DNA of 64,000 bases from contig NZ_JAVFVR010000004.1 of NCBI RefSeq assembly GCF_030929595.1, positions 1 through 64,000 on the forward strand. Direction: 5' to 3'. This document shows positions 1 to 64,000 of the stretch, piece by piece (position 1 is the stretch's first letter; the number at the start of each line of letters is the position of its first letter). Source of the DNA: Flavobacterium sp. LHD-85. GTDB lineage: Bacteria; Bacteroidota; Bacteroidia; Flavobacteriales; Flavobacteriaceae. The notes beneath the pieces are model-generated. The model was not told where the DNA came from and did not search any database. It worked only from the letters and a program-made list of their open reading frames with translations. The translations under genes were made by a program, and so were the position numbers.

Positions 1-107
1 TAAAAGAAGAATTATTACAATATTTATATTACTATAATCATGAAAGACCCCATCAGGGAATTGATGGAAAAAAGCCAATCGAAATGATAAATCCGTTACC
101 GAAATAA
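1..107 (+). CDS. C-terminal end of an integrase/transposase (partial, cut by window edge)
   Basis: An open frame from position 3 to a TAA at 105-107 encodes 34 residues. They include YYNHERPHQGIDGKKPIEMI, the typical end of the DDE integrase core of IS3/IS481-like transposases (YN..RPH.G...PIE). The rest of the gene lies upstream of the window, so I cannot tell whether it is intact or a remnant. No terminal inverted repeat is evident in the ~75 bases that follow. Confidence 0.75.
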   Translation, partial: KEELLQYLYYYNHERPHQGIDGKKPIEMINPLPK

Positions 108-181
108 ATGACTTTTACAGAAATGACAAGATTGTGGAAAAATTAACGAAGAAATGTACATTTCAAAACTAAAAACTACTT

Positions 182-679
182 TTAAATATTTTTCCCCATT
201 ACATAATCCTCCATTAAATACCCATTTCCAATTTCTACATCAACGGTTTCTTTAATTTCAAAGCCTATTTTTTTATAGAAATCTAATGCCGTATTAAATC
301 GGTTTACGTTTAATGATAATTGTTTAGAATTGTTTTCTAAAGCCAGTCTCTCTATAAAATCAAACACTTTTTTTCCATAACCTTTTCCTTGAGTTTCTGG
401 CAAAAGGTAGATTTTATGAATTTTGGTTATAGCTTCATTTTTATAATGATGCTCAATTCCGATAAAGCCAATTGTAGATTCAGAATCTAGAATAAGATAG
501 AATAATTGCTCTTTATTCTCAATTTGCTTTGCCAAAGCCTCATCAGAATAAAACAAACCTAACATATAATCTAATTGCGATTGAGATAAAATTTCACCGT
601 AGGTAATAGGCCAAGTGATGTTTGTAATTTTCTGAATTGTAGTGATATCACCTAATCCTGCTTCTGAAATGCTAATCAT
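182..679 (-). CDS. GNAT-family N-acetyltransferase
   Basis: This 165-residue protein has the GNAT acetyl-CoA fold. A central strand (IHKIYLLPETQGKGYGKKVF) carries the QGKGYGKK pyrophosphate loop, and a C-terminal NRFNTALDFYKKIGFEI segment follows. The substrate cannot be read from the sequence. It lies 20 bases downstream of guaC on the same strand and is probably co-transcribed with it. It could be a peptide, small-molecule or RimI-like acetyltransferase. Confidence 0.85.
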   Translation of the reverse strand: MISISEAGLGDITTIQKITNITWPITYGEILSQSQLDYMLGLFYSDEALAKQIENKEQLFYLILDSESTIGFIGIEHHYKNEAITKIHKIYLLPETQGKGYGKKVFDFIERLALENNSKQLSLNVNRFNTALDFYKKIGFEIKETVDVEIGNGYLMEDYVMGKNI

Positions 680-699
680 AATGTATTTTGAAGTATATT

Positions 700-1740
700 T
701 TATTTAGTGAAAACTTGATTTTCCTGTTCGCTTACGCGGATGAAAGTTGTTCGTTTAGTCAATTCTTTTAATCTTGAAGCCCCTACATAAGTACAAGTGC
801 TTCTAATTCCGCCTAATATATCCAAAACGGTGTGAATCACATCTCCTTTAAACGGAACTTGAACTGTTTTGCCTTCACTTGCTCGATATTCTGCAACACC
901 TCCTGAATGTTTATCCATTGCGGTTTTTGAACTCATTCCGTAAAACTGTTTGAATTTTTCTCCTTTTACTTCGATTAATTCTCCTCCACTTTCTGTATGT
1001 CCTGCGAGCATTCCTCCCAACATTACAAAATCGGCTCCTGCACCAAAAGCTTTTGCTACATCACCTGGAGTTGTACAACCGCCATCGCTTATAATATGTC
1101 CGCCTAAACCGTGAGCTGCGTCCGCACATTCTATAATGGCAGATAATTGCGGATAACCAACGCCAGTTTTTACTCGAGTTGTACAAACAGAACCTGGTCC
1201 AATTCCAACTTTTACGATATCAGCTCCTGCTAACAAAAGTTCTTCGGTCATTTCACCTGTAACTACATTTCCAGCGATTATTATTTTGTCTGGATATTGT
1301 TTTCGAGTTTTCTTTAAAAACTGCACAAAATGCTCTGAATATCCGTTGGCAACATCAATACAGATAAATTTCAATGACGGATTTGCAGTAATTATTTTTT
1401 CTATTTTCTCAAAATCTTCTTTTCCAGTTCCTGTACTTACAGCAATATAATCGTAAAAATCTGGAGTTACATTTTTTAAGAAATTATTCCATTCTTCTAA
1501 AGTGTAATGTTTATGAATGGCTGTAAAAAGTTTTTCTTTTGCCAAAACCTTTGCTGTTTCAAAAGTACCTACGGTATCCATATTGGCAGCCATAATCGGG
1601 ACTCCTGTCCAATTTGCAGTACTGTGCAAAAATTTGAAATTTTGTTCTAAGGAAACTTCAGATCTGCTTTTGAGCGTTGATCTTTTAGGTCTAAACATTA
1701 CGCCTTTAAATCCTAATTTCAGGTCCATTTCTATTCTCAT
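700..1740 (-). CDS. guaC: GMP reductase
   Basis: GMP reductase converts GMP to IMP and ammonia with NADPH, returning guanine nucleotides to the adenine branch. The 346-residue protein is one TIM-barrel domain without the CBS domains of IMP dehydrogenase. The catalytic loop [11 protein letters not shown] places the cysteine at residue 186, the same position as in E. coli GuaC. The glycine-rich phosphate sites [11 protein letters not shown] and [14 protein letters not shown] are present. The start is the only reasonable Met before the first barrel strand. A GNAT gene follows after 20 bases. A TACATTTG box lies upstream at 1763-1770. Confidence 0.95.
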
Positions 1741-1762
1741 AGTTCGAGATTTTGGTTACTCT

Positions 1763-1770
1763 CAAATGTA
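1763..1770 (-). promoter_or_regulatory. Putative -7 promoter box of guaC
   Basis: On the minus strand this reads TACATTTG, a match to the Bacteroidota -7 consensus TAnnTTTG, 23 bases before the guaC ATG. No clear -33 TTTG is visible at the expected spacing, so the call rests on one box. Confidence 0.45.
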
Positions 1771-1843
1771 AGAATTTCTGATTTTAGATTTCAGATATTA
1801 GATTAACAAAAACTTGAACTTGTGAACAATTAAGCTATCAATT

Positions 1844-1859
1844 CGCTTTCGCGAAAGCG
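1844..1859. repeat. 16-bp perfect palindrome CGCTTTCGCGAAAGCG
   Basis: The sequence is its own reverse complement and sits in the guaC-miaE gap. About 45 bases further on is a GC-richer segment (GGCTTCGACTTCGCTCAGCC, near 1900-1921). Both stand out from the AT-rich surroundings and resemble dispersed intergenic repeats of flavobacteria. Confidence 0.6.
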
Positions 1860-1965
1860 CTACTCAAAGTAAATTTTGAACTATTTAATATACTTTGCGC
1901 GGGCTTCGACTTCGCTCAGCCTGACAAAACCTGAAACTTTAAACTTGAAACAAAATAAACAAAAA

Positions 1966-2559
1966 CTACCCGTGAATAGTTTCTCCTTTTCCGTAATTGG
2001 TAATGATAGATTCTTCAAAAGCTAACCATTCTCTCCAGCGTTTTTCAACATCAATTCCAACTCCATATTTACGAGCGTAAGTGATAAAAGTTGTGTAATG
2101 TCCAGCTTCGCTTTCCATTAATTCTCTGTAGAAAACAGCTAATTCTTCGTCTTGAATATTTTCTGAAAGCACTTTAAAACGTTCGCAGCTTCTAGCTTCG
2201 ATCATTGCAGAGAAAAGAAGTCTTTCTACTAATCCAGAAACACGGCTTCCGTCTCCGCTTCTTTTCATATATTGGTATAGTTCGTTTACGTAATCATCTT
2301 TACGTTCGCGACCTAATTTTAATCCTTTTTTGATAATGATATTGTGAACCTGCTCAAAATGATCTACTTCTTCTTTTACTAAAGCCAATAAATCTTGAAC
2401 CAAATCCTGATGTTCTGGATTGTTTGTAATAATTGTAATCGCGTTTGTTGCTGCTTTTTGCTCGCACCAAGCGTGATCTGTTAAGATTTCTTCGATGTTT
2501 TTCTCAACAATATTTACCCATCTTGGGTCGGTTGGCAATTGTAATCTTAATACGCCCAT
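1966..2559 (-). CDS. miaE: tRNA-(ms2io6A)-hydroxylase
   Basis: MiaE is a ferritin-like diiron monooxygenase that hydroxylates the isopentenyl group of ms2i6A37 in tRNA. Carboxylate/histidine motifs on separate helices are visible: EEVDHFEQVH, IEARSCERF and ESEAGHY. I choose the internal ATG at 2559 (MGVLRLQLPTDPRW, 197 residues). The 12 codons upstream (to 2595) are made of AAGTC-type intergenic repeat sequence that recurs inverted near 2669-2700. miaA, which starts the same modification, is also in this window. Confidence 0.85.
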   Translation of the reverse strand: MGVLRLQLPTDPRWVNIVEKNIEEILTDHAWCEQKAATNAITIITNNPEHQDLVQDLLALVKEEVDHFEQVHNIIIKKGLKLGRERKDDYVNELYQYMKRSGDGSRVSGLVERLLFSAMIEARSCERFKVLSENIQDEELAVFYRELMESEAGHYTTFITYARKYGVGIDVEKRWREWLAFEESIITNYGKGETIHG

Positions 2560-2708
2560 TTTTTTAAGTCTTAAAGTTTGAAAGTCAAAAGTCATAAAGT
2601 CATTGGAAAACTTTAAAAGAAAAATCGAAGATCAAAAAACTAAACATAGAAATTCACATTCCTTTTTTAGACTTTTGACCTTCGACTTTAAGACTTTACG
2701 ACTAATTT

Positions 2709-3983
2709 TTAATAAGCAAAAATTGGTCTTTCGCTCATCATATCGTTTACTTGTTCAGCAACTTCTTCGATAACAGCTTCATCTGTATGGTTAGATAAAA
2801 CTTTATCAATAAGTGCAACAATAGTTTCCATATCTTTTTCAACTAAACCACGAGTTGTGATTGCAGCTGTTCCAACACGAATTCCAGACGTGATAAATGG
2901 AGATTTATCATCAAAAGGAACCATGTTTTTGTTTACTGTAATTTCAGCTTTTACTAATGCGTTTTCAGCTTCTTTACCAGAAATATTTTTATTTCTTAAG
3001 TCAATAAGCATCATGTGGTTATCAGTTCCGCCAGAGATGATGTTGTAACCTCTTTTTACAAAAGCATCAGCCATTGCGTTTGCATTTTTTTGCAATTGCA
3101 TTGCATAAGTAAAGAACTCATCTTTAAGTGCTTCTCCAAAAGCAACCGCTTTAGCAGCAATAATATGCATTAAAGGCCCACCTTGATTTCCTGGGAAAAC
3201 AGCTAAGTCTAATAATGAAGACATCATTCTAATTTCTCCTTTTGGAGTTGTTAACCCCTGTGGATTTGGGAAATCTTTCCCCATTAAGATCAAACCTCCA
3301 CGTGGTCCTCTTAATGTTTTGTGAGTTGTTGTAGAAACAATATGACAATGTGGAATTGGATCGTTCATTAATCCTTTTGCAATAAGACCTGCTGGGTGTG
3401 AAATATCAGCAAATAAAATCGCCCCTACGCTGTCCGCAATTTGTCTGAAACGAGCAAAATCCATATCACGAGAATAAGCCGAAGCTCCAGCGATGATTAA
3501 TTTTGGCTGTTCTTTAGTTGCAATTTCTTGAATTTTATCATAATCTAAACGACCCGTTTCAGCATCTACACCGTAGAATACCGGACGATACAAACGTCCT
3601 GAGAAGTTTACTGGAGAACCGTGAGTTAAGTGACCTCCGTGAGATAAATCGAAACCTAAAATAGTATCACCAGGATTTAAACAAGCATGGTAAACAGATG
3701 TATTTGCCTGAGAACCTGAGTGAGGCTGCACGTTTGCATATTCAGCGCCAAATAATTCTTTAGCTCTGTCAATAGCAATCTGCTCAATAACGTCAACTAC
3801 TTCACAACCGCCGTAGTATCTTTTGCCAGGATAACCCTCAGCATATTTATTAGTTAAAACAGACCCTGCTGCTGCCATTACTTCATCACTTACAAAATTC
3901 TCAGAAGCAATAAGCTCTAGTCCGTGAATTTGTCTTTCTTTCTCCTCTTGGATAAGATCAAAAATTTGTTCGTCGCGTTGCAT
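2709..3983 (-). CDS. glyA: Serine hydroxymethyltransferase
   Basis: GlyA is a PLP enzyme that interconverts serine plus tetrahydrofolate with glycine plus 5,10-methylene-THF, the main one-carbon source. The 424-residue protein shows the PLP-lysine motif [14 protein letters not shown] and the substrate segments [15 protein letters not shown] and [11 protein letters not shown]. The ATG at 3983 ([14 protein letters not shown]) is chosen over the in-frame codon at 4034. The extra 17 residues have no counterpart in the family, and the promoter box at 4009-4016 lies inside them. It is divergent from fahA. Confidence 0.96.
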
Positions 3984-4008
3984 TTTTTTGTTTTTCGTTA
4001 ATTTCACG

Positions 4009-4035
4009 CAAAAATACAAAAAAACGTTTGTCAAA
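4009..4035 (-). promoter_or_regulatory. Putative glyA promoter
   Basis: The minus strand carries TTTG (4035-4032) and TATTTTTG (4016-4009), a -33/-7 pair with a short 15-base spacer. The predicted leader is about 20-25 bases long. The TTTG is half of a GTTTGTCAAAC palindrome shared with the divergent fahA promoter. Confidence 0.5.
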
Positions 4036-4057
4036 CAGCTAGATTATGATATATTTG
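4027..4057 (+). promoter_or_regulatory. Putative fahA promoter
   Basis: TTTG at 4027-4030 and TATATTTG at 4050-4057 are separated by 19 bases, an excellent match to the Bacteroidota TTTG-N19-TAnnTTTG pattern. The start codon of fahA is at 4093, leaving a leader of about 30 bases. The -33 box overlaps the palindrome used by the glyA promoter. Confidence 0.6.
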
Positions 4058-4092
4058 ACATGTAATTTTTCAACAAACAATTAACATTAAAC

Positions 4093-5379
4093 ATGCCAAT
4101 AACCGCCAACGATACCAATAGAAAATCATGGTTAGAAGTGCCACAAAATAGCGACTTCCCTATTCAGAATATTCCTTTCGGTGTATTTCTTACCAAAGAA
4201 AATGTCGTTACTGTAGGAACAAGAATTGGCGATTATGCCATAGATTTAGGGGCTTTGCAGCAATTAAACTATTTTGAAGGAATAGAATTAACCGATGATA
4301 TGTTTATGCAGGATACGCTAAATGATTTTATTTCTGATGGAAAAAAAACATGGCGTCTGGTTCGAAATCGCATCGCTGAGATTTTTGACGAAACCAACCC
4401 GCAGTTAAGAGATACAACAAAACATCGCGATATTGTTATATTTAAAATCGAAGACGTAGAAATGCAATTGCCAGTTTTAATTGGTGATTATACGGACTTT
4501 TATTCAAGCAGAGAACATGCTACCAATGTAGGTAAAATGTTCCGTGATCCAGACAATGCATTATTGCCAAACTGGCTTCATATTCCGGTTGGATACCATG
4601 GAAGAAGTTCTACAATTGTTCCTTCTGGAATTCCAGTACACCGACCAATGGGGCAAACGTTACCTGCTGGTCATGACACGCCTGTTTTTGGTGCTTCTCG
4701 TTTAGTCGATTTTGAATTAGAAACCGCTTTTATTACTACGGATGTGAATGTAATGGGCGAAAATATTTCAACTTATGAAGCTGAAGATTATATTTTCGGA
4801 ATGGTTTTACTAAATGATTGGAGTGCGCGCGATATTCAGAAATGGGAATATGTGCCTCTTGGTCCATTTTTAGCTAAAAACTTCGCTACTTCAATTTCAC
4901 CTTGGATTGTAACTATGGATGCTTTGGAACCTTTTAGAACAAAAGGACCTAAACAAGACCCAACACCACTTCCATATTTGCAGACTAAAGGAAAAAAAGC
5001 TTTTGACATTCATTTGGAAGTTTCATTAAAACCTGAAAATCAAGAAGAAGAAACTGTAGTTTCAAGATCTAATTTCAAATACTTATACTGGTCAATGAGC
5101 CAGCAGCTAGCGCATCATACTTCTAATGGATGCCGTGTAAACTCTGGTGACATGATGGGTTCTGGAACAATTTCTGGTCCAACTCCTGATAGTTTTGGTT
5201 CTATGCTAGAATTAACTTGGGGAGGAAAAAATCCGTTGAAGTTAAAAGATGGAAGCGAACGTAAATTTATTGAAGATAATGACACCGTAATTATTCGTGG
5301 ATTCTGTGAAAATACAGAAGTAAGAATTGGTTTTGGAGAAGTTTCTAGCCAATTGCTACCTCCTTTCATTAAACAATGA
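4093..5379 (+). CDS. fahA: Fumarylacetoacetase
   Basis: FahA hydrolyses fumarylacetoacetate to fumarate and acetoacetate, the last step of tyrosine/homogentisate breakdown. The 428-residue protein has an N-terminal FAH domain (PFGVFLTKENVVTVGTRIGD) and the catalytic FAA_hydrolase domain. Family signatures include DFYSSREHATNVGKMFRDPD, VGYHGRSSTIV, DFELETAFIT and NDWSARDIQKWEY. Homogentisate dioxygenase is not adjacent. The gene stands alone between a divergent glyA and a strong terminator. Confidence 0.95.
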   Translation: MPITANDTNRKSWLEVPQNSDFPIQNIPFGVFLTKENVVTVGTRIGDYAIDLGALQQLNYFEGIELTDDMFMQDTLNDFISDGKKTWRLVRNRIAEIFDETNPQLRDTTKHRDIVIFKIEDVEMQLPVLIGDYTDFYSSREHATNVGKMFRDPDNALLPNWLHIPVGYHGRSSTIVPSGIPVHRPMGQTLPAGHDTPVFGASRLVDFELETAFITTDVNVMGENISTYEAEDYIFGMVLLNDWSARDIQKWEYVPLGPFLAKNFATSISPWIVTMDALEPFRTKGPKQDPTPLPYLQTKGKKAFDIHLEVSLKPENQEEETVVSRSNFKYLYWSMSQQLAHHTSNGCRVNSGDMMGSGTISGPTPDSFGSMLELTWGGKNPLKLKDGSERKFIEDNDTVIIRGFCENTEVRIGFGEVSSQLLPPFIKQ

Positions 5380-5413
5380 AGAGCAGAGCAATCTGAAGAG
5401 ATATAGAAATAAA

Positions 5414-5444
5414 AAAACCTTGGCGATAAACCAAGGTTTTTTTT
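5414..5444 (+). terminator. Rho-independent terminator after fahA
   Basis: AAACCTTGG and CCAAGGTTT pair around a CGATAAA loop, followed by eight T. The preceding A-run makes it usable in the opposite direction too, for the convergent gene that ends at 5487. Confidence 0.85.
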
Positions 5445-5486
5445 ATGCTTTATATTTATCTTGAAAAAGTTGAAAGAAAAAGCTAT

Positions 5487-6671
5487 TTATTCTAAAATTA
5501 CCTTTACCCAAACCAAACGATGATCTGAACTGGATTCGCGTTTTTCAACTAATTCTGACATTGGTTCGCCTTTGGCAGGCCAGAATACACCGCTGTTAAC
5601 AACCTTAAATCCGAGTCTGGACGGCAATACATAGTCAGCGCGCATTCTCCAAAAGGCTGTATGATTAACTCCAAAAGGATTTTTAGGACTAAATTCAGCA
5701 CCACCTTTACTGGCGGGCGTAAAGTCGCTATTAATTTTCGGATTCTCTACTAAAGACTTTATCCCTTCTCTAATAGCATCCTTCTCAACTGGTGAAGCGT
5801 TTTGATCGCCCAATATGACAAATCGAGAATTTGAAGACAAACCACCTTTTACCCCTTTATCATCATAAATATACGAAGCCGCATTGTCTGAAATATAATC
5901 TCTCCAAAATCGGATTTCATCATGATTTCTTTTTCCATTGCGATCTTCAGTACCATCAAAAGTAGGAGGAGTTGGATGACTGGCTAAAATATGAACGGTT
6001 TCATTGCCAATCTGCACAGGAACATCCCAATGAGATTTTGAAGATAATGGAAATTCCTTCCATGCTTTCTTGCTATACCAATCTGATCCATCTGCTTTTT
6101 TAGTAATCAATGCTCCAGGCATATCTTTCCATTTAAAATGTTGAAAAGTGCGAACCGCATTAACATCAATAGGATATTTAGACAAAAGCATCATCCCATA
6201 TTGCCCAGGATACATACCAAATGCCCATGCATCATTTCCAAAATTATCCAACTTTCCATCATTGTTCAAATCATAAGGACTTGGCTGGCCAGTATTCACT
6301 GTTGAATAATAGTAATAAGGATAATCGATTACTGCAGCTCCGCCTTGGCTCACATTTAAATAATTTTTAATAAACGCCTTTACACCAAGTTCAGGGTCTT
6401 TAATATAATCAAATTCGTTTAGCAAAATAACGTCTGGTCTAACGGTCTGAATAATCTGGGCAATATTCCTGATTTGAGTATTATGCCCTGAATTAAGCTG
6501 ATAAATCAATATTTGCTCCGATTTTCCCATTGCGCCTTTTGGAGAATAATTATCAGATTCCATACTCACATTGTAGGTAGCAAATGTAAGTTCCGTTTTT
6601 TTCTTCGACTCAGATTGTGAAAATAAAACTCCGGAAGAAAGCACGGAAAGGACAAAAAATATTTTCTTCAT
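5487..6671 (-). CDS. Secreted endonuclease/exonuclease/phosphatase-family protein
   Basis: The 394-residue protein starts with a Sec signal peptide (cleavage after about FSQS, residue 20). It has the metal-dependent phosphoesterase fold: FATYNVSMES, an Asn-Glu motif VILLNEFDYI, ILASHPTPP, ILGDQNASP and the C-terminal SSDHRLVWVKV. These are the DNase I/sphingomyelinase-type catalytic Glu, Asp-Asn and Asp-His pairs. Likely location is periplasm or exterior. The substrate (nucleic acid, phospholipid or inositol phosphate) cannot be assigned. A Ca-binding-like DLNNDGKLDNFGND loop sits near residue 130. Confidence 0.85.
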   Translation of the reverse strand: MKKIFFVLSVLSSGVLFSQSESKKKTELTFATYNVSMESDNYSPKGAMGKSEQILIYQLNSGHNTQIRNIAQIIQTVRPDVILLNEFDYIKDPELGVKAFIKNYLNVSQGGAAVIDYPYYYYSTVNTGQPSPYDLNNDGKLDNFGNDAWAFGMYPGQYGMMLLSKYPIDVNAVRTFQHFKWKDMPGALITKKADGSDWYSKKAWKEFPLSSKSHWDVPVQIGNETVHILASHPTPPTFDGTEDRNGKRNHDEIRFWRDYISDNAASYIYDDKGVKGGLSSNSRFVILGDQNASPVEKDAIREGIKSLVENPKINSDFTPASKGGAEFSPKNPFGVNHTAFWRMRADYVLPSRLGFKVVNSGVFWPAKGEPMSELVEKRESSSDHRLVWVKVILE

Positions 6672-6763
6672 ATAAAATTAAATCTGCATTTCTGCATTGT
6701 TGAACATACGAATATAAGAAGGATGTTGGGACACATGACAAATCCGTCTGTTAAATATACAAC

Positions 6764-6793
6764 AAAAAAAGCTGCCACTTTTGGTGACAGCTT
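6764..6793 (-). terminator. Terminator after aguA
   Basis: On the minus strand AAGCTGTCACC and GTGGCAGCTT form a stem with an A-rich loop followed by a T-run. It lies about 90 bases after the aguA stop. Confidence 0.75.
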
Positions 6794-6884
6794 ATATGAC
6801 ACAAGAAAGTCTCTGTATATCTGATAATTTTATCACAGATTAAAAAAATCAAAGCGATTATTTTATAATCTGTGGCTACTATTT

Positions 6885-7925
6885 TTATGCAGGAATCTGC
6901 TGACTTAAGCAATGCAAAGTTCCGAACCCCCAAATGAAATCAATACAACTTATACCGATAACTTCTCTATCAGGGAAACATTCTGCTAAAATATTCAATG
7001 CTACTCTATCGTTACTATCGTTAAATGTTGGCACTAAAACACAATTATTCAAAATCAAGAAATTAGCATAACTTGCTGGCAATCTTAAATCTTCAAAATC
7101 AACGCGTTTTGGCATTGGCAAAGCTACAATTACTGGAGATTTTCCGTTTTCTAATTTCGCATTTTGCAAACGCTTCAAATTATCCTGCAAAGGTTTGTAG
7201 TTTGAATCGTTTTTATCCGTTTCTACAATTGTAACAATCGTATCTTCGTTTACAAATCGGCATAAATCGTCGATATGTCCGTGAGTATCATCTCCTTCAA
7301 TTCCGTCGCCTAACCAAATTACATTGGTAACGCCAAGATATTCTTTAAAAACTGCTTCGTAATCTTCTTTAGTAAAACCAGGATTTCTCAACTGAATTGT
7401 TGGATGCATTAGACACTCTTCAGAAGTCAGTAAAGTTCCCTTTCCGTTTACGTCAATTGCTCCACCTTCAACAATTACTGGTTTTCCTTTGTACATTACC
7501 TGCGTTAACGGAACATCAATAAAATCAGCAACCTTGCCTGGAACAAATTTATCTAATTGATAATTTTTATATTTTGCCCAACCGTTGAAATTGAAATTCA
7601 ACGCTTCTCTTTTCGAACCATTTTTCACAATAATTGGTCCAGAATCGCGCATCCAGCTTCTATTGGTTTTATGAATAATATAAGAAACATTTTTAAGGTT
7701 TACGCGCGCTCTTTCAAGCATATCAGCTACTTTTTCTTTTAGCTTTTCATCAGCAACCACTAAAAAAACAGTTTCAAAAGTCGCCACTTTTTTTATAAAT
7801 TCTACAAAAGCCCATTGAACGGCTTCATATTTTCCCGGCCAATCGTTACCATTATGCGGAAAGCACAATACGATTCCTTGTTGCTTTTCCCATTCTGCTG
7901 GAAATCTTCTATTATTTGTTGACAT
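6885..7925 (-). CDS. aguA: Agmatine deiminase (PPAD family)
   Basis: This enzyme hydrolyses agmatine to N-carbamoylputrescine and ammonia, the first step of the agmatine route to putrescine. The 346-residue guanidino-group-modifying fold shows the substrate motifs RDSGPIIV and EGGAIDVNGKG, and DGIEGDDTHGHIDD with the catalytic Asp/His. The C-terminal nucleophile is in GTLHCLSQQIPA (Cys339). The next enzyme, AguB, is encoded at 11436-12326 on the same strand but separated by two plus-strand genes. It could also act as a broader peptidyl-arginine deiminase, but the length and motifs fit AguA. Confidence 0.92.
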   Translation of the reverse strand: MSTNNRRFPAEWEKQQGIVLCFPHNGNDWPGKYEAVQWAFVEFIKKVATFETVFLVVADEKLKEKVADMLERARVNLKNVSYIIHKTNRSWMRDSGPIIVKNGSKREALNFNFNGWAKYKNYQLDKFVPGKVADFIDVPLTQVMYKGKPVIVEGGAIDVNGKGTLLTSEECLMHPTIQLRNPGFTKEDYEAVFKEYLGVTNVIWLGDGIEGDDTHGHIDDLCRFVNEDTIVTIVETDKNDSNYKPLQDNLKRLQNAKLENGKSPVIVALPMPKRVDFEDLRLPASYANFLILNNCVLVPTFNDSNDRVALNILAECFPDREVIGISCIDFIWGFGTLHCLSQQIPA

Positions 7926-7949
7926 AAATAGGTTCTAATTTAGAAAGTG

Positions 7950-7957
7950 CAAAGATA
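7950..7957 (-). promoter_or_regulatory. Putative -7 box of aguA
   Basis: The minus strand reads TATCTTTG (TAnnTTTG), 24 bases upstream of the aguA ATG. No good -33 element was found. Confidence 0.45.
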
Positions 7958-8081
7958 AGCATTCGTTAGGATTATAAAACATTTGATTGAAATTCGTCAA
8001 TAATTTCACAAAAATTATCCTGCAAAATTTAAGTTAAAGATTAAATAATACAGACTTAATATTTAACACAGAGCTCAGAAT

Positions 8082-8089
8082 TACTTTTG
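8082..8089 (+). promoter_or_regulatory. Putative -7 box of the choice-of-anchor lipoprotein gene
   Basis: TACTTTTG fits TAnnTTTG and lies 20 bases before the ATG at 8110. There is no clear -33 TTTG. Confidence 0.4.
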
Positions 8090-8109
8090 CCAAAACTAAA
8101 AACTAACAC

Positions 8110-9627
8110 ATGAAAAATTTATCTCTATCATTATTGGCTGCTCTTTTTATATTGGCAAGCTGTAACAATGATGAAAATTCAAACAGCGAACCAGAAGTTG
8201 TTGTCAATGAAAATCCTGGAACTTTTAAAGAAATAGGTTCTGTTACAATTGGCGGAGAAGCTGCTGCTGAAATTTCTGCTTACTGCGAAAAAACAAAACG
8301 TCTTTTTACTGTAAACAACAGCGGTGTAAACCAAATCGACATTATTGATATTACAGATCCGACAAAACCACTTAAAATCGGAAAAATTGATTTAGTTGCT
8401 TACGAAGGTGCTGCAAATAGTGTTTCTGTTTTTGACGGAAAACTGGCGGTTGCTTTAGAATCTACTGTAAACAAACAAGGAAATGGAAAAGTAGTTGTTT
8501 TTAATACTTCAGACTATAGCTTAATCAAGCAAGTGGCTGTTGGTGCTTTACCAGATATGATTACTTTTTCTCCAGACGGAAAATATATCATGACTGCTAA
8601 TGAAGGCGAGCCAAATACAGATTATTCACAGGATCCAAACGGGACTATTTCTATTATTGAAACTAGCACTTATAATGTGACAACTTTAGATTTCGCATCA
8701 TTTGCAGGTCAGGCAGAAACATTGAAAAAAGATGGTTTTAGGGTTTCAAAATTTGCTAAAAGTTTTGCGCAAGATATCGAGCCAGAATACATTACTATTT
8801 CTGATGATTCTAAAACTGCTTGGGTAACATTGCAAGAAAATAATGGTGTTGCAAAAGTTGACTTAACTTCTAAAACTATTACTTCCATTTATCCATTAGG
8901 ATTAAAAGATTACAACACAGCTGAAAACGCAATTGATGTAAGCGATAGTGACAGCAAAATTGCTTTTAACCCTTGGAAGGTAAAAGGGCTTTATATGCCA
9001 GATGCGATCAGCCATTTTACAGTTAACAATACTCCTTATTTTGTTACTGCAAATGAAGGTGATGCAAGAGAATACACAGCTTACACTGATGTGAAACGCA
9101 TGAAAAGCATGACGCTTGATGCAACAGCTTTCCCAGATGCTGCTACTTTAAAATTAGACGCAAATTTAGGAAGATTAAATCTTGTTGCTGACATGGGAGA
9201 TACTGATGGAGATGGAGATTTAGACCAAATGGTAAGTTTTGGAGGAAGATCTTTTTCTATATGGAATGGAACTACTGGGAAAATCGTTTTTGACAGCAAA
9301 AATGATGTTGACAAGAAAACAAACGAATTAGGCACATATGACGATAAGAGAAGTGACGATAAAGGTTCTGAGCCAGAAGCTGTAGTTGCAGCTAAAATGG
9401 GCAATCAAAACATTTTATTTGTTGGCTTAGAAAGATCTGATGCTTTTATGGTTTATGATGCTACAAATCCAACTTCGCCACAATATTTACAAACTGTAAA
9501 AACAGGTGATGCACCAGAAGGCATTCTTTTTATTCCGGCTTCAAAAAGTCCAACAAAAAGAAGCTTATTGGTCGTAAGCAGCGAAGGAGATGGATCTGTT
9601 AAAATTTATCAGCCCGATTTAAAATAA
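8110..9627 (+). CDS. Choice-of-anchor I family lipoprotein (beta-propeller-like)
   Basis: The 505-residue protein has a lipoprotein signal (LFILASCNNDEN, Cys at about 19) followed by a low-complexity Asn/Glu linker. The body resembles the choice-of-anchor I/phytase-like propeller family: repeated blades such as FSPDGKYIMTANEGEPNTDY, YFVTANEGDAREYTAY and DMGDTDGDGDLDQMVSFGGR (an acidic Ca-binding-like loop), ending DAPEGILFIPA and VVSSEGDGSVKIY. Related proteins are often cell-surface and sometimes fused to phosphatase domains. No such domain is present here, so no enzymatic role is claimed. It is probably monocistronic, with a terminator at 9651. Confidence 0.8.
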   Translation: MKNLSLSLLAALFILASCNNDENSNSEPEVVVNENPGTFKEIGSVTIGGEAAAEISAYCEKTKRLFTVNNSGVNQIDIIDITDPTKPLKIGKIDLVAYEGAANSVSVFDGKLAVALESTVNKQGNGKVVVFNTSDYSLIKQVAVGALPDMITFSPDGKYIMTANEGEPNTDYSQDPNGTISIIETSTYNVTTLDFASFAGQAETLKKDGFRVSKFAKSFAQDIEPEYITISDDSKTAWVTLQENNGVAKVDLTSKTITSIYPLGLKDYNTAENAIDVSDSDSKIAFNPWKVKGLYMPDAISHFTVNNTPYFVTANEGDAREYTAYTDVKRMKSMTLDATAFPDAATLKLDANLGRLNLVADMGDTDGDGDLDQMVSFGGRSFSIWNGTTGKIVFDSKNDVDKKTNELGTYDDKRSDDKGSEPEAVVAAKMGNQNILFVGLERSDAFMVYDATNPTSPQYLQTVKTGDAPEGILFIPASKSPTKRSLLVVSSEGDGSVKIYQPDLK

Positions 9628-9650
9628 TAACTCTTTTTTAGGATAGCCAA

Positions 9651-9681
9651 AAGGACAAAATGTGAATTTTGTCCTTTTTTT
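9651..9681 (+). terminator. Rho-independent terminator
   Basis: AAGGACAAAAT and ATTTTGTCCTT form an 11-bp perfect stem with a GTGA loop, followed by a T-run. It ends the choice-of-anchor gene. Confidence 0.9.
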
Positions 9682-9829
9682 ATGCTTCCTATTACACTTA
9701 TTTTAACGTATTTACATAATTAAAAGCTAAAATATGGGAATTATGTAAGAGCATATACAACACATTCTAAAATTCGACCTCTAATTTTGTTCATGAGTTT
9801 AAAATAAAAACAATTTAATTTTTGATATC

Positions 9830-11089
9830 ATGAAAAAGAAATTAGTATCAGTATCACTTTTATTACTATCATTTGCTGCAGGCGCTCAAAATATGGCTAC
9901 CACTTCTACAAAACCTAACGTAGATCAAGAATTCAACAAATGGTCGATCGAACTTAATGGCGGGGTTAACAAACCAACCAGAACAATGACTCCAGGTTAT
10001 ACTACCGAATCATTAAACTTTTTTCACGGAGATTTAGGTGTTAGATATATGTTTAGTCCAAAGTTTGGGGTAAAGCTTGATGTTGGTTACGATCAATTTA
10101 AAGAGAAAAAAGATACTCCAGATTTTGAAAGCCGCTACGTGAGAGCAAGTTTACAAGGGGTTATCAATGTGGGACGCGCTTTAAATTTTGAAACTTGGAC
10201 AAACACAATTGGTCTTTTAGCTCATGGTGGTTTCGGGGTTTCTCAAATTAGCACAGAAACTGGATTTGGAGGTCAGGATTATATGGCTCACGGAATTGCT
10301 GGTTTAACTGGACAAATTAGATTAAGTGACAGAGTAGCTTTGACAGGTGACCTTACCGGAATTGTAAACGGGAGACAAAACTGGAATTTTGACGGAATGG
10401 GCAATACTTCCACAGGTTCATTTGATGGCGTTTTATTAAATGCTTCTGTAGGTTTAACGTTTTACTTGGGTAAAAACCAAAAACATGCTGACTGGGTTGG
10501 CGAAGAAGATAGAATTGGCGAATTGGAAAAAAGAGTGGACTTAATCGAAACTGGTCTTATAGATTCAGACAAAGATGGAGTTGCTGATTTATACGATTTA
10601 GAACCAAATTCTATCGCAGGAGTTGCTGTTAATACAAAAGGACAATCTATTGATACTAATCAAAATGGTGTTCCAGATGAGTTAGAAAGCTACCTAGATA
10701 AAACTTACGAGAAGAAAGGCGCTGGAACTGCTACAAACAATACAGTTGAAGAATTAATCAATGGTGGTTATGTAAATGTTTACTTCGACTTCAATTCGTC
10801 TAAACCAACAAATGCATCTTTATCAGGCGTAGATTTCTTAGTGAAATATATGAAAAACAATCCTGGAAAATCGGCTGACATTATTGGATATGCTGATGAA
10901 ATTGGAAATTCTAACTACAACACTGAATTGTCTAGAAAAAGAGCTGAGGCTGTTAAAAAAGTAGCCGTAAATGCAGGAATTGATGCATCAAGATTGAATG
11001 TAATTGCTAACGGAGAAGATACTTCTGTTAATAAAAGTTCTAAAGAGGCACGTCAGATCGTGAGACGAGTTACTTTCCAAGTGAAGTAA
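9830..11089 (+). CDS. OmpA-family outer membrane protein
   Basis: The 419-residue protein has a signal peptide (LSFAAGAQN, about 19 residues) and an N-terminal eight-strand-type beta barrel (about 35-215). A hinge follows with thrombospondin type-3-like acidic repeats (DSDKDGVADLYDLEPN, DTNQNGVPDELESYL). The C-terminal OmpA/MotB peptidoglycan-binding domain has NVYFDFNSSKPTNAS, ADIIGYADEIGNSNYNTELS and RAEAVKKVAV. It should anchor the outer membrane to peptidoglycan. This architecture is common and abundant in flavobacteria. It is monocistronic, with a strong terminator. Confidence 0.93.
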   Translation: MKKKLVSVSLLLLSFAAGAQNMATTSTKPNVDQEFNKWSIELNGGVNKPTRTMTPGYTTESLNFFHGDLGVRYMFSPKFGVKLDVGYDQFKEKKDTPDFESRYVRASLQGVINVGRALNFETWTNTIGLLAHGGFGVSQISTETGFGGQDYMAHGIAGLTGQIRLSDRVALTGDLTGIVNGRQNWNFDGMGNTSTGSFDGVLLNASVGLTFYLGKNQKHADWVGEEDRIGELEKRVDLIETGLIDSDKDGVADLYDLEPNSIAGVAVNTKGQSIDTNQNGVPDELESYLDKTYEKKGAGTATNNTVEELINGGYVNVYFDFNSSKPTNASLSGVDFLVKYMKNNPGKSADIIGYADEIGNSNYNTELSRKRAEAVKKVAVNAGIDASRLNVIANGEDTSVNKSSKEARQIVRRVTFQVK

Positions 11090-11114
11090 TCTATATATAA
11101 AGCTAAAAATGAGA

Positions 11115-11145
11115 AAAAGAGCTGTTCAATGGACAGCTCTTTTTG
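11115..11145 (+). terminator. Terminator after the OmpA-family gene
   Basis: AGAGCTGT and ACAGCTCT pair around TCAATGG, followed by five T. Confidence 0.85.
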
Positions 11146-11212
11146 GTTATAAAATAGAATTATTGACAAATTTTTAAATGAAATGATTTCAAATTAGTTT
11201 ACAATTTGAATA

Positions 11213-11372
11213 AAGCTTCGGAGAAGCGAAATATTTATAGAATTTTCTATAAGACAAATAAAAGAAGCTCCGGAGGAGCGACATATTTTTCCGACTGAAC
11301 ATGTCGCTCCTCCGGAGCTTTATTTTGTATACATCTGTTCTTTTCTATTGATATTTCGCTTCTCCGAAGCTT
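11213..11372. repeat. Nested double inverted repeat (intergenic palindromic element)
   Basis: The outer arms (11213-11234 and 11351-11372) are a perfect 22-bp inverted repeat beginning AAGCTTCGGAGAAGCG. The inner arms (11265-11284 and 11301-11320) are a perfect 20-bp inverted repeat beginning AAGCTCCGGAGGAGCG. Inner and outer arms are themselves related, so four copies of one half-site lie in alternating orientation. It fills most of the 346-base gap between the OmpA-family gene and aguB. The rest of the gap holds the two terminators. Confidence 0.9.
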
Positions 11373-11373
11373 A

Positions 11374-11415
11374 TAAAAAAAAAAAAAAAAGAGCTATCTT
11401 TTCAGATAGCTCTTT
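11374..11415 (-). terminator. Terminator after aguB
   Basis: On the minus strand AAAGAGCTATC and GATAGCTCTTT pair around a TGAAAA loop, followed by a T-run of about 15. It directly abuts the nested repeat. Confidence 0.85.
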
Positions 11416-11435
11416 CTAATATAATTTTAATCAAA

Positions 11436-12326
11436 TTATTTATCAATCGCTCTTTTTGTAATATCACCAAAAGCATCAATTCTTCTGTCTCTGAAAAACG
11501 GCCAGTTTTGGCGAACATTTTCTTGTAAATCTAAATCAACCTCAGCAATTAAGATCTCTTCTTTATCATGAGATGCTTGAGCTAAAATTTCTCCTTGCGG
11601 TCCAGCAATGAAAGAAGCTCCCCAGAATTGAATTCCTTCTGTTCCTTCAAGGTATTTTTCAAGACCAATTCGGTTAGCTGCTGCTACGAAAACACCATTT
11701 GCAACGGCATGTCCTTTCATCACGTTCATCCAAGCGCCATACTGATTTTCTCCGTATTGTTCTTTTTCTTTAGGATGCCATCCAATTGCTGTTGGATAAA
11801 ATAAAACCTCTGCTCCTTTAAGCGCTGTAATACGAGCCGCTTCTGGATACCATTGATCCCAGCAGATTAACGTTCCAACAGTTCCTTTTTTAGTTTCTAT
11901 CGCTTGGAAACCTAAATCACCTGGAGTGAAGTAGAATTTTTCATAGAAATGAGGATCGTCTGGAATATGCATTTTACGGTATAAACCTGCTTCAGTTCCA
12001 TCAGTGTCAATAATATAAGCACTGTTATGATAGATTCCAGCCATTCTTTTTTCGAAGAAAGGAACAATAATTACTACTCCTAATTCTTTTGCCAATTCGC
12101 TGAATGCAATAAATGAGGTACTGTAAAGTGGCTCTGCTAATGCAAAATTCTCTACATCTTCACTTTGGCAGAAATAATGACTGCTATATAATTCAGGAAG
12201 TAAGATTACCTCAGCACCTTGACTTGCAGCATCTCTTACCCAGCTGATACATTTTTTAAGATTGTTTTCGGCAACATCATTCAGATTTAACTGAATAACC
12301 GATATTTTATACTTTCTTTTCGCCAT
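11436..12326 (-). CDS. aguB: N-carbamoylputrescine amidase
   Basis: AguB hydrolyses N-carbamoylputrescine to putrescine, CO2 and ammonia. The 296-residue nitrilase-superfamily protein shows the Glu-Lys-Cys triad: Glu45 (LLPELYSS), Lys118 (LYRKMHIP) and Cys155 (LICWDQWYPE). The AguB-type motifs HYFCQSED and DDPHFYEKFYFTPGD are also present. It completes the agmatine pathway begun by aguA at 6885-7925. The two are on the same strand but not in one operon. Confidence 0.93.
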   Translation of the reverse strand: MAKRKYKISVIQLNLNDVAENNLKKCISWVRDAASQGAEVILLPELYSSHYFCQSEDVENFALAEPLYSTSFIAFSELAKELGVVIIVPFFEKRMAGIYHNSAYIIDTDGTEAGLYRKMHIPDDPHFYEKFYFTPGDLGFQAIETKKGTVGTLICWDQWYPEAARITALKGAEVLFYPTAIGWHPKEKEQYGENQYGAWMNVMKGHAVANGVFVAAANRIGLEKYLEGTEGIQFWGASFIAGPQGEILAQASHDKEEILIAEVDLDLQENVRQNWPFFRDRRIDAFGDITKRAIDK

Positions 12327-12410
12327 GACATAAAATTTAAGAGTGCAAAAATAGTAAATTTTAAAGGAATGCCAAAGTTTAGAATTCCGTCTAACTTAAT
12401 ACAAAAAACA

Positions 12411-12453
12411 AAAAACCATTTTACATTGATTTAAAATCTCTGTAAAATGGCTT
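12411..12453 (-). terminator. Terminator after the small lipoprotein gene
   Basis: CCATTTTACA (12416-12425) and TGTAAAATGG (12441-12450) form a 10-bp stem. On the minus strand it is followed by TTTTTTGTTTTTT. Confidence 0.8.
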
Positions 12454-12486
12454 TATCAACCTAAAAAAATTCAACTAAGTTTGTTG

Positions 12487-12900
12487 TTATTCAATCACTA
12501 CTTTTTGAGTAAGAAATTCAGTTTCTGATTTCTTGAATTTAATTTCGAAAGTTCCTTTTGTAGCAGACTTAAATTTGTAAACTGTCTTTTTTGGTTCAGG
12601 CACTTGCTGCGTGCAAACTTCTGATGGATATTTTGCAATTACTTGCAAGCCTTTTACAGAACCAATTGTTACTTCTGAGATTTTATCAAATTCTGCACAA
12701 GCATTATCAACTGTGTAAGTCACATCGTAGCTCAATTCATCATTTACTTTTCCTGTTGCTGGTCCTTTAATTTCGGTTACCAAAGCGGCCTTTGTATTTG
12801 GAACTGGTGTTTTATCATTATCATCGTCGTTACTGCATGAAACAAATCCAATTGATAAAAATAATACTACTAAAGCTGTTTTTAATCTAAAACTTTTCAT
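12487..12900 (-). CDS. Small lipoprotein of unknown function
   Basis: The 137-residue protein has a lipoprotein signal peptide ending IGFVSCSNDDDND (Cys at about 23) and an acidic linker typical of Bacteroidota surface lipoproteins. It continues as a single Ig-like beta-sandwich of about 100 residues: ATGKVNDELSYDVTYTV and GTFEIKFKKSETEFLTQKVV. Two conserved-looking cysteines (DNACAEF and SEVCTQQ) could form a disulfide. No catalytic motif is visible. It is flanked by its own terminator and a 342-base intergenic region. Confidence 0.8.
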   Translation of the reverse strand: MKSFRLKTALVVLFLSIGFVSCSNDDDNDKTPVPNTKAALVTEIKGPATGKVNDELSYDVTYTVDNACAEFDKISEVTIGSVKGLQVIAKYPSEVCTQQVPEPKKTVYKFKSATKGTFEIKFKKSETEFLTQKVVIE

Positions 12901-13076
12901 ATAAAATAATAATTAATTGTTAATTACTATGAAGACGTGCCTTGGTTGCAAAGGTTGCTTATAAAAAACGTTAAAAAATCTTGATCAACCATTAAACAAC
13001 TATAAATCAATAGCTTATTTTATAAAAAAATATTTAAAAATTACCGTTATTTCTTATGAAAATAAAAAAATCTCAA

Positions 13077-13158
13077 TAGCCCCGATCAAAGTGATATCCT
13101 TTTTATCCGCTTTTTTGCGGATGAAAAGATTTAACGGAGAGCGGGACTAAACGTGCTT
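13077..13158 (+). ncRNA. Candidate structured intergenic RNA element (family member 1)
   Basis: AGCCCCGAT (13078-13086) and GCGGGACT (13141-13148) are positioned to pair, with one mismatch. They enclose a strong hairpin, ATCCGC-TTTTTT-GCGGAT, extended by T/A arms. A second element at 49103-49245 (minus) shares the same ends: AGCCCAGATGGAAATG at the 5' end, and AATGTACAGCTGGATTAG against AACGGAGAGCGGGACTAA here. The surrounding 12901-13242 gap holds no gene. The rest of it is AT-rich sequence plus the terminator at 13186. Strand is chosen for the consensus, not from expression evidence. Confidence 0.45.
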
Positions 13159-13185
13159 TTGAAAATGAGTTGATATGCTTCTAAA

Positions 13186-13217
13186 ACAAAAAAACACCAG
13201 TGCTAAACTGATGTTTT
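13186..13217 (-). terminator. Terminator after the DUF808 gene
   Basis: CACCAGT and ACTGATG (one G-U pair in RNA) are flanked by AAA/TTT arms with a short loop. On the minus strand a T-rich tail follows. Confidence 0.65.
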
Positions 13218-13242
13218 TAAAATATATTTCTTGAAGTTATAT

Positions 13243-14127
13243 CTAAGCCGTTTTCTTTTTAAAAATCTTTTTGAAAAGATTCACAAACAGTAAAACTACT
13301 AAACCTAAACCTAATCCAACTGTAAATTCTTTGATGATAGAAGGAATTTTAATTTCTTCTGACAAATGGTGAAAAAATGGAATATAATGTACAAATATTC
13401 CACCTGCTACTAAAAGAAGTGCAATTGTCCCCACAACTGTCAAGCCCTTTATAACCAATGGAAGAGCTTTAACCAATAAATTTCCAATAAATCTTGACGG
13501 ACTTTTTTCGCTTTTGCTAAATTTTATAAGTTTATAACCCGCTTCATCCATTCTGACAATCAGGGCTACAATTCCGTAAACTCCTATTGTTGCAACCAAT
13601 GCAATTATAGATGTTACAACAATTTGTTGTGTTAACGGTTCCTCTATAACTGTTCCTAACGCAATAATTACGATTTCTACAGATAATATAAAGTCGGTTA
13701 CGATCGCTGATTTTATTTTTCCTTTTTCAAGTTCTAGAATCTGCTCCTCGGTAAGAGCCTCGTCTGTTATCCCTTCTGACTCATCGTGTTTATGAGGAAA
13801 AACAAATTCATAAATTTTTTCAGCTCCTTCATAAGCTAAAAATAATCCCCCAAGCACTAAAATTATTATGATTGCAATTGGTAAAAAAGCACTTAGCAAA
13901 AATGCAATTGGTAGAATAATAATTTTATTGAGTAAAGAACCTTTACTAATTGCCCATAAAACAGGCAATTCTCGTGAAGATGCAAACCCAGAAGCTTTTT
14001 CTGCATTTACAGCTAAGTCGTCACCAAGAATTCCAGCAGTTTTCTTTGCAGCAACTTTACTCATTACTGCAACATCATCCATAATTGCTGCGATATCATC
14101 TAATAGAACAAAAAAACCTGAAGCCAT
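13243..14127 (-). CDS. DUF808-family inner membrane protein
   Basis: The 294-residue protein matches the DUF808/YedI family. The N-terminal signature reads MASGFFVLLDDIAAIMDDVA, then SKVAAKKTAGILGDDLAVNA and ELPVLWAISKGS. Several hydrophobic helices follow (about 70-100, 145-195, 215-250, 265-290), with a Lys-rich C-terminus (NLFKKIFKKKTA). The function of this family is not established. It is probably monocistronic. Confidence 0.88.
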   Translation of the reverse strand: MASGFFVLLDDIAAIMDDVAVMSKVAAKKTAGILGDDLAVNAEKASGFASSRELPVLWAISKGSLLNKIIILPIAFLLSAFLPIAIIIILVLGGLFLAYEGAEKIYEFVFPHKHDESEGITDEALTEEQILELEKGKIKSAIVTDFILSVEIVIIALGTVIEEPLTQQIVVTSIIALVATIGVYGIVALIVRMDEAGYKLIKFSKSEKSPSRFIGNLLVKALPLVIKGLTVVGTIALLLVAGGIFVHYIPFFHHLSEEIKIPSIIKEFTVGLGLGLVVLLFVNLFKKIFKKKTA

Positions 14128-14235
14128 TTTTAAAATTTATTTTTAGTGATGCGAATCTAGACATTTTGACTTAATCTGCCCAATATTAGAGCGTCAAAAT
14201 TTTTCTTTTTATTCGTGTTTTTCTGTAGATGAAAT

Positions 14236-14355
14236 CTAACTGCATTGTCCTAAAAGAACCCACAGAATAATAAAAACTATAATAGTTCCGAAACAGCCTC
14301 CACCTAACTTCTTAGCGCCATATCCTGCTAATAATCCTCTGAAAATATTGTTCAT
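14236..14355 (-). CDS. 39-residue glycine-rich membrane micro-protein (putative)
   Basis: This short frame encodes a charged N-terminus (MNNIFRGLLAGYGAKKLGGG) followed by CFGTIIVFIILWVLLGQC, one hydrophobic segment long enough to span a membrane. It lies in a 390-base gap between the DUF808 gene and a secreted-protein gene, and no other explanation for the stretch is visible. Basic residues before one helix suggest Ncyt-Cperi topology. The function is unknown. The coding call rests on the organised composition only. Confidence 0.6.
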   Translation of the reverse strand: MNNIFRGLLAGYGAKKLGGGCFGTIIVFIILWVLLGQCS

Positions 14356-14469
14356 GATTTTGATTTTTTTTGATTAATAATTTGCTGATTTTTAAAACTT
14401 TAAAATTGATTATTTCTTTAAAATTTGTTGTTATAAGAAAAACGCAAAAAGTTTCAGAATTCACGGATA

Positions 14470-14507
14470 AAAAAAAACACCTCAAATAAAATTGAAGTGC
14501 TTTTGTT
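14470..14507 (-). terminator. Terminator after the LRR-like secreted protein gene
   Basis: CACCTCAA and TTGAAGTG (one G-U pair) form a stem. On the minus strand the hairpin is followed by nine T. Confidence 0.7.
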
Positions 14508-14517
14508 TTTTATAAAA

Positions 14518-15558
14518 TTAGTCTGTTGTAACAGCGTTCCCTTTATTTAGTAATGTTGCCTTATCTATAAGACCCTGTCCGGTCGGTGGAGCTGGCGGAT
14601 TTTGACCATTCATATCTATATATTTACCTCCAGCAGGAGAAATACTTAATATTCTACTCAGAATTAAATTAATTTGAGAGCTAGGTAATGCATTTTTAGT
14701 AAATACAAGACTTGTCTGATAATTATAAACAGAACTTAGCAAGGGCAGATCAATCGAAGTAAGAATTGAATTATTATTAAAATAAACTCGTTTGCTTTTG
14801 GTTAATACAGGAAATGATATTGATGTTAACGATGCATTGCTTGAAATATAATTATCAAACCCATATACCGTTTTAAGAACAGGAAACAAGACAGCACTTA
14901 ATTTTTCATTATTTTCAATGTATAAATCATTATAAACTTCACTTAGATTATTAAAATTAATTGTTACCAATTTTAAATTATCACTAATATTTAAATTTAC
15001 TAGATTCTTTACAGCACTTAAATCTAATGTGGTTAAATTTGTTGTACCTATTACATAAATATTTTCTGTCTGAGGTCCTAAATCTCTAGCAATTTGAGTT
15101 ACTGCTTCTTCATCTGTTACATCACCAGATAACATGATACTTGTTTTTCCTTTATTCACGCTACTTCCAGCATATAAAGCATAAGGAACACTTAAAAGCT
15201 GACTCGTGCCACTAATTGTATAATTGGTTCCTCCTGCTGGGTCAATTTCTGTTTTAACAAAATGAGATCCAGCTCCCCAATCTATTCCAGAGAAAGTTCC
15301 TGTAACTGGTGTTCCTCCTCCTATTTCTATCGTTGCTAATCCGTTTGCATTTGTTGTTGTGGTTTGAGTTTCTACATAAGATGCTGTTCCTGTTGCAGAA
15401 CCTAACAAAATACTCGTTTTTATACCTACTAAAGTATTTGCGAGCAAAGTACCATCTGTTTTACGGATCACAGATTGATAATTCATTTTTTGTGGCGCTT
15501 GCGCAAATAAGATTGTAAAAGAACTTAATAATAGTAATACCAGAGTAATTTTTTTCAT
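14518..15558 (-). CDS. Secreted protein with leucine-rich (receptor-L-like) repeats
   Basis: The 346-residue protein has a signal peptide (FTILFAQAPQ). An N-terminal ~110-residue module (QKMNYQSVIRKTDGTLLANT to LLSVPYALYAG) recurs at the head of many secreted Bacteroidota proteins. The C-terminal half is built from LRR-like segments: LTTLDLSAVKNLVNLNISD, LVTINFNNLSEVYNDLYIEN, LTSISFPVLTKSKRVYFNNN and LTSIDLPLLSSVY. It has no T9SS sorting domain, but the gene 23 bases upstream does. A binding or adhesion role is inference. Confidence 0.75.
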   Translation of the reverse strand: MKKITLVLLLLSSFTILFAQAPQKMNYQSVIRKTDGTLLANTLVGIKTSILLGSATGTASYVETQTTTTNANGLATIEIGGGTPVTGTFSGIDWGAGSHFVKTEIDPAGGTNYTISGTSQLLSVPYALYAGSSVNKGKTSIMLSGDVTDEEAVTQIARDLGPQTENIYVIGTTNLTTLDLSAVKNLVNLNISDNLKLVTINFNNLSEVYNDLYIENNEKLSAVLFPVLKTVYGFDNYISSNASLTSISFPVLTKSKRVYFNNNSILTSIDLPLLSSVYNYQTSLVFTKNALPSSQINLILSRILSISPAGGKYIDMNGQNPPAPPTGQGLIDKATLLNKGNAVTTD

Positions 15559-15581
15559 ATATCTTTCTACGGTTTTAGATT

Positions 15582-16073
15582 TTATTTTTTAATAATTTTA
15601 AAAGTTTTTATTGCTTTCGAATTGTTATTTACTGCAAGAAAATAAACTCCCTGCGTTAGTCCTTGCATAGAGACTTTTGTTTCTGATGAAGTAATACTTA
15701 AAGCTTTTGCTATTATTTTCCCATTGATATCAAATAAATTATAGGATAGCGATTCAAATTTGTTGTTTGCAACGATAAGATTCAGCTCGTCAACAACAGG
15801 GTTTGGAAAAGCTGCCATTACTAAACTAATTTCATCAAATTCTTCATTATTTAGCGTTGCTATTTCATAAGGCTGCTGAATTCCCTCTTGTGCCGAGCCA
15901 CCACTTCCTTGTAATCGTACATCAGCAATTTGTCCTATTGAATAACTTGCAGTTCCGCCAGTACCTGTGCCTTTTCCGCCAGTAACGACAATACTTTCCT
16001 GCGAGTATAATTTGGTCACAAATGAAATGCTAGTAAAAAATAAAACTAAAAATGCTCTTTGGTTTCTTTTCAT
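15582..16073 (-). CDS. Short T9SS type A sorting-domain protein
   Basis: The 163-residue protein has a signal peptide (FVTKLYSQES). A Gly/Thr-rich stretch, GGKGTGTGGTASYSIGQI, and a QEGIQQPYEI motif follow; this motif is typical of short secreted T9SS proteins. A C-terminal T9SS type A domain (about 85-163) contains AAFPNPVVDELNLIV, YNLFDINGKII and LTQGVYFLAVNN, ending KTFKIIKK. It is predicted to be exported to the surface. It is almost all targeting signal, with little passenger domain. The LRR-like secreted gene follows after 23 bases. Confidence 0.85.
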   Translation of the reverse strand: MKRNQRAFLVLFFTSISFVTKLYSQESIVVTGGKGTGTGGTASYSIGQIADVRLQGSGGSAQEGIQQPYEIATLNNEEFDEISLVMAAFPNPVVDELNLIVANNKFESLSYNLFDINGKIIAKALSITSSETKVSMQGLTQGVYFLAVNNNSKAIKTFKIIKK

Positions 16074-16163
16074 ATATTTAAGTTAATAGTTTCAAATCAA
16101 ATATATGCTATTTCTTACATTATACAACGGGTAAAAAAGAGCAAACTTTACTTTTAATATTAA

Positions 16164-16200
16164 CAAAAAAAGCACCAGCTTTTAACACTGATGCTTTTTC
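16164..16200 (-). terminator. Terminator after clpB
   Basis: AAAAGCACCAG and CTGATGCTTTTT pair around a loop of about eight bases, and a T-run follows on the minus strand. Confidence 0.75.
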
Positions 16201-16221
16201 AAGATTAACTAAAAAAAATAA

Positions 16222-18819
16222 TTATTTAACTGTCTGGTTTCTAAAAACCAGTTTGCCATCGAAAGCATCAAGTAAAATGATGCTGTCTGTTGTAATATTT
16301 CCTGCCAAAATTTCTTTTGACAATTGATTTAAAACTTCTCTCTGAACCACACGTTTTACTGGTCTTGCACCAAAATGCGGATCATAGCCTTTGTCGGCCA
16401 AGTAACCAATAGCTTCTGGAGTTGCATCCATCGTAATGCCTTGCAGAGCCAGCATTTTGGTAACACTCTTCAACTGTAAGTTTACGATTCTCGAGATGTT
16501 CTCTACCGTAAGCGGTGTAAACATTACAATCTCATCGATACGGTTGATAAACTCAGGACGAACAGTTTGTTTTAATAATCCTAAAACTTCATTTTTAGCC
16601 GCTTCTGTTGCCGCTTCCACTCCGCCTTTAAGATTCTCAAATTTCTCCTGAATAATATTACTACCCATATTTGAGGTCATAATAATAATCGTATTTCTAA
16701 AATCGGCCAAACGACCTTTGTTGTCTGTTAAACGACCTTCATCTAGAACCTGCAATAAAATATTGAAAGTATCTGGATGCGCTTTTTCAATCTCATCTAA
16801 CAATACAACAGAATATGGTTTTCTACGAACAGCTTCTGTCAACTGACCTCCTTCATCATAACCTACATATCCTGGAGGAGCACCAACTAAACGGCTCACA
16901 CTGTGACGTTCTTGGTATTCGCTCATATCGATACGAGTCATAGCATTTTCATCATCAAATAGATATTCTGCTAAGGCTTTTGCCAGCTCTGTTTTACCAA
17001 CTCCGGTTGTACCTAAGAATAAGAATGACCCAACAGGTTTTTTCATATCCTGTAAACCTGCACGGCTTCTACGAACAGCATCACTCACCGCTTCTATCGC
17101 TTCTTCCTGACCTACTACACGTTTGTGTAATTCATCTTCAAGATGCAATAGTTTTTCTCTTTCTGTCTGAAGCATTTTGGTTACTGGAATTCCTGTCCAT
17201 TTTGCTACAACTTCTGCGATATCTTCTCTAGTAACTTCTTCTTTAATTAAAGAATTTCCAGATTGGAATTCTAACAATTGTTTTTGTAAAGTTTCCTGAC
17301 GTTCCTGTGCTTCTTTTATTTTTCCATAACGAATTTCGGCTACTTTTCCGTAATCTCCATCACGTTCTGCACGTTCTGCCTCGTATTTAAAGTCTTCGAT
17401 TTCGTGTTTTACAGCCTGAATTCCGTCAACGATATCTTTTTCCTGTTTCCATTTTGCATAGATTTCGTTTCGTTCTTCTTTCAGGTTGGCCAATTCCATA
17501 CCCAAAATTTTCAGTTTGCTTTCTTCTTTTTCACGTTTAATGGCTTCAATTTCGATTTCCAACTGCATAATTTTACGATCCAAAACGTCTAATTCTTCTG
17601 GTTTTGAATTGATTTCCATACGCAGTTTAGAAGCCGCCTCATCCATTAAGTCAATCGCTTTATCTGGCAAAAAACGATTTGTGATATATCTTTGCGAAAG
17701 CTCAACAGCCGCGATAATCGCTTCGTCTTTAATCTGAACTTTATGGTGCGTTTCGTATTTCTCTTTAATTCCACGAAGAATCGAAATCGCGCTTTCTGTA
17801 TCTGGTTCGTCAATTAATACTTTTTGAAAACGTCTTTCAAGCGCTTTATCTTTCTCAAAATATTTTTGATATTCATCTAAAGTCGTAGCACCAATTGCTC
17901 TTAACTCACCACGAGCCAAAGCTGGTTTCAAGATGTTAGCCGCGTCCATTGCGCCTTCGCCTCCACCCGCTCCTACAAGCGTATGAATTTCATCGATAAA
18001 CAAAACGATATCTCCATCTGCAGCTGTAACTTCTTTTACAACCGATTTTAAACGTTCTTCAAACTCTCCTTTGTACTTCGCTCCTGCAATCAAAGCTCCC
18101 ATATCTAGAGAGAAAACGATTTTATCTTTTAAGTTTTCTGGAACGTCTCCGTCCACAATTCTGTGCGCTAAACCTTCTGCAATTGCTGTTTTACCAACTC
18201 CAGGTTCCCCAATAAGCATTGGATTATTTTTAGTTCTACGAGTCAGAATCTGCAATACACGACGAATTTCTTCATCACGTCCGATAACTGGATCTAGTTT
18301 TCCTGTACGTGCTAATTCGTTTAAGTTTTTAGCGAATTTATTTAGCGAATTATACGTTTCTTCTGCCGAAGCCGAAGTTACTCTTTCACCTTTTCTTAAT
18401 TCTTCAATAGCCGCTTTCAAACCTTTTCCTGTAACGCCCTGATCTTTTAAAATCTGAGAAACTTTACTTTTTGAGTCAAAAATGGCTAAAATTAAATGCT
18501 CGATCGAAACGTATTCGTCGTTCATTTTTTGTGCAATGATTTCAGCTTCATTCAAAGCTTTATTAGCATCTCTGGAAAGCATAACATCTCCTCCAGAAAC
18601 TTTTGGAAAACTCTGAATTGTACTGTCTAAAATTTGCAAAAACAACGGCACATTTACATTTAATTTTTTTAGAATAAATGGCGCCACGTTTTCATCAACT
18701 TCAAAAATTGCTTTGAAAATGTGTTCATTTTCAATTTGCTGCTGGCCATTTCGCTGCGCTAATTGCTGCGACAACTGAATGGCTTCCTGCGATTTAATAG
18801 TAAACTTATTTATATTCAT
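16222..18819 (-). CDS. clpB: ATP-dependent disaggregase ClpB
   Basis: ClpB is a hexameric AAA+ chaperone that extracts proteins from aggregates together with DnaK. The 865-residue length is standard. Domains in order are the N-domain ([20 protein letters not shown]), AAA-1 with Walker A GEPGVGKT and Walker [11 protein letters not shown], a coiled-coil middle domain (about 400-520, Glu/Lys-rich), and AAA-2 with Walker A GTTGVGKT and the sensor region [12 protein letters not shown]. The pore loops KYKGEFEER and [13 protein letters not shown] are intact. There is no ClpP-binding IGF/L tripeptide, as expected for ClpB. Confidence 0.97.
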
Positions 18820-18866
18820 ATTTTTACGATTTTGATTGATTTTATTTGTTTGACAATTTATAAGAT

Positions 18867-18917
18867 TAAAGTTACGATTTATTGAGGTACTTTTTTAACT
18901 CAAATAATTTAACTTTG
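18867..18917. promoter_or_regulatory. Divergent promoter region of clpB and ytxJ
   Basis: TAACTTTG at 18910-18917 (plus) and TAACTTTA at 18874-18867 (minus) point outward toward ytxJ and clpB. Between them lies an inverted pair, TTGAG (18882-18886) and CTCAA (18899-18903). The spacing from these to the boxes (about 25) is longer than the usual 17-20, so a symmetrical regulator site is possible. Confidence 0.35.
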
Positions 18918-19025
18918 CATTCAAATATTCAAATTATATTCCATAGTAAAAAAACAGACAAAATGACGTAAAAAATTGAGTTTTTCTTATTTTAACACGT
19001 CAAAAAGTCATAAACTAAGTCAAAT

Positions 19026-19415
19026 ATGAGTTTTTTCAATTCAATCTTCGGAAGTTCAGAGAACTCAGAAGCAGCAAAAAGCAAAGTAAACTGGACAGAA
19101 TTAACAGATATGCTTCAATTAATGGAAATCGAAGCTATTTCTAATGAAAAACCAGTTGTCATTTTTAAACACAGCACAAGATGCAGTATCAGCCGAATGG
19201 CTTTAAAACAATTTGAAAGAGAATTTGATCTCGAAGAAGCAGTTGATCCATACTTTTTAGATTTGATCGCAAATAGAGATATTTCAAACGAAATTGCAAG
19301 TCGATTTGGAGTATATCACGAATCTCCTCAATTGATTTTAATCAAAAACGGAAAAGCAGTTTATGATGTTTCACACAGCGATATTGATGCTGAAACACTA
19401 AAAAGCAAGATCTAA
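19026..19415 (+). CDS. ytxJ: Bacillithiol-system redox-active protein YtxJ
   Basis: The 129-residue thioredoxin-fold protein has a single reactive cysteine in VIFKHSTRCSISRMALKQFE, the YtxJ/DUF2847 signature. It also has the cis-Pro region ESPQLILIKNGKAV. YtxJ proteins are thought to act as monothiol bacilliredoxins that remove bacillithiol from proteins. Its presence suggests that this organism uses bacillithiol, but no bsh biosynthesis gene is in the window. It is divergent from clpB, consistent with a stress context. Confidence 0.85.
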   Translation: MSFFNSIFGSSENSEAAKSKVNWTELTDMLQLMEIEAISNEKPVVIFKHSTRCSISRMALKQFEREFDLEEAVDPYFLDLIANRDISNEIASRFGVYHESPQLILIKNGKAVYDVSHSDIDAETLKSKI

Positions 19416-19419
19416 GTTA

Positions 19420-19612
19420 TCAGTTATGAATTATGAGTTATGAGTTAATTACTCAACTTAATCACTACAACAAAATTTAAAAATTATAAAGCCTGAAATT
19501 ATACAAATAATTTCAGGCTTTCATATTTCTACGCCAAGTCCAATTTTAATTCAAATTAGCGCTCAACTCATAATTCATAACTCATAATTTATAATTCACA
19601 ACTCATAATTAA
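19420..19612. repeat. TATGAGTTA-type repeat tracts in inverted orientation flanking a terminator
   Basis: Degenerate units of TTATGAATTATGAGTTATGAG occur at 19420-19446, and their reverse complements (AACTCATAATTCATAACTCA) at 19562-19610. Between them lies the hairpin at 19488-19521. The tracts are low-complexity and could form a large cruciform. No coding potential was seen. Confidence 0.7.
19488..19521. terminator. Bidirectional terminator between ytxJ and the DUF2157-like genes
   Basis: AAAGCCTGAAATTAT and ATAATTTCAGGCTTT form a 15-bp perfect stem around ACAA. It serves the convergent genes on both sides. Confidence 0.9.
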
Positions 19613-19614
19613 AC

Positions 19615-20778
19615 TTAAAAACTTCCGTCAGAGCCTCCACCGCTAAAGCCTCCTCCTCCAAACTCCATTGGAGAATCTGTTTTAACTTCTGGTTTCATTC
19701 CGAAAGTTGAAGCCACAACTAAAGCTTCTGCATTTAATAAATTATCTGAATGGTTAATTCTATCTGGTTTAAAGGTCATACCGCTTTCTTTTTCTTTTAA
19801 TTTTTTAATTGAAAAATAAGCAATTGCAAATAAAACTACACCTCCAAGTGTAAGCGCAACCTCAATTGGCAAAACGGAATGATAAAATCGAATGGTATAA
19901 ATTGAAAATGCAATCGCCAAAAAACTCAGCCAAAGCATTATTCTATCTTTTGCTTTTAAAGCCTGAACCAAATAAAGCACTGGAACGACAAAAGTAAACG
20001 CGTAAAAGAAATACGCAAACGGAATATCTGTTCCAGGTTTAACTTCTGTTCCTAAAAGTTCTACAGAAAGCTCTCTTACAACCAAATAATTACAAGAAAG
20101 ATAAAATAAAACTAAGCAAAAACTATTTGCCAATAATAGTCCATTGTAATAATAACCTTCGCTTAAACGATTCATCATTTTTTTTGTCAAAAAATAAAAA
20201 ACTCCCGCGAAAATCATTGCTACAAATGGCAAAATAGCTTTTCCGATATCTCCAAATTCAAACATTCCGTAAAATAAAAATGCAGTTGCCGAAATACAGA
20301 ATACAAGCATTGACAGCACATGCAGATATCTAAGAAACATAAAAAGCGCACCAACCGCTACAAAAAAAGCAATTACCATTTCGTAACCTTCTGTTGTTAT
20401 ACCTATTGCAGCTCCTAAACACAAAAGCGCATTCAATATAAAAGCATCATCTAAACCGTGATTATGATACTCCTGATTGGCAAGCAATTCTACTCCAGCA
20501 AACCCAACTGCAGCAAAAATATAACAGCAGATTTTAAAAAATGTATTCTCGGCACTTAGCCCAAACAAAGAAATTGCACCACAAATTGAACCATATAATA
20601 GGCAACCCAGCAAAAAGAAACCCACTCTAACTAGAATATTATTCTGGCTTTTTAAAACTGGCAGTTCTTTTTCTATAAATTTCTTCTGCTCTTTACTAAT
20701 GAAACCTCCTTTATACAAAGCATCCGCTTCATCAGCTAAAACTTCGTTGTCCAATAATTGTTTGTTGTATACTATCAT
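19615..20778 (-). CDS. Polytopic membrane protein with Gly-rich tail
   Basis: The 387-residue protein has a short soluble N-terminus (YKGGFISKEQKKFIEKELPV) resembling the DUF2157 start. About ten hydrophobic segments follow. The C-terminal tail PMEFGGGGFSGGGSDGSF is like the Gly-rich ends of TPM/YgcG and DUF2207-type proteins. Its start overlaps the stop of the upstream membrane gene (20775) by four bases, indicating translational coupling. The function is unknown. Both genes may form one membrane complex. Confidence 0.75.
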   Translation of the reverse strand: MIVYNKQLLDNEVLADEADALYKGGFISKEQKKFIEKELPVLKSQNNILVRVGFFLLGCLLYGSICGAISLFGLSAENTFFKICCYIFAAVGFAGVELLANQEYHNHGLDDAFILNALLCLGAAIGITTEGYEMVIAFFVAVGALFMFLRYLHVLSMLVFCISATAFLFYGMFEFGDIGKAILPFVAMIFAGVFYFLTKKMMNRLSEGYYYNGLLLANSFCLVLFYLSCNYLVVRELSVELLGTEVKPGTDIPFAYFFYAFTFVVPVLYLVQALKAKDRIMLWLSFLAIAFSIYTIRFYHSVLPIEVALTLGGVVLFAIAYFSIKKLKEKESGMTFKPDRINHSDNLLNAEALVVASTFGMKPEVKTDSPMEFGGGGFSGGGSDGSF

Positions 20779-21776
20779 TCTGCTATTTCTTTGTGGAAGT
20801 TTTTAATCAGTTTAATGAACATTATAATCGAGCCGACAAAATACGCTGGCAATAGGAATACTAATAATTCCCAAATATCTGAGAAGTCAACATTTTCAAA
20901 AACTCTAAACAAAACAATGTTCCCGCCGATGTAAGCATAAACAATCATAAATACATATAACGACATGGCTTTATATTGATAGCTTACCTTATAAAAATAG
21001 TATGTTGAACCAGCTAAAATTAGAGCAAAAATTACCCAAATTAAGGTATCATAACCTGTTAGATTACTGATGGCAGCAATACTTACAATATGCAGCGCAA
21101 AAGTGAGAAAAACTAAGCTAAAATGGGTTTTGAGCGAAATTCGCTGACTGTAGATTGTCCATAAAACCAATAAAACTCCTAGCATAACTGCAGAATAGCT
21201 TAAACTTTGGCTCGCATACAAATTATTACTGTCATTGAATATGTCTTGTGGCGTAACCGAAAGCCCAACATAAGCCGCCAAACCGGTAATCGCAATAGTT
21301 AAAACGCTCCTGTTATCAAAGTAATAAGCACAAAAGAAACTTACTACAGTTGGCACTAAAGTTGCTAATCCGTAATGCTCCCCAAAAGGTTTGTATTGAA
21401 ATTGAAGATATCCGATGAAAATACAGGTCAAAATATTTCCCGCCAAAACCAGATATTCTAAAACAGGATGTTCAAAAGTGGTTTCTGTTTTCTGAAAACC
21501 TTTAGAATGCTTGAAACAATAAAAAAAGCAAACCGCAATTACAATTAGAAGCAGAGACAGGATTGCAATATGGCCTATGGTATCAATATTTTTATAAATC
21601 AAAATTCCGATTCCTGAAGTAAACAGTAATACTGCTAAATAGAGGAACAGTTTTAATTCTGCGTTTAATGAAAAGATGTTTAGATTCCGATACGTTTTTA
21701 CTTCTTCAAACTGATTTTCAGTAATTAAGCCTCGCTCAAAAAGATGTAGAGCAGACTGTTCTTTGAATTTTTCCAT
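20775..21776 (-). CDS. DUF2157-family membrane protein
   Basis: The 333-residue protein starts with a soluble region (SALHLFERGLITENQFEEV) followed by ten or so transmembrane helices, beginning LFLYLAVLLFTSGIGILIY. This is the layout of DUF2157 proteins. It overlaps the next gene by four bases, so the two membrane proteins are made together. No transport or catalytic motif is recognised. Confidence 0.75.
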   Translation of the reverse strand: MEKFKEQSALHLFERGLITENQFEEVKTYRNLNIFSLNAELKLFLYLAVLLFTSGIGILIYKNIDTIGHIAILSLLLIVIAVCFFYCFKHSKGFQKTETTFEHPVLEYLVLAGNILTCIFIGYLQFQYKPFGEHYGLATLVPTVVSFFCAYYFDNRSVLTIAITGLAAYVGLSVTPQDIFNDSNNLYASQSLSYSAVMLGVLLVLWTIYSQRISLKTHFSLVFLTFALHIVSIAAISNLTGYDTLIWVIFALILAGSTYYFYKVSYQYKAMSLYVFMIVYAYIGGNIVLFRVFENVDFSDIWELLVFLLPAYFVGSIIMFIKLIKNFHKEIAE

Positions 21777-21958
21777 TGATTTGTTTTAAACTGGCACATC
21801 AAATATATGTATTTAGCATGAATTTTCTGCTTTTACTATAAAACCTTTCCTTTTTTTATAACAATGTTTTTGAAGATTACCTTAAAATTAAAAGTGTAAA
21901 AACAACATTTACAATTCTATAAATCAAAACTTTAAAACATAAATATTTAATAAATTAA

Positions 21959-21988
21959 TTTGAAATTAATCTGAATCTTTTACATTTG
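21959..21988 (+). promoter_or_regulatory. Putative promoter of the pectate lyase gene
   Basis: TTTG at 21959-21962 and TACATTTG at 21981-21988 are separated by 18 bases, a close match to the Bacteroidota consensus. The ATG is at 22027. Confidence 0.6.
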
Positions 21989-22002
21989 TGCAATCGATTA
22001 CA
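21989..22002. promoter_or_regulatory. Candidate LacI-type operator
   Basis: TGCAATCGATTACA is a near-perfect palindrome (one mismatched pair) with the central CG of LacI/GalR-family operators. It lies immediately after the -7 box, over the expected transcription start, where a repressor would block initiation. The cognate regulator is not in the window. Confidence 0.45.
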
Positions 22003-22026
22003 TTAAACCAAATAAACCACACTTAA

Positions 22027-23343
22027 ATGAAAACAAAACTTATTTTACTAGCATTGCTTCTGCCTTGCTCCTTTCTATTTGCTCAAAATTATTTCATGAG
22101 CGCACCTGAAGGATTTGCCGCTTCTGCAACTGGCGGAGGAAGTGCAACTCCAGTAACAGTTACAACTTTGGCCGATTTAACTGCAAAATTAAAATTAACC
22201 ACTCCGCAAGTTATATTAGTTTCAGGAACTATAAACTGCACATATACCAGTTTGCAGGTAAATGACAAAACCATAATTGGGCTTCCAGGTTCACGATTGG
22301 TAAATCTTGATCAAACTGCAGCGGGCTCAGGAATTCTAAGTTTGAAACCTGGTTCTAATAATATTATCATAAGAAACTTAATTTTTGAAGGACCTGGTGC
22401 ATACGATGTTGACGGACGTGATAATCTAACCTCAGAAGCGACTAATATCTGGGTGGATCATTGCGAATTTCAAGACGGAATGGACGGAAACTTCGACAAT
22501 AAAGGCGCTGCCGATAACATAACAGTTTCTTGGTGCAAATTCATTTATTTGAAAGCGCCAAAAGCTGGAGGTTCTGGCGGAGCCGACGATCATCGTTTTT
22601 CTGATTTAGTAGGTTCTTCTAAAACCGACGCCCCTTCTGATGGTCATTACAGCATTACTTTTAAAAACTGTTATTGGGCTGAAGGCTGCAAAGAAAGAAT
22701 GCCAAGGGCTAGAAATGCCGAACTTCATATTTTGAATTGCTATTACAATACATCTGTTTCTGGTTCACTAGCGATTGGTTTAGGCGGCGGAAGCAACAAT
22801 ACTACTTGTTATGTAGAAGGGACTGATTTTGCTAAAATCGGAACTGCTTTTAAAAATTACGTAAGTACTGATGGCGGAACAATTGGAGTTGCTTTTACAG
22901 ATTGTTTGAATGCGCCTGCAAATTCTGGAACTACAGTAGCAAAACCTTCTTATACATATAGCGTTTTGCCAATTGCTAATGTTGCTGGATATATTTCGAA
23001 CGCTTCATGTGGCGCTGGAGCAACGCTTCAGGTTACTGCTCAAGGCGTTCTTTCTACAAGCTGCAACAATTTGGGACTTAACGACAATACAAATAATCTG
23101 GATTTGAAATACTATCCATCGGTTATAAATCGTCTTTTGAACATTGATTTTTCAAGTTCTGATAATGGTATAGCAGAAGTAGATTTATTTTCTTCTAATG
23201 GTTCTAAAGTATATTCACATTCGAAAAGTGTTTCTCCTGACGAAAAATTAGAATTAAACGTCGGAAATCTTGCAAAAGGAATTTATGTCTGTAAAGTTCA
23301 AATAGACAACCGAAGCAAAACTTTTAAATTAGTAAAAAACTAA
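22027..23343 (+). CDS. T9SS-exported pectate lyase (polysaccharide lyase family 1)
   Basis: The enzyme should cleave polygalacturonate by beta-elimination. The 438-residue protein has a signal peptide (SFLFAQNYF) and a PL1 parallel beta-helix (about 25-345). It shows the Ca-site region NIWVDHCEFQDGMDGNFDNK and the catalytic-arginine motif CKERMPRARNAELHILN. A C-terminal T9SS type A domain (about 355-438) contains YYPSVINRLLNIDF and LAKGIYVCKVQ, ending KTFKLVKN. The predicted location is the cell surface or outside. No SusC/SusD pair or other CAZyme is adjacent, so it is not in a polysaccharide utilisation locus here. Confidence 0.92.
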   Translation: MKTKLILLALLLPCSFLFAQNYFMSAPEGFAASATGGGSATPVTVTTLADLTAKLKLTTPQVILVSGTINCTYTSLQVNDKTIIGLPGSRLVNLDQTAAGSGILSLKPGSNNIIIRNLIFEGPGAYDVDGRDNLTSEATNIWVDHCEFQDGMDGNFDNKGAADNITVSWCKFIYLKAPKAGGSGGADDHRFSDLVGSSKTDAPSDGHYSITFKNCYWAEGCKERMPRARNAELHILNCYYNTSVSGSLAIGLGGGSNNTTCYVEGTDFAKIGTAFKNYVSTDGGTIGVAFTDCLNAPANSGTTVAKPSYTYSVLPIANVAGYISNASCGAGATLQVTAQGVLSTSCNNLGLNDNTNNLDLKYYPSVINRLLNIDFSSSDNGIAEVDLFSSNGSKVYSHSKSVSPDEKLELNVGNLAKGIYVCKVQIDNRSKTFKLVKN

Positions 23344-23353
23344 ATTTCATAAA

Positions 23354-23383
23354 AAAGGTCATTGATTAATTTCAATGACCTTT
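23354..23383. terminator. Bidirectional terminator between the pectate lyase gene and argH
   Basis: AAAGGTCATTGA and TCAATGACCTTT form a 12-bp stem, with an A-run on one side and T on the other. Confidence 0.85.
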
Positions 23384-23406
23384 AACTTTTTATAGCCTAT
23401 TTTTAA

Positions 23407-24687
23407 TTAGAAAGCCGCTTTCATTTTATCTTTAATTGCATCAAGGCATAAATTATTGATACTTCCTTCATGCGTGTGCTTTGTAGCTTTTGGAGATTTA
23501 TACGTGCCTGCTTCCAATTGTTCAGCAACAGCTTTGTAAGCATCTCTAAACGGCATTCCTTCAACTACCATTTCGTTTAAAGTATCTACTGTAAACAAGT
23601 AATCGTATTTTTTATCTTCTAAAATATGCTCTTTTACCGTGATGTCTTTTATCGAGAAAATTGCAATATCCAAACAAGCTTTTAAGTTTTGAATAGCTGG
23701 AAACAAACCTTCTTTTAAAAGCTGTAAATCTCTATGGTATCCGCTTGGAAGATTATTGGTAATTAATGTGATTTCATAAGGAAGCGCCTGAATCTTATTA
23801 CATTTTCCTCTGATTAATTCGAAAACGTCTGGATTCTTTTTATGAGGCATGATGCTCGAACCTGTTGTAAGATGCGCCGGAAGACCTATAAAGTCAAAAT
23901 TCTGGCTCATATACAGACAAACGTCCATTGCAAATTTTGACAATGTCCCTGCAACGCTTGTCATAGCAAAAGCAATCGTTTTCTCAGCTTTTCCACGGCT
24001 CATTTGAGCTGCAACAGCATTGTATTTTAAAGTTTCAAAACCTAATTCTTTTGTTGTAAATGTTCTGTTGATTGGGAACGAACTTCCGTAACCTGCAGCA
24101 GACCCTAACGGATTCTGATCTACAATTTTTGAAGCTGCGTTCAACATTGTAATATCATCAATCAAGCTTTCAGCATAAGCAGAAAACCACATCCCGAATG
24201 ACGATGGCATAGCGATTTGTAAATGTGTATAACCTGGCAACAATACATTTTGATGTTTTTCTGCCGATTCCATTAACAAATCAAACAATGTTTTTACCTG
24301 TTCTTTAATTGCTTTTAATTCGTCTTTTAAATACAAATGAACATCTACTAAAACTTGATCGTTACGAGAACGCGCGGTGTGGATTTTCTTTCCTGCATCG
24401 CCAAGTTTTACGGTTAGAAGATATTCGATTTTAGAATGCACGTCTTCAAAACTGTCTTCGATTTCGAAATTACCTACTACGATATCAGCAATTATTTCAT
24501 TTAAAGCATCAACTAAAGAAGTTGTTTCTTCTTGAGTTAACAAACCGATTTGTCCTAACATTTTTGCATGTGCAATTGAACCTAAAGCATCGTATTTTGC
24601 TAAAACCAAATCCAGCTCACGGTCGTTTCCTACTGTGAATTGTTCGATTTGTTTATCTGTTGGTATTCCTTTTTCCCAAAGTTTCAT
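23407..24687 (-). CDS. argH: Argininosuccinate lyase
   Basis: ArgH cleaves argininosuccinate to arginine and fumarate, the last step of arginine synthesis. The 426-residue fumarase/aspartase-superfamily protein has the signature GSSIMPHKKNPD, HTARSRNDQVLVDVHLYLKD (substrate site) and LPGYTHLQIAMP. It is the last gene of the minus-strand arginine/proline cluster and lies about 60 bases after argE. That gap holds an inverted repeat. Confidence 0.96.
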   Translation of the reverse strand: MKLWEKGIPTDKQIEQFTVGNDRELDLVLAKYDALGSIAHAKMLGQIGLLTQEETTSLVDALNEIIADIVVGNFEIEDSFEDVHSKIEYLLTVKLGDAGKKIHTARSRNDQVLVDVHLYLKDELKAIKEQVKTLFDLLMESAEKHQNVLLPGYTHLQIAMPSSFGMWFSAYAESLIDDITMLNAASKIVDQNPLGSAAGYGSSFPINRTFTTKELGFETLKYNAVAAQMSRGKAEKTIAFAMTSVAGTLSKFAMDVCLYMSQNFDFIGLPAHLTTGSSIMPHKKNPDVFELIRGKCNKIQALPYEITLITNNLPSGYHRDLQLLKEGLFPAIQNLKACLDIAIFSIKDITVKEHILEDKKYDYLFTVDTLNEMVVEGMPFRDAYKAVAEQLEAGTYKSPKATKHTHEGSINNLCLDAIKDKMKAAF

Positions 24688-24702
24688 AGGTACTTTTTTT
24701 AG

Positions 24703-24735
24703 AAACCCGACAGGTTTTTAAAACCTGTTGGGTTT
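24703..24735. repeat. Inverted repeat in the argE-argH gap
   Basis: AAACCCGACAGGTTTT and AAAACCTGTTGGGTTT are 16-bp arms with one mismatch and almost no loop. Similar AAACCTGACGGG arms occur at 30746-30780. Confidence 0.85.
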
Positions 24736-24747
24736 AATTTCGTTTAA

Positions 24748-25818
24748 TTATAATTTAAAGAAATCAGTTAGTATTTTTATATACAAGTCGATTCCTTCCT
24801 CAATTTCATTTACAAAAATAAATTCGTCTGCTGAATGCGAACGTAACGTTTCTCCAGGCCCTAATTTCAGAGACTGGCAACTTAAAACCGATTGGTCTGA
24901 AAGCGTTGGCGAACCATACGTTGTTCTTCCTAATGCAATTCCTGCCTGAACCAGACCGTGTGCGATTGGAATAGACGAAGCATTTAAGTGCATTGATCTT
25001 GGTGTTACTTCGGCGTTTACATTTGCTTTTACAACTTCTAGAATTTCAGCATTTGTATAACGGTCAGTTACGCGAATATCTACTACCAAATCACATTCTG
25101 AAGGCACAACGTTATGCTGTTTTCCTGCATTAATCTGCGTTACGGTCATTTTTACGGGACCTAAAACGTCTGAGATTTTGTCGAATTTATAGTTTTTAAA
25201 CCATTCCATTACCGGAATTGATTTGTATAAAGCATTATCATCGTTTTGATGTGCTGCATGGCTTGCAGTCCCTTTTACTTTTACATCTAAAACTAACAAA
25301 CCTTTTTCTGCAACTGCTAATTGCATTAAAGTTGGCTCTCCGACAATCGCGCAATCTAGTTCTGGTAAGTGTTTTAAAACGCTGTTTAAACCATTTTTTC
25401 CACTGCTTTCTTCTTCTGCTGAAGCCACAATTACAATATTATGCGATAGATTTTGATTTTCGTAAAAATGAACAAATGTCGCTAATAAGGAAACCAAGCA
25501 TCCTCCTGCGTCATTGCTGCCTAATCCGAATAATTTTCCGTCTTTTTCGATTGCTTTAAACGGATCGTTGGTGTAAGCCTGATTAGGTCGTACAGTATCG
25601 TGATGTGAGTTTAGTAAAAGTGTTGGTTTGTTTTCGTCGAAATATTTGTTAAAAGCCCACACATTGTTGTTTTCTCTCTTGAAAGGAATTTCATTCTGAT
25701 TGAACCAATTTTCGATTAAAAGAGCCGTTTGATCTTCTTCACTTGAAAATGAAGGGGTTTCGATTAGGCTTTTTAATAAACTAATTGCTTCTTGGGTAAG
25801 CGTATCTATACTTTTCAT
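24748..25818 (-). CDS. argE: N-acetylornithine deacetylase-type M20 peptidase
   Basis: ArgE removes the acyl group from N-acyl-ornithine or N-acyl-citrulline. In an ArgF'-type pathway the substrate would be N-acyl-citrulline. The M20 metallopeptidase shows LLLNSHHDTVRPNQ, LFGLGSNDAGGCLVSLLAT, SAEEESSGKNG and DCAIVGEPT, which carry the zinc ligands and catalytic Glu. I use the ATG at 25818 (MKSIDTLTQEAIS, 356 residues). The 12 upstream codons come from a TTTGCCACGAAGGCGCGAAG intergenic repeat. Confidence 0.88.
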   Translation of the reverse strand: MKSIDTLTQEAISLLKSLIETPSFSSEEDQTALLIENWFNQNEIPFKRENNNVWAFNKYFDENKPTLLLNSHHDTVRPNQAYTNDPFKAIEKDGKLFGLGSNDAGGCLVSLLATFVHFYENQNLSHNIVIVASAEEESSGKNGLNSVLKHLPELDCAIVGEPTLMQLAVAEKGLLVLDVKVKGTASHAAHQNDDNALYKSIPVMEWFKNYKFDKISDVLGPVKMTVTQINAGKQHNVVPSECDLVVDIRVTDRYTNAEILEVVKANVNAEVTPRSMHLNASSIPIAHGLVQAGIALGRTTYGSPTLSDQSVLSCQSLKLGPGETLRSHSADEFIFVNEIEEGIDLYIKILTDFFKL

Positions 25819-25824
25819 AAGTTT

Positions 25825-25857
25825 GGTTTCTTTGCCACGAAGGCGCGAAGTCACAAA
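25825..25857. repeat. TTTGCCACGAAGGCGC-type repeat upstream of argE
   Basis: The sequence TTTGCCACGAAGGCGCGAAG with a following CACAAAG recurs, slightly diverged, at about 29400-29428 before proB (TTTGCCACAAAGGCGCTAAG). The remaining 25858-26089 gap holds another GCCACGAATT-type unit near 25948 and its inverse (AATTCGTGGCTAT) near 26073. No gene was seen in this gap. Confidence 0.7.
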
Positions 25858-26089
25858 GTTTTTTAATTCAAATCTGTGACATTTTTGATTGGCGCAAATT
25901 TCTAAAATTAAATTCTAAAAGCACTGCGCAGTTCCGTTTTTTTGCCACGAATTGCACGAATTTTCACAAATTATCTTTTTGTAACAGATTTAAAATCAAA
26001 ATAGACTTTTTAATATCTATTTAAAATTATTTTCTCTTTTTTAAGCCGAAAAAAATTAGTGTCAATTTGTATAATTCGTGGCTATATCT

Positions 26090-26866
26090 TTATAACGTAA
26101 TCGTTGTATGCGGAACATCTGAATTTTGGAGCATTCTGTGATGTCCAATTTTGATTTTCTGCACGCCTCTCGATAAACTATTGAAACAGTTATCCAATTT
26201 CGGAATCATTCCAGAATGGATTACTTTTTCTTCTTTTAGTTTATTGTATAATGGTTCGTTGATTTCTGTTATTACAGATGAATCGTCTTCTGAATCTTGT
26301 AAAACACCTTGTTTTTCAAAACAGTATGTTAGTGTAACATCAAAAACTTCTGATAATGCAATTGACAATTCGCTTGCAATGGTATCAGCATTGGTGTTTA
26401 ATAATTGTCCGTTTTTATCGTGTGTAATCGCACAAAAAACAGGGACAACTCCAGCTTCTAACAAAGTTGCCAGTAATTTGGTGTTGACTTGCTTTACATC
26501 GCCTACAAATCCGTAATCGATTGTTGGGTGGTTTCTTTTTGTAGACTGAATTAAATTTCCGTCTGCTCCAGAAAAACCAATGGCATTATTGTCTTTTGCC
26601 TGTAACTGCGCTACAATATGTTTGTTGATTTGTCCTGCATAAATCATCACAACAACGTCAAGCATTGGAGCATCTGTAATTCGGCGTCCGTCAATCATTT
26701 GAGGAACCAAACCAATACTTTGCGCCATTTTTGTAGCCGATTTTCCACCGCCATGAACTAAAACTTTATAGCCTTCAATTTTAGAAAAATCAGTTAAAAA
26801 TTGTTCTAATTCTGCCGGATTGTCGATGATGTTTCCACCTATTTTGATTACGGTAACTTTCTTCAT
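26090..26866 (-). CDS. argB: N-acetylglutamate kinase
   Basis: ArgB phosphorylates the gamma-carboxyl of N-acyl-glutamate. The 258-residue amino-acid kinase begins MKKVTVIKIGGNIID and has LVHGGGKSATKMAQ (ATP/substrate glycines), INTNADTIASELSIAL-type nucleotide contacts and the C-terminal SGMIPKLDNC loop. The start at 26866 is preferred over 26899 because the extra 11 codons are part of a GAACCTTTG-type inverted repeat lying upstream. Confidence 0.93.
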   Translation of the reverse strand: MKKVTVIKIGGNIIDNPAELEQFLTDFSKIEGYKVLVHGGGKSATKMAQSIGLVPQMIDGRRITDAPMLDVVVMIYAGQINKHIVAQLQAKDNNAIGFSGADGNLIQSTKRNHPTIDYGFVGDVKQVNTKLLATLLEAGVVPVFCAITHDKNGQLLNTNADTIASELSIALSEVFDVTLTYCFEKQGVLQDSEDDSSVITEINEPLYNKLKEEKVIHSGMIPKLDNCFNSLSRGVQKIKIGHHRMLQNSDVPHTTITL

Positions 26867-26867
26867 G

Positions 26868-26957
26868 AGGTTCAAAGGTTCAGAGGAACAAAGGGACAAA
26901 GTTTAGATTCAGTATCTTAAAACCTCTGAACCTTTGCAACTTTGAACCTTTGTACCT
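26868..26957. repeat. Inverted GGTTCAAAGG/CCTTTGAACC repeat in the argF'-argB gap
   Basis: GAGGTTCAAAGGTTCAGAGG (26867-26886) is mirrored by CCTCTGAACCTTTG and AACTTTGAACCTTTG at 26924-26954. The arms are imperfect and internally repetitive. They fill the entire gap. Confidence 0.75.
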
Positions 26958-26962
26958 GTAAA

Positions 26963-27916
26963 TTATATTTTTTTAAGAATCTTCTGCAACACTAATTGTG
27001 CTGAATACGTTCTGTTATTCGCTTGTTCGATTACGATTGAATTTTCTCCATCTAAAACTTCATCGCTTACAATAACGTTACGACGAACTGGAAGACAGTG
27101 CATGAATTTTCCGTTGTTGGTTAAAGCCATTTTTTCGGCAGTAACTGTCCAGTTTGGATCGCTGTTGGTTACTTTTCCGTAATCATTGAAATTACTCCAG
27201 TTTTTTACGTAAACGAAATCGGCATTTTCAAACGCTTTGTTTTGATCGTATTCTATTTTGCAATCTAGTGTGATTTCCGAACTCAATTCGTAACCTTCTG
27301 GATGAGTAATTACAAAATCCATATCTTTCTGCATCTGCATCATTTCTACAAATGAATTAGCAACTGCCTGCGGTAACGCTTTTGGATGCGGCGCCCAAGA
27401 AAGAACCACCTTTGGTTTATCTTTGTGCCTAGGTTTGAATTCTTCCATCGTAATAGCATCTGCCAACGACTGTAATGGATGACGGATAGCGCTTTCCATA
27501 TTCACGATTGGCACTGTCGCATATTTCAAAAATCCTGAAATTACAGTTTCCTGATAATCTTTTTCTTTGTCTACCAAACCAGCAAAAGCACGGATTGCAA
27601 TAATATCACAGTATTGAGAAACTACTTCTGCCGCTTCTTTAATATGTTCTGAAGCACCAGAATTCATCACAGCTCCGTCTTCGAATTCTAATGTCCATCC
27701 TTCGTTGGTAAAGTTCATTACCATAACGTTCATTCCTAAGTTCATTGCCGCTTTTTGAGTACTCAAACGCGTTCTTAAACTCGGGTTGAAGAATAACATT
27801 CCTAGAGTTTTATTTTTCCCTAAACTTTGATTTTTAAGCGGATTTTTTTTGATTTTAATCGCTTGTTTTACCCATTTTGATAATGAGTTGATATCTTTTA
27901 TTGAAATATAGTTCAT
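26963..27916 (-). CDS. argF': N-acyl-ornithine carbamoyltransferase (ArgF'-type)
   Basis: The 317-residue protein is a transcarbamylase of the acetyl/succinyl-ornithine class, not classical ornithine transcarbamylase. It transfers carbamoyl phosphate to N-acylated ornithine. The carbamoyl-phosphate site FFNPSLRTRLSTQKAA, MESAIRHPLQSLADA and the C-terminal MHCLPVRRNVIVSDE motif are visible. The Bacteroides fragilis homologue uses N-succinyl-ornithine; Xanthomonas enzymes use N-acetyl. Which substrate this one takes cannot be settled by eye. ArgE must then deacylate the citrulline product. Confidence 0.9.
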   Translation of the reverse strand: MNYISIKDINSLSKWVKQAIKIKKNPLKNQSLGKNKTLGMLFFNPSLRTRLSTQKAAMNLGMNVMVMNFTNEGWTLEFEDGAVMNSGASEHIKEAAEVVSQYCDIIAIRAFAGLVDKEKDYQETVISGFLKYATVPIVNMESAIRHPLQSLADAITMEEFKPRHKDKPKVVLSWAPHPKALPQAVANSFVEMMQMQKDMDFVITHPEGYELSSEITLDCKIEYDQNKAFENADFVYVKNWSNFNDYGKVTNSDPNWTVTAEKMALTNNGKFMHCLPVRRNVIVSDEVLDGENSIVIEQANNRTYSAQLVLQKILKKI

Positions 27917-27936
27917 TTGTTTTCTTTTGTTTTTTT

Positions 27937-28626
27937 TTAATCAATCTTCTTGTAATATGTTTTCTTTTTTCCCAGATAAGCTTCTTCAGCTTCAAAAGTA
28001 ATTGGATACAACTTTCTGCCTTTTATAAACAATAATTTTGTCATCCAGCTTACCATAGGATTTTTATCTTCAGCATCACTTTCTGACACAAAAATCTCAA
28101 TATTATTTGTATCTAATTTTGGATAAAAAGTATTTTCAACTAAGCCACTCTTATCATCGTCTAAATGAAAAAAATCTTTAATTTTTATTTTCTTAATTTC
28201 TATTTTAGGTAAAATTAAAACACCAGATTGATCTGTTTCAATATATTCTCCGTCATTAATCGAAACTTTCCATTGTATTTTCGAATCTTCTCCACTCTCA
28301 CCAATTTTATAAACCTGCTGATAAACAATCGAAATTCTAGTTGAATTTAAATTTCTGTCATTGGTTTCTAATATTTTTGTAGGTCTGGAAAAATAAACCT
28401 TATCAGGAGTTAATTTCAGTGTATCCTTAACCTTTAAATATTTACCTTTTATAATTCCTCTTCCTAATATATCCTGACTATAATGAAATTCAAAAGTGCC
28501 CGTTTTATAAAATTGATAAGCAAAACAATTTGGACCTACCTTACATATTTCATGTCTAAATTTCCCATCAATCTGAGCATTCAGCTTCAATGAAAAGATT
28601 ACTAATATTAAGGTAATTACTTTCAT
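27937..28626 (-). CDS. Secreted protein of unknown function inside the arginine cluster
   Basis: The 229-residue protein has a short signal peptide (ILVIFSLKLNAQID, cleavage near 18) and a beta-rich body with no recognised motif. Two cysteines lie early (EICKVGPNCFAYQF). It sits between proB and argF', with 20 bases to the next gene and seven bases after its upstream neighbour, so it is likely co-transcribed with arginine and proline biosynthetic genes. Such an exported protein has no obvious place in that pathway. Its AT content appears like that of its neighbours. Confidence 0.75.
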   Translation of the reverse strand: MKVITLILVIFSLKLNAQIDGKFRHEICKVGPNCFAYQFYKTGTFEFHYSQDILGRGIIKGKYLKVKDTLKLTPDKVYFSRPTKILETNDRNLNSTRISIVYQQVYKIGESGEDSKIQWKVSINDGEYIETDQSGVLILPKIEIKKIKIKDFFHLDDDKSGLVENTFYPKLDTNNIEIFVSESDAEDKNPMVSWMTKLLFIKGRKLYPITFEAEEAYLGKKKTYYKKID

Positions 28627-28633
28627 ATTTTAA

Positions 28634-29392
28634 TTACAATATCTTAGTAAAAGGAATTTCATCTTTCAATGCTTTTAAAATAAAATTATCATTTAATCCA
28701 TTTACAATCCAAGTTTCGATATTCGCTGCTTTTGAAATCGCGGCTGCTTCTATTTTAGACTGCATTCCTCCTGTTCCGTGTGATGATTTTGAATCTCCGA
28801 TTTCTTTTTCAAGCGATTTCAAATCATTTACCAATTTGATCGTTTCCGGATTCTCATCGTGAATTGAATCTTTCGTATAAATTCCGTTTGTATTGGTGGC
28901 AATTATCAGAATATCAACATTTAAAAGAACCGCTGTTAAAGCCGCTAATTTGTCATTATCACCAAACCGAATCTCATCTGTTGCAACGGTATCATTTTCA
29001 TTGATAATCGGAATGTAATTATTTTTAACCAGTACATTAATGGTATTTACAATGTTCTTTTTGGTCTGTTCTTTTTCGAAATCCGAATAAGAAAGTAAAC
29101 ACTGCGAAGTATTTAATCCTAAATCTTTAAAGTTTTCATTGTAAATCCGCATTAAATGAGGTTGCCCGATTGAAGCTAAAGCCTGTTTTACAAAAACATC
29201 TTTGTCTTGATTGTCCAATTTTACAAACTGCTTTGCTGCCGCAATTGCTCCTGAACTCACTATGATAAACTCATACTCGTCGTTTAAAGCGGCAATCTGT
29301 ATTCCGAGGTCTTCAATCTTTCCCCGCGAAATATGATTGGTTTCTTTGGTTAAAGTATTACTTCCTATTTTTAATAAAATCCGTTTTTTCAT
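28634..29392 (-). CDS. proB: Glutamate 5-kinase (short form without PUA domain)
   Basis: ProB makes gamma-glutamyl phosphate, the first step of proline synthesis. The start at 29392 gives MKKRILLKIGSNTLTK and 252 residues. The amino-acid-kinase domain is complete: IIVSSGAIAAAKQ, PIINENDTVATDEIRFGDND and GTGGMQSKIEAAAISKAA. The C-terminal PUA domain of the E. coli enzyme is absent. The longer frame to 29425 is rejected because its extra codons are a TTTGCCACAAAGGCGC-type repeat. proA lies directly upstream. Confidence 0.93.
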   Translation of the reverse strand: MKKRILLKIGSNTLTKETNHISRGKIEDLGIQIAALNDEYEFIIVSSGAIAAAKQFVKLDNQDKDVFVKQALASIGQPHLMRIYNENFKDLGLNTSQCLLSYSDFEKEQTKKNIVNTINVLVKNNYIPIINENDTVATDEIRFGDNDKLAALTAVLLNVDILIIATNTNGIYTKDSIHDENPETIKLVNDLKSLEKEIGDSKSSHGTGGMQSKIEAAAISKAANIETWIVNGLNDNFILKALKDEIPFTKIL

Positions 29393-29497
29393 CTTGTAAT
29401 TTGCCACAAAGGCGCTAAGGCACAAAGTTTTTTTTAAAATCTAATAAGGCTTCAACTTTTTTAATTCTCTAATTGACACATTATCTAATTATCTCAA

Positions 29498-30691
29498 TTA
29501 CCTAATCTGTCCTTCTCCGTAAACATACCATTTGTTTGTTACGAGATGTTGAAGACCAATTGGACCACGTTGATGCAATTTATCAGTACTTATGGCTAAT
29601 TCTCCACCAAGACCAAATTGTCCGCCATCTGTGAAACGGGTTGAAGCATTTTGGTAAACAGCCGCGGCATCGATTGATTCCATAAACTGCTGTGCAACTT
29701 CATCATCTCTAGTTATAATTGCTGCAGAATGTCCTCCGCAGTACTTATTGATCTTATCAATAGCATGTTCCTGAGAATCGATGGTTCCGATTACGATTTT
29801 ATAATCCAGAAATTCTTCGTACCAAATATCTTCGTTTTCGATTGTTTTAGTGTTTTCGAAATACTCTAACGATTTATCTACAATAACCTCCACTTTTGAT
29901 TCTATTAACTCTTCAATCAGCATCGCTGCGAAACCTTCAAAATTGGGCAGTTTAGAATCTATTAAAACTTTATCTAGAGCATTACAAGCCGAAATTTTAG
30001 ATGTTTTAGCATTCAAAATCACTTTTAGAGCCAAATCAGTATCTGCTTTTTCATGAACGTAAACAAAATTATTCCCTCGTCCGCTTACAATTACGGGGCA
30101 AGTTGCATGTGCTTTTACAAACTCAATTAGTTTTTCTCCACCTCTTGGTACAATTAAATCAACTTTTTGAGTTGGTTTTTCTAAAAAAGCTTGAGTTTCT
30201 GTTCTGTTGTAATTCAGATATTCAACCCAATCTTTTGAAACTCCGTTTTCTTCTAAAGCTTTATGCCAAAGACTTACGATTTTTAAATTCGATTTTAAAG
30301 ACTCTTTTCCTCCTTTTAATAAAATCTTATTTCCAGATTTAAAAGCAATTCCGCCCGCTTCAATTGTAACGTCTGGACGAGATTCGTAAATGATTAAAAT
30401 CGTTCCAAAAGCAGCGGTTTTATTCACCACTTTTATTCCATTATCATGTGTAAAATGAAAACGCTCCACGCCAACGGGATCTTCCTGAGAAGCTAATTGA
30501 TTTAATGATAAAATCATCTCATCGACTTTTTTATCATCTACTTTTAAGCGTTCTTCCATCGCTAAATCTGAGCCGTCGTAATCTGATAAATCTTCTTGAT
30601 TGGTCAAGATTATCTGATTCCGCTCCTGCTCGACCAGCTTTGCCATAGTCCGCAAAACCGCATTACGTGTTTCAATTGATAATGGTTTCAT
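29498..30691 (-). CDS. proA: Gamma-glutamyl phosphate reductase
   Basis: ProA reduces gamma-glutamyl phosphate to glutamate semialdehyde with NADPH. The 397-residue aldehyde-dehydrogenase-fold protein shows ILIIYESRPDVTIEAGGIAF, LIVPRGGEKLIEFV, the catalytic-cysteine segment AKTSKISACNALDKVL and the C-terminal LGGELAISTDKLHQRGP. Together with proB it makes proline precursors. Co-location with arg genes links the two glutamate-derived pathways. Confidence 0.95.
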   Translation of the reverse strand: MKPLSIETRNAVLRTMAKLVEQERNQIILTNQEDLSDYDGSDLAMEERLKVDDKKVDEMILSLNQLASQEDPVGVERFHFTHDNGIKVVNKTAAFGTILIIYESRPDVTIEAGGIAFKSGNKILLKGGKESLKSNLKIVSLWHKALEENGVSKDWVEYLNYNRTETQAFLEKPTQKVDLIVPRGGEKLIEFVKAHATCPVIVSGRGNNFVYVHEKADTDLALKVILNAKTSKISACNALDKVLIDSKLPNFEGFAAMLIEELIESKVEVIVDKSLEYFENTKTIENEDIWYEEFLDYKIVIGTIDSQEHAIDKINKYCGGHSAAIITRDDEVAQQFMESIDAAAVYQNASTRFTDGGQFGLGGELAISTDKLHQRGPIGLQHLVTNKWYVYGEGQIR

Positions 30692-30745
30692 AATTTCAAG
30701 TGGGTTGGTTGTTTTTTGGTTGTTTCTTTTTCGGAAACTTTATTT

Positions 30746-30780
30746 TAAACCTGACGGGTTTTGGAAACCCGTCAGGTTTA
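30746..30780. repeat. Perfect inverted repeat in the argD-proA gap
   Basis: TAAACCTGACGGGTTT (30746-30761) and AAACCCGTCAGGTTTA (30765-30780) are 16-bp perfect arms with a TGG loop. The repeat is related to the one at 24703-24735. Without a T-run it is not an ordinary terminator. Confidence 0.9.
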
Positions 30781-30790
30781 ATATTGAGAA

Positions 30791-31930
30791 TTAGTTTTTT
30801 AATTCTTCTAAACTTTCTTTTAAAGCTTTTACAAACGTATCAATATCAGCTTTTTTTACAGTTAAAGGCGGTAAAATTCTTAATAGATTTTTATTGTTTG
30901 CGCTTCCTGTAAAAATGTGCTTTTCGATGATTAGTTTCTTTCTTAAAGCTGCAACATCAAAATCAAACTCTACTCCTAGCATTAATCCTTTTCCTTTTAC
31001 TTGTTTAATGCCTTCAACATCTTTGATTTTTTCTAAGAAATATTCATAAACTTCGTTTACATTTTTCTGTAAATCAAACTTTTCAATTACATCTAAAACT
31101 GCAATTCCTGCGGCACAAGATAAGTGGCTTCCGCCAAAAGTAGTTCCTAATAATCCGAAACTTGCTTCGAATTTTGGAGAGATTAAAATGGCTCCAACCG
31201 GAAATCCGTTCCCCATTCCTTTTGCAACTGAAATAATATCAGCGTTAATTCCGTGATGTTGGAACGCGAAGAATTTTCCGCTTCTTCCATATCCTGACTG
31301 AACTTCATCTAAAATTAAAACGACATCATGTTTTTTACATGCTTTTTCTAAAGCTTGGAAAAATTCAGTTGTTCCTTGGTCTAAACCGCCAACTCCTTGA
31401 ATCCCTTCGATAATTACTGCTGTAACATCACCTTTAGCTAATTCAGCTTCAACTAATTCGATTTGATTTAAGGGTAAAAAAGTAACTACTTGTTGCGCAT
31501 TTATTGGAGCAACAATCTTTTTATTATCTGTAACTGCAACTGCCGCAGAAGTTCTTCCGTGGAAAGAATTATCAAAAGCCACAACTCTTGATTTTCCGTT
31601 ATGGAAAGAAGCTAATTTTAATGCATTTTCGTTTGCTTCAGCTCCAGAACTGCATAAAAACAATTCGTAATCTTCAAGACCTGAAAGTTTTCCTAATTTC
31701 TGAGCCAATTCAACCTGTAAAGGATTTTGAATAGCATTAGAATAAAATCCTAAATTATCTATCTGATTTTTAAGTCTTGCTACATAATCTGGCTGTGTGT
31801 GCCCTATAGAAATCACACCATGTCCGCTGTATAAATCTAAATATTCTACTCCTTTGTCGTCAATAATGGTACAATCTACTGCTTTTACTGGAGTTATGTC
31901 GTATAATGGGTAAACGTTGAATAAGTTCAT
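30791..31930 (-). CDS. argD: N-acylornithine aminotransferase
   Basis: ArgD is a PLP aminotransferase that converts N-acyl-glutamate semialdehyde to N-acyl-ornithine. The 379-residue class III protein shows YLDLYSGHGVISIGHTQPDY, FLCSSGAEANENALKLA, NSFHGRTSAAVAVT, the Asp of LILDEVQSGYGRSGKFFAFQ and the PLP-lysine motif SVAKGMGNGFPVGAIL. ArgD enzymes often accept succinyl as well as acetyl substrates, consistent with the ArgF' question. Confidence 0.94.
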   Translation of the reverse strand: MNLFNVYPLYDITPVKAVDCTIIDDKGVEYLDLYSGHGVISIGHTQPDYVARLKNQIDNLGFYSNAIQNPLQVELAQKLGKLSGLEDYELFLCSSGAEANENALKLASFHNGKSRVVAFDNSFHGRTSAAVAVTDNKKIVAPINAQQVVTFLPLNQIELVEAELAKGDVTAVIIEGIQGVGGLDQGTTEFFQALEKACKKHDVVLILDEVQSGYGRSGKFFAFQHHGINADIISVAKGMGNGFPVGAILISPKFEASFGLLGTTFGGSHLSCAAGIAVLDVIEKFDLQKNVNEVYEYFLEKIKDVEGIKQVKGKGLMLGVEFDFDVAALRKKLIIEKHIFTGSANNKNLLRILPPLTVKKADIDTFVKALKESLEELKN

Positions 31931-31948
31931 TTTTTGTTTTGTTTAATT

Positions 31949-31996
31949 GTTTAATCGTTGATTTGTTTAATCGATTAACCGAATTAACGATTAAAC
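31949..31996. repeat. Inverted GTTTAATCGTT repeat between argC and argD
   Basis: GTTTAATCGTT (31949-31959) and AACGATTAAAC (31986-31996) are perfect 11-bp arms. Further overlapping TTAATCGATTAA palindromes lie between them. They occupy most of the 80-base gap. Confidence 0.8.
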
Positions 31997-32010
31997 GGTT
32001 AACCAACAAT

Positions 32011-32988
32011 CTAAAATCCGCTTGGTTTCAAATGTAAACCTGTGGTTTCTTCTAATCCGAACATTAAATTCATGTTTTGAATTGCTTGTCCTGAAGCACC
32101 TTTGGTTAAGTTATCGATAATTGATGTTATGAGAACCCGGTTTCCTTTTTTCAATAAACTAATGATACATTTATTCGTTTGCACCACTTGTTTCATGTTG
32201 ATGTTTGTTGTGGTGATGGTTACGAAAGGTTCGTTTTTATAGAACTCTTCGTATTTAGCAACCAATTGCTCCAAACTATCATCACATAATGTATATAATG
32301 TTGCAAAAATTCCTCTTGGAAAATCTCCTCTGTTCGGAATAAAAAGCAATTCGCTGTCAAAATCATCCTGCAATTGCACCAAACTTTCTGAAATTTCTCC
32401 TAAATGCTGGTGTTCAAAAGCTTTATAATGCGACATATTATTGTTTCTCCAACTGAAATGAGAAGTTTCAGAAAGACTTACTCCTGCTCCTGTGCTTCCT
32501 GTTGTAGCGTTAATATGTACATCATTATTCAGCAAATTATGTTTTGCTAAAGGCAATAGAGCCAACTGAATAGCAGTTGCAAAACAACCTGGATTTGCGA
32601 CATAATTTGTCTTTTTGATTTCCGCTTTATTGATTTCAGGCAATCCGTAAATAAAATCTTTTCCTTCAAAATGAGCATCTTTGTTCAATCTGAAATCATT
32701 TCCTAAATCAATGATTTTAGTATGACTCGCAAACTGATTTTCTTTCAAAAATGAAATCGATTTTCCGTGACCTAAACACAAGAAAACAACATTCACATTT
32801 GGGTTGATTTCAGCTGTGAAATTCATTTCGATATCACCCATCAAATCGTGGTGCGCTACTGAAAGCGGTTTCCCTGCGTTTGTGGTACTGTAAACAAAAT
32901 CAATGTTTACTTTTGGGTGATACATTAAAATTCTGATGAGTTCTCCAGCCGTGTAGCCCGAACCACCAATAATTCCGACATTAATCAT
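32011..32988 (-). CDS. argC: N-acetyl-gamma-glutamyl-phosphate reductase
   Basis: ArgC reduces N-acyl-glutamyl phosphate to the semialdehyde. The 325-residue protein has the NAD(P) motif GIIGGSGYTAGELIRIL, the active-site cysteine in YVANPGCFATAIQL and the catalytic-His region SHYKAFEHQHLGEI. Its start overlaps the argG stop by eight bases, so the two are translationally coupled. Confidence 0.95.
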   Translation of the reverse strand: MINVGIIGGSGYTAGELIRILMYHPKVNIDFVYSTTNAGKPLSVAHHDLMGDIEMNFTAEINPNVNVVFLCLGHGKSISFLKENQFASHTKIIDLGNDFRLNKDAHFEGKDFIYGLPEINKAEIKKTNYVANPGCFATAIQLALLPLAKHNLLNNDVHINATTGSTGAGVSLSETSHFSWRNNNMSHYKAFEHQHLGEISESLVQLQDDFDSELLFIPNRGDFPRGIFATLYTLCDDSLEQLVAKYEEFYKNEPFVTITTTNINMKQVVQTNKCIISLLKKGNRVLITSIIDNLTKGASGQAIQNMNLMFGLEETTGLHLKPSGF

Positions 32989-34174
32989 GATCTAATTTGT
33001 TTACAGATGAGAATATGTTTTGTGCATTTCCTAAAATCTTAATAAATCCTTTTGCATCGTCAGATGTCCAAGCATTGTTCATTTCTCCGTATTGACCGAA
33101 ACCTGTGTTCATCAAATCGTTTTCAGATTCGATTCCGTCAAGTGAGAAATGGTATGGTTTTAATGAAACGGTTACCGTTCCGTTTACTGTTTTTTGAGTG
33201 TCTTGCAAGAAAGTTTCAATGTTTCTCATCACTGGATCTAAGAACTGACCTTCGTGAAATAACATTCCGTACCAGTTTCCTAATTGTTCTTTCCAGTATT
33301 GCTGCCATTTTCCAAGAGTATGTTTCTCTAATAAATGGTGCGCTTTAATGATAATTAACGGAGCAGCGGCTTCAAAACCAACTCTTCCTTTAATTCCGAT
33401 AATCGTATCTCCCACGTGAATATCTCTACCAATTGCATAAGCACTAGCCAATTTTTCAAGAGCTACAATATTGTTTGATGGTTTATCTGTTTTTCCGTTT
33501 AAACCAACTAATTCTCCCTGTTCAAAATGAAGCGTTACTTTTTCTTCACCATCTTTTTGCAATTGCGAAGGATAAGCTTCACTTGGCAATGGCTGACTTG
33601 AAGTTAAAGTTTCTTTTCCACCAACACTTGTTCCCCAAAGTCCTTTATTGATAGAATATTGCGCTTTTTCCCAAGAATAGTGAACTCCGTTTTGAGCCAA
33701 ATAATCCACTTCTTCTTGTCTTGAAAGTTTTAAATCTCTAATTGGTGTAATAATTTCAATTTCTGGAGCAATCGTTTGGAAAATCAAATCGAAACGAATT
33801 TGGTCATTTCCTGCACCAGTACTTCCGTGAGCGATTGCAGTTGCTCCTACTTTTTTTGCATATTTTATAGCTTCTATTGCCTGAAAAACACGTTCTGCAC
33901 TTACTGATAACGGGTAAGTATTGTTTTTTAATACGTTTCCAAAAATCAGATATTTAATAGCTTTATCGTAATATTTATCTAATATTGTTAAGTTGGCATG
34001 TTGTGCACTTCCTAACTCATAAGCTCTTTTTTCAATAGCTGTTAATTCTTCAGCAGAAAATCCTCCTGTATCTACCAGAACAGTATGAACTTCGTATCCT
34101 TTTTCATTTTTTAAATATTTCAAACAATACGAGGTATCTAATCCTCCGCTATAAGCTAATACTACTTTTTTCAT
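32981..34174 (-). CDS. argG: Argininosuccinate synthase
   Basis: ArgG joins citrulline and aspartate using ATP. The 397-residue protein carries the PP-loop VVLAYSGGLDTSYCLKYL near the N-terminus, AIAHGSTGAGNDQIRFDL and YSINKGLWGTSVGGKETL (substrate loop). It is the second gene of the cluster, after the GNAT gene, and overlaps argC by eight bases. Confidence 0.96.
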   Translation of the reverse strand: MKKVVLAYSGGLDTSYCLKYLKNEKGYEVHTVLVDTGGFSAEELTAIEKRAYELGSAQHANLTILDKYYDKAIKYLIFGNVLKNNTYPLSVSAERVFQAIEAIKYAKKVGATAIAHGSTGAGNDQIRFDLIFQTIAPEIEIITPIRDLKLSRQEEVDYLAQNGVHYSWEKAQYSINKGLWGTSVGGKETLTSSQPLPSEAYPSQLQKDGEEKVTLHFEQGELVGLNGKTDKPSNNIVALEKLASAYAIGRDIHVGDTIIGIKGRVGFEAAAPLIIIKAHHLLEKHTLGKWQQYWKEQLGNWYGMLFHEGQFLDPVMRNIETFLQDTQKTVNGTVTVSLKPYHFSLDGIESENDLMNTGFGQYGEMNNAWTSDDAKGFIKILGNAQNIFSSVNKLDHD

Positions 34175-34236
34175 TTTTTATAATTTAGGCTAATACTTTC
34201 GTATGTAGCAGTTTGAGATTTTTTCTAATTAATTGG

Positions 34237-34872
34237 TTAAACAAAAAATGCAATTATTTTATTTAAAAATAAAGCTTGTTTTATTTTTCTAAGCCTGTTT
34301 AGAACTGCCTCGTTAAAAGGATGTCTTGGCGGTGTTTTTTGTTTTTCTTTTGGGTCGTATAGCATTCCTGTACAAAGGCACATTTTGTTTTCTTTGCTCT
34401 GTAGAATATGATAATTTGTACACGTTTTACAGCCTGCCCAAAAACTTGGATCGGTTGTCAATTCTGAGAAAGGGACTGGTTTATATCCTAGTTCAGAGTT
34501 AATTTTCATAACCGCCAAACCCGTTGTAATGCCAAAGATTTTAGCATCTGGAAATCTTTTTAAAGAATAATCAAAAACTTTCGATTTTATCTTTTTTGCC
34601 AAACCATGACTTCTATAATCTGGATGCACAATTAACCCAGAATGCGCAACGAATTTTCCGTGCTGCCAACTTTCTATGTAGCAAAAACCTGCAAATTTTC
34701 CGTCTGCCAAAGCAATCATTGCATCACCATTTGCCATTTTTTTCTGAATGTACTCAGGAGTTCTTTTAGCAATCCCCGTGCCTCTTAATAAGGCAGATGA
34801 TTCTATTGTATCGCAGATTTCCTGCGCATACTTAAAATGTTCTTCTTGAGTTACAACAATAGAGATCTTCAT
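34237..34872 (-). CDS. GNAT acyltransferase, first gene of the arginine cluster (probable N-acylglutamate synthase)
   Basis: The 211-residue protein has a GNAT core (about 20-150). HSGLIVHPDYRSHGLAKKIK carries the acetyl-CoA loop, and FGITTGLAVMKINSELGYKP follows. A four-cysteine segment (WAGCKTCTNYHILQSKENKM, then CLC) may bind a metal. No argA or argJ is in the cluster, and this gene leads it directly upstream of argG. The inferred job is making N-acetyl- or N-succinyl-glutamate. That assignment rests on context, since GNAT folds have many substrates. It is preceded by a ~320-base leader. Confidence 0.75.
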   Translation of the reverse strand: MKISIVVTQEEHFKYAQEICDTIESSALLRGTGIAKRTPEYIQKKMANGDAMIALADGKFAGFCYIESWQHGKFVAHSGLIVHPDYRSHGLAKKIKSKVFDYSLKRFPDAKIFGITTGLAVMKINSELGYKPVPFSELTTDPSFWAGCKTCTNYHILQSKENKMCLCTGMLYDPKEKQKTPPRHPFNEAVLNRLRKIKQALFLNKIIAFFV

Positions 34873-35028
34873 TTCAATTATTGAAGTTAGAGTTAAAAAT
34901 TAAAGCATATTGATTCGCTTGAAATCCCGAATTGAATCCAATAAAATTAAGCATAAAAGAAGTAACACTCTCAAAATCAAAAACTTGATTAAGAAAATTT
35001 ACAAAAAAATAAATAGTTTTAGGATGTG

Positions 35029-35045
35029 TTTGTCCAATGGACAAA
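35029..35045 (-). promoter_or_regulatory. Leader hairpin 2 (TTTGTCC-ATT-GGACAAA)
   Basis: This is a perfect 7-bp stem with a three-base loop in the leader RNA of the arginine cluster. Its arms match those of hairpin 1 at 35152-35166 (TTTGTC-ACG-GACAAA). The two hairpins could therefore exchange strands and act as alternative structures. Confidence 0.6.
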
Positions 35046-35108
35046 TTATGTGATTTCAAAATGAAAAATGGATATGAATAAATATACGGCTATAAAACTC
35101 AGTGAACA

Positions 35109-35195
35109 CTATATAGCTAGTGTCCGTACTTCGGGAGAAGTAATCGGTGAGTTTGTCCGTGACAAAGAAGTTATATGTAAACTTATTTTATTCAT
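35109..35195 (-). CDS. Candidate leader peptide of the arginine cluster (28 residues)
   Basis: The ATG at 35195 begins five bases after a TACTTTTG promoter box, so the transcript would be nearly leaderless. The frame encodes MNKISLHITSLSRTNS then PITSPEVRTLAI and stops at 35109. Both arginine codons are CGG, a codon expected to be uncommon in this AT-rich genome, and both lie in CACGGACA/TACGGACA contexts. Several hairpins lie in and just after the frame. Attenuation by ribosome stalling at scarce Arg-tRNA is inference. A 55-codon antisense frame overlaps (35074-35241, plus). Confidence 0.45.
   Translation of the reverse strand: MNKISLHITSLSRTNSPITSPEVRTLAI
35152..35166 (-). promoter_or_regulatory. 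Leader hairpin 1 (TTTGTC-ACG-GACAAA) within the leader frame
   Basis: This is a perfect 6-bp stem whose loop holds the first CGG arginine codon of the candidate leader peptide. Downstream in the same RNA, ACTTC-TCCC-GAAGT and ACACTA-GCTATA-TAGTGT can also form hairpins. AAACTCA can alternatively pair with TGAGTTT. Confidence 0.55.
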
Positions 35196-35200
35196 CGGTG

Positions 35201-35229
35201 CAAAAGTACATTATTTTTTTATTTCCAAA
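35201..35229 (-). promoter_or_regulatory. Putative promoter of the arginine/proline cluster
   Basis: The minus strand has TTTG (35229-35226), a 17-base spacer and TACTTTTG (35208-35201). The predicted start near 35195 gives a leader of roughly 320 bases before the first biosynthetic gene, unusually long for this genome. Confidence 0.6.
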
Positions 35230-35283
35230 ACAAAAAATTAAAATTCTAACATTTTTTTTGCGTTTTGTGAATATACAGAAAAA

Positions 35284-35318
35284 CAAAACCCGATAATCAT
35301 TTCTAATTATCGGGTTTT
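35284..35318 (-). terminator. Terminator after the M1 peptidase gene
   Basis: AACCCGATAAT (35287-35297) and ATTATCGGGTT (35306-35316) form an 11-bp perfect stem. On the minus strand it is followed by TTGTTTTT. It separates the peptidase from the arginine leader. Confidence 0.85.
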
Positions 35319-35341
35319 TAATGCATTATATTTTAACAACA

Positions 35342-37612
35342 TTATTTTTTTTTAAACGGAATCACTTGCCCATTTCCGGTAAGTATCAAATCGAAACCGT
35401 TTTTAGCTTCATTAAATTTAATTTTTAAACCAGCTCTAGCAGATTCAAAAGTATCTTTTTCGTTTTCAACAGGCTTCAATGCAAATTTAGGATAGTTTGG
35501 AAGTTCAGCATTTAAAACACTGTTTTTCTCTGTCAATTCAATTGTCAAAGGCGATTTTGACGTAACATAGCTACCAACAAAAGGATCTAAAATAATATCT
35601 TTTTCTATTTTTCCTTTTCCTGCTGTCCAAACATTATTAGACGAATTATTATCTGGAAAAGCATGATCTGGATCTAAAGTAATACTTTCAATCTCTTCAG
35701 TAGAATTGTGCTTAAAAGACCAAGAATTATTTCTTTGCCAAATTTCTACCGGCAAATTAACTCTCGTTACTTTTCCGTTTTTTGTTTTTACATCTAAAAC
35801 AATTGGCATTGGCATTTTATCAAAATTTTCAACTGTGATTACAGCACCTTTAGCAGGATCATTTTTTACATATTTTACTGAATTAACACCTTGGTCAAAA
35901 CGCCAGTTGTTTACGTACCAGCTTCTCCAGAACCAGCTTAAGTCTTCGCCAGCTACATTTTCCATAGATCTAAAGAAATCGTCTGGCTGTGGGTGTTTAT
36001 AAGCCCAACGCTGAATATAAGTTCTAAAAGCAGTATCAAAACGTTCTTTGCCTAAAATTTGCTCTCTTAAAATTACTAAACCTGCACTTGGTTTAAAGTA
36101 GCATAACATTCCAATATTAGCTTCCTTCATGTTGTCAGGAGAACTCATAATTGTTTCTAAATCAGGTCTAGTAAACGGTTCTGCCATGTCATGCAAATTT
36201 GTTGGTTCTTCTTTATATTCACCATTGTTAAATGCAGCAGTACTTAGTGAATTGATAAAAGTGTTAAACCCTTCATCCATCCAAGCAAACAATCTTTCGT
36301 TTGACCCCACAATCATTGGGAACCAAATATGACCAAATTCGTGATCTGTAACTCCCCAAAGATCTTGTCCTTTAGATTTCCAACCACAGAAAACGATTCC
36401 AGGATATTCCATACCGCCTTCATTCCCTGCAACGTTCGTAGCTGCTGGATAAGGATATTCAAACCATTGTTTAGAATAATGTTCGATTGATGCTTTTACA
36501 TATTCTGTAGAACGTCCGTAAGCACCTTGCCCTGCACTTTCAACAGGATAAGCAGATAATGCCAATGATTTTTTACCGCTTGGAAGATTAATTTTTGCTC
36601 CATCTAAAATGAAAGCCGGAGATGATGCCCAAGAAAAATCACGTGCATTTTTAATTTTATAATGCCATGTTTTTTCTGTTCCTGCATTTGCATTTGAAGC
36701 TGAATTTACTTCTTGCTCCGAACGAATTGTTACCGTTTTATCACTATTTGCAGCATCTTTGTATTTCTTGAAATGATCTGCAGAAAGCACTTCTTGACCA
36801 TTTAACAATTCACCAGAAGCTACTACAAAGTGATTTCCAGGAACAGTTAATTTTACATCAAAATCACCGTATTCTAAGTAAAACTCAGACGCACCTAAGT
36901 AAGGAGCTGTGTTCCAACCTCTAACATCATCATACACGCACATACGTGGATACCATTGTGCAATTGTGAAGATTTTTCCGTTTTTCGTTTCCAAAACCCC
37001 CATTCTATCAGACCCTTCAAAAGGCGCAATGAAAGAGAATTCAATTTTAATTTTTACAGATCCGCCTTTTGCTGCTAATTCCTGCGGAAGGAAAACCTGC
37101 ATTCTTGTGTCAGTAATTATATATTTAGCAACTGTTTCAGTTTTAGTTTTTCCACCAGAAATAACTTTTACAGATTTAATTTTATTTCCGCCATCAAAAA
37201 CTTGTCCTTGAGCTCCGTTACGGCTTCCTGTTAAAGGCACAACAGCATTTCCTCTAGAATCCTCTTTAAACAAGTTCTGATCTAAATTCAGCCAAAGAAA
37301 CCCTAATTTTTCAGGACTATTATTAGTATAAGTAATTTCATCTATACCAACAATTTCATTTGTAGTCGCATTTAGTTTTGCCGTAATCTGATAATCGGCT
37401 CTGTTCTGCCAGTATTCCACTCCTGGCTCACCACTTGCAGTACGAGTTGGTGTACCATTTTTTGTGTAGAAATGCGGGCCAAAGGCATCATGATAATTGT
37501 AATTGTTAACTGGATTTGCTGCTGGTGCTGACGGAGTTTGCTGCGCCCATACTGAAGAAATCCCAAAAAATAAAGCCGCGGTTAAAATGGCTTTTGCAGA
37601 TTGCTTTTTCAT
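35342..37612 (-). CDS. Secreted M1-family metallopeptidase
   Basis: The start at 37612 ([20 protein letters not shown]) gives a signal peptide ending about VWAQQ and a mature zinc aminopeptidase-like protein of 756 residues in total. It has a beta-rich N-domain, the exopeptidase-type GGMEYPG segment, and the zinc site HEFGHIWFP with the downstream Glu in [12 protein letters not shown]-terminal domain follows (about 560-756). It probably digests peptides in the periplasm or at the surface. The eight additional upstream residues to 37636 would mask the signal sequence and are rejected. Confidence 0.92.
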
Positions 37613-37797
37613 ATTTTTTAGCTGTTTATGTAGCAAATTAATGAAAAAAAAAGCTATTTACAGAGATAATTCAAAACATAAATTCAATTTTAGCAAAATT
37701 TTACCAATAAAATAATTTAAGCCTTTTTCTTAAAAAACTAAATATTATAAAATATATTTACATCTATCAAAAGAACATTCATTTTAGACTCAACATT

Positions 37798-38649
37798 GTG
37801 ACTACAACTATCTCAAATTCTATATTAAAAGCTTCAATTAAACACGCTGGAGCTGAATTATTTTCTTTAAAAGACAATTTAAACAATGAATATATCTGGC
37901 AAGGGAATCCAGATTTTTGGGGTAAGCACTCTCCTGTTCTTTTTCCAATTGTTGGAACTTTAAAAAACAACACTTACAAAATCAATGAAAAAGAATATCA
38001 TTTGCCTCGTCATGGTTTTGCCAGAGACCTGGAGTTTTCTTTGATTGAAAAAACAGAAAGTAAAGCTGTTTTCTCGCTTAAATCTTCTGAAGAGACATTA
38101 CAGAAATATCCTTTTGATTTTGAATTACAGCTTATTTACACGCTTAATGAAAGCTCATTGGTACTTGAATATAATGTAATAAATAGTGGGAAAGAAAAAA
38201 TGCCTTTTTCAATTGGAGCACATCCTGCAATTGCACTTCCAAACCATTTTGAAGATTATGCTTTTGAATTTGAAAAAGAAGAAAATTTAAAATACTACCT
38301 TCTTGAAAACGATTTAATTTCGTCGCAAACAAAAGTTTTAGAAAAAAAAAACGATTTAGTTCCCTTAAATTATGAATTGTTCAAAAATGACGCTTTAATT
38401 TTTAAAAAATTAGAATCAAAATCCCTAACAATTCTTAACAATTCAAAACCATATGTAAAAGTTAGTTATAATGATTTTCCAAGTTTAGGAATCTGGACAA
38501 AAAAAAATGCACCGTTTGTCTGTATTGAACCTTGGCTTGGCTATTCTGATACTGACGAAAATACAGGTGACTTATATGAAAAAGAAGGAATTTTGGTTTT
38601 GGATGAAAACAAAAATTTCAGTGCAAAATTTAGTATTACTATATTATAA
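37798..38649 (+). CDS. Aldose 1-epimerase-family protein (LacX-like mutarotase)
   Basis: The 283-residue beta-sandwich protein shows family segments HAGAELFSLKDNLNNEYIWQ, HSPVLFPIVGTL, PRHGFARDLEF, FSIGAHPAIALP and CIEPWLGYSDTD, which include the histidines and glutamate used in mutarotation. It starts at GTG; no in-frame ATG precedes the conserved region. It resembles the galactose-mutarotase-related LacX branch, so the exact sugar is uncertain. A GNAT gene follows nine bases downstream. Confidence 0.87.
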   Translation: MTTTISNSILKASIKHAGAELFSLKDNLNNEYIWQGNPDFWGKHSPVLFPIVGTLKNNTYKINEKEYHLPRHGFARDLEFSLIEKTESKAVFSLKSSEETLQKYPFDFELQLIYTLNESSLVLEYNVINSGKEKMPFSIGAHPAIALPNHFEDYAFEFEKEENLKYYLLENDLISSQTKVLEKKNDLVPLNYELFKNDALIFKKLESKSLTILNNSKPYVKVSYNDFPSLGIWTKKNAPFVCIEPWLGYSDTDENTGDLYEKEGILVLDENKNFSAKFSITIL

Positions 38650-38658
38650 CAAAACAAA

Positions 38659-39207
38659 ATGTTAGATTTCAACTTTACTCCATTTCCCATAATAGAAACC
38701 GAACGTTTAATTCTAGATCGAGTTACAAATCAAGACGTGCAAGAAGTTTTTGAATTACGCTCCAATCCTGAAACCATGAAATACATACCAAGACCTTTGG
38801 TAAAAGATCATGAAGATGCACTGGAGCACATTAGAATGATTGATGAAAAAATCGAAACTAATATTGGAATAAATTGGGGAATAAGATTTAAAAATAATTC
38901 GAAACTACTTGGAATTATTGGTTATTACAGAATGCAACCTGAAAATTACCGCGCAGAAATTGGCTATATACTTTCTCCTGATCAGCATGGAAAAGGAATC
39001 GTCCCAGAGGCTGTGAAAAGACTAATTGCTTTTGGTTTTGAAGATTTAAAATTACACTCGATAGAGGCTGTAATTGATCCAGAAAATCATGCCTCTGAAA
39101 AAGTATTACAGAAATGCGGTTTTGTTAAAGAAGCGCATTTAAGAGAAGTAGAATTTTGGGAAGGAAAATTTCTTGACAAGGTAATTTATTCATTACTAGA
39201 AAAATAA
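38659..39207 (+). CDS. RimJ/RimL-like GNAT N-acetyltransferase
   Basis: The 182-residue protein has the ribosomal-protein-acetyltransferase layout: IETERLILDRVTNQDVQEVF, NWGIRFKNNSKLLGIIGYYR, AEIGYILSPDQHGKGIVPEA (acetyl-CoA loop) and IEAVIDPENHASEKVLQKCG. It follows the mutarotase-like gene after nine bases and is probably in the same transcript. The substrate is unknown. Confidence 0.88.
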   Translation: MLDFNFTPFPIIETERLILDRVTNQDVQEVFELRSNPETMKYIPRPLVKDHEDALEHIRMIDEKIETNIGINWGIRFKNNSKLLGIIGYYRMQPENYRAEIGYILSPDQHGKGIVPEAVKRLIAFGFEDLKLHSIEAVIDPENHASEKVLQKCGFVKEAHLREVEFWEGKFLDKVIYSLLEK

Positions 39208-39241
39208 GCTTTTATTCTTGTTAAAATAATCTTATAGGCAC

Positions 39242-39270
39242 TTGCTCTCTAGCATTATACGTTATATTTG
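39242..39270 (+). promoter_or_regulatory. Putative promoter of the DUF3575-like gene
   Basis: TTG at 39242-39244 and TATATTTG at 39263-39270 are separated by 18 bases. A short hairpin, CAGCT-AAAA-AGCTG, follows in the 45-base leader. Confidence 0.55.
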
Positions 39271-39314
39271 CGCTCGAAATCAGCTAAAAAGCTGTTTGAA
39301 TCCAAAACATTTTT

Positions 39315-39869
39315 ATGAAAAAAATACCCGCCTTAATTATTCTTTTATTTTGTATACAATTGCAAAGTCAGACATTTGTAAAATTTAACGGAGCTACAGC
39401 TTTATTATTGGTTCCAAATATTGGAATAGAAACCAGTATTGGAGAAAAAACTACATTTAGTGCTGATGTGATGGCTTCTTTCTGGGAATCCATCAATGGA
39501 CATAGCCCAATGAAATTTGTTACTGTTACTCCAGAGATTCGTTACCATTTTAAAGAAAAATACAATGGCTTTTATGCAGGAGCGCATATAGGAGCAGATA
39601 AATACGAAATACAAAAATGGAATTACTGGGACAGTAATAACTATGAAGATGGTTTTGGGTACAGAATTGGAGCTACAGTTGGTTATAACCTAAAATTAAG
39701 TGATAAATTTTTGCTTGACTTTTTTGTAGGCGGCGGATGGCACCAAGGATTTTATCACGGATACTACAACGATGGCACTCCAGGAAGATATGAAAAAACA
39801 GTTAATTGGAATAAAAGCGGCGAATGGCTTCCGTATCGCGGAGGTGTTATGATTTCGTATAAATTATAA
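39315..39869 (+). CDS. DUF3575-like outer membrane beta-barrel protein
   Basis: The 184-residue protein has a signal peptide (CIQLQSQTF) followed by alternating amphipathic strands: LLVPNIGIETSIGEKTTFS, FVTVTPEIRYHFKEKYNGFY, YRIGATVGYNLKLSDKFLLD and the terminal GGVMISYKL with an aromatic-rich end. This fits a small barrel of the DUF3575 type, some of which are linked to fimbrial or adhesin systems. No such system is adjacent. Confidence 0.75.
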   Translation: MKKIPALIILLFCIQLQSQTFVKFNGATALLLVPNIGIETSIGEKTTFSADVMASFWESINGHSPMKFVTVTPEIRYHFKEKYNGFYAGAHIGADKYEIQKWNYWDSNNYEDGFGYRIGATVGYNLKLSDKFLLDFFVGGGWHQGFYHGYYNDGTPGRYEKTVNWNKSGEWLPYRGGVMISYKL

Positions 39870-39872
39870 AAA

Positions 39873-40097
39873 TCAGCCTAACTTAGGGAGTGTTTTAATA
39901 TAAAGTTCTTCTACTTTCTTGCGCGCCCAATCTGTTTTTCTTAAAAAAGTAAGACTTGATTTCACACTTGGGTTTGAGTTAAAACACTTTATAGGAATTA
40001 ATTCACCTAAAGTATCAAAACCGTAATAGTCAACTAGCGTTTCGACTATTTTTTGAAGTGTAATTCCGTGTAATGGATCTTTGGATTGATTTTGCAT
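39873..40097 (-). CDS. VF530/DUF2132-family protein
   Basis: The 74-residue protein starts at [20 protein letters not shown]. It carries the family core [48 protein letters not shown] and EELYI. VF530-type proteins are small helical proteins with suggested DNA-binding-like folds and no settled role. The longer frame (to 40136) adds 13 hydrophobic/basic residues and overlaps the terminator hairpin at 40120, so the later Met is used. Confidence 0.85.
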
Positions 40098-40119
40098 CTT
40101 ATTCTTTTTAAATAATATC

Positions 40120-40157
40120 AAAAGACCGTACTTCAAAAAAGTACGGTCTTCTTTTTT
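40120..40157 (-). terminator. Terminator after the outer membrane beta-barrel gene
   Basis: AAGACCGTACTT and AAGTACGGTCTT form a 12-bp perfect stem with a short loop. T-runs occur on both sides, so either strand could be terminated. Confidence 0.75.
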
Positions 40158-40204
40158 CGCAAAATTACTAAATAGAATTTTACATTAATCAAATAAAGAA
40201 TAAA

Positions 40205-40843
40205 TTAGAATATGAATTTAAAACCTACAGAAACAGGAGAAGTCAAGTTTGGATTACTTCCTGCTAATTCTGTATTATAAAATGGATCAACATTAGCAAC
40301 ATGTGCTAAACCAAAATTGGTAACTGTTGTTTTTTCCCCATCTTTAGCTTTAAGTGTTGTTGAAGTAAAATTGGCTAAATCATAAGAGAACTCTACAGAG
40401 AAGTTTTTAGTAATAAAATAATCTAACCCTCCTGATACTGAAAGCCCCACTTGGTTAACTTTTAACTCGCTCTCTTTCTCTTTCCCTGTAATAACAGGTA
40501 TTGCCGCCTGCCCAAAGAAATATAACGATCCTGCTACATTCCAGTATTTTCTAATTAAAGGCTGAACAACGATTAAATCTGTTTTAGCAGCTGTTCCTGC
40601 ATCTGTTTGTGCTTTGATATTAATATATCCCACACCCGCTCCAACAGCAACCGACGGAGTAACAAATGTACCGATAACTGGAATTACAGATAAATTTGTA
40701 TTTTTATTACCCTCATTTTTAGTCTGCTGATAACCAAACTGAGAAGTTGCAAACCAAGCTCCCTTTAATCCTTGAGATGAATCTTGAGCTTTAGCTGTTA
40801 AACCGATTAACACCATACTCACTAATGTTACAATCTTTTTCAT
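40205..40843 (-). CDS. Porin-family outer membrane beta-barrel protein
   Basis: The 212-residue protein has a signal peptide (GLTAKAQDSS). Eight or so amphipathic strands follow, such as GAWFATSQFGYQQTKNEG, PSVAVGAGVGYINIK and NQVGLSVSGGLDYFITKNFS, and the chain ends in VSVGFKFIF with a terminal aromatic, the Bam-recognised C-terminus. No specific function can be read. It has its own terminator downstream. Confidence 0.85.
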   Translation of the reverse strand: MKKIVTLVSMVLIGLTAKAQDSSQGLKGAWFATSQFGYQQTKNEGNKNTNLSVIPVIGTFVTPSVAVGAGVGYINIKAQTDAGTAAKTDLIVVQPLIRKYWNVAGSLYFFGQAAIPVITGKEKESELKVNQVGLSVSGGLDYFITKNFSVEFSYDLANFTSTTLKAKDGEKTTVTNFGLAHVANVDPFYNTELAGSNPNLTSPVSVGFKFIF

Positions 40844-40969
40844 TTTATTTCGTTTTTTTTAATTACAGGACAAACTTATGAGTAAGGTTTTGGCTTAAGG
40901 ATGATTTAAATCATGGATTAAAAAAAAATCTTTAATTAATTTTAACTGCTACATTTTTTCAATTTTCGT

Positions 40970-40977
40970 TACATTTG
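40970..40977 (+). promoter_or_regulatory. -7 box directly before smpB
   Basis: TACATTTG ends only five bases before the smpB ATG at 40983. The transcript may therefore start at or next to the start codon. No -33 TTTG was recognised. Confidence 0.45.
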
Positions 40978-40982
40978 CAACC

Positions 40983-41438
40983 ATGATAAAATCAGTCAAT
41001 ATACTTAACAAAAGAGCCCGATTCGATTACGAAATAATCGATACTTATACTGCTGGAATTGTTTTGGCGGGAACAGAGATTAAATCTATCCGTTTAGGAA
41101 AAGCAAATATTACCGAAAGCTTCTGTGAATTTAGTGGCATGGAACTTTTTGCCATTAATACTTATATTGAAGAGTATTCTTTTGGAAACCAATTCAATCA
41201 TAAATCGAGAAGCGAAAGGAAATTACTTTTAAATAAAAAAGAGTTAAAAACGCTTCATAAAAATGTTCAGGCGAAAGGCTTAACTATTGTTCCTTTAAAA
41301 TTGTTTACAAACGAAAAAGGTTTAGCCAAACTACAAATCGGATTGTGCAAAGGAAAAAAGAATTATGACAAACGTGAATCTCTAAAAGAACAAGATACCA
41401 AACGTGATTTGGACCGTATTAAAAAAGCTTACAATTAA
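40983..41438 (+). CDS. smpB: SsrA-binding protein SmpB
   Basis: SmpB delivers tmRNA to stalled ribosomes for trans-translation. The 151-residue beta-barrel protein has the signatures [57 protein letters not shown], and a basic C-terminal tail beginning [20 protein letters not shown] that inserts into the mRNA path. The ssrA gene is not in this window. The gene appears nearly leaderless (see 40970). Confidence 0.96.
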
Positions 41439-41520
41439 AAACAAATTTAATTTACTCTGAATGATACATTTATAATATTTTATTTGTTATTTTTATTACA
41501 AAATAATTTAACTGTAAAAT

Positions 41521-42159
41521 ATGAAAAAGTACTTAGTTTTGTTTTTCGCTATAGCAGCGTTTTCAAGTTGCGGCAGTAATACATCAATTGTAAACAGCTG
41601 GAGAGATCCAGATGTAACGATTACACAAGAACAGTTTAAAAAAGTTTTGGTGGTAGCTTTAGTCAAAGATGAAGCTTCGAGACGAATTACCGAAAACAGA
41701 ATTGCGGCGGGCAATCCGATATTCAAAACTTCGTATCAGTATTTAAACGCAACCACGCAATTAACGCAAGAACAAAAACTAAAGGTTTTGCAAGATGAAA
41801 ATTTTGATGGTGTAATTAGTATGCGTTTGGTCAGCAAAGAAAAAGAAGTTAATTATGTTCCTGGCACTTACACAGGAATGTATTACGGAGGCTTTGACGG
41901 AATGTATACAGGCATGTACGGATATGGTTTTGGAAACTGGTACGGAATGTATTCTCCAAATTTTTACGACCCAGGGTATTACCAAGAAACTACTTCGTAT
42001 ATGGTGGAAACCAATGTTTTTTCATTAAAACAAAACAAATTAATCTGGACAGGAACAACAGAATCACAATATGTAACCGATTTAGGGCAGACAGTTGATG
42101 CAATCATGCAAGCTGTAGTTAAGGAAATGAGAAAAGACGGCTCTTTGCCTCCTAAATAG
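41521..42159 (+). CDS. DUF4136-like lipoprotein with Gly-Met-Tyr repeats
   Basis: The 212-residue protein has a lipoprotein signal (AAFSSCGSNT, Cys at about 18). Early NSWRDPDVT, then FKKVLVVALVKDEASRRITE and DENFDGVISMRLVSKEKEV, resemble DUF4136-type lipoproteins. A central run (about 120-165) repeats GMY units: TGMYYGGFDGMYTGMYGYGF and NWYGMYSPNFYDPGYY. The C-terminal part, FSLKQNKLIWTGTTES, fits the same family. The role is unknown. Confidence 0.75.
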   Translation: MKKYLVLFFAIAAFSSCGSNTSIVNSWRDPDVTITQEQFKKVLVVALVKDEASRRITENRIAAGNPIFKTSYQYLNATTQLTQEQKLKVLQDENFDGVISMRLVSKEKEVNYVPGTYTGMYYGGFDGMYTGMYGYGFGNWYGMYSPNFYDPGYYQETTSYMVETNVFSLKQNKLIWTGTTESQYVTDLGQTVDAIMQAVVKEMRKDGSLPPK

Positions 42160-42167
42160 CAAAATAG

Positions 42168-42197
42168 AAAGGCGATATTTAAAATATCGCTTTTCTT
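42168..42197 (+). terminator. Terminator after the GMY-repeat lipoprotein gene
   Basis: GCGATATTT and AAATATCGC pair with a two-base loop, with an A-run before and TTTTCTTTT after. Confidence 0.8.
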
Positions 42198-42214
42198 TTG
42201 ATTTAAAAATTGAC

Positions 42215-42222
42215 TAAATTTG
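42215..42222 (+). promoter_or_regulatory. -7 box before the Fic gene
   Basis: TAAATTTG matches TAnnTTTG, 23 bases upstream of the ATG at 42246. A TTTG at 42197-42200 is closer than normal (14-base spacer). Confidence 0.4.
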
Positions 42223-42245
42223 TCAAGACTAAAACTTTCATTAAA

Positions 42246-43295
42246 ATGAAATCATTATTAAAAAATGCGAGAGAACAGAAAGGTTTAAAAACGCGGGAAT
42301 TGGCGCAGCTTGCTGGAATTGATCAAGCCTTAATCAGTAAATTTGAATCAGGAACAAGAAAACCTACCAAAGATCAAATAATTAAGCTTTCTCAGCTTTT
42401 AGAAATTGATTATGAAACCTTAATGATTGCATGGCTTAAAGAAAAGATTCTTTATGAAATTGGCGATGATGATCTTGCTTTAAAGGCGCTAAAAGTTGCA
42501 GAAGACGAAATTAGGTACAATAAAACAGTCTCAAATTTCAAGTTATCTACTTCACTAGAGAAAATTCTAAGAGAAATTGATATTTTAAAAGAAAAACTAG
42601 ATTCTTATCGACAGTACGACAGTTTTAAAATAAAACAGGCTCTGGAATTAGAATATACCTTTGAAAGCAATAGAATTGAAGGAAATACCATGACGCTTCG
42701 TGAAACGGATATGGTTATCAACGAAGGTCTGACAATTTCTGGAAAAAGTATGCGCGAACATCTTGAAGCCATTAACCATCAAGAAGCTATTGGCTTTATA
42801 AAAGAGTTAATGACTAAAAACAATTCATTAAATGAACGTGATCTTTTATCCATTCATAATTTAATCTTACGTGGCATAATTCCAGAAGATGCTGGACGTT
42901 ATAGAAAAGTTCAGGTTATGATTCAAGGAAGCAGTCACATGCCTCCTCAACCTTTAATGGTTCCACAAGAAATGGAAGAATATTTTACTTGGTATGAAAT
43001 CAATAAAAATAAATTACATCCCATTATTCTTGCTGCTGAAATGCATGAAAAATTAGTTACAATTCATCCATTTATTGACGGAAACGGAAGAACTTCACGA
43101 TTGATAATGAACTTAATACTAATGCAAAAAGGTTATCCAATAGCCAATATCAAAGGTGATTACGAAACTCGAATGCAATATTACCAGTCTTTAGAAATTG
43201 CTCAAACCAAAAAAGACAAAGAAGACTTTTTTCTCTTTATAGCCCAAAAAGAGAAAGAAAGCTTAGAAAGATATATTTCAATTCTTACGCAATAA
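42246..43295 (+). CDS. Fic-domain protein with N-terminal XRE helix-turn-helix
   Basis: The 349-residue protein joins an XRE-type HTH (about 3-60, LKTRELAQLAGIDQALISKF) to a Fic domain. The catalytic motif HPFIDGNGRTSR (274-285) is complete, predicting AMP or related nucleotide transfer to a protein target. The inhibitory helix motif SNRIEG (141-146, Glu145) is internal and upstream of the core, as in self-inhibited class II Fic proteins. The HTH suggests DNA binding or autoregulation. No separate antitoxin gene is adjacent. The ATG at 42246 is used because the 12 residues before it precede the HTH and overlap the promoter box. Confidence 0.92.
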   Translation: MKSLLKNAREQKGLKTRELAQLAGIDQALISKFESGTRKPTKDQIIKLSQLLEIDYETLMIAWLKEKILYEIGDDDLALKALKVAEDEIRYNKTVSNFKLSTSLEKILREIDILKEKLDSYRQYDSFKIKQALELEYTFESNRIEGNTMTLRETDMVINEGLTISGKSMREHLEAINHQEAIGFIKELMTKNNSLNERDLLSIHNLILRGIIPEDAGRYRKVQVMIQGSSHMPPQPLMVPQEMEEYFTWYEINKNKLHPIILAAEMHEKLVTIHPFIDGNGRTSRLIMNLILMQKGYPIANIKGDYETRMQYYQSLEIAQTKKDKEDFFLFIAQKEKESLERYISILTQ

Positions 43296-43322
43296 AAAAA
43301 GCCCGTTCAAACGGGCTTTTCT
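43296..43322. terminator. Bidirectional terminator between the Fic gene and pcm
   Basis: AAAAGCCCGTT and AACGGGCTTTT form an 11-bp stem with a two-base loop, serving the convergent genes. Confidence 0.9.
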
Positions 43323-43324
43323 TT

Positions 43325-43966
43325 TTAATTTTTATCTTCTAATAGAGGAACAAATCTAAATTCTCCAAACTCATGTTTTTCAAATTGAGTTTCGTTTTTC
43401 CTGATTAACAAAGTCATAATCTGAACATCTTCTCCAAGCGGAATAACCAATCTTCCTCCTATTTTCAGCTGAGCCATTAAAGGCTGTGGAATAAATGGCG
43501 CACCCGCTGTAACTATAATACTGTCAAACGGTGCAAAATTTGGCAATCCTTTATATCCATCTCCAAAAGTAACGTGTTTTGGACGAATATTTAATTTTGG
43601 AAATAAATTAGAAGTAGTTTTAAACAATTCACTTTGTCTTTCAACGGTATAGACTTTAGCTCCAAGCATAAACAAAACAGCAGTCTGATAACCAGAACCA
43701 GTTCCGATTTCTAAAACTTTGTGATCTCTTTTTACTTCTAATAACTGTGACTGAAAAGCAACTGTATATGGTTGCGAAATAGTCTGCCCAGCGCCAATAG
43801 GAAAAGCCTTATCTTGATAAGCATAATCTTCAAAACTTGAATTCAAAAAAAGGTGTCTCGGGATTTTTTTTATCGCATCCAAAACCGCTCTATCAGTAAT
43901 TCCCTTTTGTTCTAAAGTCGTTACTAATTGATTGCGAAGTCCTTGATGTTTGGCAGTGTCTTTCAA
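43325..43966 (-). CDS. pcm: Protein-L-isoaspartate O-methyltransferase
   Basis: Pcm methylates isoaspartyl residues so that damaged proteins can be repaired. The 213-residue class I methyltransferase shows PRHLFLNSSFEDYAYQDKAF, PIGAGQTISQPYTVAFQSQL, the SAM loop VLEIGTGSGYQTAVLFMLGA and DSIIVTAGAPFIPQPLMAQL. All the usual Pcm segments are present. It has its own transcript, convergent with the Fic gene. Confidence 0.95.
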   Translation of the reverse strand: MKDTAKHQGLRNQLVTTLEQKGITDRAVLDAIKKIPRHLFLNSSFEDYAYQDKAFPIGAGQTISQPYTVAFQSQLLEVKRDHKVLEIGTGSGYQTAVLFMLGAKVYTVERQSELFKTTSNLFPKLNIRPKHVTFGDGYKGLPNFAPFDSIIVTAGAPFIPQPLMAQLKIGGRLVIPLGEDVQIMTLLIRKNETQFEKHEFGEFRFVPLLEDKN

Positions 43967-44153
43967 AATTGGTAGGTTTTATTTTCGCAAAAATAAGAAA
44001 CAAAACAGGATTTCAAATATTGATTTTTAAATAATAAATTAATACGGTCAAAAGTCGAAAGTCAAAAGTCAAAAGCCACATTCAATAATTTACAATTCGT
44101 AGTTCACGACACACAATTCGCTAAATTCATTTTCACGGTAAACAAATAAATTA

Positions 44154-44161
44154 TATTTTTG
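44154..44161 (+). promoter_or_regulatory. -7 box before the Gfo/Idh/MocA gene
   Basis: TATTTTTG lies 16 bases before the ATG at 44178. Further upstream (44045-44080) is an AAAGTC-type tandem repeat tract. Confidence 0.45.
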
Positions 44162-44177
44162 TTTAAAATACATTCTC

Positions 44178-45143
44178 ATGTTAAAAGTAGGAGTTTTAGG
44201 TGCTGGTCATCTTGGTAAAATACATTTACGCTTATTACAACAATCTGACAAATACGAATTAGTTGGATTTTACGACGAAAATCAAGAAAATGCCGAAAAA
44301 ATCTCAAAAGAGTTTGGCTATAAAAACTTCAGCACAATTGCAAAACTCATTCACGCTGTCGACGTGATTGACATTGTAACTCCAACTCTTTCACACTACA
44401 AATGTGCTAAGGTTGCGATCAAATCTGGAAAACATATCTTTATTGAAAAACCAATTGCCAATACGGTAGAAGAAGCTGAAGAAATTATTGCTTTAGCCAA
44501 AGAATACAATGTGAAAGGACAAGTTGGTCATGTAGAGCGCTTTAATCCCGCTTTTATTGCTACAAAAAACATGATCGAAAATCCGATGTTTATAGAAACA
44601 CATCGTTTGGCAGAATTTAATCCGCGTGGTACAGACGTTCCTGTGGTTTTAGATTTAATGATTCATGATATTGACGCTATTTTAAGCGTTGTTAATTCAA
44701 AAGTAAAAGATATTCACGCAAGCGGTGTATCTGTAATTAGTGATACTCCAGATATTGCCAATGCTAGAATCGAATTCGAAAATGGCTGTGTTGCCAATTT
44801 AACGGCAAGTAGAATTTCGTTGAAAAATATGCGTAAATCACGTTTCTTTCAAAAAGACGCTTATATTTCTGTTGACTTTTTAGAGAAAAAATGTGAAGTA
44901 GTCCGTATGAAAGACGCGCCAGAAGTTCCTGGGGATTTTGATATGATTTTGCAAAATGCCGAGGGAATTAAAAAACAAATCTATTTCACAAATCCTGATG
45001 TAGAGCACAACAATGCAATTTTAGATGAGTTAAATTCATTTGCAGATGCCATTAACAATGATACAACTCCAGTCGTAACACTTGAGCAGGCAACTGATGC
45101 ATTGCGCGTAGCTTATCAGATTATTGATTGTTTCAATAAATAG
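44178..45143 (+). CDS. Gfo/Idh/MocA-family oxidoreductase
   Basis: The 321-residue protein has an N-terminal Rossmann domain (VGVLGAGHLGKIHLRLLQQS), the family EKP motif in HIFIEKPIANTVEEAEEIIA, and a C-terminal alpha/beta domain (VPVVLDLMIHDIDAILSVV) with a likely catalytic His pair. It should oxidise or reduce a sugar or related compound with NAD(P). The substrate is not evident. It precedes 3-hydroxybutyryl-CoA dehydrogenase, separated by a strong inverted repeat. Confidence 0.88.
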   Translation: MLKVGVLGAGHLGKIHLRLLQQSDKYELVGFYDENQENAEKISKEFGYKNFSTIAKLIHAVDVIDIVTPTLSHYKCAKVAIKSGKHIFIEKPIANTVEEAEEIIALAKEYNVKGQVGHVERFNPAFIATKNMIENPMFIETHRLAEFNPRGTDVPVVLDLMIHDIDAILSVVNSKVKDIHASGVSVISDTPDIANARIEFENGCVANLTASRISLKNMRKSRFFQKDAYISVDFLEKKCEVVRMKDAPEVPGDFDMILQNAEGIKKQIYFTNPDVEHNNAILDELNSFADAINNDTTPVVTLEQATDALRVAYQIIDCFNK

Positions 45144-45167
45144 TTTTAAAAAAGTAATCAAAATAAA

Positions 45168-45207
45168 TAGCCACGAATTCACGAATTATTTGGTGAATTC
45201 GTGGCTA
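45168..45207. repeat. 15-bp inverted repeat AGCCACGAATTCAC
   Basis: The arms 45168-45182 and 45193-45207 are perfect reverse complements around a ten-base loop. The GCCACGAATT half-site also occurs near 25948, and its inverse near 26073. There is no T-run, so it is a dispersed repeat more than a terminator. Confidence 0.85.
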
Positions 45208-45233
45208 AATCATAAAAAAATATCTAGCATAAA

Positions 45234-46121
45234 ATGAAAACAATAGCTGTAATTGGAGCAGGAACAATGGGTAACGGAATTGCTCATACCTTTGCGCAAA
45301 GCGGATTTACCGTAAAACTAATCGATGTTTCTGAAAAATCATTAGATAAAGGAATGGCAACTATTGCTGCCAACTTAGATCGTATGTTATCTAAAGGAAC
45401 CATCACCCAAGAAGATGTTGCTAAAACTATTACTAACATTATTACGTATACAGACTTAAAAGACGGAGTTGTTGGCGTTGATTTAGTAGTTGAAGCAGCA
45501 ACTGAAAACGTTGAGTTAAAACTGAACATCTTCAAGCAACTGAATGAATATTGCTCTCACAATACGATTTTAGCAACCAATACTTCTTCAATTTCAATCA
45601 CACAAATTGGAGCTGTTGTAGCGCATCCTGAACGTGTTATCGGAATGCACTTTATGAATCCGGTACCGATTATGAAATTGGTAGAAATCATCCGCGGATA
45701 CAATACAAGCGATGAAGTGACTAAAATCATCATGGATTTATCTGAAAAATTAGGTAAAGTTCCTGTAGAAGTAAACGACTATCCAGGTTTTGTGGCAAAC
45801 AGAATTTTGATGCCAATGCTAAACGAAGCAATTGAAACGTTATACAATGATGTTGCAGGAGTATACGAAATTGACACGGTTATGAAATTAGGAATGGGGC
45901 ATCCAATGGGACCATTGCAATTAGCAGATTTTATTGGACTTGACGTTTGTCTTGCCATTCTAAACGTAATGTACGACGGATTCAAAAATCCCAAATATGC
46001 TCCATGCCCACTTTTAGTAAACATGGTGAGAGCTGGAAAACTGGGAGTAAAATCTGGTGAAGGTTTTTATGATTACAGCGAAAGCAAAAAGGCTGAGAAA
46101 ATTTCGAAGCAGTTTTTATAA
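45234..46121 (+). CDS. 3-hydroxybutyryl-CoA dehydrogenase
   Basis: The 295-residue protein begins with the NAD motif IAVIGAGTMGNGIAHTFAQS. It carries the catalytic His region RVIGMHFMNPVPIMKLVEII, then the C-terminal helical domain with YPGFVANRILMPMLNEAI and GMGHPMGPLQLADFIGLDVC. It reduces acetoacetyl-CoA or oxidises 3-hydroxyacyl-CoA in short-chain fatty acid metabolism. A YggS-family gene follows 12 bases later. Confidence 0.94.
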   Translation: MKTIAVIGAGTMGNGIAHTFAQSGFTVKLIDVSEKSLDKGMATIAANLDRMLSKGTITQEDVAKTITNIITYTDLKDGVVGVDLVVEAATENVELKLNIFKQLNEYCSHNTILATNTSSISITQIGAVVAHPERVIGMHFMNPVPIMKLVEIIRGYNTSDEVTKIIMDLSEKLGKVPVEVNDYPGFVANRILMPMLNEAIETLYNDVAGVYEIDTVMKLGMGHPMGPLQLADFIGLDVCLAILNVMYDGFKNPKYAPCPLLVNMVRAGKLGVKSGEGFYDYSESKKAEKISKQFL

Positions 46122-46133
46122 AAAAGAAATATC

Positions 46134-46793
46134 ATGTCGATTCAATCGAATTTAAATACAATTAAAGCAACTTTACCTGAACATGTAACTCTTGTTGCCG
46201 TTTCAAAAACAAAACCTGTTTCAGACTTGATGCAGGCTTATGAAGCCGGCCAGCGTATTTTTGGAGAAAACAAAATTCAGGAAATGACTGAGAAATGGGA
46301 ACAAATGCCAAAAGATATTCAATGGCATATGATTGGTCATGTTCAGTCCAATAAAGTCAAATTTATGGCGCCGTATGTCACTTTGATTCACGGCGTTGAC
46401 AGTTTGAAATTATTGCAGGAAATCAATAAACAAGCTTTAAAAAATAATAGAATTATAGATTGTCTCCTTCAAATTTATATTGCTGAAGAAGAATCTAAAT
46501 TTGGTTTGGACGAAAACGAATTAAATGAACTTTTAACTTCTCCAGAGTTTAAAGAATTAAAAAATATTCGTATCTTAGGTTTAATGGGAATGGCAACTTT
46601 CACAGAAGACCAAAACCAGATTAAAAAAGAATTTACCCATTTAAAATCCATTTTTGATTCGATAAAAGATCTGCAAACAGAAAACTGCAGTCTGAACACG
46701 ATATCAATGGGAATGTCTGGAGATTATCAATTAGCCATTGAATGCGGAAGCACAATGGTTCGCATTGGAAGCAGCATTTTTGGCGGGCGTTAA
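46134..46793 (+). CDS. YggS/PLPBP-family pyridoxal phosphate homeostasis protein
   Basis: The 219-residue single-domain alanine-racemase-fold protein has the PLP lysine in LVAVSKTKPVSDLMQAYEAG. Also present are FGENKIQEMTEKWEQMP, QWHMIGHVQSNKVKFM, GLMGMATFT and the phosphate site SMGMSGDYQLAIECGSTMVR. Members bind PLP without catalysis and influence vitamin B6 and amino-acid balance. It is probably co-transcribed with the dehydrogenase upstream. Confidence 0.93.
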   Translation: MSIQSNLNTIKATLPEHVTLVAVSKTKPVSDLMQAYEAGQRIFGENKIQEMTEKWEQMPKDIQWHMIGHVQSNKVKFMAPYVTLIHGVDSLKLLQEINKQALKNNRIIDCLLQIYIAEEESKFGLDENELNELLTSPEFKELKNIRILGLMGMATFTEDQNQIKKEFTHLKSIFDSIKDLQTENCSLNTISMGMSGDYQLAIECGSTMVRIGSSIFGGR

Positions 46794-46802
46794 TACCTGC
46801 CG

Positions 46803-46828
46803 TAAAGACGCACTGCAGTGCGCCTCTA
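46803..46828. repeat. Palindrome around CGCACTGCAGTGCG
   Basis: CGCACTGCAGTGCG (46809-46822) is a perfect 14-bp palindrome flanked by partly pairing GTAAAG/CCTCTAC. It is followed by an ACTGAATACT-type tandem tract running to the TTG start of the next gene at 46867. Confidence 0.8.
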
Positions 46829-46866
46829 CAAACTGAATACTAAAAACTGAACACTGAATACTGAAT

Positions 46867-48228
46867 TTGTACGCGATATTAGACATAGAAACCACTGGGG
46901 GACAATTTAATGAAGAGGGAATTACTGAAATCGCCATCTACAAATTTGACGGACATGAAGTAGTTGACCAATTCATCAGCCTTGTCAATCCCGAAATTCC
47001 GATTCAGCCTTTTGTAGTAAAACTGACAGGAATAAACAATGCAATGTTGCGTTCTGCTCCAAAATTCTACGAAGTTGCTAAACGAATTATAGAAATTACC
47101 ACAGATTGCGTTATTGTCGCTCACAATGCTTCATTTGACTATAGAATTCTACGCACAGAATTCAGACGTTTAGGCTATGATTTTGAAGCTAAAACACTTT
47201 GTACAGTAGAATTAGCAAAAAAACTAATTCCAGAACAGCCATCTTACAGTTTAGGAAAACTAGTCCGTTCACTTGGAATTCCAATGGCCGATAGACATCG
47301 CGCCAGCGGAGATGCTATGGCAACAACCAAGCTTTTCAAAATGCTTCTAGAAAAAGACACTGAGAAAACAATCGTAAAAGATTTTATAAAACTAGAAGTC
47401 GAAAAAGGGATCTCACCAAAATTCTTGGATATTTTAAATCAAATGCCAGCTAAAACAGGCGTTTATTATATCTACAAAGAAGACGGAACTTTAATTTACA
47501 TTGGCAAAAGCCAAAACATCAAAAAAAGAGTCAATCAGCATTTTACAGGAGTTACAACCAAAAGCAAACGAATTCAGGCAGAAGTTTTCACCATCACTTA
47601 CGATGAAACCGGAAGCGAATTAATTGCTCTTTTAAAAGAAAGTGAAGAAATCAAGGTAAACAGACCAAGATACAATCGTGCACAGCGCAAAACCATTTTT
47701 CAATATGCCTTGTATTCTGAAAAAGATGCAAACGGCTACATCAATTTAAAACTGGAAAAAGCAGACGGACGTAAAAAAGAAATTACTTCCTACGCTTCTT
47801 TGCAGGAAGGAAAAAATGCACTTTTTAAGATTACGGCAAAATATCATTTGTGCCAAAAACTGACAGGTTTATACCAAACCAAAAAAGAATGTTTTCAGTA
47901 CAAAATCAAAGAATGTGATGGCGCTTGTATTGGCGAAATTACTCCAGAAATTTACAATTTGAGAGTACAGCAATTCATCTCCGAAAATAGTTTTGAGAAT
48001 AAAAGCATGGTTCTTATCGATAGAGGGAGAAATGTAAACGAACGAAGTGCAATCTTGATCGAAAACGGAATTTACAAAGGTTACGCCTATTACGATCTTA
48101 ATTATCAAATCACAAATATCGATATCTTAAAAAACATTCTGGTTCCGATGCAACACAATCGCGATGTAAAGAATATTATTCAGAGCTACATCCGTAAAAG
48201 CAAATCATTAAAAATACTTCATTTTTAA
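46867..48228 (+). CDS. DnaQ-like exonuclease fused to a UvrC-type GIY-YIG nuclease
   Basis: The 453-residue protein joins a DEDDh 3'-5' exonuclease (about 1-165) to a GIY-YIG endonuclease domain (about 197-280). The exonuclease has DIETTG (Asp6, Glu8), VIVAHNASFDYRIL and HRASGDAMATTKLF. The GIY-YIG part has TGVYYIYKEDGTLIYIGKSQ and IKKRVNQHFTGV. A C-terminal ~170-residue region has ECDGACIGEI. This resembles the DnaQ-Cho/UvrC-N fusions seen in other bacteria. It starts at TTG: no ATG precedes DIETTG and the motif must be included. Likely DNA repair or proofreading. Confidence 0.88.
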   Translation: MYAILDIETTGGQFNEEGITEIAIYKFDGHEVVDQFISLVNPEIPIQPFVVKLTGINNAMLRSAPKFYEVAKRIIEITTDCVIVAHNASFDYRILRTEFRRLGYDFEAKTLCTVELAKKLIPEQPSYSLGKLVRSLGIPMADRHRASGDAMATTKLFKMLLEKDTEKTIVKDFIKLEVEKGISPKFLDILNQMPAKTGVYYIYKEDGTLIYIGKSQNIKKRVNQHFTGVTTKSKRIQAEVFTITYDETGSELIALLKESEEIKVNRPRYNRAQRKTIFQYALYSEKDANGYINLKLEKADGRKKEITSYASLQEGKNALFKITAKYHLCQKLTGLYQTKKECFQYKIKECDGACIGEITPEIYNLRVQQFISENSFENKSMVLIDRGRNVNERSAILIENGIYKGYAYYDLNYQITNIDILKNILVPMQHNRDVKNIIQSYIRKSKSLKILHF

Positions 48229-48258
48229 CAAATCTAAACTTTCATTATCTTTAAGGAT

Positions 48259-49098
48259 ATGAAAAACAATAAATCACAATACGAAATCTTTAGAGAAAAA
48301 GTCAAAATCGTTCTGTATGGCACCAATACCATATTAGGCAGAATGTTCGATTTAGTATTGCTGGGTTTAATTTTACTAAGCGTACTTTTAATAATGCTCG
48401 ATACCGTTGAAGGCATAAGCGCTAAATATCACGATCAATTATTGATATGCGAATGGGTAATCACCATATTTTTTACCATAGAATATGCACTGAGAATTAT
48501 CTCAATCCAAAAACCCGTTAAATATATTTTCAGCTTTTACGGAATCATCGATTTGCTGGCCGTTTTGCCTATGTATTTGTCTATCTTTTTACCTGGCGCG
48601 AGCATTCTATCAATCGTAAGAGCATTGCGTTTTCTCCGATTATTCAAAATTTTGCATATTCCGCAAATCAACCATCAATCCCTGCAATTAAAAGAAGCTA
48701 TAGAGGCCAGCAAAGAAAAAATTCTGGTTTTCATTTATTTCGTCTTAATCAGCACCGTAATCATCGGCACAATAATGTATCTGGTTGAGGGTCGGGAATC
48801 AGGATTTACCAGTATTCCAATGGGAATTTACTGGACAATTGTAACCCTAACAACAGTTGGTTACGGAGACATTTCACCGCAAACTCCGTTAGGACAGTTT
48901 ATAGCAGCGTTTGTAATGATTTTAGGTTACGGAATCATCGCCGTTCCAACCGGAATTGTAACTGCCGAATTTGCCAAAAGCAGTTTAAGAAACAACTCTG
49001 TAAGCGGTAAAAAAATATGCAGAAAATGCCAGTCTCAAGTTCATTTTGACAATGCCAAATATTGTTACGAATGCGGAACTGAATTGCCAAATAATTAA
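48259..49098 (+). CDS. Voltage-gated-like potassium channel with C-terminal zinc ribbon
   Basis: The 279-residue protein has six transmembrane segments. An S4-like helix, SIVRALRFLRLFKILHI, carries regular arginines, and the pore has the filter TTVGYGD (198-204). After S6 it ends in a zinc-ribbon-like module with CxxC pairs (Cys254, 257, 269, 272: ICRKCQSQVHF and YCYECGTEL). Bacterial Kv/ion-transport channels commonly lack such a tail. It may be regulatory, but that is inference. Confidence 0.88.
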   Translation: MKNNKSQYEIFREKVKIVLYGTNTILGRMFDLVLLGLILLSVLLIMLDTVEGISAKYHDQLLICEWVITIFFTIEYALRIISIQKPVKYIFSFYGIIDLLAVLPMYLSIFLPGASILSIVRALRFLRLFKILHIPQINHQSLQLKEAIEASKEKILVFIYFVLISTVIIGTIMYLVEGRESGFTSIPMGIYWTIVTLTTVGYGDISPQTPLGQFIAAFVMILGYGIIAVPTGIVTAEFAKSSLRNNSVSGKKICRKCQSQVHFDNAKYCYECGTELPNN

Positions 49099-49102
49099 TT
49101 TT

Positions 49103-49245
49103 AGAAGCTAATCCAGCTGTACATTCCAACTCCTCCTTATATTTGTAATTTTTTAAGGCATAAAAGGAGCTTCCGTTGGTCGCTCTTTTACACCAAAAAA
49201 ATGCAACAAATATAAGTCCGGGGTTTCCATTTCCATCTGGGCTAA
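49103..49245 (-). ncRNA. Candidate structured intergenic RNA element (family member 2)
   Basis: This element fills almost all of the channel-miaA gap. On the minus strand it begins AGCCCAGATGGAAATG and ends AATGTACAGCTGGATTAGC. The arms ACTTATATTTGT and ACAAATATAAG (49206-49216 with 49136-49146) form an 11-bp helix closing a loop with a further hairpin, GAGCGACC-AACGG-AAGCTC. Ends and layout match the 13077-13158 element. On the plus strand it would be the 5' UTR of miaA. Function is unknown. Confidence 0.45.
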
Positions 49246-49250
49246 AAAAT

Positions 49251-50171
49251 ATGAAGTACCTAATTACCATTGTCGGACCAACAGCTATAGGCAAAACAGC
49301 CTTGAGTATTGCTTTGGCACAACATTTTAAATGTGAAATCGTTTCTTGCGATAGCCGTCAGTTTTTCAAAGAAATGACCATCGGAACTGCCGTTCCCAAT
49401 CAGGAAGAACTAAATGCTGCCAAACATCATTTCATTCAAAACAAATCTATTTTCGAAAATTACACTGTTGGCGATTACGAAAAAGAAGCTTTAGCCAAAA
49501 TTGAAAAATTATTTCAAAACAATGATTTTGCAATTCTTATTGGTGGTTCAGGATTATACGTTGATGCTATTTTAAAAGGTTTTGACGAGTTCCCAGAAAT
49601 CGATCCGAAAGTTCGCGCTGAAGTAAATTCAAATTATGAAAAACTTGGAATTGAATATCTTCAAGAACAACTGAAAAATTTAGATCCAGAATATTATCAG
49701 AAAATAACAGCCGAAAATCCACAAACACTCCAGAACCCGCAACGAATGATGCGCTTTGTAGAAGTTTGCATTGGCTCTCAAAAACCATATTCTTCATTTT
49801 TGAATCTGAAGAAAAACAAAAGGAACTTTACTCCTATTTTAGTTGGTTTAGATGCGGATAGAGAGATAATTTACAATAGAATAAATCAGCGTGTCGATAT
49901 TATGATGGATACGGGATTGCTGGAAGAAGCCAAATCACTTTATCCTAACAAAGAGTTAAATGCTTTACAAACGGTCGGTTATCGAGAATTATTTAGTTAT
50001 TTTGACGGAGAATTCACTTTGCCTTTCGCAATTGAAGAAATAAAAAAGAACACACGAAGATTTTCCAAAAGGCAGTTAACATGGTTCAAACGAAACGAAA
50101 ACACAAAATGGTTCGACTACGCAACAGATAGAAAAGAAATTATTAATTACATAAAGAATCTTCTAAAGTAA
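49251..50171 (+). CDS. miaA: tRNA dimethylallyltransferase
   Basis: MiaA adds the isopentenyl group to A37 of tRNAs reading UNN codons. The 306-residue protein begins MKYLITIVGPTAIGKT with the Walker A loop. It contains EIVSCDSRQFFKEMTIGTAV, LIGGSGLYVDAIL and ALQTVGYRELFSYFDGE. The start at 49251 is used because the 25 upstream codons lie in the intergenic repeat element. miaE in this window acts later on the same nucleotide; miaB is not in the window. Confidence 0.95.
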   Translation: MKYLITIVGPTAIGKTALSIALAQHFKCEIVSCDSRQFFKEMTIGTAVPNQEELNAAKHHFIQNKSIFENYTVGDYEKEALAKIEKLFQNNDFAILIGGSGLYVDAILKGFDEFPEIDPKVRAEVNSNYEKLGIEYLQEQLKNLDPEYYQKITAENPQTLQNPQRMMRFVEVCIGSQKPYSSFLNLKKNKRNFTPILVGLDADREIIYNRINQRVDIMMDTGLLEEAKSLYPNKELNALQTVGYRELFSYFDGEFTLPFAIEEIKKNTRRFSKRQLTWFKRNENTKWFDYATDRKEIINYIKNLLK

Positions 50172-50222
50172 AATCCAATCTTTTTTCTATAATCTTTACT
50201 CTTTTCTCTAAAAAAATAAAAA

Positions 50223-50969
50223 ATGCCTATATCACCAAATTTCACATCAGTTCTAAGCAAAGACTGGGAAATTAATTTCACGCAGTGCACACCAAACGGC
50301 TATTTAAAATATACCGATTTATGCAATCTTTTACAACTTACAGCTGCTGCACATTCTGAAGTTGGCGGAATCAGCTTTACAGATATGCAGGAATTTGACC
50401 AAGCATGGGTTTTAAGTCGCATGCGTGTTGAAATTACTGCTTTACCGAAATGGCAAGATATTGTAACGGTAAAAACTTGGATTAATAGTCTTGAAAATTC
50501 ACGTTCTGTTCGTGCGCTTGAGATGTATGTAAACGGAAAAAAGATTGTTGGAAGCGAAACTTATTGGGCTGTTTTTAATACAAAAGCCCGCCGTCCAGAA
50601 GCTTTGGCACTTCCTTTTGAACATTTCGAATTGTTTCCTGAAAAAAGAGCCACAGAAGAAGGTTTTTCAAAAATAAACATTAATCACGAAAAAGAAGCTG
50701 TTTTCGAAAAAACAGTCTATTTATCAGATTTAGACATTGTAAATCACGTAAATAATGTAAAATATTTAGAATGGTGCCTTGATCATGTTGATCCAAAAAG
50801 AATCATGAAACAAGAAGTAAAAAGTTTCGAGATGAATTTCATGAAAGAACTTTCATTACAAGATAATGTTGTAATTCACGAAAGTGAGGATGATGATCAT
50901 ACAACAGCAACTTTCAGCATTACAAAAGGCGAAAAAACTTGTTTTGCTTTAGAATTAAATTGGAAATAA
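50223..50969 (+). CDS. Acyl-[acyl-carrier-protein] thioesterase
   Basis: The 248-residue protein is a tandem hotdog-fold FatA/FatB-type thioesterase that releases fatty acids from ACP. Recognisable parts are GYLKYTDLCNLLQLTAAAHS, WVLSRMRVEITALPKWQDIV and the second hotdog YLSDLDIVNHVNNVKYLEWC. The last holds the Asp-Asn-His active-site residues. The length is close to bacterial acyl-ACP thioesterases. It lies about 50 bases after miaA and may share its transcript. Confidence 0.92.
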   Translation: MPISPNFTSVLSKDWEINFTQCTPNGYLKYTDLCNLLQLTAAAHSEVGGISFTDMQEFDQAWVLSRMRVEITALPKWQDIVTVKTWINSLENSRSVRALEMYVNGKKIVGSETYWAVFNTKARRPEALALPFEHFELFPEKRATEEGFSKININHEKEAVFEKTVYLSDLDIVNHVNNVKYLEWCLDHVDPKRIMKQEVKSFEMNFMKELSLQDNVVIHESEDDDHTTATFSITKGEKTCFALELNWK

Positions 50970-50987
50970 ATCTTGACAGGCAACTGT

Positions 50988-51082
50988 CCCGCAAGGTTTT
51001 CAAAACCTTGTAGGTATTTCACTGTAGTTAAAAATGGTAGATTCTAAATAACAAACCTACAAGGTTTTGAAAACCTTGCGGG
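50988..51082. repeat. Exact 27-bp inverted repeat made of palindromic arms
   Basis: The segment 50988-51014 (beginning CCCGCAAGGTTTTCAAAACC) is the exact reverse complement of 51056-51082, with 41 bases between them. Each arm is itself a near-palindrome centred on AAGGTTTT/AAAACCTT. The repeat lies between the thioesterase gene and the terminator at 51097. Confidence 0.9.
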
Positions 51083-51096
51083 AAATTGTACTAAAT

Positions 51097-51128
51097 AAAA
51101 AAAGATGCAAATTGCATCTTTTTTTTTA
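51097..51128. terminator. Bidirectional terminator of the thioesterase gene and the rtcB-prfH operon
   Basis: AAGATGCAA and TTGCATCTT pair with almost no loop, flanked by an A-run and a nine-T run. It closes the minus-strand repair operon and the convergent thioesterase gene. Confidence 0.85.
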
Positions 51129-51134
51129 CGAAAA

Positions 51135-51668
51135 TCATTTCGATTTCTTTTTAGAACCTTTCTTAGACTTCGTCTCTTTTTCCTTTTTTAGCAAATCCAT
51201 TTTACCTTTAATTCTTTTCTCAACTTCACTAATTCCTGAATCATAGTCATGTTGAATAGAATATAATTTTGCTTGCTTAATTTCTTTTAAAGCCTCTCTA
51301 AATTTATGCTGCACTTCTAACAAAATTGCTTTCTTAATATAAATCTCCGATTTATTGATTCCTTTCACTGTCAAAGCAAAATCAATTAATTTCTGTGCTT
51401 CTTCATAATCTTCGTTTAAAATCAACGTTTTTAAATAATACGGATATACTTCAAGAGCATGAATATTAATCGCTAAAGCTTGCTGAAAATAAGATTTCGC
51501 TTCTTCATAATTCATTAATTGCTCTGCCTGAATTCTTCCGTACAAACACAACACCATCGTGTTTTTATCATCATAAGAAAAAGCATAATCTAAAGATTCA
51601 ATTGTTCCTTCCAACCAAAACGGATAATTATCCAAGGCTTGAAAAAGGTATTTATCAGTTGTTTTCAT
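51135..51668 (-). CDS. TPR-repeat protein in the rtcB-prfH operon
   Basis: The 177-residue cytoplasmic protein has about three tetratricopeptide units: [20 protein letters not shown] read with its neighbours, [20 protein letters not shown] and [21 protein letters not shown] basic coiled tail follows ([19 protein letters not shown]). The start overlaps prfH by 14 bases, so it is translated from the same mRNA. TPRs imply a protein-binding adaptor, and the Lys-rich tail suggests RNA or ribosome contact. Both are inference. Confidence 0.8.
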
Positions 51669-52344
51669 TTCTTAGGTCATTTTTTAATTTCTGACGAGTT
51701 TCTTTGTAGCTTTTCTCTACTTTATTCTTTTTAAAATCACTTCCAGTAAAAACTCTCACCAGATTTCCGCGCTCCACATTAAGCTGATTTTCCCATTGTT
51801 TCCCTACGTGATTTTTAAGCTGAAGCAATTTCTCGTCTTCAAGTTTTTTAATTAATCTTTCTGTTGCCAATTTCTTGTTTTGGTGCTGAGAACGGCTGTC
51901 CATCGCGACAACGGCAATTCCTGTTGGAATATGAGTTGCTCGAATAGCAGAACTAACTTTATTCACATGCTGCCCTCCTGCTCCCGAGCTTCGCATTGCC
52001 TGGTATTGAATATCGTTTTCAGAAAACGAGTTATTTCTCTGCTGTTCGATTTCAAAGATTCCAATAAACCAGTTTTTACGTTTGTGCATTTTCCTAAACT
52101 GACTCTGACCAATCCATTGAACCGTTCCTATCCAAGAATTCACAAATTGATCTGCATTTTTTCCTTTTATAGCGATCGATGCTGTTTCCACAGTTCCATT
52201 TTCAGTTCCCGCTTCTCTTTGCAGTAAAACTGTTTCCAGTTGGTGTTCTTGTGCTTCTTCCAAAACTTTTTTAAGCACTTGGGCAACAACCCAAGTGCAT
52301 TCTGCAGGTCCGCGACCCGCTGTTATCTGAATTATTCTTTCCAT
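51655..52344 (-). CDS. prfH: Peptide chain release factor homologue PrfH
   Basis: PrfH is a release-factor paralogue that hydrolyses peptidyl-tRNA on ribosomes with a damaged decoding centre, according to published work on the RtcB-PrfH pair. The 229-residue protein lacks the N-terminal domain of RF1/RF2. It has the catalytic [20 protein letters not shown] (GGQ at 123-125), preceded by a shortened region that replaces the stop-codon recognition part. It lies 12 bases after rtcB and overlaps the TPR gene. Confidence 0.93.
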
Positions 52345-52356
52345 TTCAAATCTTTT

Positions 52357-53748
52357 TTAGCGGTCCATTCTAACAATCTTTGGCGTAAATGTTCCCAAAA
52401 CTTCAACCAAATCGGTTTGGTTTGCCATTACTTTTTTAATGTCTTTGTATGCCATTGGAGCCTCGTCAATATTACCGCCAATTAAAGTCACAGCATGTTT
52501 CTTCAATTCTTTGTTAATCTGACTTTGTGTAAAACTGCTTTTACATTTCGCTCTCGAAAATAAACGTCCAGCACCATGCGAGGCTGAGTTTAAACTGTCC
52601 GCATTTCCTTTTCCTTTCACAATAAAACCTGGCGCTGTCATCGAACCTGGAATAATTCCCAATTGCCCTTCACCTGCAGGTGTTGCTCCTTTTCTATGCA
52701 CTATACATTCCTGACCGTTTACAGTTTCTTTCCAAGCAAAATTGTGATGGTTTTCTATAGTTACCACTACTCTTTTCCCAATCGCTTTGCCAATTCTTCG
52801 ATGAATATCATCGTGACAAGCTTTGGCATATTCTCCTGCTAAATTCATTGCCAACCAGTATTCTTGGCCATCGTGCGTATTTAAATCCAGCCAAGCCAAA
52901 TGCTGCACATTTTTCGGTAACGGACATTGTTTTGTTGCCAAATAAGTATAATGCTTCGCAATATTTGCGCCCAATCCGCGGGAACCGCTATGCGAGAGAA
53001 CAGCAAAATATTCTCCTTTTTCTAATTTCCATTCGTTTTCTGGATTATCAATTTTAGCTATTCCAAATTCTACAAAATGATTTCCTCCGCCCGAGCTTCC
53101 CAATTGCTTATACGCCTTTGGCAAAAGATTCTTTAACAACGGAATATCCTGAAATTCGCTCTTATGAAAAACTTCATGATCCACTCTTGACGATTGTACT
53201 TCGTTCATTCCGAACTTGGTATTATCTCTTAAAATCGCTTCCAATTGATGTTCTCTTCCCTTGAAATGAGAAGCTGGCAAATCAAAAATAGAAAGACTCA
53301 TTCTGCAACCAATATCAACACCAACACCATAAGGAATAACCGCATTATCAGTCGCCAGCACTCCTCCAATTGGTAATCCGTATCCCGAATGCGCATCTGG
53401 CATTAAAGCTCCCGCAACTGAAATTGGTAGTTTTAACGAATCATACAATTGAAATTTTGCTTGCTCATCGATTTCATTTTCTCCAAAAATTTTAAAAGGC
53501 GCTCTAGTATTTTTAAGCTGATGCATTCTTATCTGGACTGGCTTAATTAAACCTTCGGCAACTTTTCCCCAAGTTCCGTTTCCTTCATATTTTTCAGGAT
53601 TTAAAAGCACATCTTTTGCTTCTGTTAGAATAGATTCCTTTTTTTCTCTTTTTCTATATCTATTTATCTGCCCTAAGGCAATGTTTATTGAATTGTTCTT
53701 TGGAAAACCTAATTTAATCAGGTCTTTTCCAGATAATTTATTTCCCAT
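52357..53748 (-). CDS. rtcB: RNA ligase RtcB (PrfH-associated)
   Basis: RtcB joins RNA 2',3'-cyclic phosphate or 3'-phosphate ends to 5'-OH ends using GTP and Mn. The 463-residue protein keeps the metal and guanylylation residues: VGVDIGCRMSL, SSGGGNHFVEFG, LSHSGSRGLGANIAKHY, IENHHNFAW and the GMP-accepting His in SHGAGRLFSRAKC. It overlaps the upstream unknown gene by 11 bases and is followed by prfH. That pairing points to repair of cleaved 16S rRNA. No archease or RtcA gene is adjacent. Confidence 0.95.
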   Translation of the reverse strand: MGNKLSGKDLIKLGFPKNNSINIALGQINRYRKREKKESILTEAKDVLLNPEKYEGNGTWGKVAEGLIKPVQIRMHQLKNTRAPFKIFGENEIDEQAKFQLYDSLKLPISVAGALMPDAHSGYGLPIGGVLATDNAVIPYGVGVDIGCRMSLSIFDLPASHFKGREHQLEAILRDNTKFGMNEVQSSRVDHEVFHKSEFQDIPLLKNLLPKAYKQLGSSGGGNHFVEFGIAKIDNPENEWKLEKGEYFAVLSHSGSRGLGANIAKHYTYLATKQCPLPKNVQHLAWLDLNTHDGQEYWLAMNLAGEYAKACHDDIHRRIGKAIGKRVVVTIENHHNFAWKETVNGQECIVHRKGATPAGEGQLGIIPGSMTAPGFIVKGKGNADSLNSASHGAGRLFSRAKCKSSFTQSQINKELKKHAVTLIGGNIDEAPMAYKDIKKVMANQTDLVEVLGTFTPKIVRMDR

Positions 53749-54532
53749 GATTTTCTATCATTTCATCTGCGTATTGTTGATACAAAGTGTGCAGACTTTT
53801 ATTTTTAATTGGACTTATCTCTTTTGGATTTTCTTTTTCGTAATAACTCCATTTACGAGAACTGCCGTGTATTAATCTGTTTGTTTTTTCTCTAAGATTA
53901 CAATTAACAATATAATTGTCAATAAGTTGAATTTCGCTTTCTAAATCTGAATCAACCATTTTTGTATGTGTTATCATATATGGGCTCACGCGAAGCACAT
54001 ATCTCCAAGGCTCGTTAAATACATAATGAATTTTGTATCGTTTGCAATTGCTGCACCAACGTTCCCTTTTATAAAAATGTGCTTTTTCTTTTTCGGTCAA
54101 TTCTAATTTTGAACTTCTCCATTCCCATTCTGAAAACTCTTTTACAGTTTGGATTTTTTCAACATAAACATGTTTTCTCTTTCTTTTTTTCTTTCTCTTA
54201 AAAGATTTTTCAGGAGAAAATTGCCATGTGTTTATTTTTTCCAATAATTCTCTGTAAAATGGGGCTTCACTTGATCTGGTAACATCATCTCTTAATTTAA
54301 AATTGCGCTGCCAGCCTTTTTGGTAAGGAATTTCTAAAGGAACTAATGGTAAGTTTCTTCTTTTTTTCCAAAGTTCAACTTCAAGCTTTCTTAACTGAAT
54401 TAATTGTTTTTCAAAATCTTCTTTTACTACTCTTTTCTTTCTTCTTTTACTTTTAAAACGAGCACATAAAGCATACTCGTCTACCGTATAATTTTCCATA
54501 AAAAAATTATCGTGCATTAAATTAACAGCCAT
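53738..54532 (-). CDS. Unknown basic protein, first gene of the rtcB-prfH operon
   Basis: The 264-residue protein (ATG at 54532; alternatives at 54517 and 54499) is unusually rich in Lys, Arg, Trp and Tyr. Basic blocks are FKSKRRKKRVV (about 25-40) and FKRKKKRKRKHVYVEK (about 110-130). A central WCSNCKRYKIHYVFNEPWRY contains a CxxC that might bind zinc. No known domain was recognised. Its stop overlaps the rtcB start by 11 bases, so it is translationally coupled. An RNA- or ribosome-binding role in the repair system is inference from charge and context. Confidence 0.75.
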   Translation of the reverse strand: MAVNLMHDNFFMENYTVDEYALCARFKSKRRKKRVVKEDFEKQLIQLRKLEVELWKKRRNLPLVPLEIPYQKGWQRNFKLRDDVTRSSEAPFYRELLEKINTWQFSPEKSFKRKKKRKRKHVYVEKIQTVKEFSEWEWRSSKLELTEKEKAHFYKRERWCSNCKRYKIHYVFNEPWRYVLRVSPYMITHTKMVDSDLESEIQLIDNYIVNCNLREKTNRLIHGSSRKWSYYEKENPKEISPIKNKSLHTLYQQYADEMIENHGK

Positions 54533-54544
54533 GAAGGCCAAACT

Positions 54545-54564
54545 ATTTATCCTGACGGATAAAT
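54545..54564. promoter_or_regulatory. 20-bp inverted repeat before the rtcB-prfH operon
   Basis: ATTTATCC-TGAC-GGATAAAT has perfect 8-bp arms and ends about 12 bases upstream of the first start codon. It could be a repressor operator or an mRNA hairpin that controls access to the start. No good TAnnTTTG box was found nearby. Confidence 0.45.
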
Positions 54565-54606
54565 TCTAAAAATCGATTTTCGGGAAAATTTTGAAGAGTC
54601 TAGAAT

Positions 54607-54645
54607 AAAAAAAAGCCCGAAACTTATTGTCTTCGGGCTTTTTTA
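54607..54645 (-). terminator. Terminator after the 54.7-kb micro-ORF
   Basis: AAAAGCCCGAA and TTCGGGCTTTT form an 11-bp stem around ACTTATTGTC, followed by T-runs on both strands. It separates the micro-ORF transcript from the rtcB operon. Confidence 0.85.
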
Positions 54646-54664
54646 TATATTTAAAAGTATATTT

Positions 54665-54748
54665 CTAAGATTGAAATAAGCCACGAAGAATTGCTTCACC
54701 AAATACATTTGGTGTAAAGCTCTGAGATGTCAATGTAAGTACAAACAT
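54665..54748 (-). CDS. 27-residue micro-ORF or small RNA (putative)
   Basis: The frame starts at ATG 54748 and encodes MFVLTLTSQSFTPNVF then GEAILRGLFQS. A purine-rich GAAGAAAAA precedes the start, and a near-consensus box (AATATTTG) lies upstream around 54800. An internal hairpin, CACCAAAT-GT-ATTTGGTG (54697-54714), and the terminator at 54607 give it the outline of a discrete short transcript. Whether the product is a peptide or an RNA cannot be decided. The rest of the 470-base gap is AT-rich with the response-regulator terminator. Confidence 0.45.
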   Translation of the reverse strand: MFVLTLTSQSFTPNVFGEAILRGLFQS

Positions 54749-54962
54749 TTTTTCTTCGTTTTTAAAGGGTTATTATTTTTTTCGTGTGCAAATATTCATA
54801 ATACTTTTTTGATTTTCCAAATTTATTTAAAGAAAATTCTTCAAAATAAATTTCAACAATACTTTCTATACTTCCAAGAAGAATACTATTGCTCTAAAAA
54901 TCAATAAATTAAAACAAAATTTATATTATAAAAATAAGCCAAAATATTCTAGCTTTATACAC

Positions 54963-54990
54963 AAAAAAAGCCCTGATTTCTCAGAGCTTA
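54963..54990 (-). terminator. Terminator after the response regulator gene
   Basis: On the minus strand AGCTCTGA and TCAGGGCT (one G-U pair) form a stem around GAAA, followed by seven T. Confidence 0.8.
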
Positions 54991-55010
54991 TATATTTTTT
55001 GCTGAATGAA

Positions 55011-55727
55011 TTATTCAGAAACTTTGCTTTTTATTACTAATCTGAAACCTTCTCCGTGAATGTTTAAGATTTCAACATCTTCATCTGCTTTTAAATATTT
55101 TCTCAATTTAGCGATGTAAACGTCCATACTTCTTGAAGTAAAGTAGTTGTCATCTCTCCAGATTTTAGTCAAAGCTAATTCCCTTGGCATTAAATCATTT
55201 TCATGAAGAATAAGCATTTTTAACAACTCATTTTCTTTTGGAGACAATTTGATTGGCTCTTCATCTTGGAAAGTAAGGAATCTCAATTTTGAATTTAAGT
55301 GGAATTTACCAATATTAAATTCAAATTGCACTTGTTCTGCTTTTGTATCAGCTGATTTTCTTTGAATGATTGCTTTAATTTTCATTAAAAGAACTTCTGA
55401 ATCAAAAGGTTTATTTAAATAGTCGTCGGCACCAGCTTTGTATCCTTTTAACACATCTTCTTTCATAGATTTTGCTGTTAAAAAGATAATTGGCACTTCA
55501 CTGTTCTTCTCTCTAATTTCTTTGGCTAAAGTGTAACCATCTTTATAAGGCATCATTACATCAAGAATACATAAATCATATACATCCTTCTTGAATTTCT
55601 CGAAACCTTCCATACCGTTTTTAGCTAAAGTAACTTCAAAGTCATTTAACATTAGATAATCTTTAAGAACCGCCCCAAAATTTAGGTCATCTTCTACTAA
55701 AAGTATTCTTTTGTTAGTATTTTCCAT
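55011..55727 (-). CDS. OmpR-family response regulator (RprY-like)
   Basis: The 238-residue protein has a receiver domain with the phosphoacceptor Asp56 (YDLCILDVMMPYKDG), Thr and Lys of the switch (FLTAKSMKED, YLNKPFD), and a winged-helix output domain (ELALTKIWRDDNYFTSRSMD, VYIAKLRKYLKADEDVEI). It lies three bases after its sensor kinase gene. The pair resembles Bacteroidota RprXY, but the regulon cannot be read from here. Confidence 0.93.
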   Translation of the reverse strand: MENTNKRILLVEDDLNFGAVLKDYLMLNDFEVTLAKNGMEGFEKFKKDVYDLCILDVMMPYKDGYTLAKEIREKNSEVPIIFLTAKSMKEDVLKGYKAGADDYLNKPFDSEVLLMKIKAIIQRKSADTKAEQVQFEFNIGKFHLNSKLRFLTFQDEEPIKLSPKENELLKMLILHENDLMPRELALTKIWRDDNYFTSRSMDVYIAKLRKYLKADEDVEILNIHGEGFRLVIKSKVSE

Positions 55728-55730
55728 ATT

Positions 55731-57317
55731 TTAATTTATTAATGGTATTTTTATTATAAAGGTGCTACCTTTTCCTTTTTCGCTTTCTACATATACTTGA
55801 CCGTTGTGATCCTCTACTATTCTTTTTACGTAAGCAAGCCCCAAACCATGTCCTTTTACATTATGAAGATCACCTGTATGCTCTCTGTAAAATTTCTCAA
55901 ATACTCGTTTTTGAGCTATCTTACTCATTCCTACTCCATGATCTCGCACTTTAATCAGAATCATATCTTTAATGTTTTCAGTAAAGATTTCAATCTCTGG
56001 CGCATCTGGCGAATATTTAATAGCATTTTCTAAAATATTAACCAATACGTTTGTAAAGTGAACTTCGTTTATCAAACAAGTTGTTCTTGCTGCATTATAA
56101 TGCCTTACTACGCTACCTTTTCTATCTTCTAAAATAAGATTCACATGCTCAATAGCATCGTCAATTATATCTGTTATCACAGTTGGCTCTTTGGTTATAT
56201 CAAGTTCTCTTTTTTCTAATTTTGAAATACGGAGAACGTTCTCAACCTGAGCGTGCATTCTTTTATTTTCGTCTCGAATCATTTGAAGATAACGATAAAC
56301 TTTTTCTTTATCTTCAATAACTTTCGGGCTTCTAATAGCATCTAATGCAAGATTTATAGTTGCAATTGGAGTTTTAAATTCATGCGTCATGTTATTTATA
56401 AAATCTGTTTTGATTTCAGAAATATGCTTCTGACGCAATAATTGATTTAACGCACTTGTGTATGCAACTATTATAATCAATGTAAAAACTATTGATAAAA
56501 TAGTAATACTTAATAATTCAGATAATAAGAATTTCTTTTTGTGCGGGAAAGTAACTGATAATTCATACCTGCTATTTCCTTCATTATCTGTATAAATTGG
56601 AATATTATAAGTAGATTCTTTATCAAAATGAAATCCATCGGATTTAATTTTTGTTGGAACACCACTACTGTATATTCCGAATTCAAATTTGGTCTTTACA
56701 CCATATTCTTCGAGCTCTTTTTTCAATAATTTATAAAGCTTGTCTTTTGTAATTCTCCCTTCAATTGGAGTCAAAGAGGCAATATCTTTATATTGAATCT
56801 GTTGCTGAACTTTATTTAAAATATCTAAACTTCCTGATTTTTCACTTCTAAGATCAGGAATAATGCTCTGTCCTAAGCCATTGTTATCAATCCCTGCGTT
56901 GTTATTATAAACTTCTGTTACTCTTTTTGAACTAAAATTTTTAAAACGTTCACTACTGAATTTTTTGTTAAAAACAGAACCATTGATATCGTAATCTTCA
57001 GATGTCAATGTATTTGAATAAACGATTGTTTTATTCGTTTTTGTATTTCTCTGTACGTAAAGTACTTCTAATAAATCTTCTTTTTTTGGAATTTTACCCG
57101 TACTGTCTTTAATACGGTTATATTTGTCGTAGAAACTGTACTCTTCTTGCTGTTCCAGTTTATCTGCAACATTTCCAATTACTTGAGTAACGTGGTATTT
57201 AAATTGCTCTTCATTATTCTTGAACGAAGAATTGAACCAAAACACTTGCACCAGAATTATCCCTATCAAAGACAGACTCATCAGTAAAACAAGTATTCTA
57301 AAAAATAATTTATTCAT
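55731..57317 (-). CDS. Two-component sensor histidine kinase (RprX-like)
   Basis: The 528-residue protein has an N-terminal membrane helix (LVLLMSLSLIGIILVQVFWF) and a ~240-residue periplasmic sensor region. A second helix follows near 270-290 (SITILSIVFTLIIIVAYTSA). The HisKA domain carries the phosphorylated His in NNMTHEFKTPIATINLALDA, and the ATPase domain has the N, G1 and G2 boxes NILENAIKYSPDAPEIE, IKVRDHGVGMS and GHGLGLAYVKRI. It is cotranscribed with its response regulator. Confidence 0.94.
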   Translation of the reverse strand: MNKLFFRILVLLMSLSLIGIILVQVFWFNSSFKNNEEQFKYHVTQVIGNVADKLEQQEEYSFYDKYNRIKDSTGKIPKKEDLLEVLYVQRNTKTNKTIVYSNTLTSEDYDINGSVFNKKFSSERFKNFSSKRVTEVYNNNAGIDNNGLGQSIIPDLRSEKSGSLDILNKVQQQIQYKDIASLTPIEGRITKDKLYKLLKKELEEYGVKTKFEFGIYSSGVPTKIKSDGFHFDKESTYNIPIYTDNEGNSRYELSVTFPHKKKFLLSELLSITILSIVFTLIIIVAYTSALNQLLRQKHISEIKTDFINNMTHEFKTPIATINLALDAIRSPKVIEDKEKVYRYLQMIRDENKRMHAQVENVLRISKLEKRELDITKEPTVITDIIDDAIEHVNLILEDRKGSVVRHYNAARTTCLINEVHFTNVLVNILENAIKYSPDAPEIEIFTENIKDMILIKVRDHGVGMSKIAQKRVFEKFYREHTGDLHNVKGHGLGLAYVKRIVEDHNGQVYVESEKGKGSTFIIKIPLIN

Positions 57318-57376
57318 CGAAACAAAATTAATATTTTAACAATATACTAAATAATACATTAACCAAATATTAACAT

Positions 57377-57973
57377 TTAAGACTGTTTTTGTTTTATATT
57401 TAAAATTTTAAGAATTTTAACAACTTCTTCTTTAGCATTTTTAAGATTATTGTTATTAATCACGAAATTGCTCTTAGAAATTCGTTTTTCATCATTCCAC
57501 TGCATTTTCATTCTACTTAAAACTTGTTCTCTCGTAGTTTTATCTCGCTTTATAACCCTGTCAATCCTCACTTCTTCCAGAGCAGTAACAGTTATAATTA
57601 CGTCGCATTCCTTATATCGGCCACTTTCAAACAAAATAGCGGCTTCATAAATCACATAGTCATAATTTTCATGCTTTTCAAGCCAATCTTCAAAATCTAA
57701 CTTTACTGCTGGATGGACAATTGCATTCAATTTCGCCAATTGTTCTTTATCATTAAAAACTACCTGCGCTAACTTGGCGCGATCTAAAACTTCTCCATCA
57801 AAAACATTGCCACCAAAAGAAGATTTCACTTCTGCAAGAATATTTTTTGACTGCATTACTCTTTTAGCACCGTCATCAGCGATATAAACAGGAACGCCCA
57901 TCTCTTCAAAATAGTTTGCAACAGTAGTTTTTCCGCTGCCAATTCCTCCTGTAAGACCAATAACTTTTGTCAT
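57377..57973 (-). CDS. coaE: Dephospho-CoA kinase
   Basis: CoaE phosphorylates dephospho-CoA, the last step of coenzyme A synthesis. The 198-residue P-loop kinase shows KVIGLTGGIGSGKTTVANYF, VYIADDGAKRVM, LNAIVHPAVKLDFEDWL and the lid region RVIKRDKTTREQVLSRMKMQ. coaBC, an earlier step of the same pathway, is at the right end of the window. The gene is two bases from the glycosyltransferase gene upstream. Confidence 0.95.
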   Translation of the reverse strand: MTKVIGLTGGIGSGKTTVANYFEEMGVPVYIADDGAKRVMQSKNILAEVKSSFGGNVFDGEVLDRAKLAQVVFNDKEQLAKLNAIVHPAVKLDFEDWLEKHENYDYVIYEAAILFESGRYKECDVIITVTALEEVRIDRVIKRDKTTREQVLSRMKMQWNDEKRISKSNFVINNNNLKNAKEEVVKILKILNIKQKQS

Positions 57974-57975
57974 TC

Positions 57976-58974
57976 TTATAATTTAAAAAACATACGCGGA
58001 AAAGCTTCCTGCGGTTTTTTCTTTAACAAAATCACCTTTACATATGATTTTAAAAATCCTGTTCCATAACCATAAAACTGCTTCCACACCGCTATTACAG
58101 ATAGATATCCAATTTTGATACTTTTATTTTGAATACTAGCTGTAAGAAAAATTATAACGAAATATACGAAATATAATTGTAATAAAATATCGATATTGAA
58201 AATTAACAATAAAAAAGCTAATAATAATCCAAGTATAAATAAAGTCGGAAAGAAAAAAGTTAACTTATTATGTTCCGGATACCAGCTATTCAAAATTGGA
58301 CGAGCAATTCCAAATTTATTCACCTGAATAGAGAATTTTTCCCAATCGATTCTTCTCTTATGATACACGTAAGCCTCTTTAAAAAGTCTTGTTTCAAATC
58401 CAAGATTCCATAAACGGATAGATAAATCAGGATCTTCTCCAGGATGGATGTTTCCAAAACCTTTTGAAGCTTCAAAAGCTTTTTTAGAAATCCCCATATT
58501 AAAACTACGTGGCTGAAATTTGTTGATCTTCTCGGAGCCTCCTCTAATTCCGCCAGTCGTTAAGAAAGAAGTCATGGCAAAATTGATTGCTTTTTGAATA
58601 TCCGAAAAGCTGTCCAATGCTTTATCTGGCCCTCCAAAACAGTCCACATAATTTGCATCTAACTCTTTACGCACTTCTGTCAAATATTGCGATGGAATGA
58701 TACAATCTGAATCAAAAATGATAAAATAATCACCTCTGGCTCTCTGCATTCCAAAATTTCTAGAATCTCCTGGACCTGAGTTTTCTTTAAAATAATATGA
58801 AATATTTAATTTTCCTTGATAATTCATCACCACATCTCGACATGGAACTGAAGATCCATCTTCGACAAGAACAATTTCAAAAGCTTCATTATAATCAGAT
58901 TTTGAGAGACTTTCCAAAAGCTCATCAACTTCATCTGGACGATTATACACGGGTATAATTAAAGAAAAAATCAT
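57976..58974 (-). CDS. Family 2 glycosyltransferase, membrane-anchored
   Basis: The 332-residue protein starts at MIFSLIIPVYNRPDEVDELL. It has a GT-A fold with the metal-binding Asp motif in YFIIFDSDCIIPSQYL, and EDPDLSIRLWNLGFETRLF in the acceptor part. Two or three C-terminal hydrophobic segments begin near residue 235 (FFFPTLFILGLLLAFLLLIF). It probably transfers a sugar to a lipid or surface polymer. The longer frame (to 59028) adds 18 residues before the first beta-strand and is rejected. Confidence 0.88.
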   Translation of the reverse strand: MIFSLIIPVYNRPDEVDELLESLSKSDYNEAFEIVLVEDGSSVPCRDVVMNYQGKLNISYYFKENSGPGDSRNFGMQRARGDYFIIFDSDCIIPSQYLTEVRKELDANYVDCFGGPDKALDSFSDIQKAINFAMTSFLTTGGIRGGSEKINKFQPRSFNMGISKKAFEASKGFGNIHPGEDPDLSIRLWNLGFETRLFKEAYVYHKRRIDWEKFSIQVNKFGIARPILNSWYPEHNKLTFFFPTLFILGLLLAFLLLIFNIDILLQLYFVYFVIIFLTASIQNKSIKIGYLSVIAVWKQFYGYGTGFLKSYVKVILLKKKPQEAFPRMFFKL

Positions 58975-59045
58975 AGCAGAATGCGCGTTATTAAAGGGTA
59001 TATTTTTAGTGTTGTAAAATTTTAACAAAGATATGGTATATTCAC

Positions 59046-59078
59046 AAAAAAACCATCAACTTTTGGCTGATGGTTTTT
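59046..59078 (-). terminator. Terminator after fabV
   Basis: AAAACCATCA and TGATGGTTTT form a 10-bp stem with a nine-base loop. On the minus strand it is followed by a T-run. Confidence 0.85.
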
Positions 59079-59100
59079 CGATTTACTATGTAAACTAGTA

Positions 59101-60291
59101 TTATTTGATACTTTCAATCTCAACAACTTCGTTAGTGTCTGCGTTGTAATCAACACCAGGAACTTCAAATCCGAATAAGTTTAAGAAATCATTTCTGTAT
59201 CCTGCTAAATCACCGATTTCAGGTAATGTTTCTGTTGTAGCTTCTAACCAAAGTTTAGCCACTTTTTCTTGAACATCTTCGCGCATTTCCCAATCATCAA
59301 TTCTGATTCTTCCTTTTTCATCAACAGGAACTTCAGAACCATTGTATAATCTGTCTTGGAATAAACGCTGGATTTGTTCGATACATCCTTCGTGAATTCC
59401 TTCTTCTTTCATGATTTTATATAAAAGAGAAATGTATAATGGAATTACTGGAATTGCAGAACTTGCTTGTGTAACTAATGCTTTATTTACAGAAACATAT
59501 GCTTTACCTCCAATAGATTTTAAAGAATCACCGATAGTAAATGCAGTAGCCTCTAAATGATCTTTTGCACGACCGATTGTTCCTTTACGGTAAACCGCTT
59601 CAGTCAATGCTGGCCCGATATAAGAATAAGCAACTGTTGTAGCTCCTTCAGCCAATAAATTTTCAGCTTTTAAAGCGTCAATCCACATTGCCCAGTCTTC
59701 ACCTCCCATAACAGCAACTGTGTTTTCAATATCTTCCTCATTTGCAGGAGTGATTGAAACATCAGAAACTTTTCCTGTATGGAAATCAACTGTTTTGTTT
59801 GTAAACGTTTGCCCAATTGGTTTTAAAACTGAACGGTGTGTAACACCTGTATTTGGATTTGTACGTACTGGAGAAGCTAAACTATAAATTATAAGATCTA
59901 CTTGTCCTAAATCTGCTTTAATTAAATCTAAAGTTTCTCTCTTAATTTCGTTTGAAAATGCATCTCCGTTAATGCTTTTTGCATATAAACCTGCTTTATG
60001 AGCCTCTTTTTCGAATGCCGCAGAATTATACCAACCTGGAGAAGCTGTTTTTCCTTCAACTGGCGGTTTTTCAAAAAATACTCCAATTGTCGCTGCACCA
60101 GAACCAAAAGCACTAGTGATTCTTGAAGCTAATCCGAAACCTGTAGAAGCACCAATTACTAAAACTTTTTTAGCACCGGCAATTTGTCCTTTAGATTTCA
60201 CGTATTCGATTTGATTTTTTACATTTTGCTCAGCTCCCGTTGGGTGGGCAGTCAAACAAATAAATCCTCTCATTCTAGGTTCTATAATCAT
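59101..60291 (-). CDS. fabV: Enoyl-ACP reductase FabV / trans-2-enoyl-CoA reductase
   Basis: FabV reduces trans-2-enoyl thioesters with NADH in fatty acid synthesis. The 396-residue length and single-domain Rossmann fold fit FabV more than FabI. Segments are MIIEPRMRGFICLTAHPTGA, KVLVIGASTGFGLASRITSA, IYSLASPVRTNPNTG, and the catalytic Tyr/Lys region YSYIGPALTEAVYRKGTIGR. FabV enzymes are usually much less sensitive to triclosan than FabI. A palindromic site precedes the gene (60332). Confidence 0.94.
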   Translation of the reverse strand: MIIEPRMRGFICLTAHPTGAEQNVKNQIEYVKSKGQIAGAKKVLVIGASTGFGLASRITSAFGSGAATIGVFFEKPPVEGKTASPGWYNSAAFEKEAHKAGLYAKSINGDAFSNEIKRETLDLIKADLGQVDLIIYSLASPVRTNPNTGVTHRSVLKPIGQTFTNKTVDFHTGKVSDVSITPANEEDIENTVAVMGGEDWAMWIDALKAENLLAEGATTVAYSYIGPALTEAVYRKGTIGRAKDHLEATAFTIGDSLKSIGGKAYVSVNKALVTQASSAIPVIPLYISLLYKIMKEEGIHEGCIEQIQRLFQDRLYNGSEVPVDEKGRIRIDDWEMREDVQEKVAKLWLEATTETLPEIGDLAGYRNDFLNLFGFEVPGVDYNADTNEVVEIESIK

Positions 60292-60331
60292 ACTTGTTTT
60301 ATTTATTCGTTAATAAGCTATTTATTAAGTA

Positions 60332-60345
60332 AATGAGCGCTTATT
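60332..60345. promoter_or_regulatory. Candidate operator upstream of fabV
   Basis: AATGAGCGCTTATT is a near-palindrome centred on AGCGCT. It is flanked by AAGTAAA (60327-60333) and TTTACTT (60354-60360), which are also inverted. The cluster lies just downstream of the predicted start. A regulator of fatty-acid genes is possible; none is in the window. Confidence 0.35.
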
Positions 60346-60373
60346 ACCGTTTGTTTACTTATTTTTTCGATGA

Positions 60374-60381
60374 CAAATATA
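60374..60381 (-). promoter_or_regulatory. -7 box of fabV
   Basis: The minus strand reads TATATTTG, 82 bases upstream of the fabV ATG, giving a leader of about 75 bases. Confidence 0.5.
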
Positions 60382-60391
60382 AAGTATTTCT

Positions 60392-62044
60392 TTAGTTCAA
60401 CAAGGCTTTCGCATGATTTAAAGCTGAATCAGAAACGACTGCACCAGATAGCATTTGAGCAATTTCTATAACTCTTTCATCCTGAGACAAAAGCTTTAAC
60501 TCAGACTGCGTATCGTCTCCAACTGTAGATTTAGAAACTTTAAAATGAGAATCTCCTTTTGCAGCAATTTGAGGCAAATGCGTAATGGCAAATATTTGCA
60601 TTGTCGCACTCATTTCTTTCATGATTTCTCCCATTCTGATTGCAATTTCTCCAGAAACTCCTGTATCAATCTCATCAAAAATTAAAGTTGGCAATTTAGA
60701 ATATTTAGCCAAGATTGCTTTTACAGCCAACATGATACGAGACATCTCCCCTCCTGAAGCTACTTTTTTAAGCAATCCAAAATCAGTTCCTTTATTTGCA
60801 GAGAACAAAAATTGCAGTTCGTCTTTTCCGTTTAGGAAATACGTTTCCGAAGGCAACAATTCCATATTAAAGCGAGCATTTGGCATTCCTAAAGTTTCTA
60901 AAATAAAAACAAGCTGTTCTGATAATCTCGGAATTGCATTTACTCTGTTTTCATGTATTTTCGATGCGTAATTATCCAATTCAACCGCCTTTTCTTCAAT
61001 AATTTTAGACAAAGAAGCAATTTCTTCATCCATATTATCCAATTCCAATAAAGAATTTCCTAAATCTGATTGAATCTGAAGAAGATCATCTACAGAACTT
61101 ACCTGATGCTTTTTCTGCAAATTATAAATTAATTGCAATTTCTGATTTATCAATTCTAGTTGCGCCGGATCATTTAACAACTTCTCTGAACAGCTTTCTA
61201 ATTCTTTAGAAATATCATCAAACTCAATCGTTAAACTTGTAATTCTTTCAAATAGATTTTGATATTCGGGTGAAAAAGGAGCTACTTTTTGCAATGCATT
61301 TTTGATTTCATTCAAATTATGAAAAACGCCAAATTGTTCTTCATTTGCAATCGCTAAAGATTTATCTAGAGATTCTTTAATGATCTCAACATTATTCAGC
61401 TTTTCGTAATCAGCTTCTAATTCTGCCTGCTCTCCAGACTTTAACTGTGCAGCAACCAATTCATTTAATAAAAATATGTGGTATTCCTGCTCTTTTCCTG
61501 CATCACTTTGCTTTTTCAGTAATGCATTTAATTTTGATTTATCAGCTTTATAAGATTTAAGCAGTTTTTGATATTCAGCAATTACATCTGAATTATTAGC
61601 AATAGCATCAATAATTTTAAACTGTACGCTTTCATCTGACAACTCTTGAGTTTGCTGCTGTGAATGAATATCAATTAAATACAAACTTAAATCCTGCAAT
61701 TCCTGAAGATTTACTGGACTATCATTTATAAAAGCACGAGATTTACCAGACGGAAGAATTTCTCTTCTTATTATGGTTTCATCTTCATAATCTAAATCAT
61801 TGGCTTCAAAAAATTCTTTTAAATTATATTTTCCGATTTCAAACTGTGCTTCAATGACACATTTTTCTTCTTTATTTTTTAACGAAGTAAGATCTGCTCT
61901 TTTGCCCAAAACAAGGCCAATAGCTCCCAAAATAATCGATTTTCCTGCACCTGTCTCACCTGTAATTATAGAAAAACCTTTAGAAAAATCTATGGCTAGC
62001 TTTTCGATAAGAGCATAATTTTTAATTGACAGTGACGTAATCAT
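60392..62044 (-). CDS. recN: DNA repair protein RecN
   Basis: RecN is an SMC-like ATPase acting in double-strand-break repair. The 550-residue protein has the N-terminal Walker A FSIITGETGAGKSIILGAIG, coiled-coil arms (about 150-370), the ABC signature GLLKKVASGGEMSRIMLAVK and Walker B TLIFDEIDTGVSGEIAIRM. These are complete. It lies 63 bases downstream of the DUF4835 gene, on the same strand as coaBC, probably as one operon. Confidence 0.95.
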   Translation of the reverse strand: MITSLSIKNYALIEKLAIDFSKGFSIITGETGAGKSIILGAIGLVLGKRADLTSLKNKEEKCVIEAQFEIGKYNLKEFFEANDLDYEDETIIRREILPSGKSRAFINDSPVNLQELQDLSLYLIDIHSQQQTQELSDESVQFKIIDAIANNSDVIAEYQKLLKSYKADKSKLNALLKKQSDAGKEQEYHIFLLNELVAAQLKSGEQAELEADYEKLNNVEIIKESLDKSLAIANEEQFGVFHNLNEIKNALQKVAPFSPEYQNLFERITSLTIEFDDISKELESCSEKLLNDPAQLELINQKLQLIYNLQKKHQVSSVDDLLQIQSDLGNSLLELDNMDEEIASLSKIIEEKAVELDNYASKIHENRVNAIPRLSEQLVFILETLGMPNARFNMELLPSETYFLNGKDELQFLFSANKGTDFGLLKKVASGGEMSRIMLAVKAILAKYSKLPTLIFDEIDTGVSGEIAIRMGEIMKEMSATMQIFAITHLPQIAAKGDSHFKVSKSTVGDDTQSELKLLSQDERVIEIAQMLSGAVVSDSALNHAKALLN

Positions 62045-62107
62045 AGGGCAGTTTTGTAAAAATAAAAGTTATAATGATAATAAAGATGGTAAAACGGAAA
62101 AGCGAGA

Positions 62108-62992
62108 TTAGAATTTAATCTGTGACCATTTTGTAGAGTTTAACGGCGAAACTTTATTCAAAACATCCGTTAAATCGGTAATTGGAATGCTTGGCCCGCC
62201 AGAAAAAATAGAAACAATTTCATCTGATTTTGCATCAAAGAAAACTCGGGTTATAAAAGCATTTGGTTTTACTGAATTTAATTTTCCAATTAATAGCAAA
62301 GCATTTTTAATTTTTTCTTTTGCTGCTTTTTGATCCAAAGTCATTGCATCTAATCCAGTATGATAAGCATAAGTTGTTTGACGTAAATCGCTATAAGTTG
62401 GCGCAATCATATCATTAATTAAATAGTAACGGTTTTGAAGTCCGTCAGATTGGTTCCATCCTTTAAACCCGCCTTGCTGTGCAACATTAGCAATATTTTG
62501 TGCAGTTTGAAGATACGGATTTCCTGCCCCCATTTGAAAGGTATCAGCATCCATTCCCAAAATCACATAACAGTAGAAAGATATAACCGAAACCAGATTT
62601 GAATCGTAAGTGTTTGGATTAAACAGCAATGGTTCATACTCTGTGTATCTAAAATTAAAATCCTTATCGTTGTAATTTAAAACAGGAGAAGAATAAGTAG
62701 AATTAAAAATCAACCTAGAAGACTGCACCTGAATGGTTCCTGTAAACTGATCTGAACTGTTAGAAGACAGAGTAATGTACATTGAACAGTTTATTCTCTC
62801 ATTTTGTTTTAAAATAGAACCTGTCCAATCTGTTTTGTTTACAAACTCAGCCAAAGAAGTCTGGAGCGTTTTAAAAACCTGATTATTAGGATTTGTTAGA
62901 CGTTCTGTATTAATAGTAACTGTACAATTTAGCTGTTGCGCTTGCACAAAACCAAAGCTTAAAAACACGAATAGCGTAACTATCTTATTCAT
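62108..62992 (-). CDS. DUF4835-family secreted protein
   Basis: The 294-residue protein has a signal peptide (FGFVQAQQLN, about 19 residues) followed by the DUF4835 family pattern: NCTVTINTERLTNPNNQVFK, SFYCYVILGMDADTFQMGAG and GLQNRYYLINDMIAPTYSDL. The family is limited to Bacteroidota and has no assigned role. The gene lies between coaBC and recN, which I recall as a common arrangement in this group. Confidence 0.85.
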   Translation of the reverse strand: MNKIVTLFVFLSFGFVQAQQLNCTVTINTERLTNPNNQVFKTLQTSLAEFVNKTDWTGSILKQNERINCSMYITLSSNSSDQFTGTIQVQSSRLIFNSTYSSPVLNYNDKDFNFRYTEYEPLLFNPNTYDSNLVSVISFYCYVILGMDADTFQMGAGNPYLQTAQNIANVAQQGGFKGWNQSDGLQNRYYLINDMIAPTYSDLRQTTYAYHTGLDAMTLDQKAAKEKIKNALLLIGKLNSVKPNAFITRVFFDAKSDEIVSIFSGGPSIPITDLTDVLNKVSPLNSTKWSQIKF

Positions 62993-63062
62993 AATCGTCT
63001 AGATGTTAAATTTTATAAACATAAGTCGTTTCCAATTTATGTTTTCGGCGTATATTCTAAAT

Positions 63063-64000
63063 TTATGATTTTGAAAAATGCAGAATAACTTTATTCAAAA
63101 TATCAGCCGCTACAGATTCTTTTGATTTCAATTCCATTGGCTCAATTTCAAAATTTTTATCAATAAACGTTACTTTATTGGTTTCTTTTTTAAAACCGGC
63201 ACCTTTATCTTGTAAGGAATTTAAAACAATCAAATCTAAGTTTTTTTTCTGAATTTTCAACTTAGCATTTTCAATTTCATTTTCAGTCTCTAATGCAAAG
63301 CCAATCAAAAACTGATTTTTTTTGATAGCCCCCAAAGAAGACAGTATATCTTTTGTCTTTTCCAGCTCTATCGAAAATTCTTCTGTATTTTTCTTAATCT
63401 TTTGATCTGCAACAAATTTCGGTCTATAATCTGCAACAGCTGCAGCCGCGATTGCCACATCAACATCATTAAAATGCAAATGACAAGCATCGTACATTTC
63501 TTGAGCCGAAACAACATCAACCACTTTTATGAGACTGTTTTTCGCCTTCAAATGAGTTGGCCCTGCAATCAAAAACACTTCCGCCCCTAAGCTTGCCGCT
63601 TCATTAGCAATGTCAAACCCCATTTTTCCAGAAGAATGATTTCCAATAAAACGTACAGGGTCTATCGCTTCGTATGTCGGGCCAGCCGTAACTAATATTT
63701 TTTTTCCTTTTAATGGCAATTTACTTTCCAAATCAGCTTCTAAAAAAGCAACGATATTTTCAGGTTCAGCCATTCGGCCCTCACCTGACAAACCACTTGC
63801 CAATTCTCCGCTTTCAGCAGGAATCATAATGTTTCCGTACTGTTTTAACGCAGCAAAGCTAGATAAAGTTGAAGGATGTTTGTACATATCCAAGTCCATT
63901 GCTGGTGCAAAATAAACTGGACATTTTGCCGATAAATATGTGGCAATTAAAAGATTATCGCAATTTCCTGTCGCCATTTTAGACAAAGTATTTGCAGTCG
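63063..64000 (-). CDS. coaBC: Phosphopantothenoylcysteine decarboxylase / phosphopantothenate-cysteine ligase (3' part)
   Basis: CoaBC makes 4'-phosphopantetheine from phosphopantothenate and cysteine. The frame runs off the window; residues TANTLSKMATGNCDNLLIAT mark the end of the CoaC flavoprotein domain. The PAMDLDMYKHPST clamp is the usual PAMN site with Asp. The CoaB domain follows with KKILVTAGPTYEAIDPVRFI, GNHSSGKMGFDIANEAA and the C-terminal LIVLNSLQDKGAGFKKETNK. The apparent TTG start at 63986 is only the window-limited frame start; the real one is outside. Confidence 0.95.
   Translation of the reverse strand, partial: TANTLSKMATGNCDNLLIATYLSAKCPVYFAPAMDLDMYKHPSTLSSFAALKQYGNIMIPAESGELASGLSGEGRMAEPENIVAFLEADLESKLPLKGKKILVTAGPTYEAIDPVRFIGNHSSGKMGFDIANEAASLGAEVFLIAGPTHLKAKNSLIKVVDVVSAQEMYDACHLHFNDVDVAIAAAAVADYRPKFVADQKIKKNTEEFSIELEKTKDILSSLGAIKKNQFLIGFALETENEIENAKLKIQKKNLDLIVLNSLQDKGAGFKKETNKVTFIDKNFEIEPMELKSKESVAADILNKVILHFSKS

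What the first reader, a model, noticed from the sequence alone, without database searches (positions are those of the whole stretch)
51135..54532. Four-gene overlapping operon: unknown basic protein, RtcB, PrfH, TPR protein
Seen: four minus-strand genes with an 11-base overlap, a 12-base gap and a 14-base overlap, closed by one terminator (51097-51128). RtcB and PrfH catalytic motifs are intact. Known: RtcB-PrfH pairs are reported to repair or rescue ribosomes whose 16S rRNA is cut in the decoding centre. Inference: the two extra genes are additional parts of this ribosome-repair unit in flavobacteria, perhaps for recognition of damaged 30S subunits (basic protein) and assembly (TPR).
Basis: partly seen in the sequence, partly recalled or inferred. 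Interest (0 to 1): 0.8.

Follow-up and report, generated by a model that had tools for sequence, protein, structure and literature searches.

The report
Ribosome-sensing switch on ribosome-repair operon

Summary
The four-gene operon is real. RtcB and PrfH are confirmed by family models; the downstream gene is only TPR-like (below every Pfam cut-off); the upstream basic protein (conserved start 54499, 253 aa) matches no family, and no clear solved fold was found. Both extra genes track the operon: in 80 GTDB loci of the basic protein RtcB lies directly downstream in 73, PrfH in 68, TPR-like in 55. The basic protein follows RtcB rather than PrfH (five loci keep basic-RtcB without PrfH).

What seems new lies upstream: a leader with a 25-28-codon reading frame and an intrinsic terminator before the first gene. 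CTTCG-T-GGC in the frame is complementary to a segment before its start codon and to the terminator's 5' arm. In 150 genus genomes it stands before 44 of 44 operons of this RtcB subgroup and at one other place. I read it as a transcription attenuator opened by impaired ribosomes, like PA5471.1 before armZ/prfH in Pseudomonas aeruginosa. Equilibrium folding favours the terminator, so switching must be kinetic. No expression data were seen.

The parts
54789..54821 (-). promoter-like site of Bacteroidetes type: TTTGG (54821-54817) and AATATTTG (54796-54789)
   Evidence: seen by eye in 27 diverse leaders; the strict TTG-N17-23-TAnnTTTG pattern was met in only 2 of 27 and not in the window; the consensus is recalled, not from a call
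54752..54759 (-). leader element 1, ACGAAGAA, shortly before the leader start codon; pairs with element 2 (P1)
   Evidence: the six core pairs hold in 89-92 of 92 distinct leaders; pair 8 is A-T in 67 and C-G in 12
54665..54748 (-). leader reading frame, 27 codons, MFVLTLTSQSFTPNVFGEAILRGLFQS, stop TAG
   Evidence: frame kept in 106 of 106 leaders found by pattern, 25-28 codons, stop ends 24 (104) or 21 (2) bases after CTTCG starts
54678..54690 (-). leader element 2, TTCTTCGTGGCTT (codons of the LRG motif); pairs with element 1 or element 3
54631..54640 (-). leader element 3, AAGCCCGAAG: 5' arm of the terminator, and antiterminator partner of element 2 (P2)
   Evidence: 97.4% of 270 cells paired in P2 against at most 59.3% when slid; its last G is G in 91 of 91 leaders scored against 3 of 88 other terminators of the same type
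54609..54644 (-). intrinsic terminator before the first gene (elements 3 and 4, then U-run)
54577..54584 (-). element 5, CCCGAAAA, complementary to the terminator's 3' arm (possible P4)
   Evidence: 6 or more Watson-Crick pairs of 8 in 85 of 92 leaders, 17 of 92 after shuffling
54545..54564 (-). short hairpin ATTTATCC-GTCA-GGATAAAT before the first gene
   Evidence: some perfect stem of 7 or more in this interval in 68 of 92 leaders, 1 of 92 after shuffling; at least 17 of the 68 are a different AT-only stem; role unknown
   Evidence: AF2 model pLDDT 86.5
52357..53748 (-). RtcB-type RNA ligase, 463 aa
   Evidence: PF01139
51655..52344 (-). PrfH (release factor H), 229 aa, GGQ motif
   Evidence: TIGR03072
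51135..51668 (-). TPR-like protein with lysine-rich tail, 177 aa
   Evidence: sub-threshold TPR hits; alignment A2
51097..51128 (-). operon-end terminator
   Evidence: folded

Best explanation
This is a flavobacterial RtcB-PrfH rRNA-repair and ribosome-rescue operon with two accessory proteins, and its expression is controlled by a leader-frame transcription attenuator. Proposed working: RNA polymerase starts just upstream and makes the leader. When ribosomes are healthy, one runs quickly to the leader's stop codon and covers element 2 (CTTCGTGGC); element 3 is then free to pair with element 4, the terminator forms and the operon stays off. When ribosomes are cut or slowed, one is held at the start or in the early codons; it covers element 1, so element 2 is free and pairs with element 3 (antiterminator), and polymerase reads on into the basic protein, RtcB, PrfH and TPR-like genes. 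RtcB then re-ligates the cut RNA, PrfH releases the nascent chain, and the basic protein most likely works with RtcB (RNA or ribosome contact). Shown by comparison: the leader parts, their conservation and their near one-to-one linkage to this operon. Inferred: that the frame is translated, that switching happens, the inducing signal, and the roles of the two accessory proteins.
For: Linkage: model R1 gives one strong hit in the own genome (173.9 bits, next 35.7) and, in 150 genus genomes, hits of at least 65.8 bits in 45, next best 45.8 (some of these sequences trained the model). Of the 45, 44 are the genomes with this RtcB subgroup (two of them, G296 and G302, lack PrfH), and the leader was seen upstream of the operon in each; the 45th, G349, has it before a lone TPR-like gene. 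The second RtcB of these genomes (about 52% identical) has no basic, PrfH or TPR neighbour in the 10 loci examined. Frame: kept in 106 of 106 leaders, 92 distinct, with in-frame length changes. Antiterminator: 7 of 10 pairs invariant, one pair C-G to T-A in five of 27 rows; L119 has GAC with GTC. Discriminating control: element 3's last G is not held by the terminator stem (partner T 80, A 8, G 2, C 1) and is rare in other terminators of the type (3 of 88), yet fixed in leaders, 91 of 91 scored. RNA cut before element 4: P2 forms in 92 of 92 with a ribosome at the start and in 0 of 92 with one at the stop. Precedent: PMC12057347 and PMC13041342 (passages): PA5471.1 leader, complete translation gives the terminator, stalling opens armZ (RtcB-like); prfH (PA5470) is adjacent.
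Against: With the whole leader folded to equilibrium the terminator wins in 89 of 92 even with a ribosome at the start, and in 80 of 92 when the sequence down to the first gene is added, so the switch must be kinetic. Cut RNA without any ribosome also prefers P2 (86 of 92), so the untranslated state is unclear. Covariation of P2 is modest: most pairs never vary, and the number of pairs with double changes (1) is reached by 411 of 500 shuffles; L099 and L100 break one pair (letters). For P1 plus terminator the covariation score (0.056) is no better than one slid version (0.058). Leader codons show weak amino-acid constraint (dN/dS about 0.6-0.7; entropy similar at the three codon positions), so translation rests on frame conservation alone. 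The leader was not detected upstream of the Pedobacter, Mucilaginibacter, Taibaiella or Chitinophaga basic-protein loci nor of the four PcfJ-RtcB-TPR loci tested. In P. aeruginosa the attenuation model is itself described as proposed. No transcript data were seen.
Confidence: 0.7

Rival explanations
1. One reading: a four-part ribosome-repair unit in which the basic protein finds damaged 30S subunits and the TPR-like protein assembles the complex; regulation is ordinary.
For: Strong linkage of both genes to RtcB-PrfH; basic proteins, pI 9.7 and 8.6; similar proposals in PMC6514570 section 2.4.
Against: Specific roles untested; the basic protein follows RtcB rather than PrfH (L156, L172, L173, L176, L187); the leader is as tightly linked to the operon as any gene in the genus sample.
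Confidence: 0.35
2. The leader is a small protein gene or small RNA in its own right that ends at an ordinary terminator; the operon is read from a separate promoter downstream.
For: Equilibrium folding favours the terminator in nearly all leaders; the leader has its own promoter-like site (by eye).
Against: 44 of 45 strong hits in 150 genomes stand before this operon; element 3's last G is explained by pairing with element 2 and not by the terminator; no conserved promoter seen between terminator and first gene (by eye in the 28 leaders printed, not tested); peptide sequence weakly constrained.
Confidence: 0.15
3. The attenuator senses an amino acid or a charged tRNA through particular codons, not ribosome damage in general.
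For: Classical leader attenuators work so (established knowledge); PMC9723704 reports leader-peptide clues before amino-acid operons in F. psychrophilum (passages).
Against: No run of one amino acid; 70 different peptides among 106 leaders, variable in codons 2-19; the downstream genes are not biosynthetic.
Confidence: 0.1

Closest known systems
RtcB2-PrfH operon of Escherichia coli ATCC 25922 (PMC9223846, passages; RFH operons in PMC1586002, passages)
   Same: rtcB immediately upstream of prfH, same strand, very close; both families confirmed here
   Different: in those passages the operon is two genes; here two accessory genes, an RtcB that misses the TIGR03073 cut-off (138.3 of 271.8 bits) and a leader attenuator
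RFH-RtcB neighbourhoods with TPR, Pol-beta NTase, zinc-ribbon and charged-helix genes (PMC6514570 section 2.4)
   Same: matching kinds are found in these loci: TPR-like, NTase-like (c23), zinc-ribbon-like (c17, weak Pfam hits), charged basic protein
   Different: that section mentions no leader or attenuator; that its fourth kind is this basic protein is my inference, as its supplement was not readable here
PA5471.1 leader before armZ (PA5471, RtcB-like), with PA5470/prfH adjacent, Pseudomonas aeruginosa (PMC12057347, PMC13041342, passages)
   Same: small leader frame, terminator before the first gene, alternative pairing, RtcB-like and PrfH genes downstream; proposed to open when ribosomes stall
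   Different: different phylum; its leader was not compared by sequence here; ArmZ is described as an anti-repressor of efflux; no accessory basic or TPR gene in the passages seen

Membership tests
RtcB RNA ligase | PF01139 over its gathering score and the ligase motifs | tested here: met
   281.6 bits against 27; GVDIGC, GGNHF, SHSGSRGLG, SHGAGR aligned with PDB 1uc2 (which residues are catalytic is recalled)
NCBIfam TIGR03073 release_rtcB (PrfH-associated RtcB) | score over 271.8 bits | tested here: not met
   138.3 bits; not filed under this model
PrfH (TIGR03072) | score over 166.65 bits and GGQ motif | tested here: met
   230.4 bits; GAGGQHVNK in the translation
RtcB-PrfH repair and rescue system | rtcB directly upstream of prfH on one strand | tested here: met
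   12-base gap
RtcB-PrfH repair and rescue system | re-ligates cleaved 16S rRNA and releases the nascent chain | not testable with these tools
   needs biochemistry
TPR protein | a TPR family over its gathering score | tested here: not met
   best TPR_2 24.3 bits, cut-off 27; called TPR-like only
leader-frame transcription attenuator | small frame followed by an intrinsic terminator before the first structural gene | tested here: met
leader-frame transcription attenuator | mutually exclusive antiterminator supported across relatives | tested here: met
   97.4% of cells paired, five double-change cells at one pair in 27 rows; G control; covariation modest, L099 and L100 break one pair
leader-frame transcription attenuator | ribosome position decides terminator against antiterminator | tested here: inconclusive
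   yes on RNA cut before element 4, no at equilibrium on the full leader
leader-frame transcription attenuator | translation of the leader and induction by impaired ribosomes | not testable with these tools
   needs reporters or ribosome profiling

The most novel reading that the evidence does not exclude
The leader is a direct sensor of ribosome damage: a 30S subunit cut in the decoding centre can start the leader but not finish it, and this failure opens the operon that mends that same cut, a closed repair loop. With PA5471.1, such loops would exist on RtcB-PrfH operons in two distant phyla, which would make damage-sensing attenuation a general partner of these systems.
Probability: 0.4. Interest if true: 0.82.

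Novelty: new variant of a known kind. Interest (0 to 1): 0.62.

Why it matters
What switches RtcB-PrfH repair on is, as far as I saw, open outside the P. aeruginosa case. A leader that reads ribosome performance would explain how a costly rescue system stays silent until ribosomes are attacked, and it can be tested with a simple reporter. The work also outlines a protein family (the basic protein) tied to the RNA ligase, with a confidently predicted fold for which no clear match was found among solved structures.

Tried and rejected
Phage or plasmid origin: no basic-protein match in 72,556 plasmid records; PrfH has matches in 51 of 50,697 phage records, 2 of them covering at least 80% of it, at most 39.6% identity in the six rows shown; dropped. 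Defence-system library: no match for the four proteins. PHROGs: RtcB and release-factor families, two sub-significant hits for the TPR-like protein, none for the basic protein. Basic-protein profile against PDB sequences: only translin at E 0.25-0.52 over about 36 residues; dropped. Foldseek, two models: nothing at E up to 0.001; VIA-align best Z 4.7, inconclusive. Rfam: only Flavo-1 passes its threshold in 48-58 kb; Thr, His and Trp leader hits are below theirs and lie on the terminator. Peptide-level selection on the leader: weak, so I do not claim a functional peptide. A strict perfect-stem search for terminators in 29 loci of other lineages found two, neither with a matching element 2. Equilibrium folding as proof of switching: failed. 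Dropped before counts: the weak basic-protein hit in G262 (E 7.7e-4, two stops); five fetched loci without a usable RtcB or basic gene (L103, L104, L107, L109, L202) from the 140 upstream regions; three partial RtcB hits (G257, G276, G279) not classed. The 88 background terminators come from held loci, some of close relatives, so they are not independent. Element 5 is conserved but its role is not shown.
Full report
WHAT IS THERE. The window lies in a 5.64-Mb Flavobacterium-like genome (one genus-sample contig, G319:C1, has the length and coordinates of the record of Flavobacterium sp. ACN2 behind L171). Four minus-strand genes overlap or nearly so: basic protein, RtcB, PrfH, TPR-like. The RtcB and PrfH identities rest on curated models. 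The RtcB does not reach NCBI's model for the PrfH-associated RtcB (TIGR03073: 138.3 of 271.8 bits) but carries the ligase motifs. The basic protein passes no Pfam, NCBIfam, PHROG or PADLOC family. The TPR-like protein is below every Pfam cut-off. dN/dS against ten relatives is 0.08-0.20, 0.02-0.04, 0.02-0.09 and 0.06-0.16 for the four genes in order.

LINKAGE OF THE EXTRA GENES. In 150 genomes of the genus, PrfH at E up to 1e-50 is in 42, counting G391, whose copy is broken. TPR-like is in 47: 39 of the 42, five beside a PcfJ-RtcB pair without PrfH, two strays (G349, G308) and one weak hit (G282). The basic protein is in 18; without the weak G262 hit, 17, all directly upstream of RtcB (two of them broken, L079 and L108), 16 with PrfH and one (G296) without PrfH or TPR. 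Against carriers of this RtcB (49 of 150 at 56% identity or more) the association is 17 of 49 against 0 of 101, Fisher p 6e-10 (not corrected for relatedness). Across GTDB, 85 loci were found and 80 kept: RtcB is directly downstream in 72, plus one (L128) in which basic protein and RtcB are one 724-aa frame, 73 of 80; PrfH in the locus in 68, TPR-like in 55. The seven without RtcB: L183 ends at the gene; L196 ends about 470 bases later; L194 has basic-PrfH; L197, L199, L200 and L202 are orphans or remnants. Many of the 80 are close relatives. In the phylum sample of 247 genomes, 17 have PrfH over its cut-off and 7 have a basic-protein match, all 7 among those 17; in one of them (G088, L119) two very divergent copies precede rtcB (20 and 19% identical to the window protein). 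The second RtcB of these genomes, about 52% identical, has no basic, PrfH or TPR neighbour in the 10 loci examined.

RELATION TO PRINT. PMC6514570 section 2.4, that section read in full, already lists accessory genes around RFH-RtcB: TPR, Pol-beta NTase, zinc-ribbon plus basic helix, and a second charged-helix protein, and suggests scaffolding and rRNA contact. Matching kinds occur in the loci here: NTase-like and zinc-ribbon-like genes sit between rtcB and prfH in some relatives (their Pfam hits are below cut-off) but not in the window.

THE BASIC PROTEIN. Nineteen homologues share 34 invariant columns. With 53 sequences AlphaFold2 gives mean pLDDT 86.5 and pTM 0.63 (with 19 sequences 79.7 and 0.49): a long N-terminal helix, several strands and C-terminal helices. 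Foldseek finds nothing at E up to 0.001; VIA-align best Z 4.7, so the fold is unmatched here but not proven new. It stays with RtcB where PrfH is absent (L156, L172, L173, L176, L187), so I take it for a partner of the ligase.

THE LEADER. Between the upstream response-regulator gene and the operon lies a conserved element. In the window: element 1 ACGAAGAA (54759-54752), ATG at 54748, a 27-codon frame to TAG at 54665, element 2 CTTCGTGGC (54688-54680) in its LRG codons, terminator arms element 3 AAGCCCGAAG (54640-54631) and element 4 GTTTCGGGC (54623-54615), then element 5 CCCGAAAA (54584-54577). Of 145 loci held for this (window included), 140 gave an upstream region. A profile, run at E up to 10, hits 110 of 140, some genomes being present twice; a pattern that does not look at the frame finds 106 of 140, 92 distinct; L099, L100, L119 and L120 were added by eye. 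The frame is kept in all 106, with 25, 26, 27 or 28 codons and 70 different peptides, and its stop ends 24 bases after CTTCG begins in 104 and 21 in 2. It occurs with or without the basic protein, in several genomic settings. Model R1: one strong hit in the own genome; 45 of 150 genus genomes at 65.8 bits or more, next 45.8. Of these 45, 44 are the genomes with this RtcB subgroup (the 49 carriers less the five PcfJ-RtcB genomes; G296 and G302 lack PrfH), and the other (G349) has the leader before a lone TPR-like gene. Some of these sequences trained the model.

EVIDENCE FOR A SWITCH. Element 2 can pair with element 1 (P1) or, with a one-base bulge, with element 3 (P2). P1 core pairs hold in 89-92 of 92 distinct leaders. 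P2 pairs hold in 97.4% of 270 cells, at most 59.3% when slid; seven pairs never vary, one shows C-G 20, T-A 5 and T-G 2. L119, outside that set, has GAC in element 2 with GTC in element 3, while L099 and L100 break one pair. Shuffling reaches the number of double-change pairs in 411 of 500, but the double-change cells and the covariation score in 1 of 500. For P1 plus terminator, cells paired are 90.1% against at most 60.8% slid, but the covariation score does not exceed a slid version (the alignment misplaces element 1 in some rows). The best control: the last G of element 3 is not kept by the terminator, since its terminator partner is T 80, A 8, G 2, C 1, and in 88 other terminators of the type CCCGAAN the base is A in 71 and G in 3; in leaders it is G in 91 of 91 scored, 1 not scored. 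It pairs with the first C of element 2. On RNA cut before element 4, P2 forms in 86 of 92 without a ribosome, 92 of 92 with a ribosome at the start, 58 of 92 at codon 11 and 0 of 92 at the stop. Against: on the full leader the terminator wins in 92, 89, 91 and 92 of 92 in the same four states, and in 86, 80, 85 and 92 with the downstream sequence added. Switching therefore needs the kinetic order of transcription, which I could not test. The peptide itself is weakly constrained (dN/dS about 0.6-0.7).

HOW IT MOST LIKELY WORKS. Healthy ribosomes finish the leader, sit at its stop, hide element 2 and let the terminator form. Impaired ribosomes stay near the start, free element 2, and the antiterminator lets polymerase pass. 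The same logic is proposed for PA5471.1 before armZ, an RtcB-like gene next to prfH, in P. aeruginosa: complete translation gives the terminator, stalling opens the gene, and codons 3 and 4 are involved in one such response (PMC13041342 and PMC12057347, passages; the review calls the attenuation model proposed). I did not compare the two leaders by sequence, so common descent or convergence is open. Searches for a flavobacterial RtcB or PrfH leader found none in the held library: (listings; passages of some); PMC9723704 (passages) mentions leader peptides before amino-acid operons and holds no rtcB or prfH.

VERDICT. Observation confirmed; interpretation partly supported and largely anticipated in print; the main new content is the attenuator. 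New variant of a known kind, interest 0.62.

Noticed in passing
window 49106-49247, minus strand: Flavo-1 RNA (RF01705), 42.6 bits, just over its gathering score of 42, between the ion-channel gene end and miaA.
   Followed up: no
L105, L106, L107, L123, L124 (about the middle of each locus): A related unit: PcfJ-like protein, RtcB (56-66% identical, one copy broken), TPR-like protein (32-38%), without PrfH; no strong leader hit in these five genomes.
   Followed up: partly
L128:5968-8142: Basic protein and RtcB form one 724-aa reading frame in Flavobacterium sp. DG2-3; natural fusion or a sequence error, one case only.
   Followed up: no
L119:10580-12704: Two very divergent basic-protein paralogues upstream of rtcB in another genus of the family, sharing the LxKPxRxGW and THxxxxD regions; hints at a larger fast-evolving family.
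   Followed up: partly
leader stop codon, window 54665-54667: The leader ends with TAG in 88 of 92 distinct leaders, while 76 of 721 ORFs of 180 aa or more in the first set of loci do; unexplained, could be RNA pairing, descent or a release-factor effect.
   Followed up: no
window 54545-54564: A second hairpin shortly before the first gene; in several relatives both stem sides differ (TTTATCC/GGATAAA, TTTATCT/AGATAAA, TTATTC/GAATAA); role unknown.
   Followed up: partly
L103 (G349 C55:62571-63469): Leader before a lone TPR-like gene, with no rtcB or prfH in the fetched 14-kb locus: a probable deletion remnant.
   Followed up: partly
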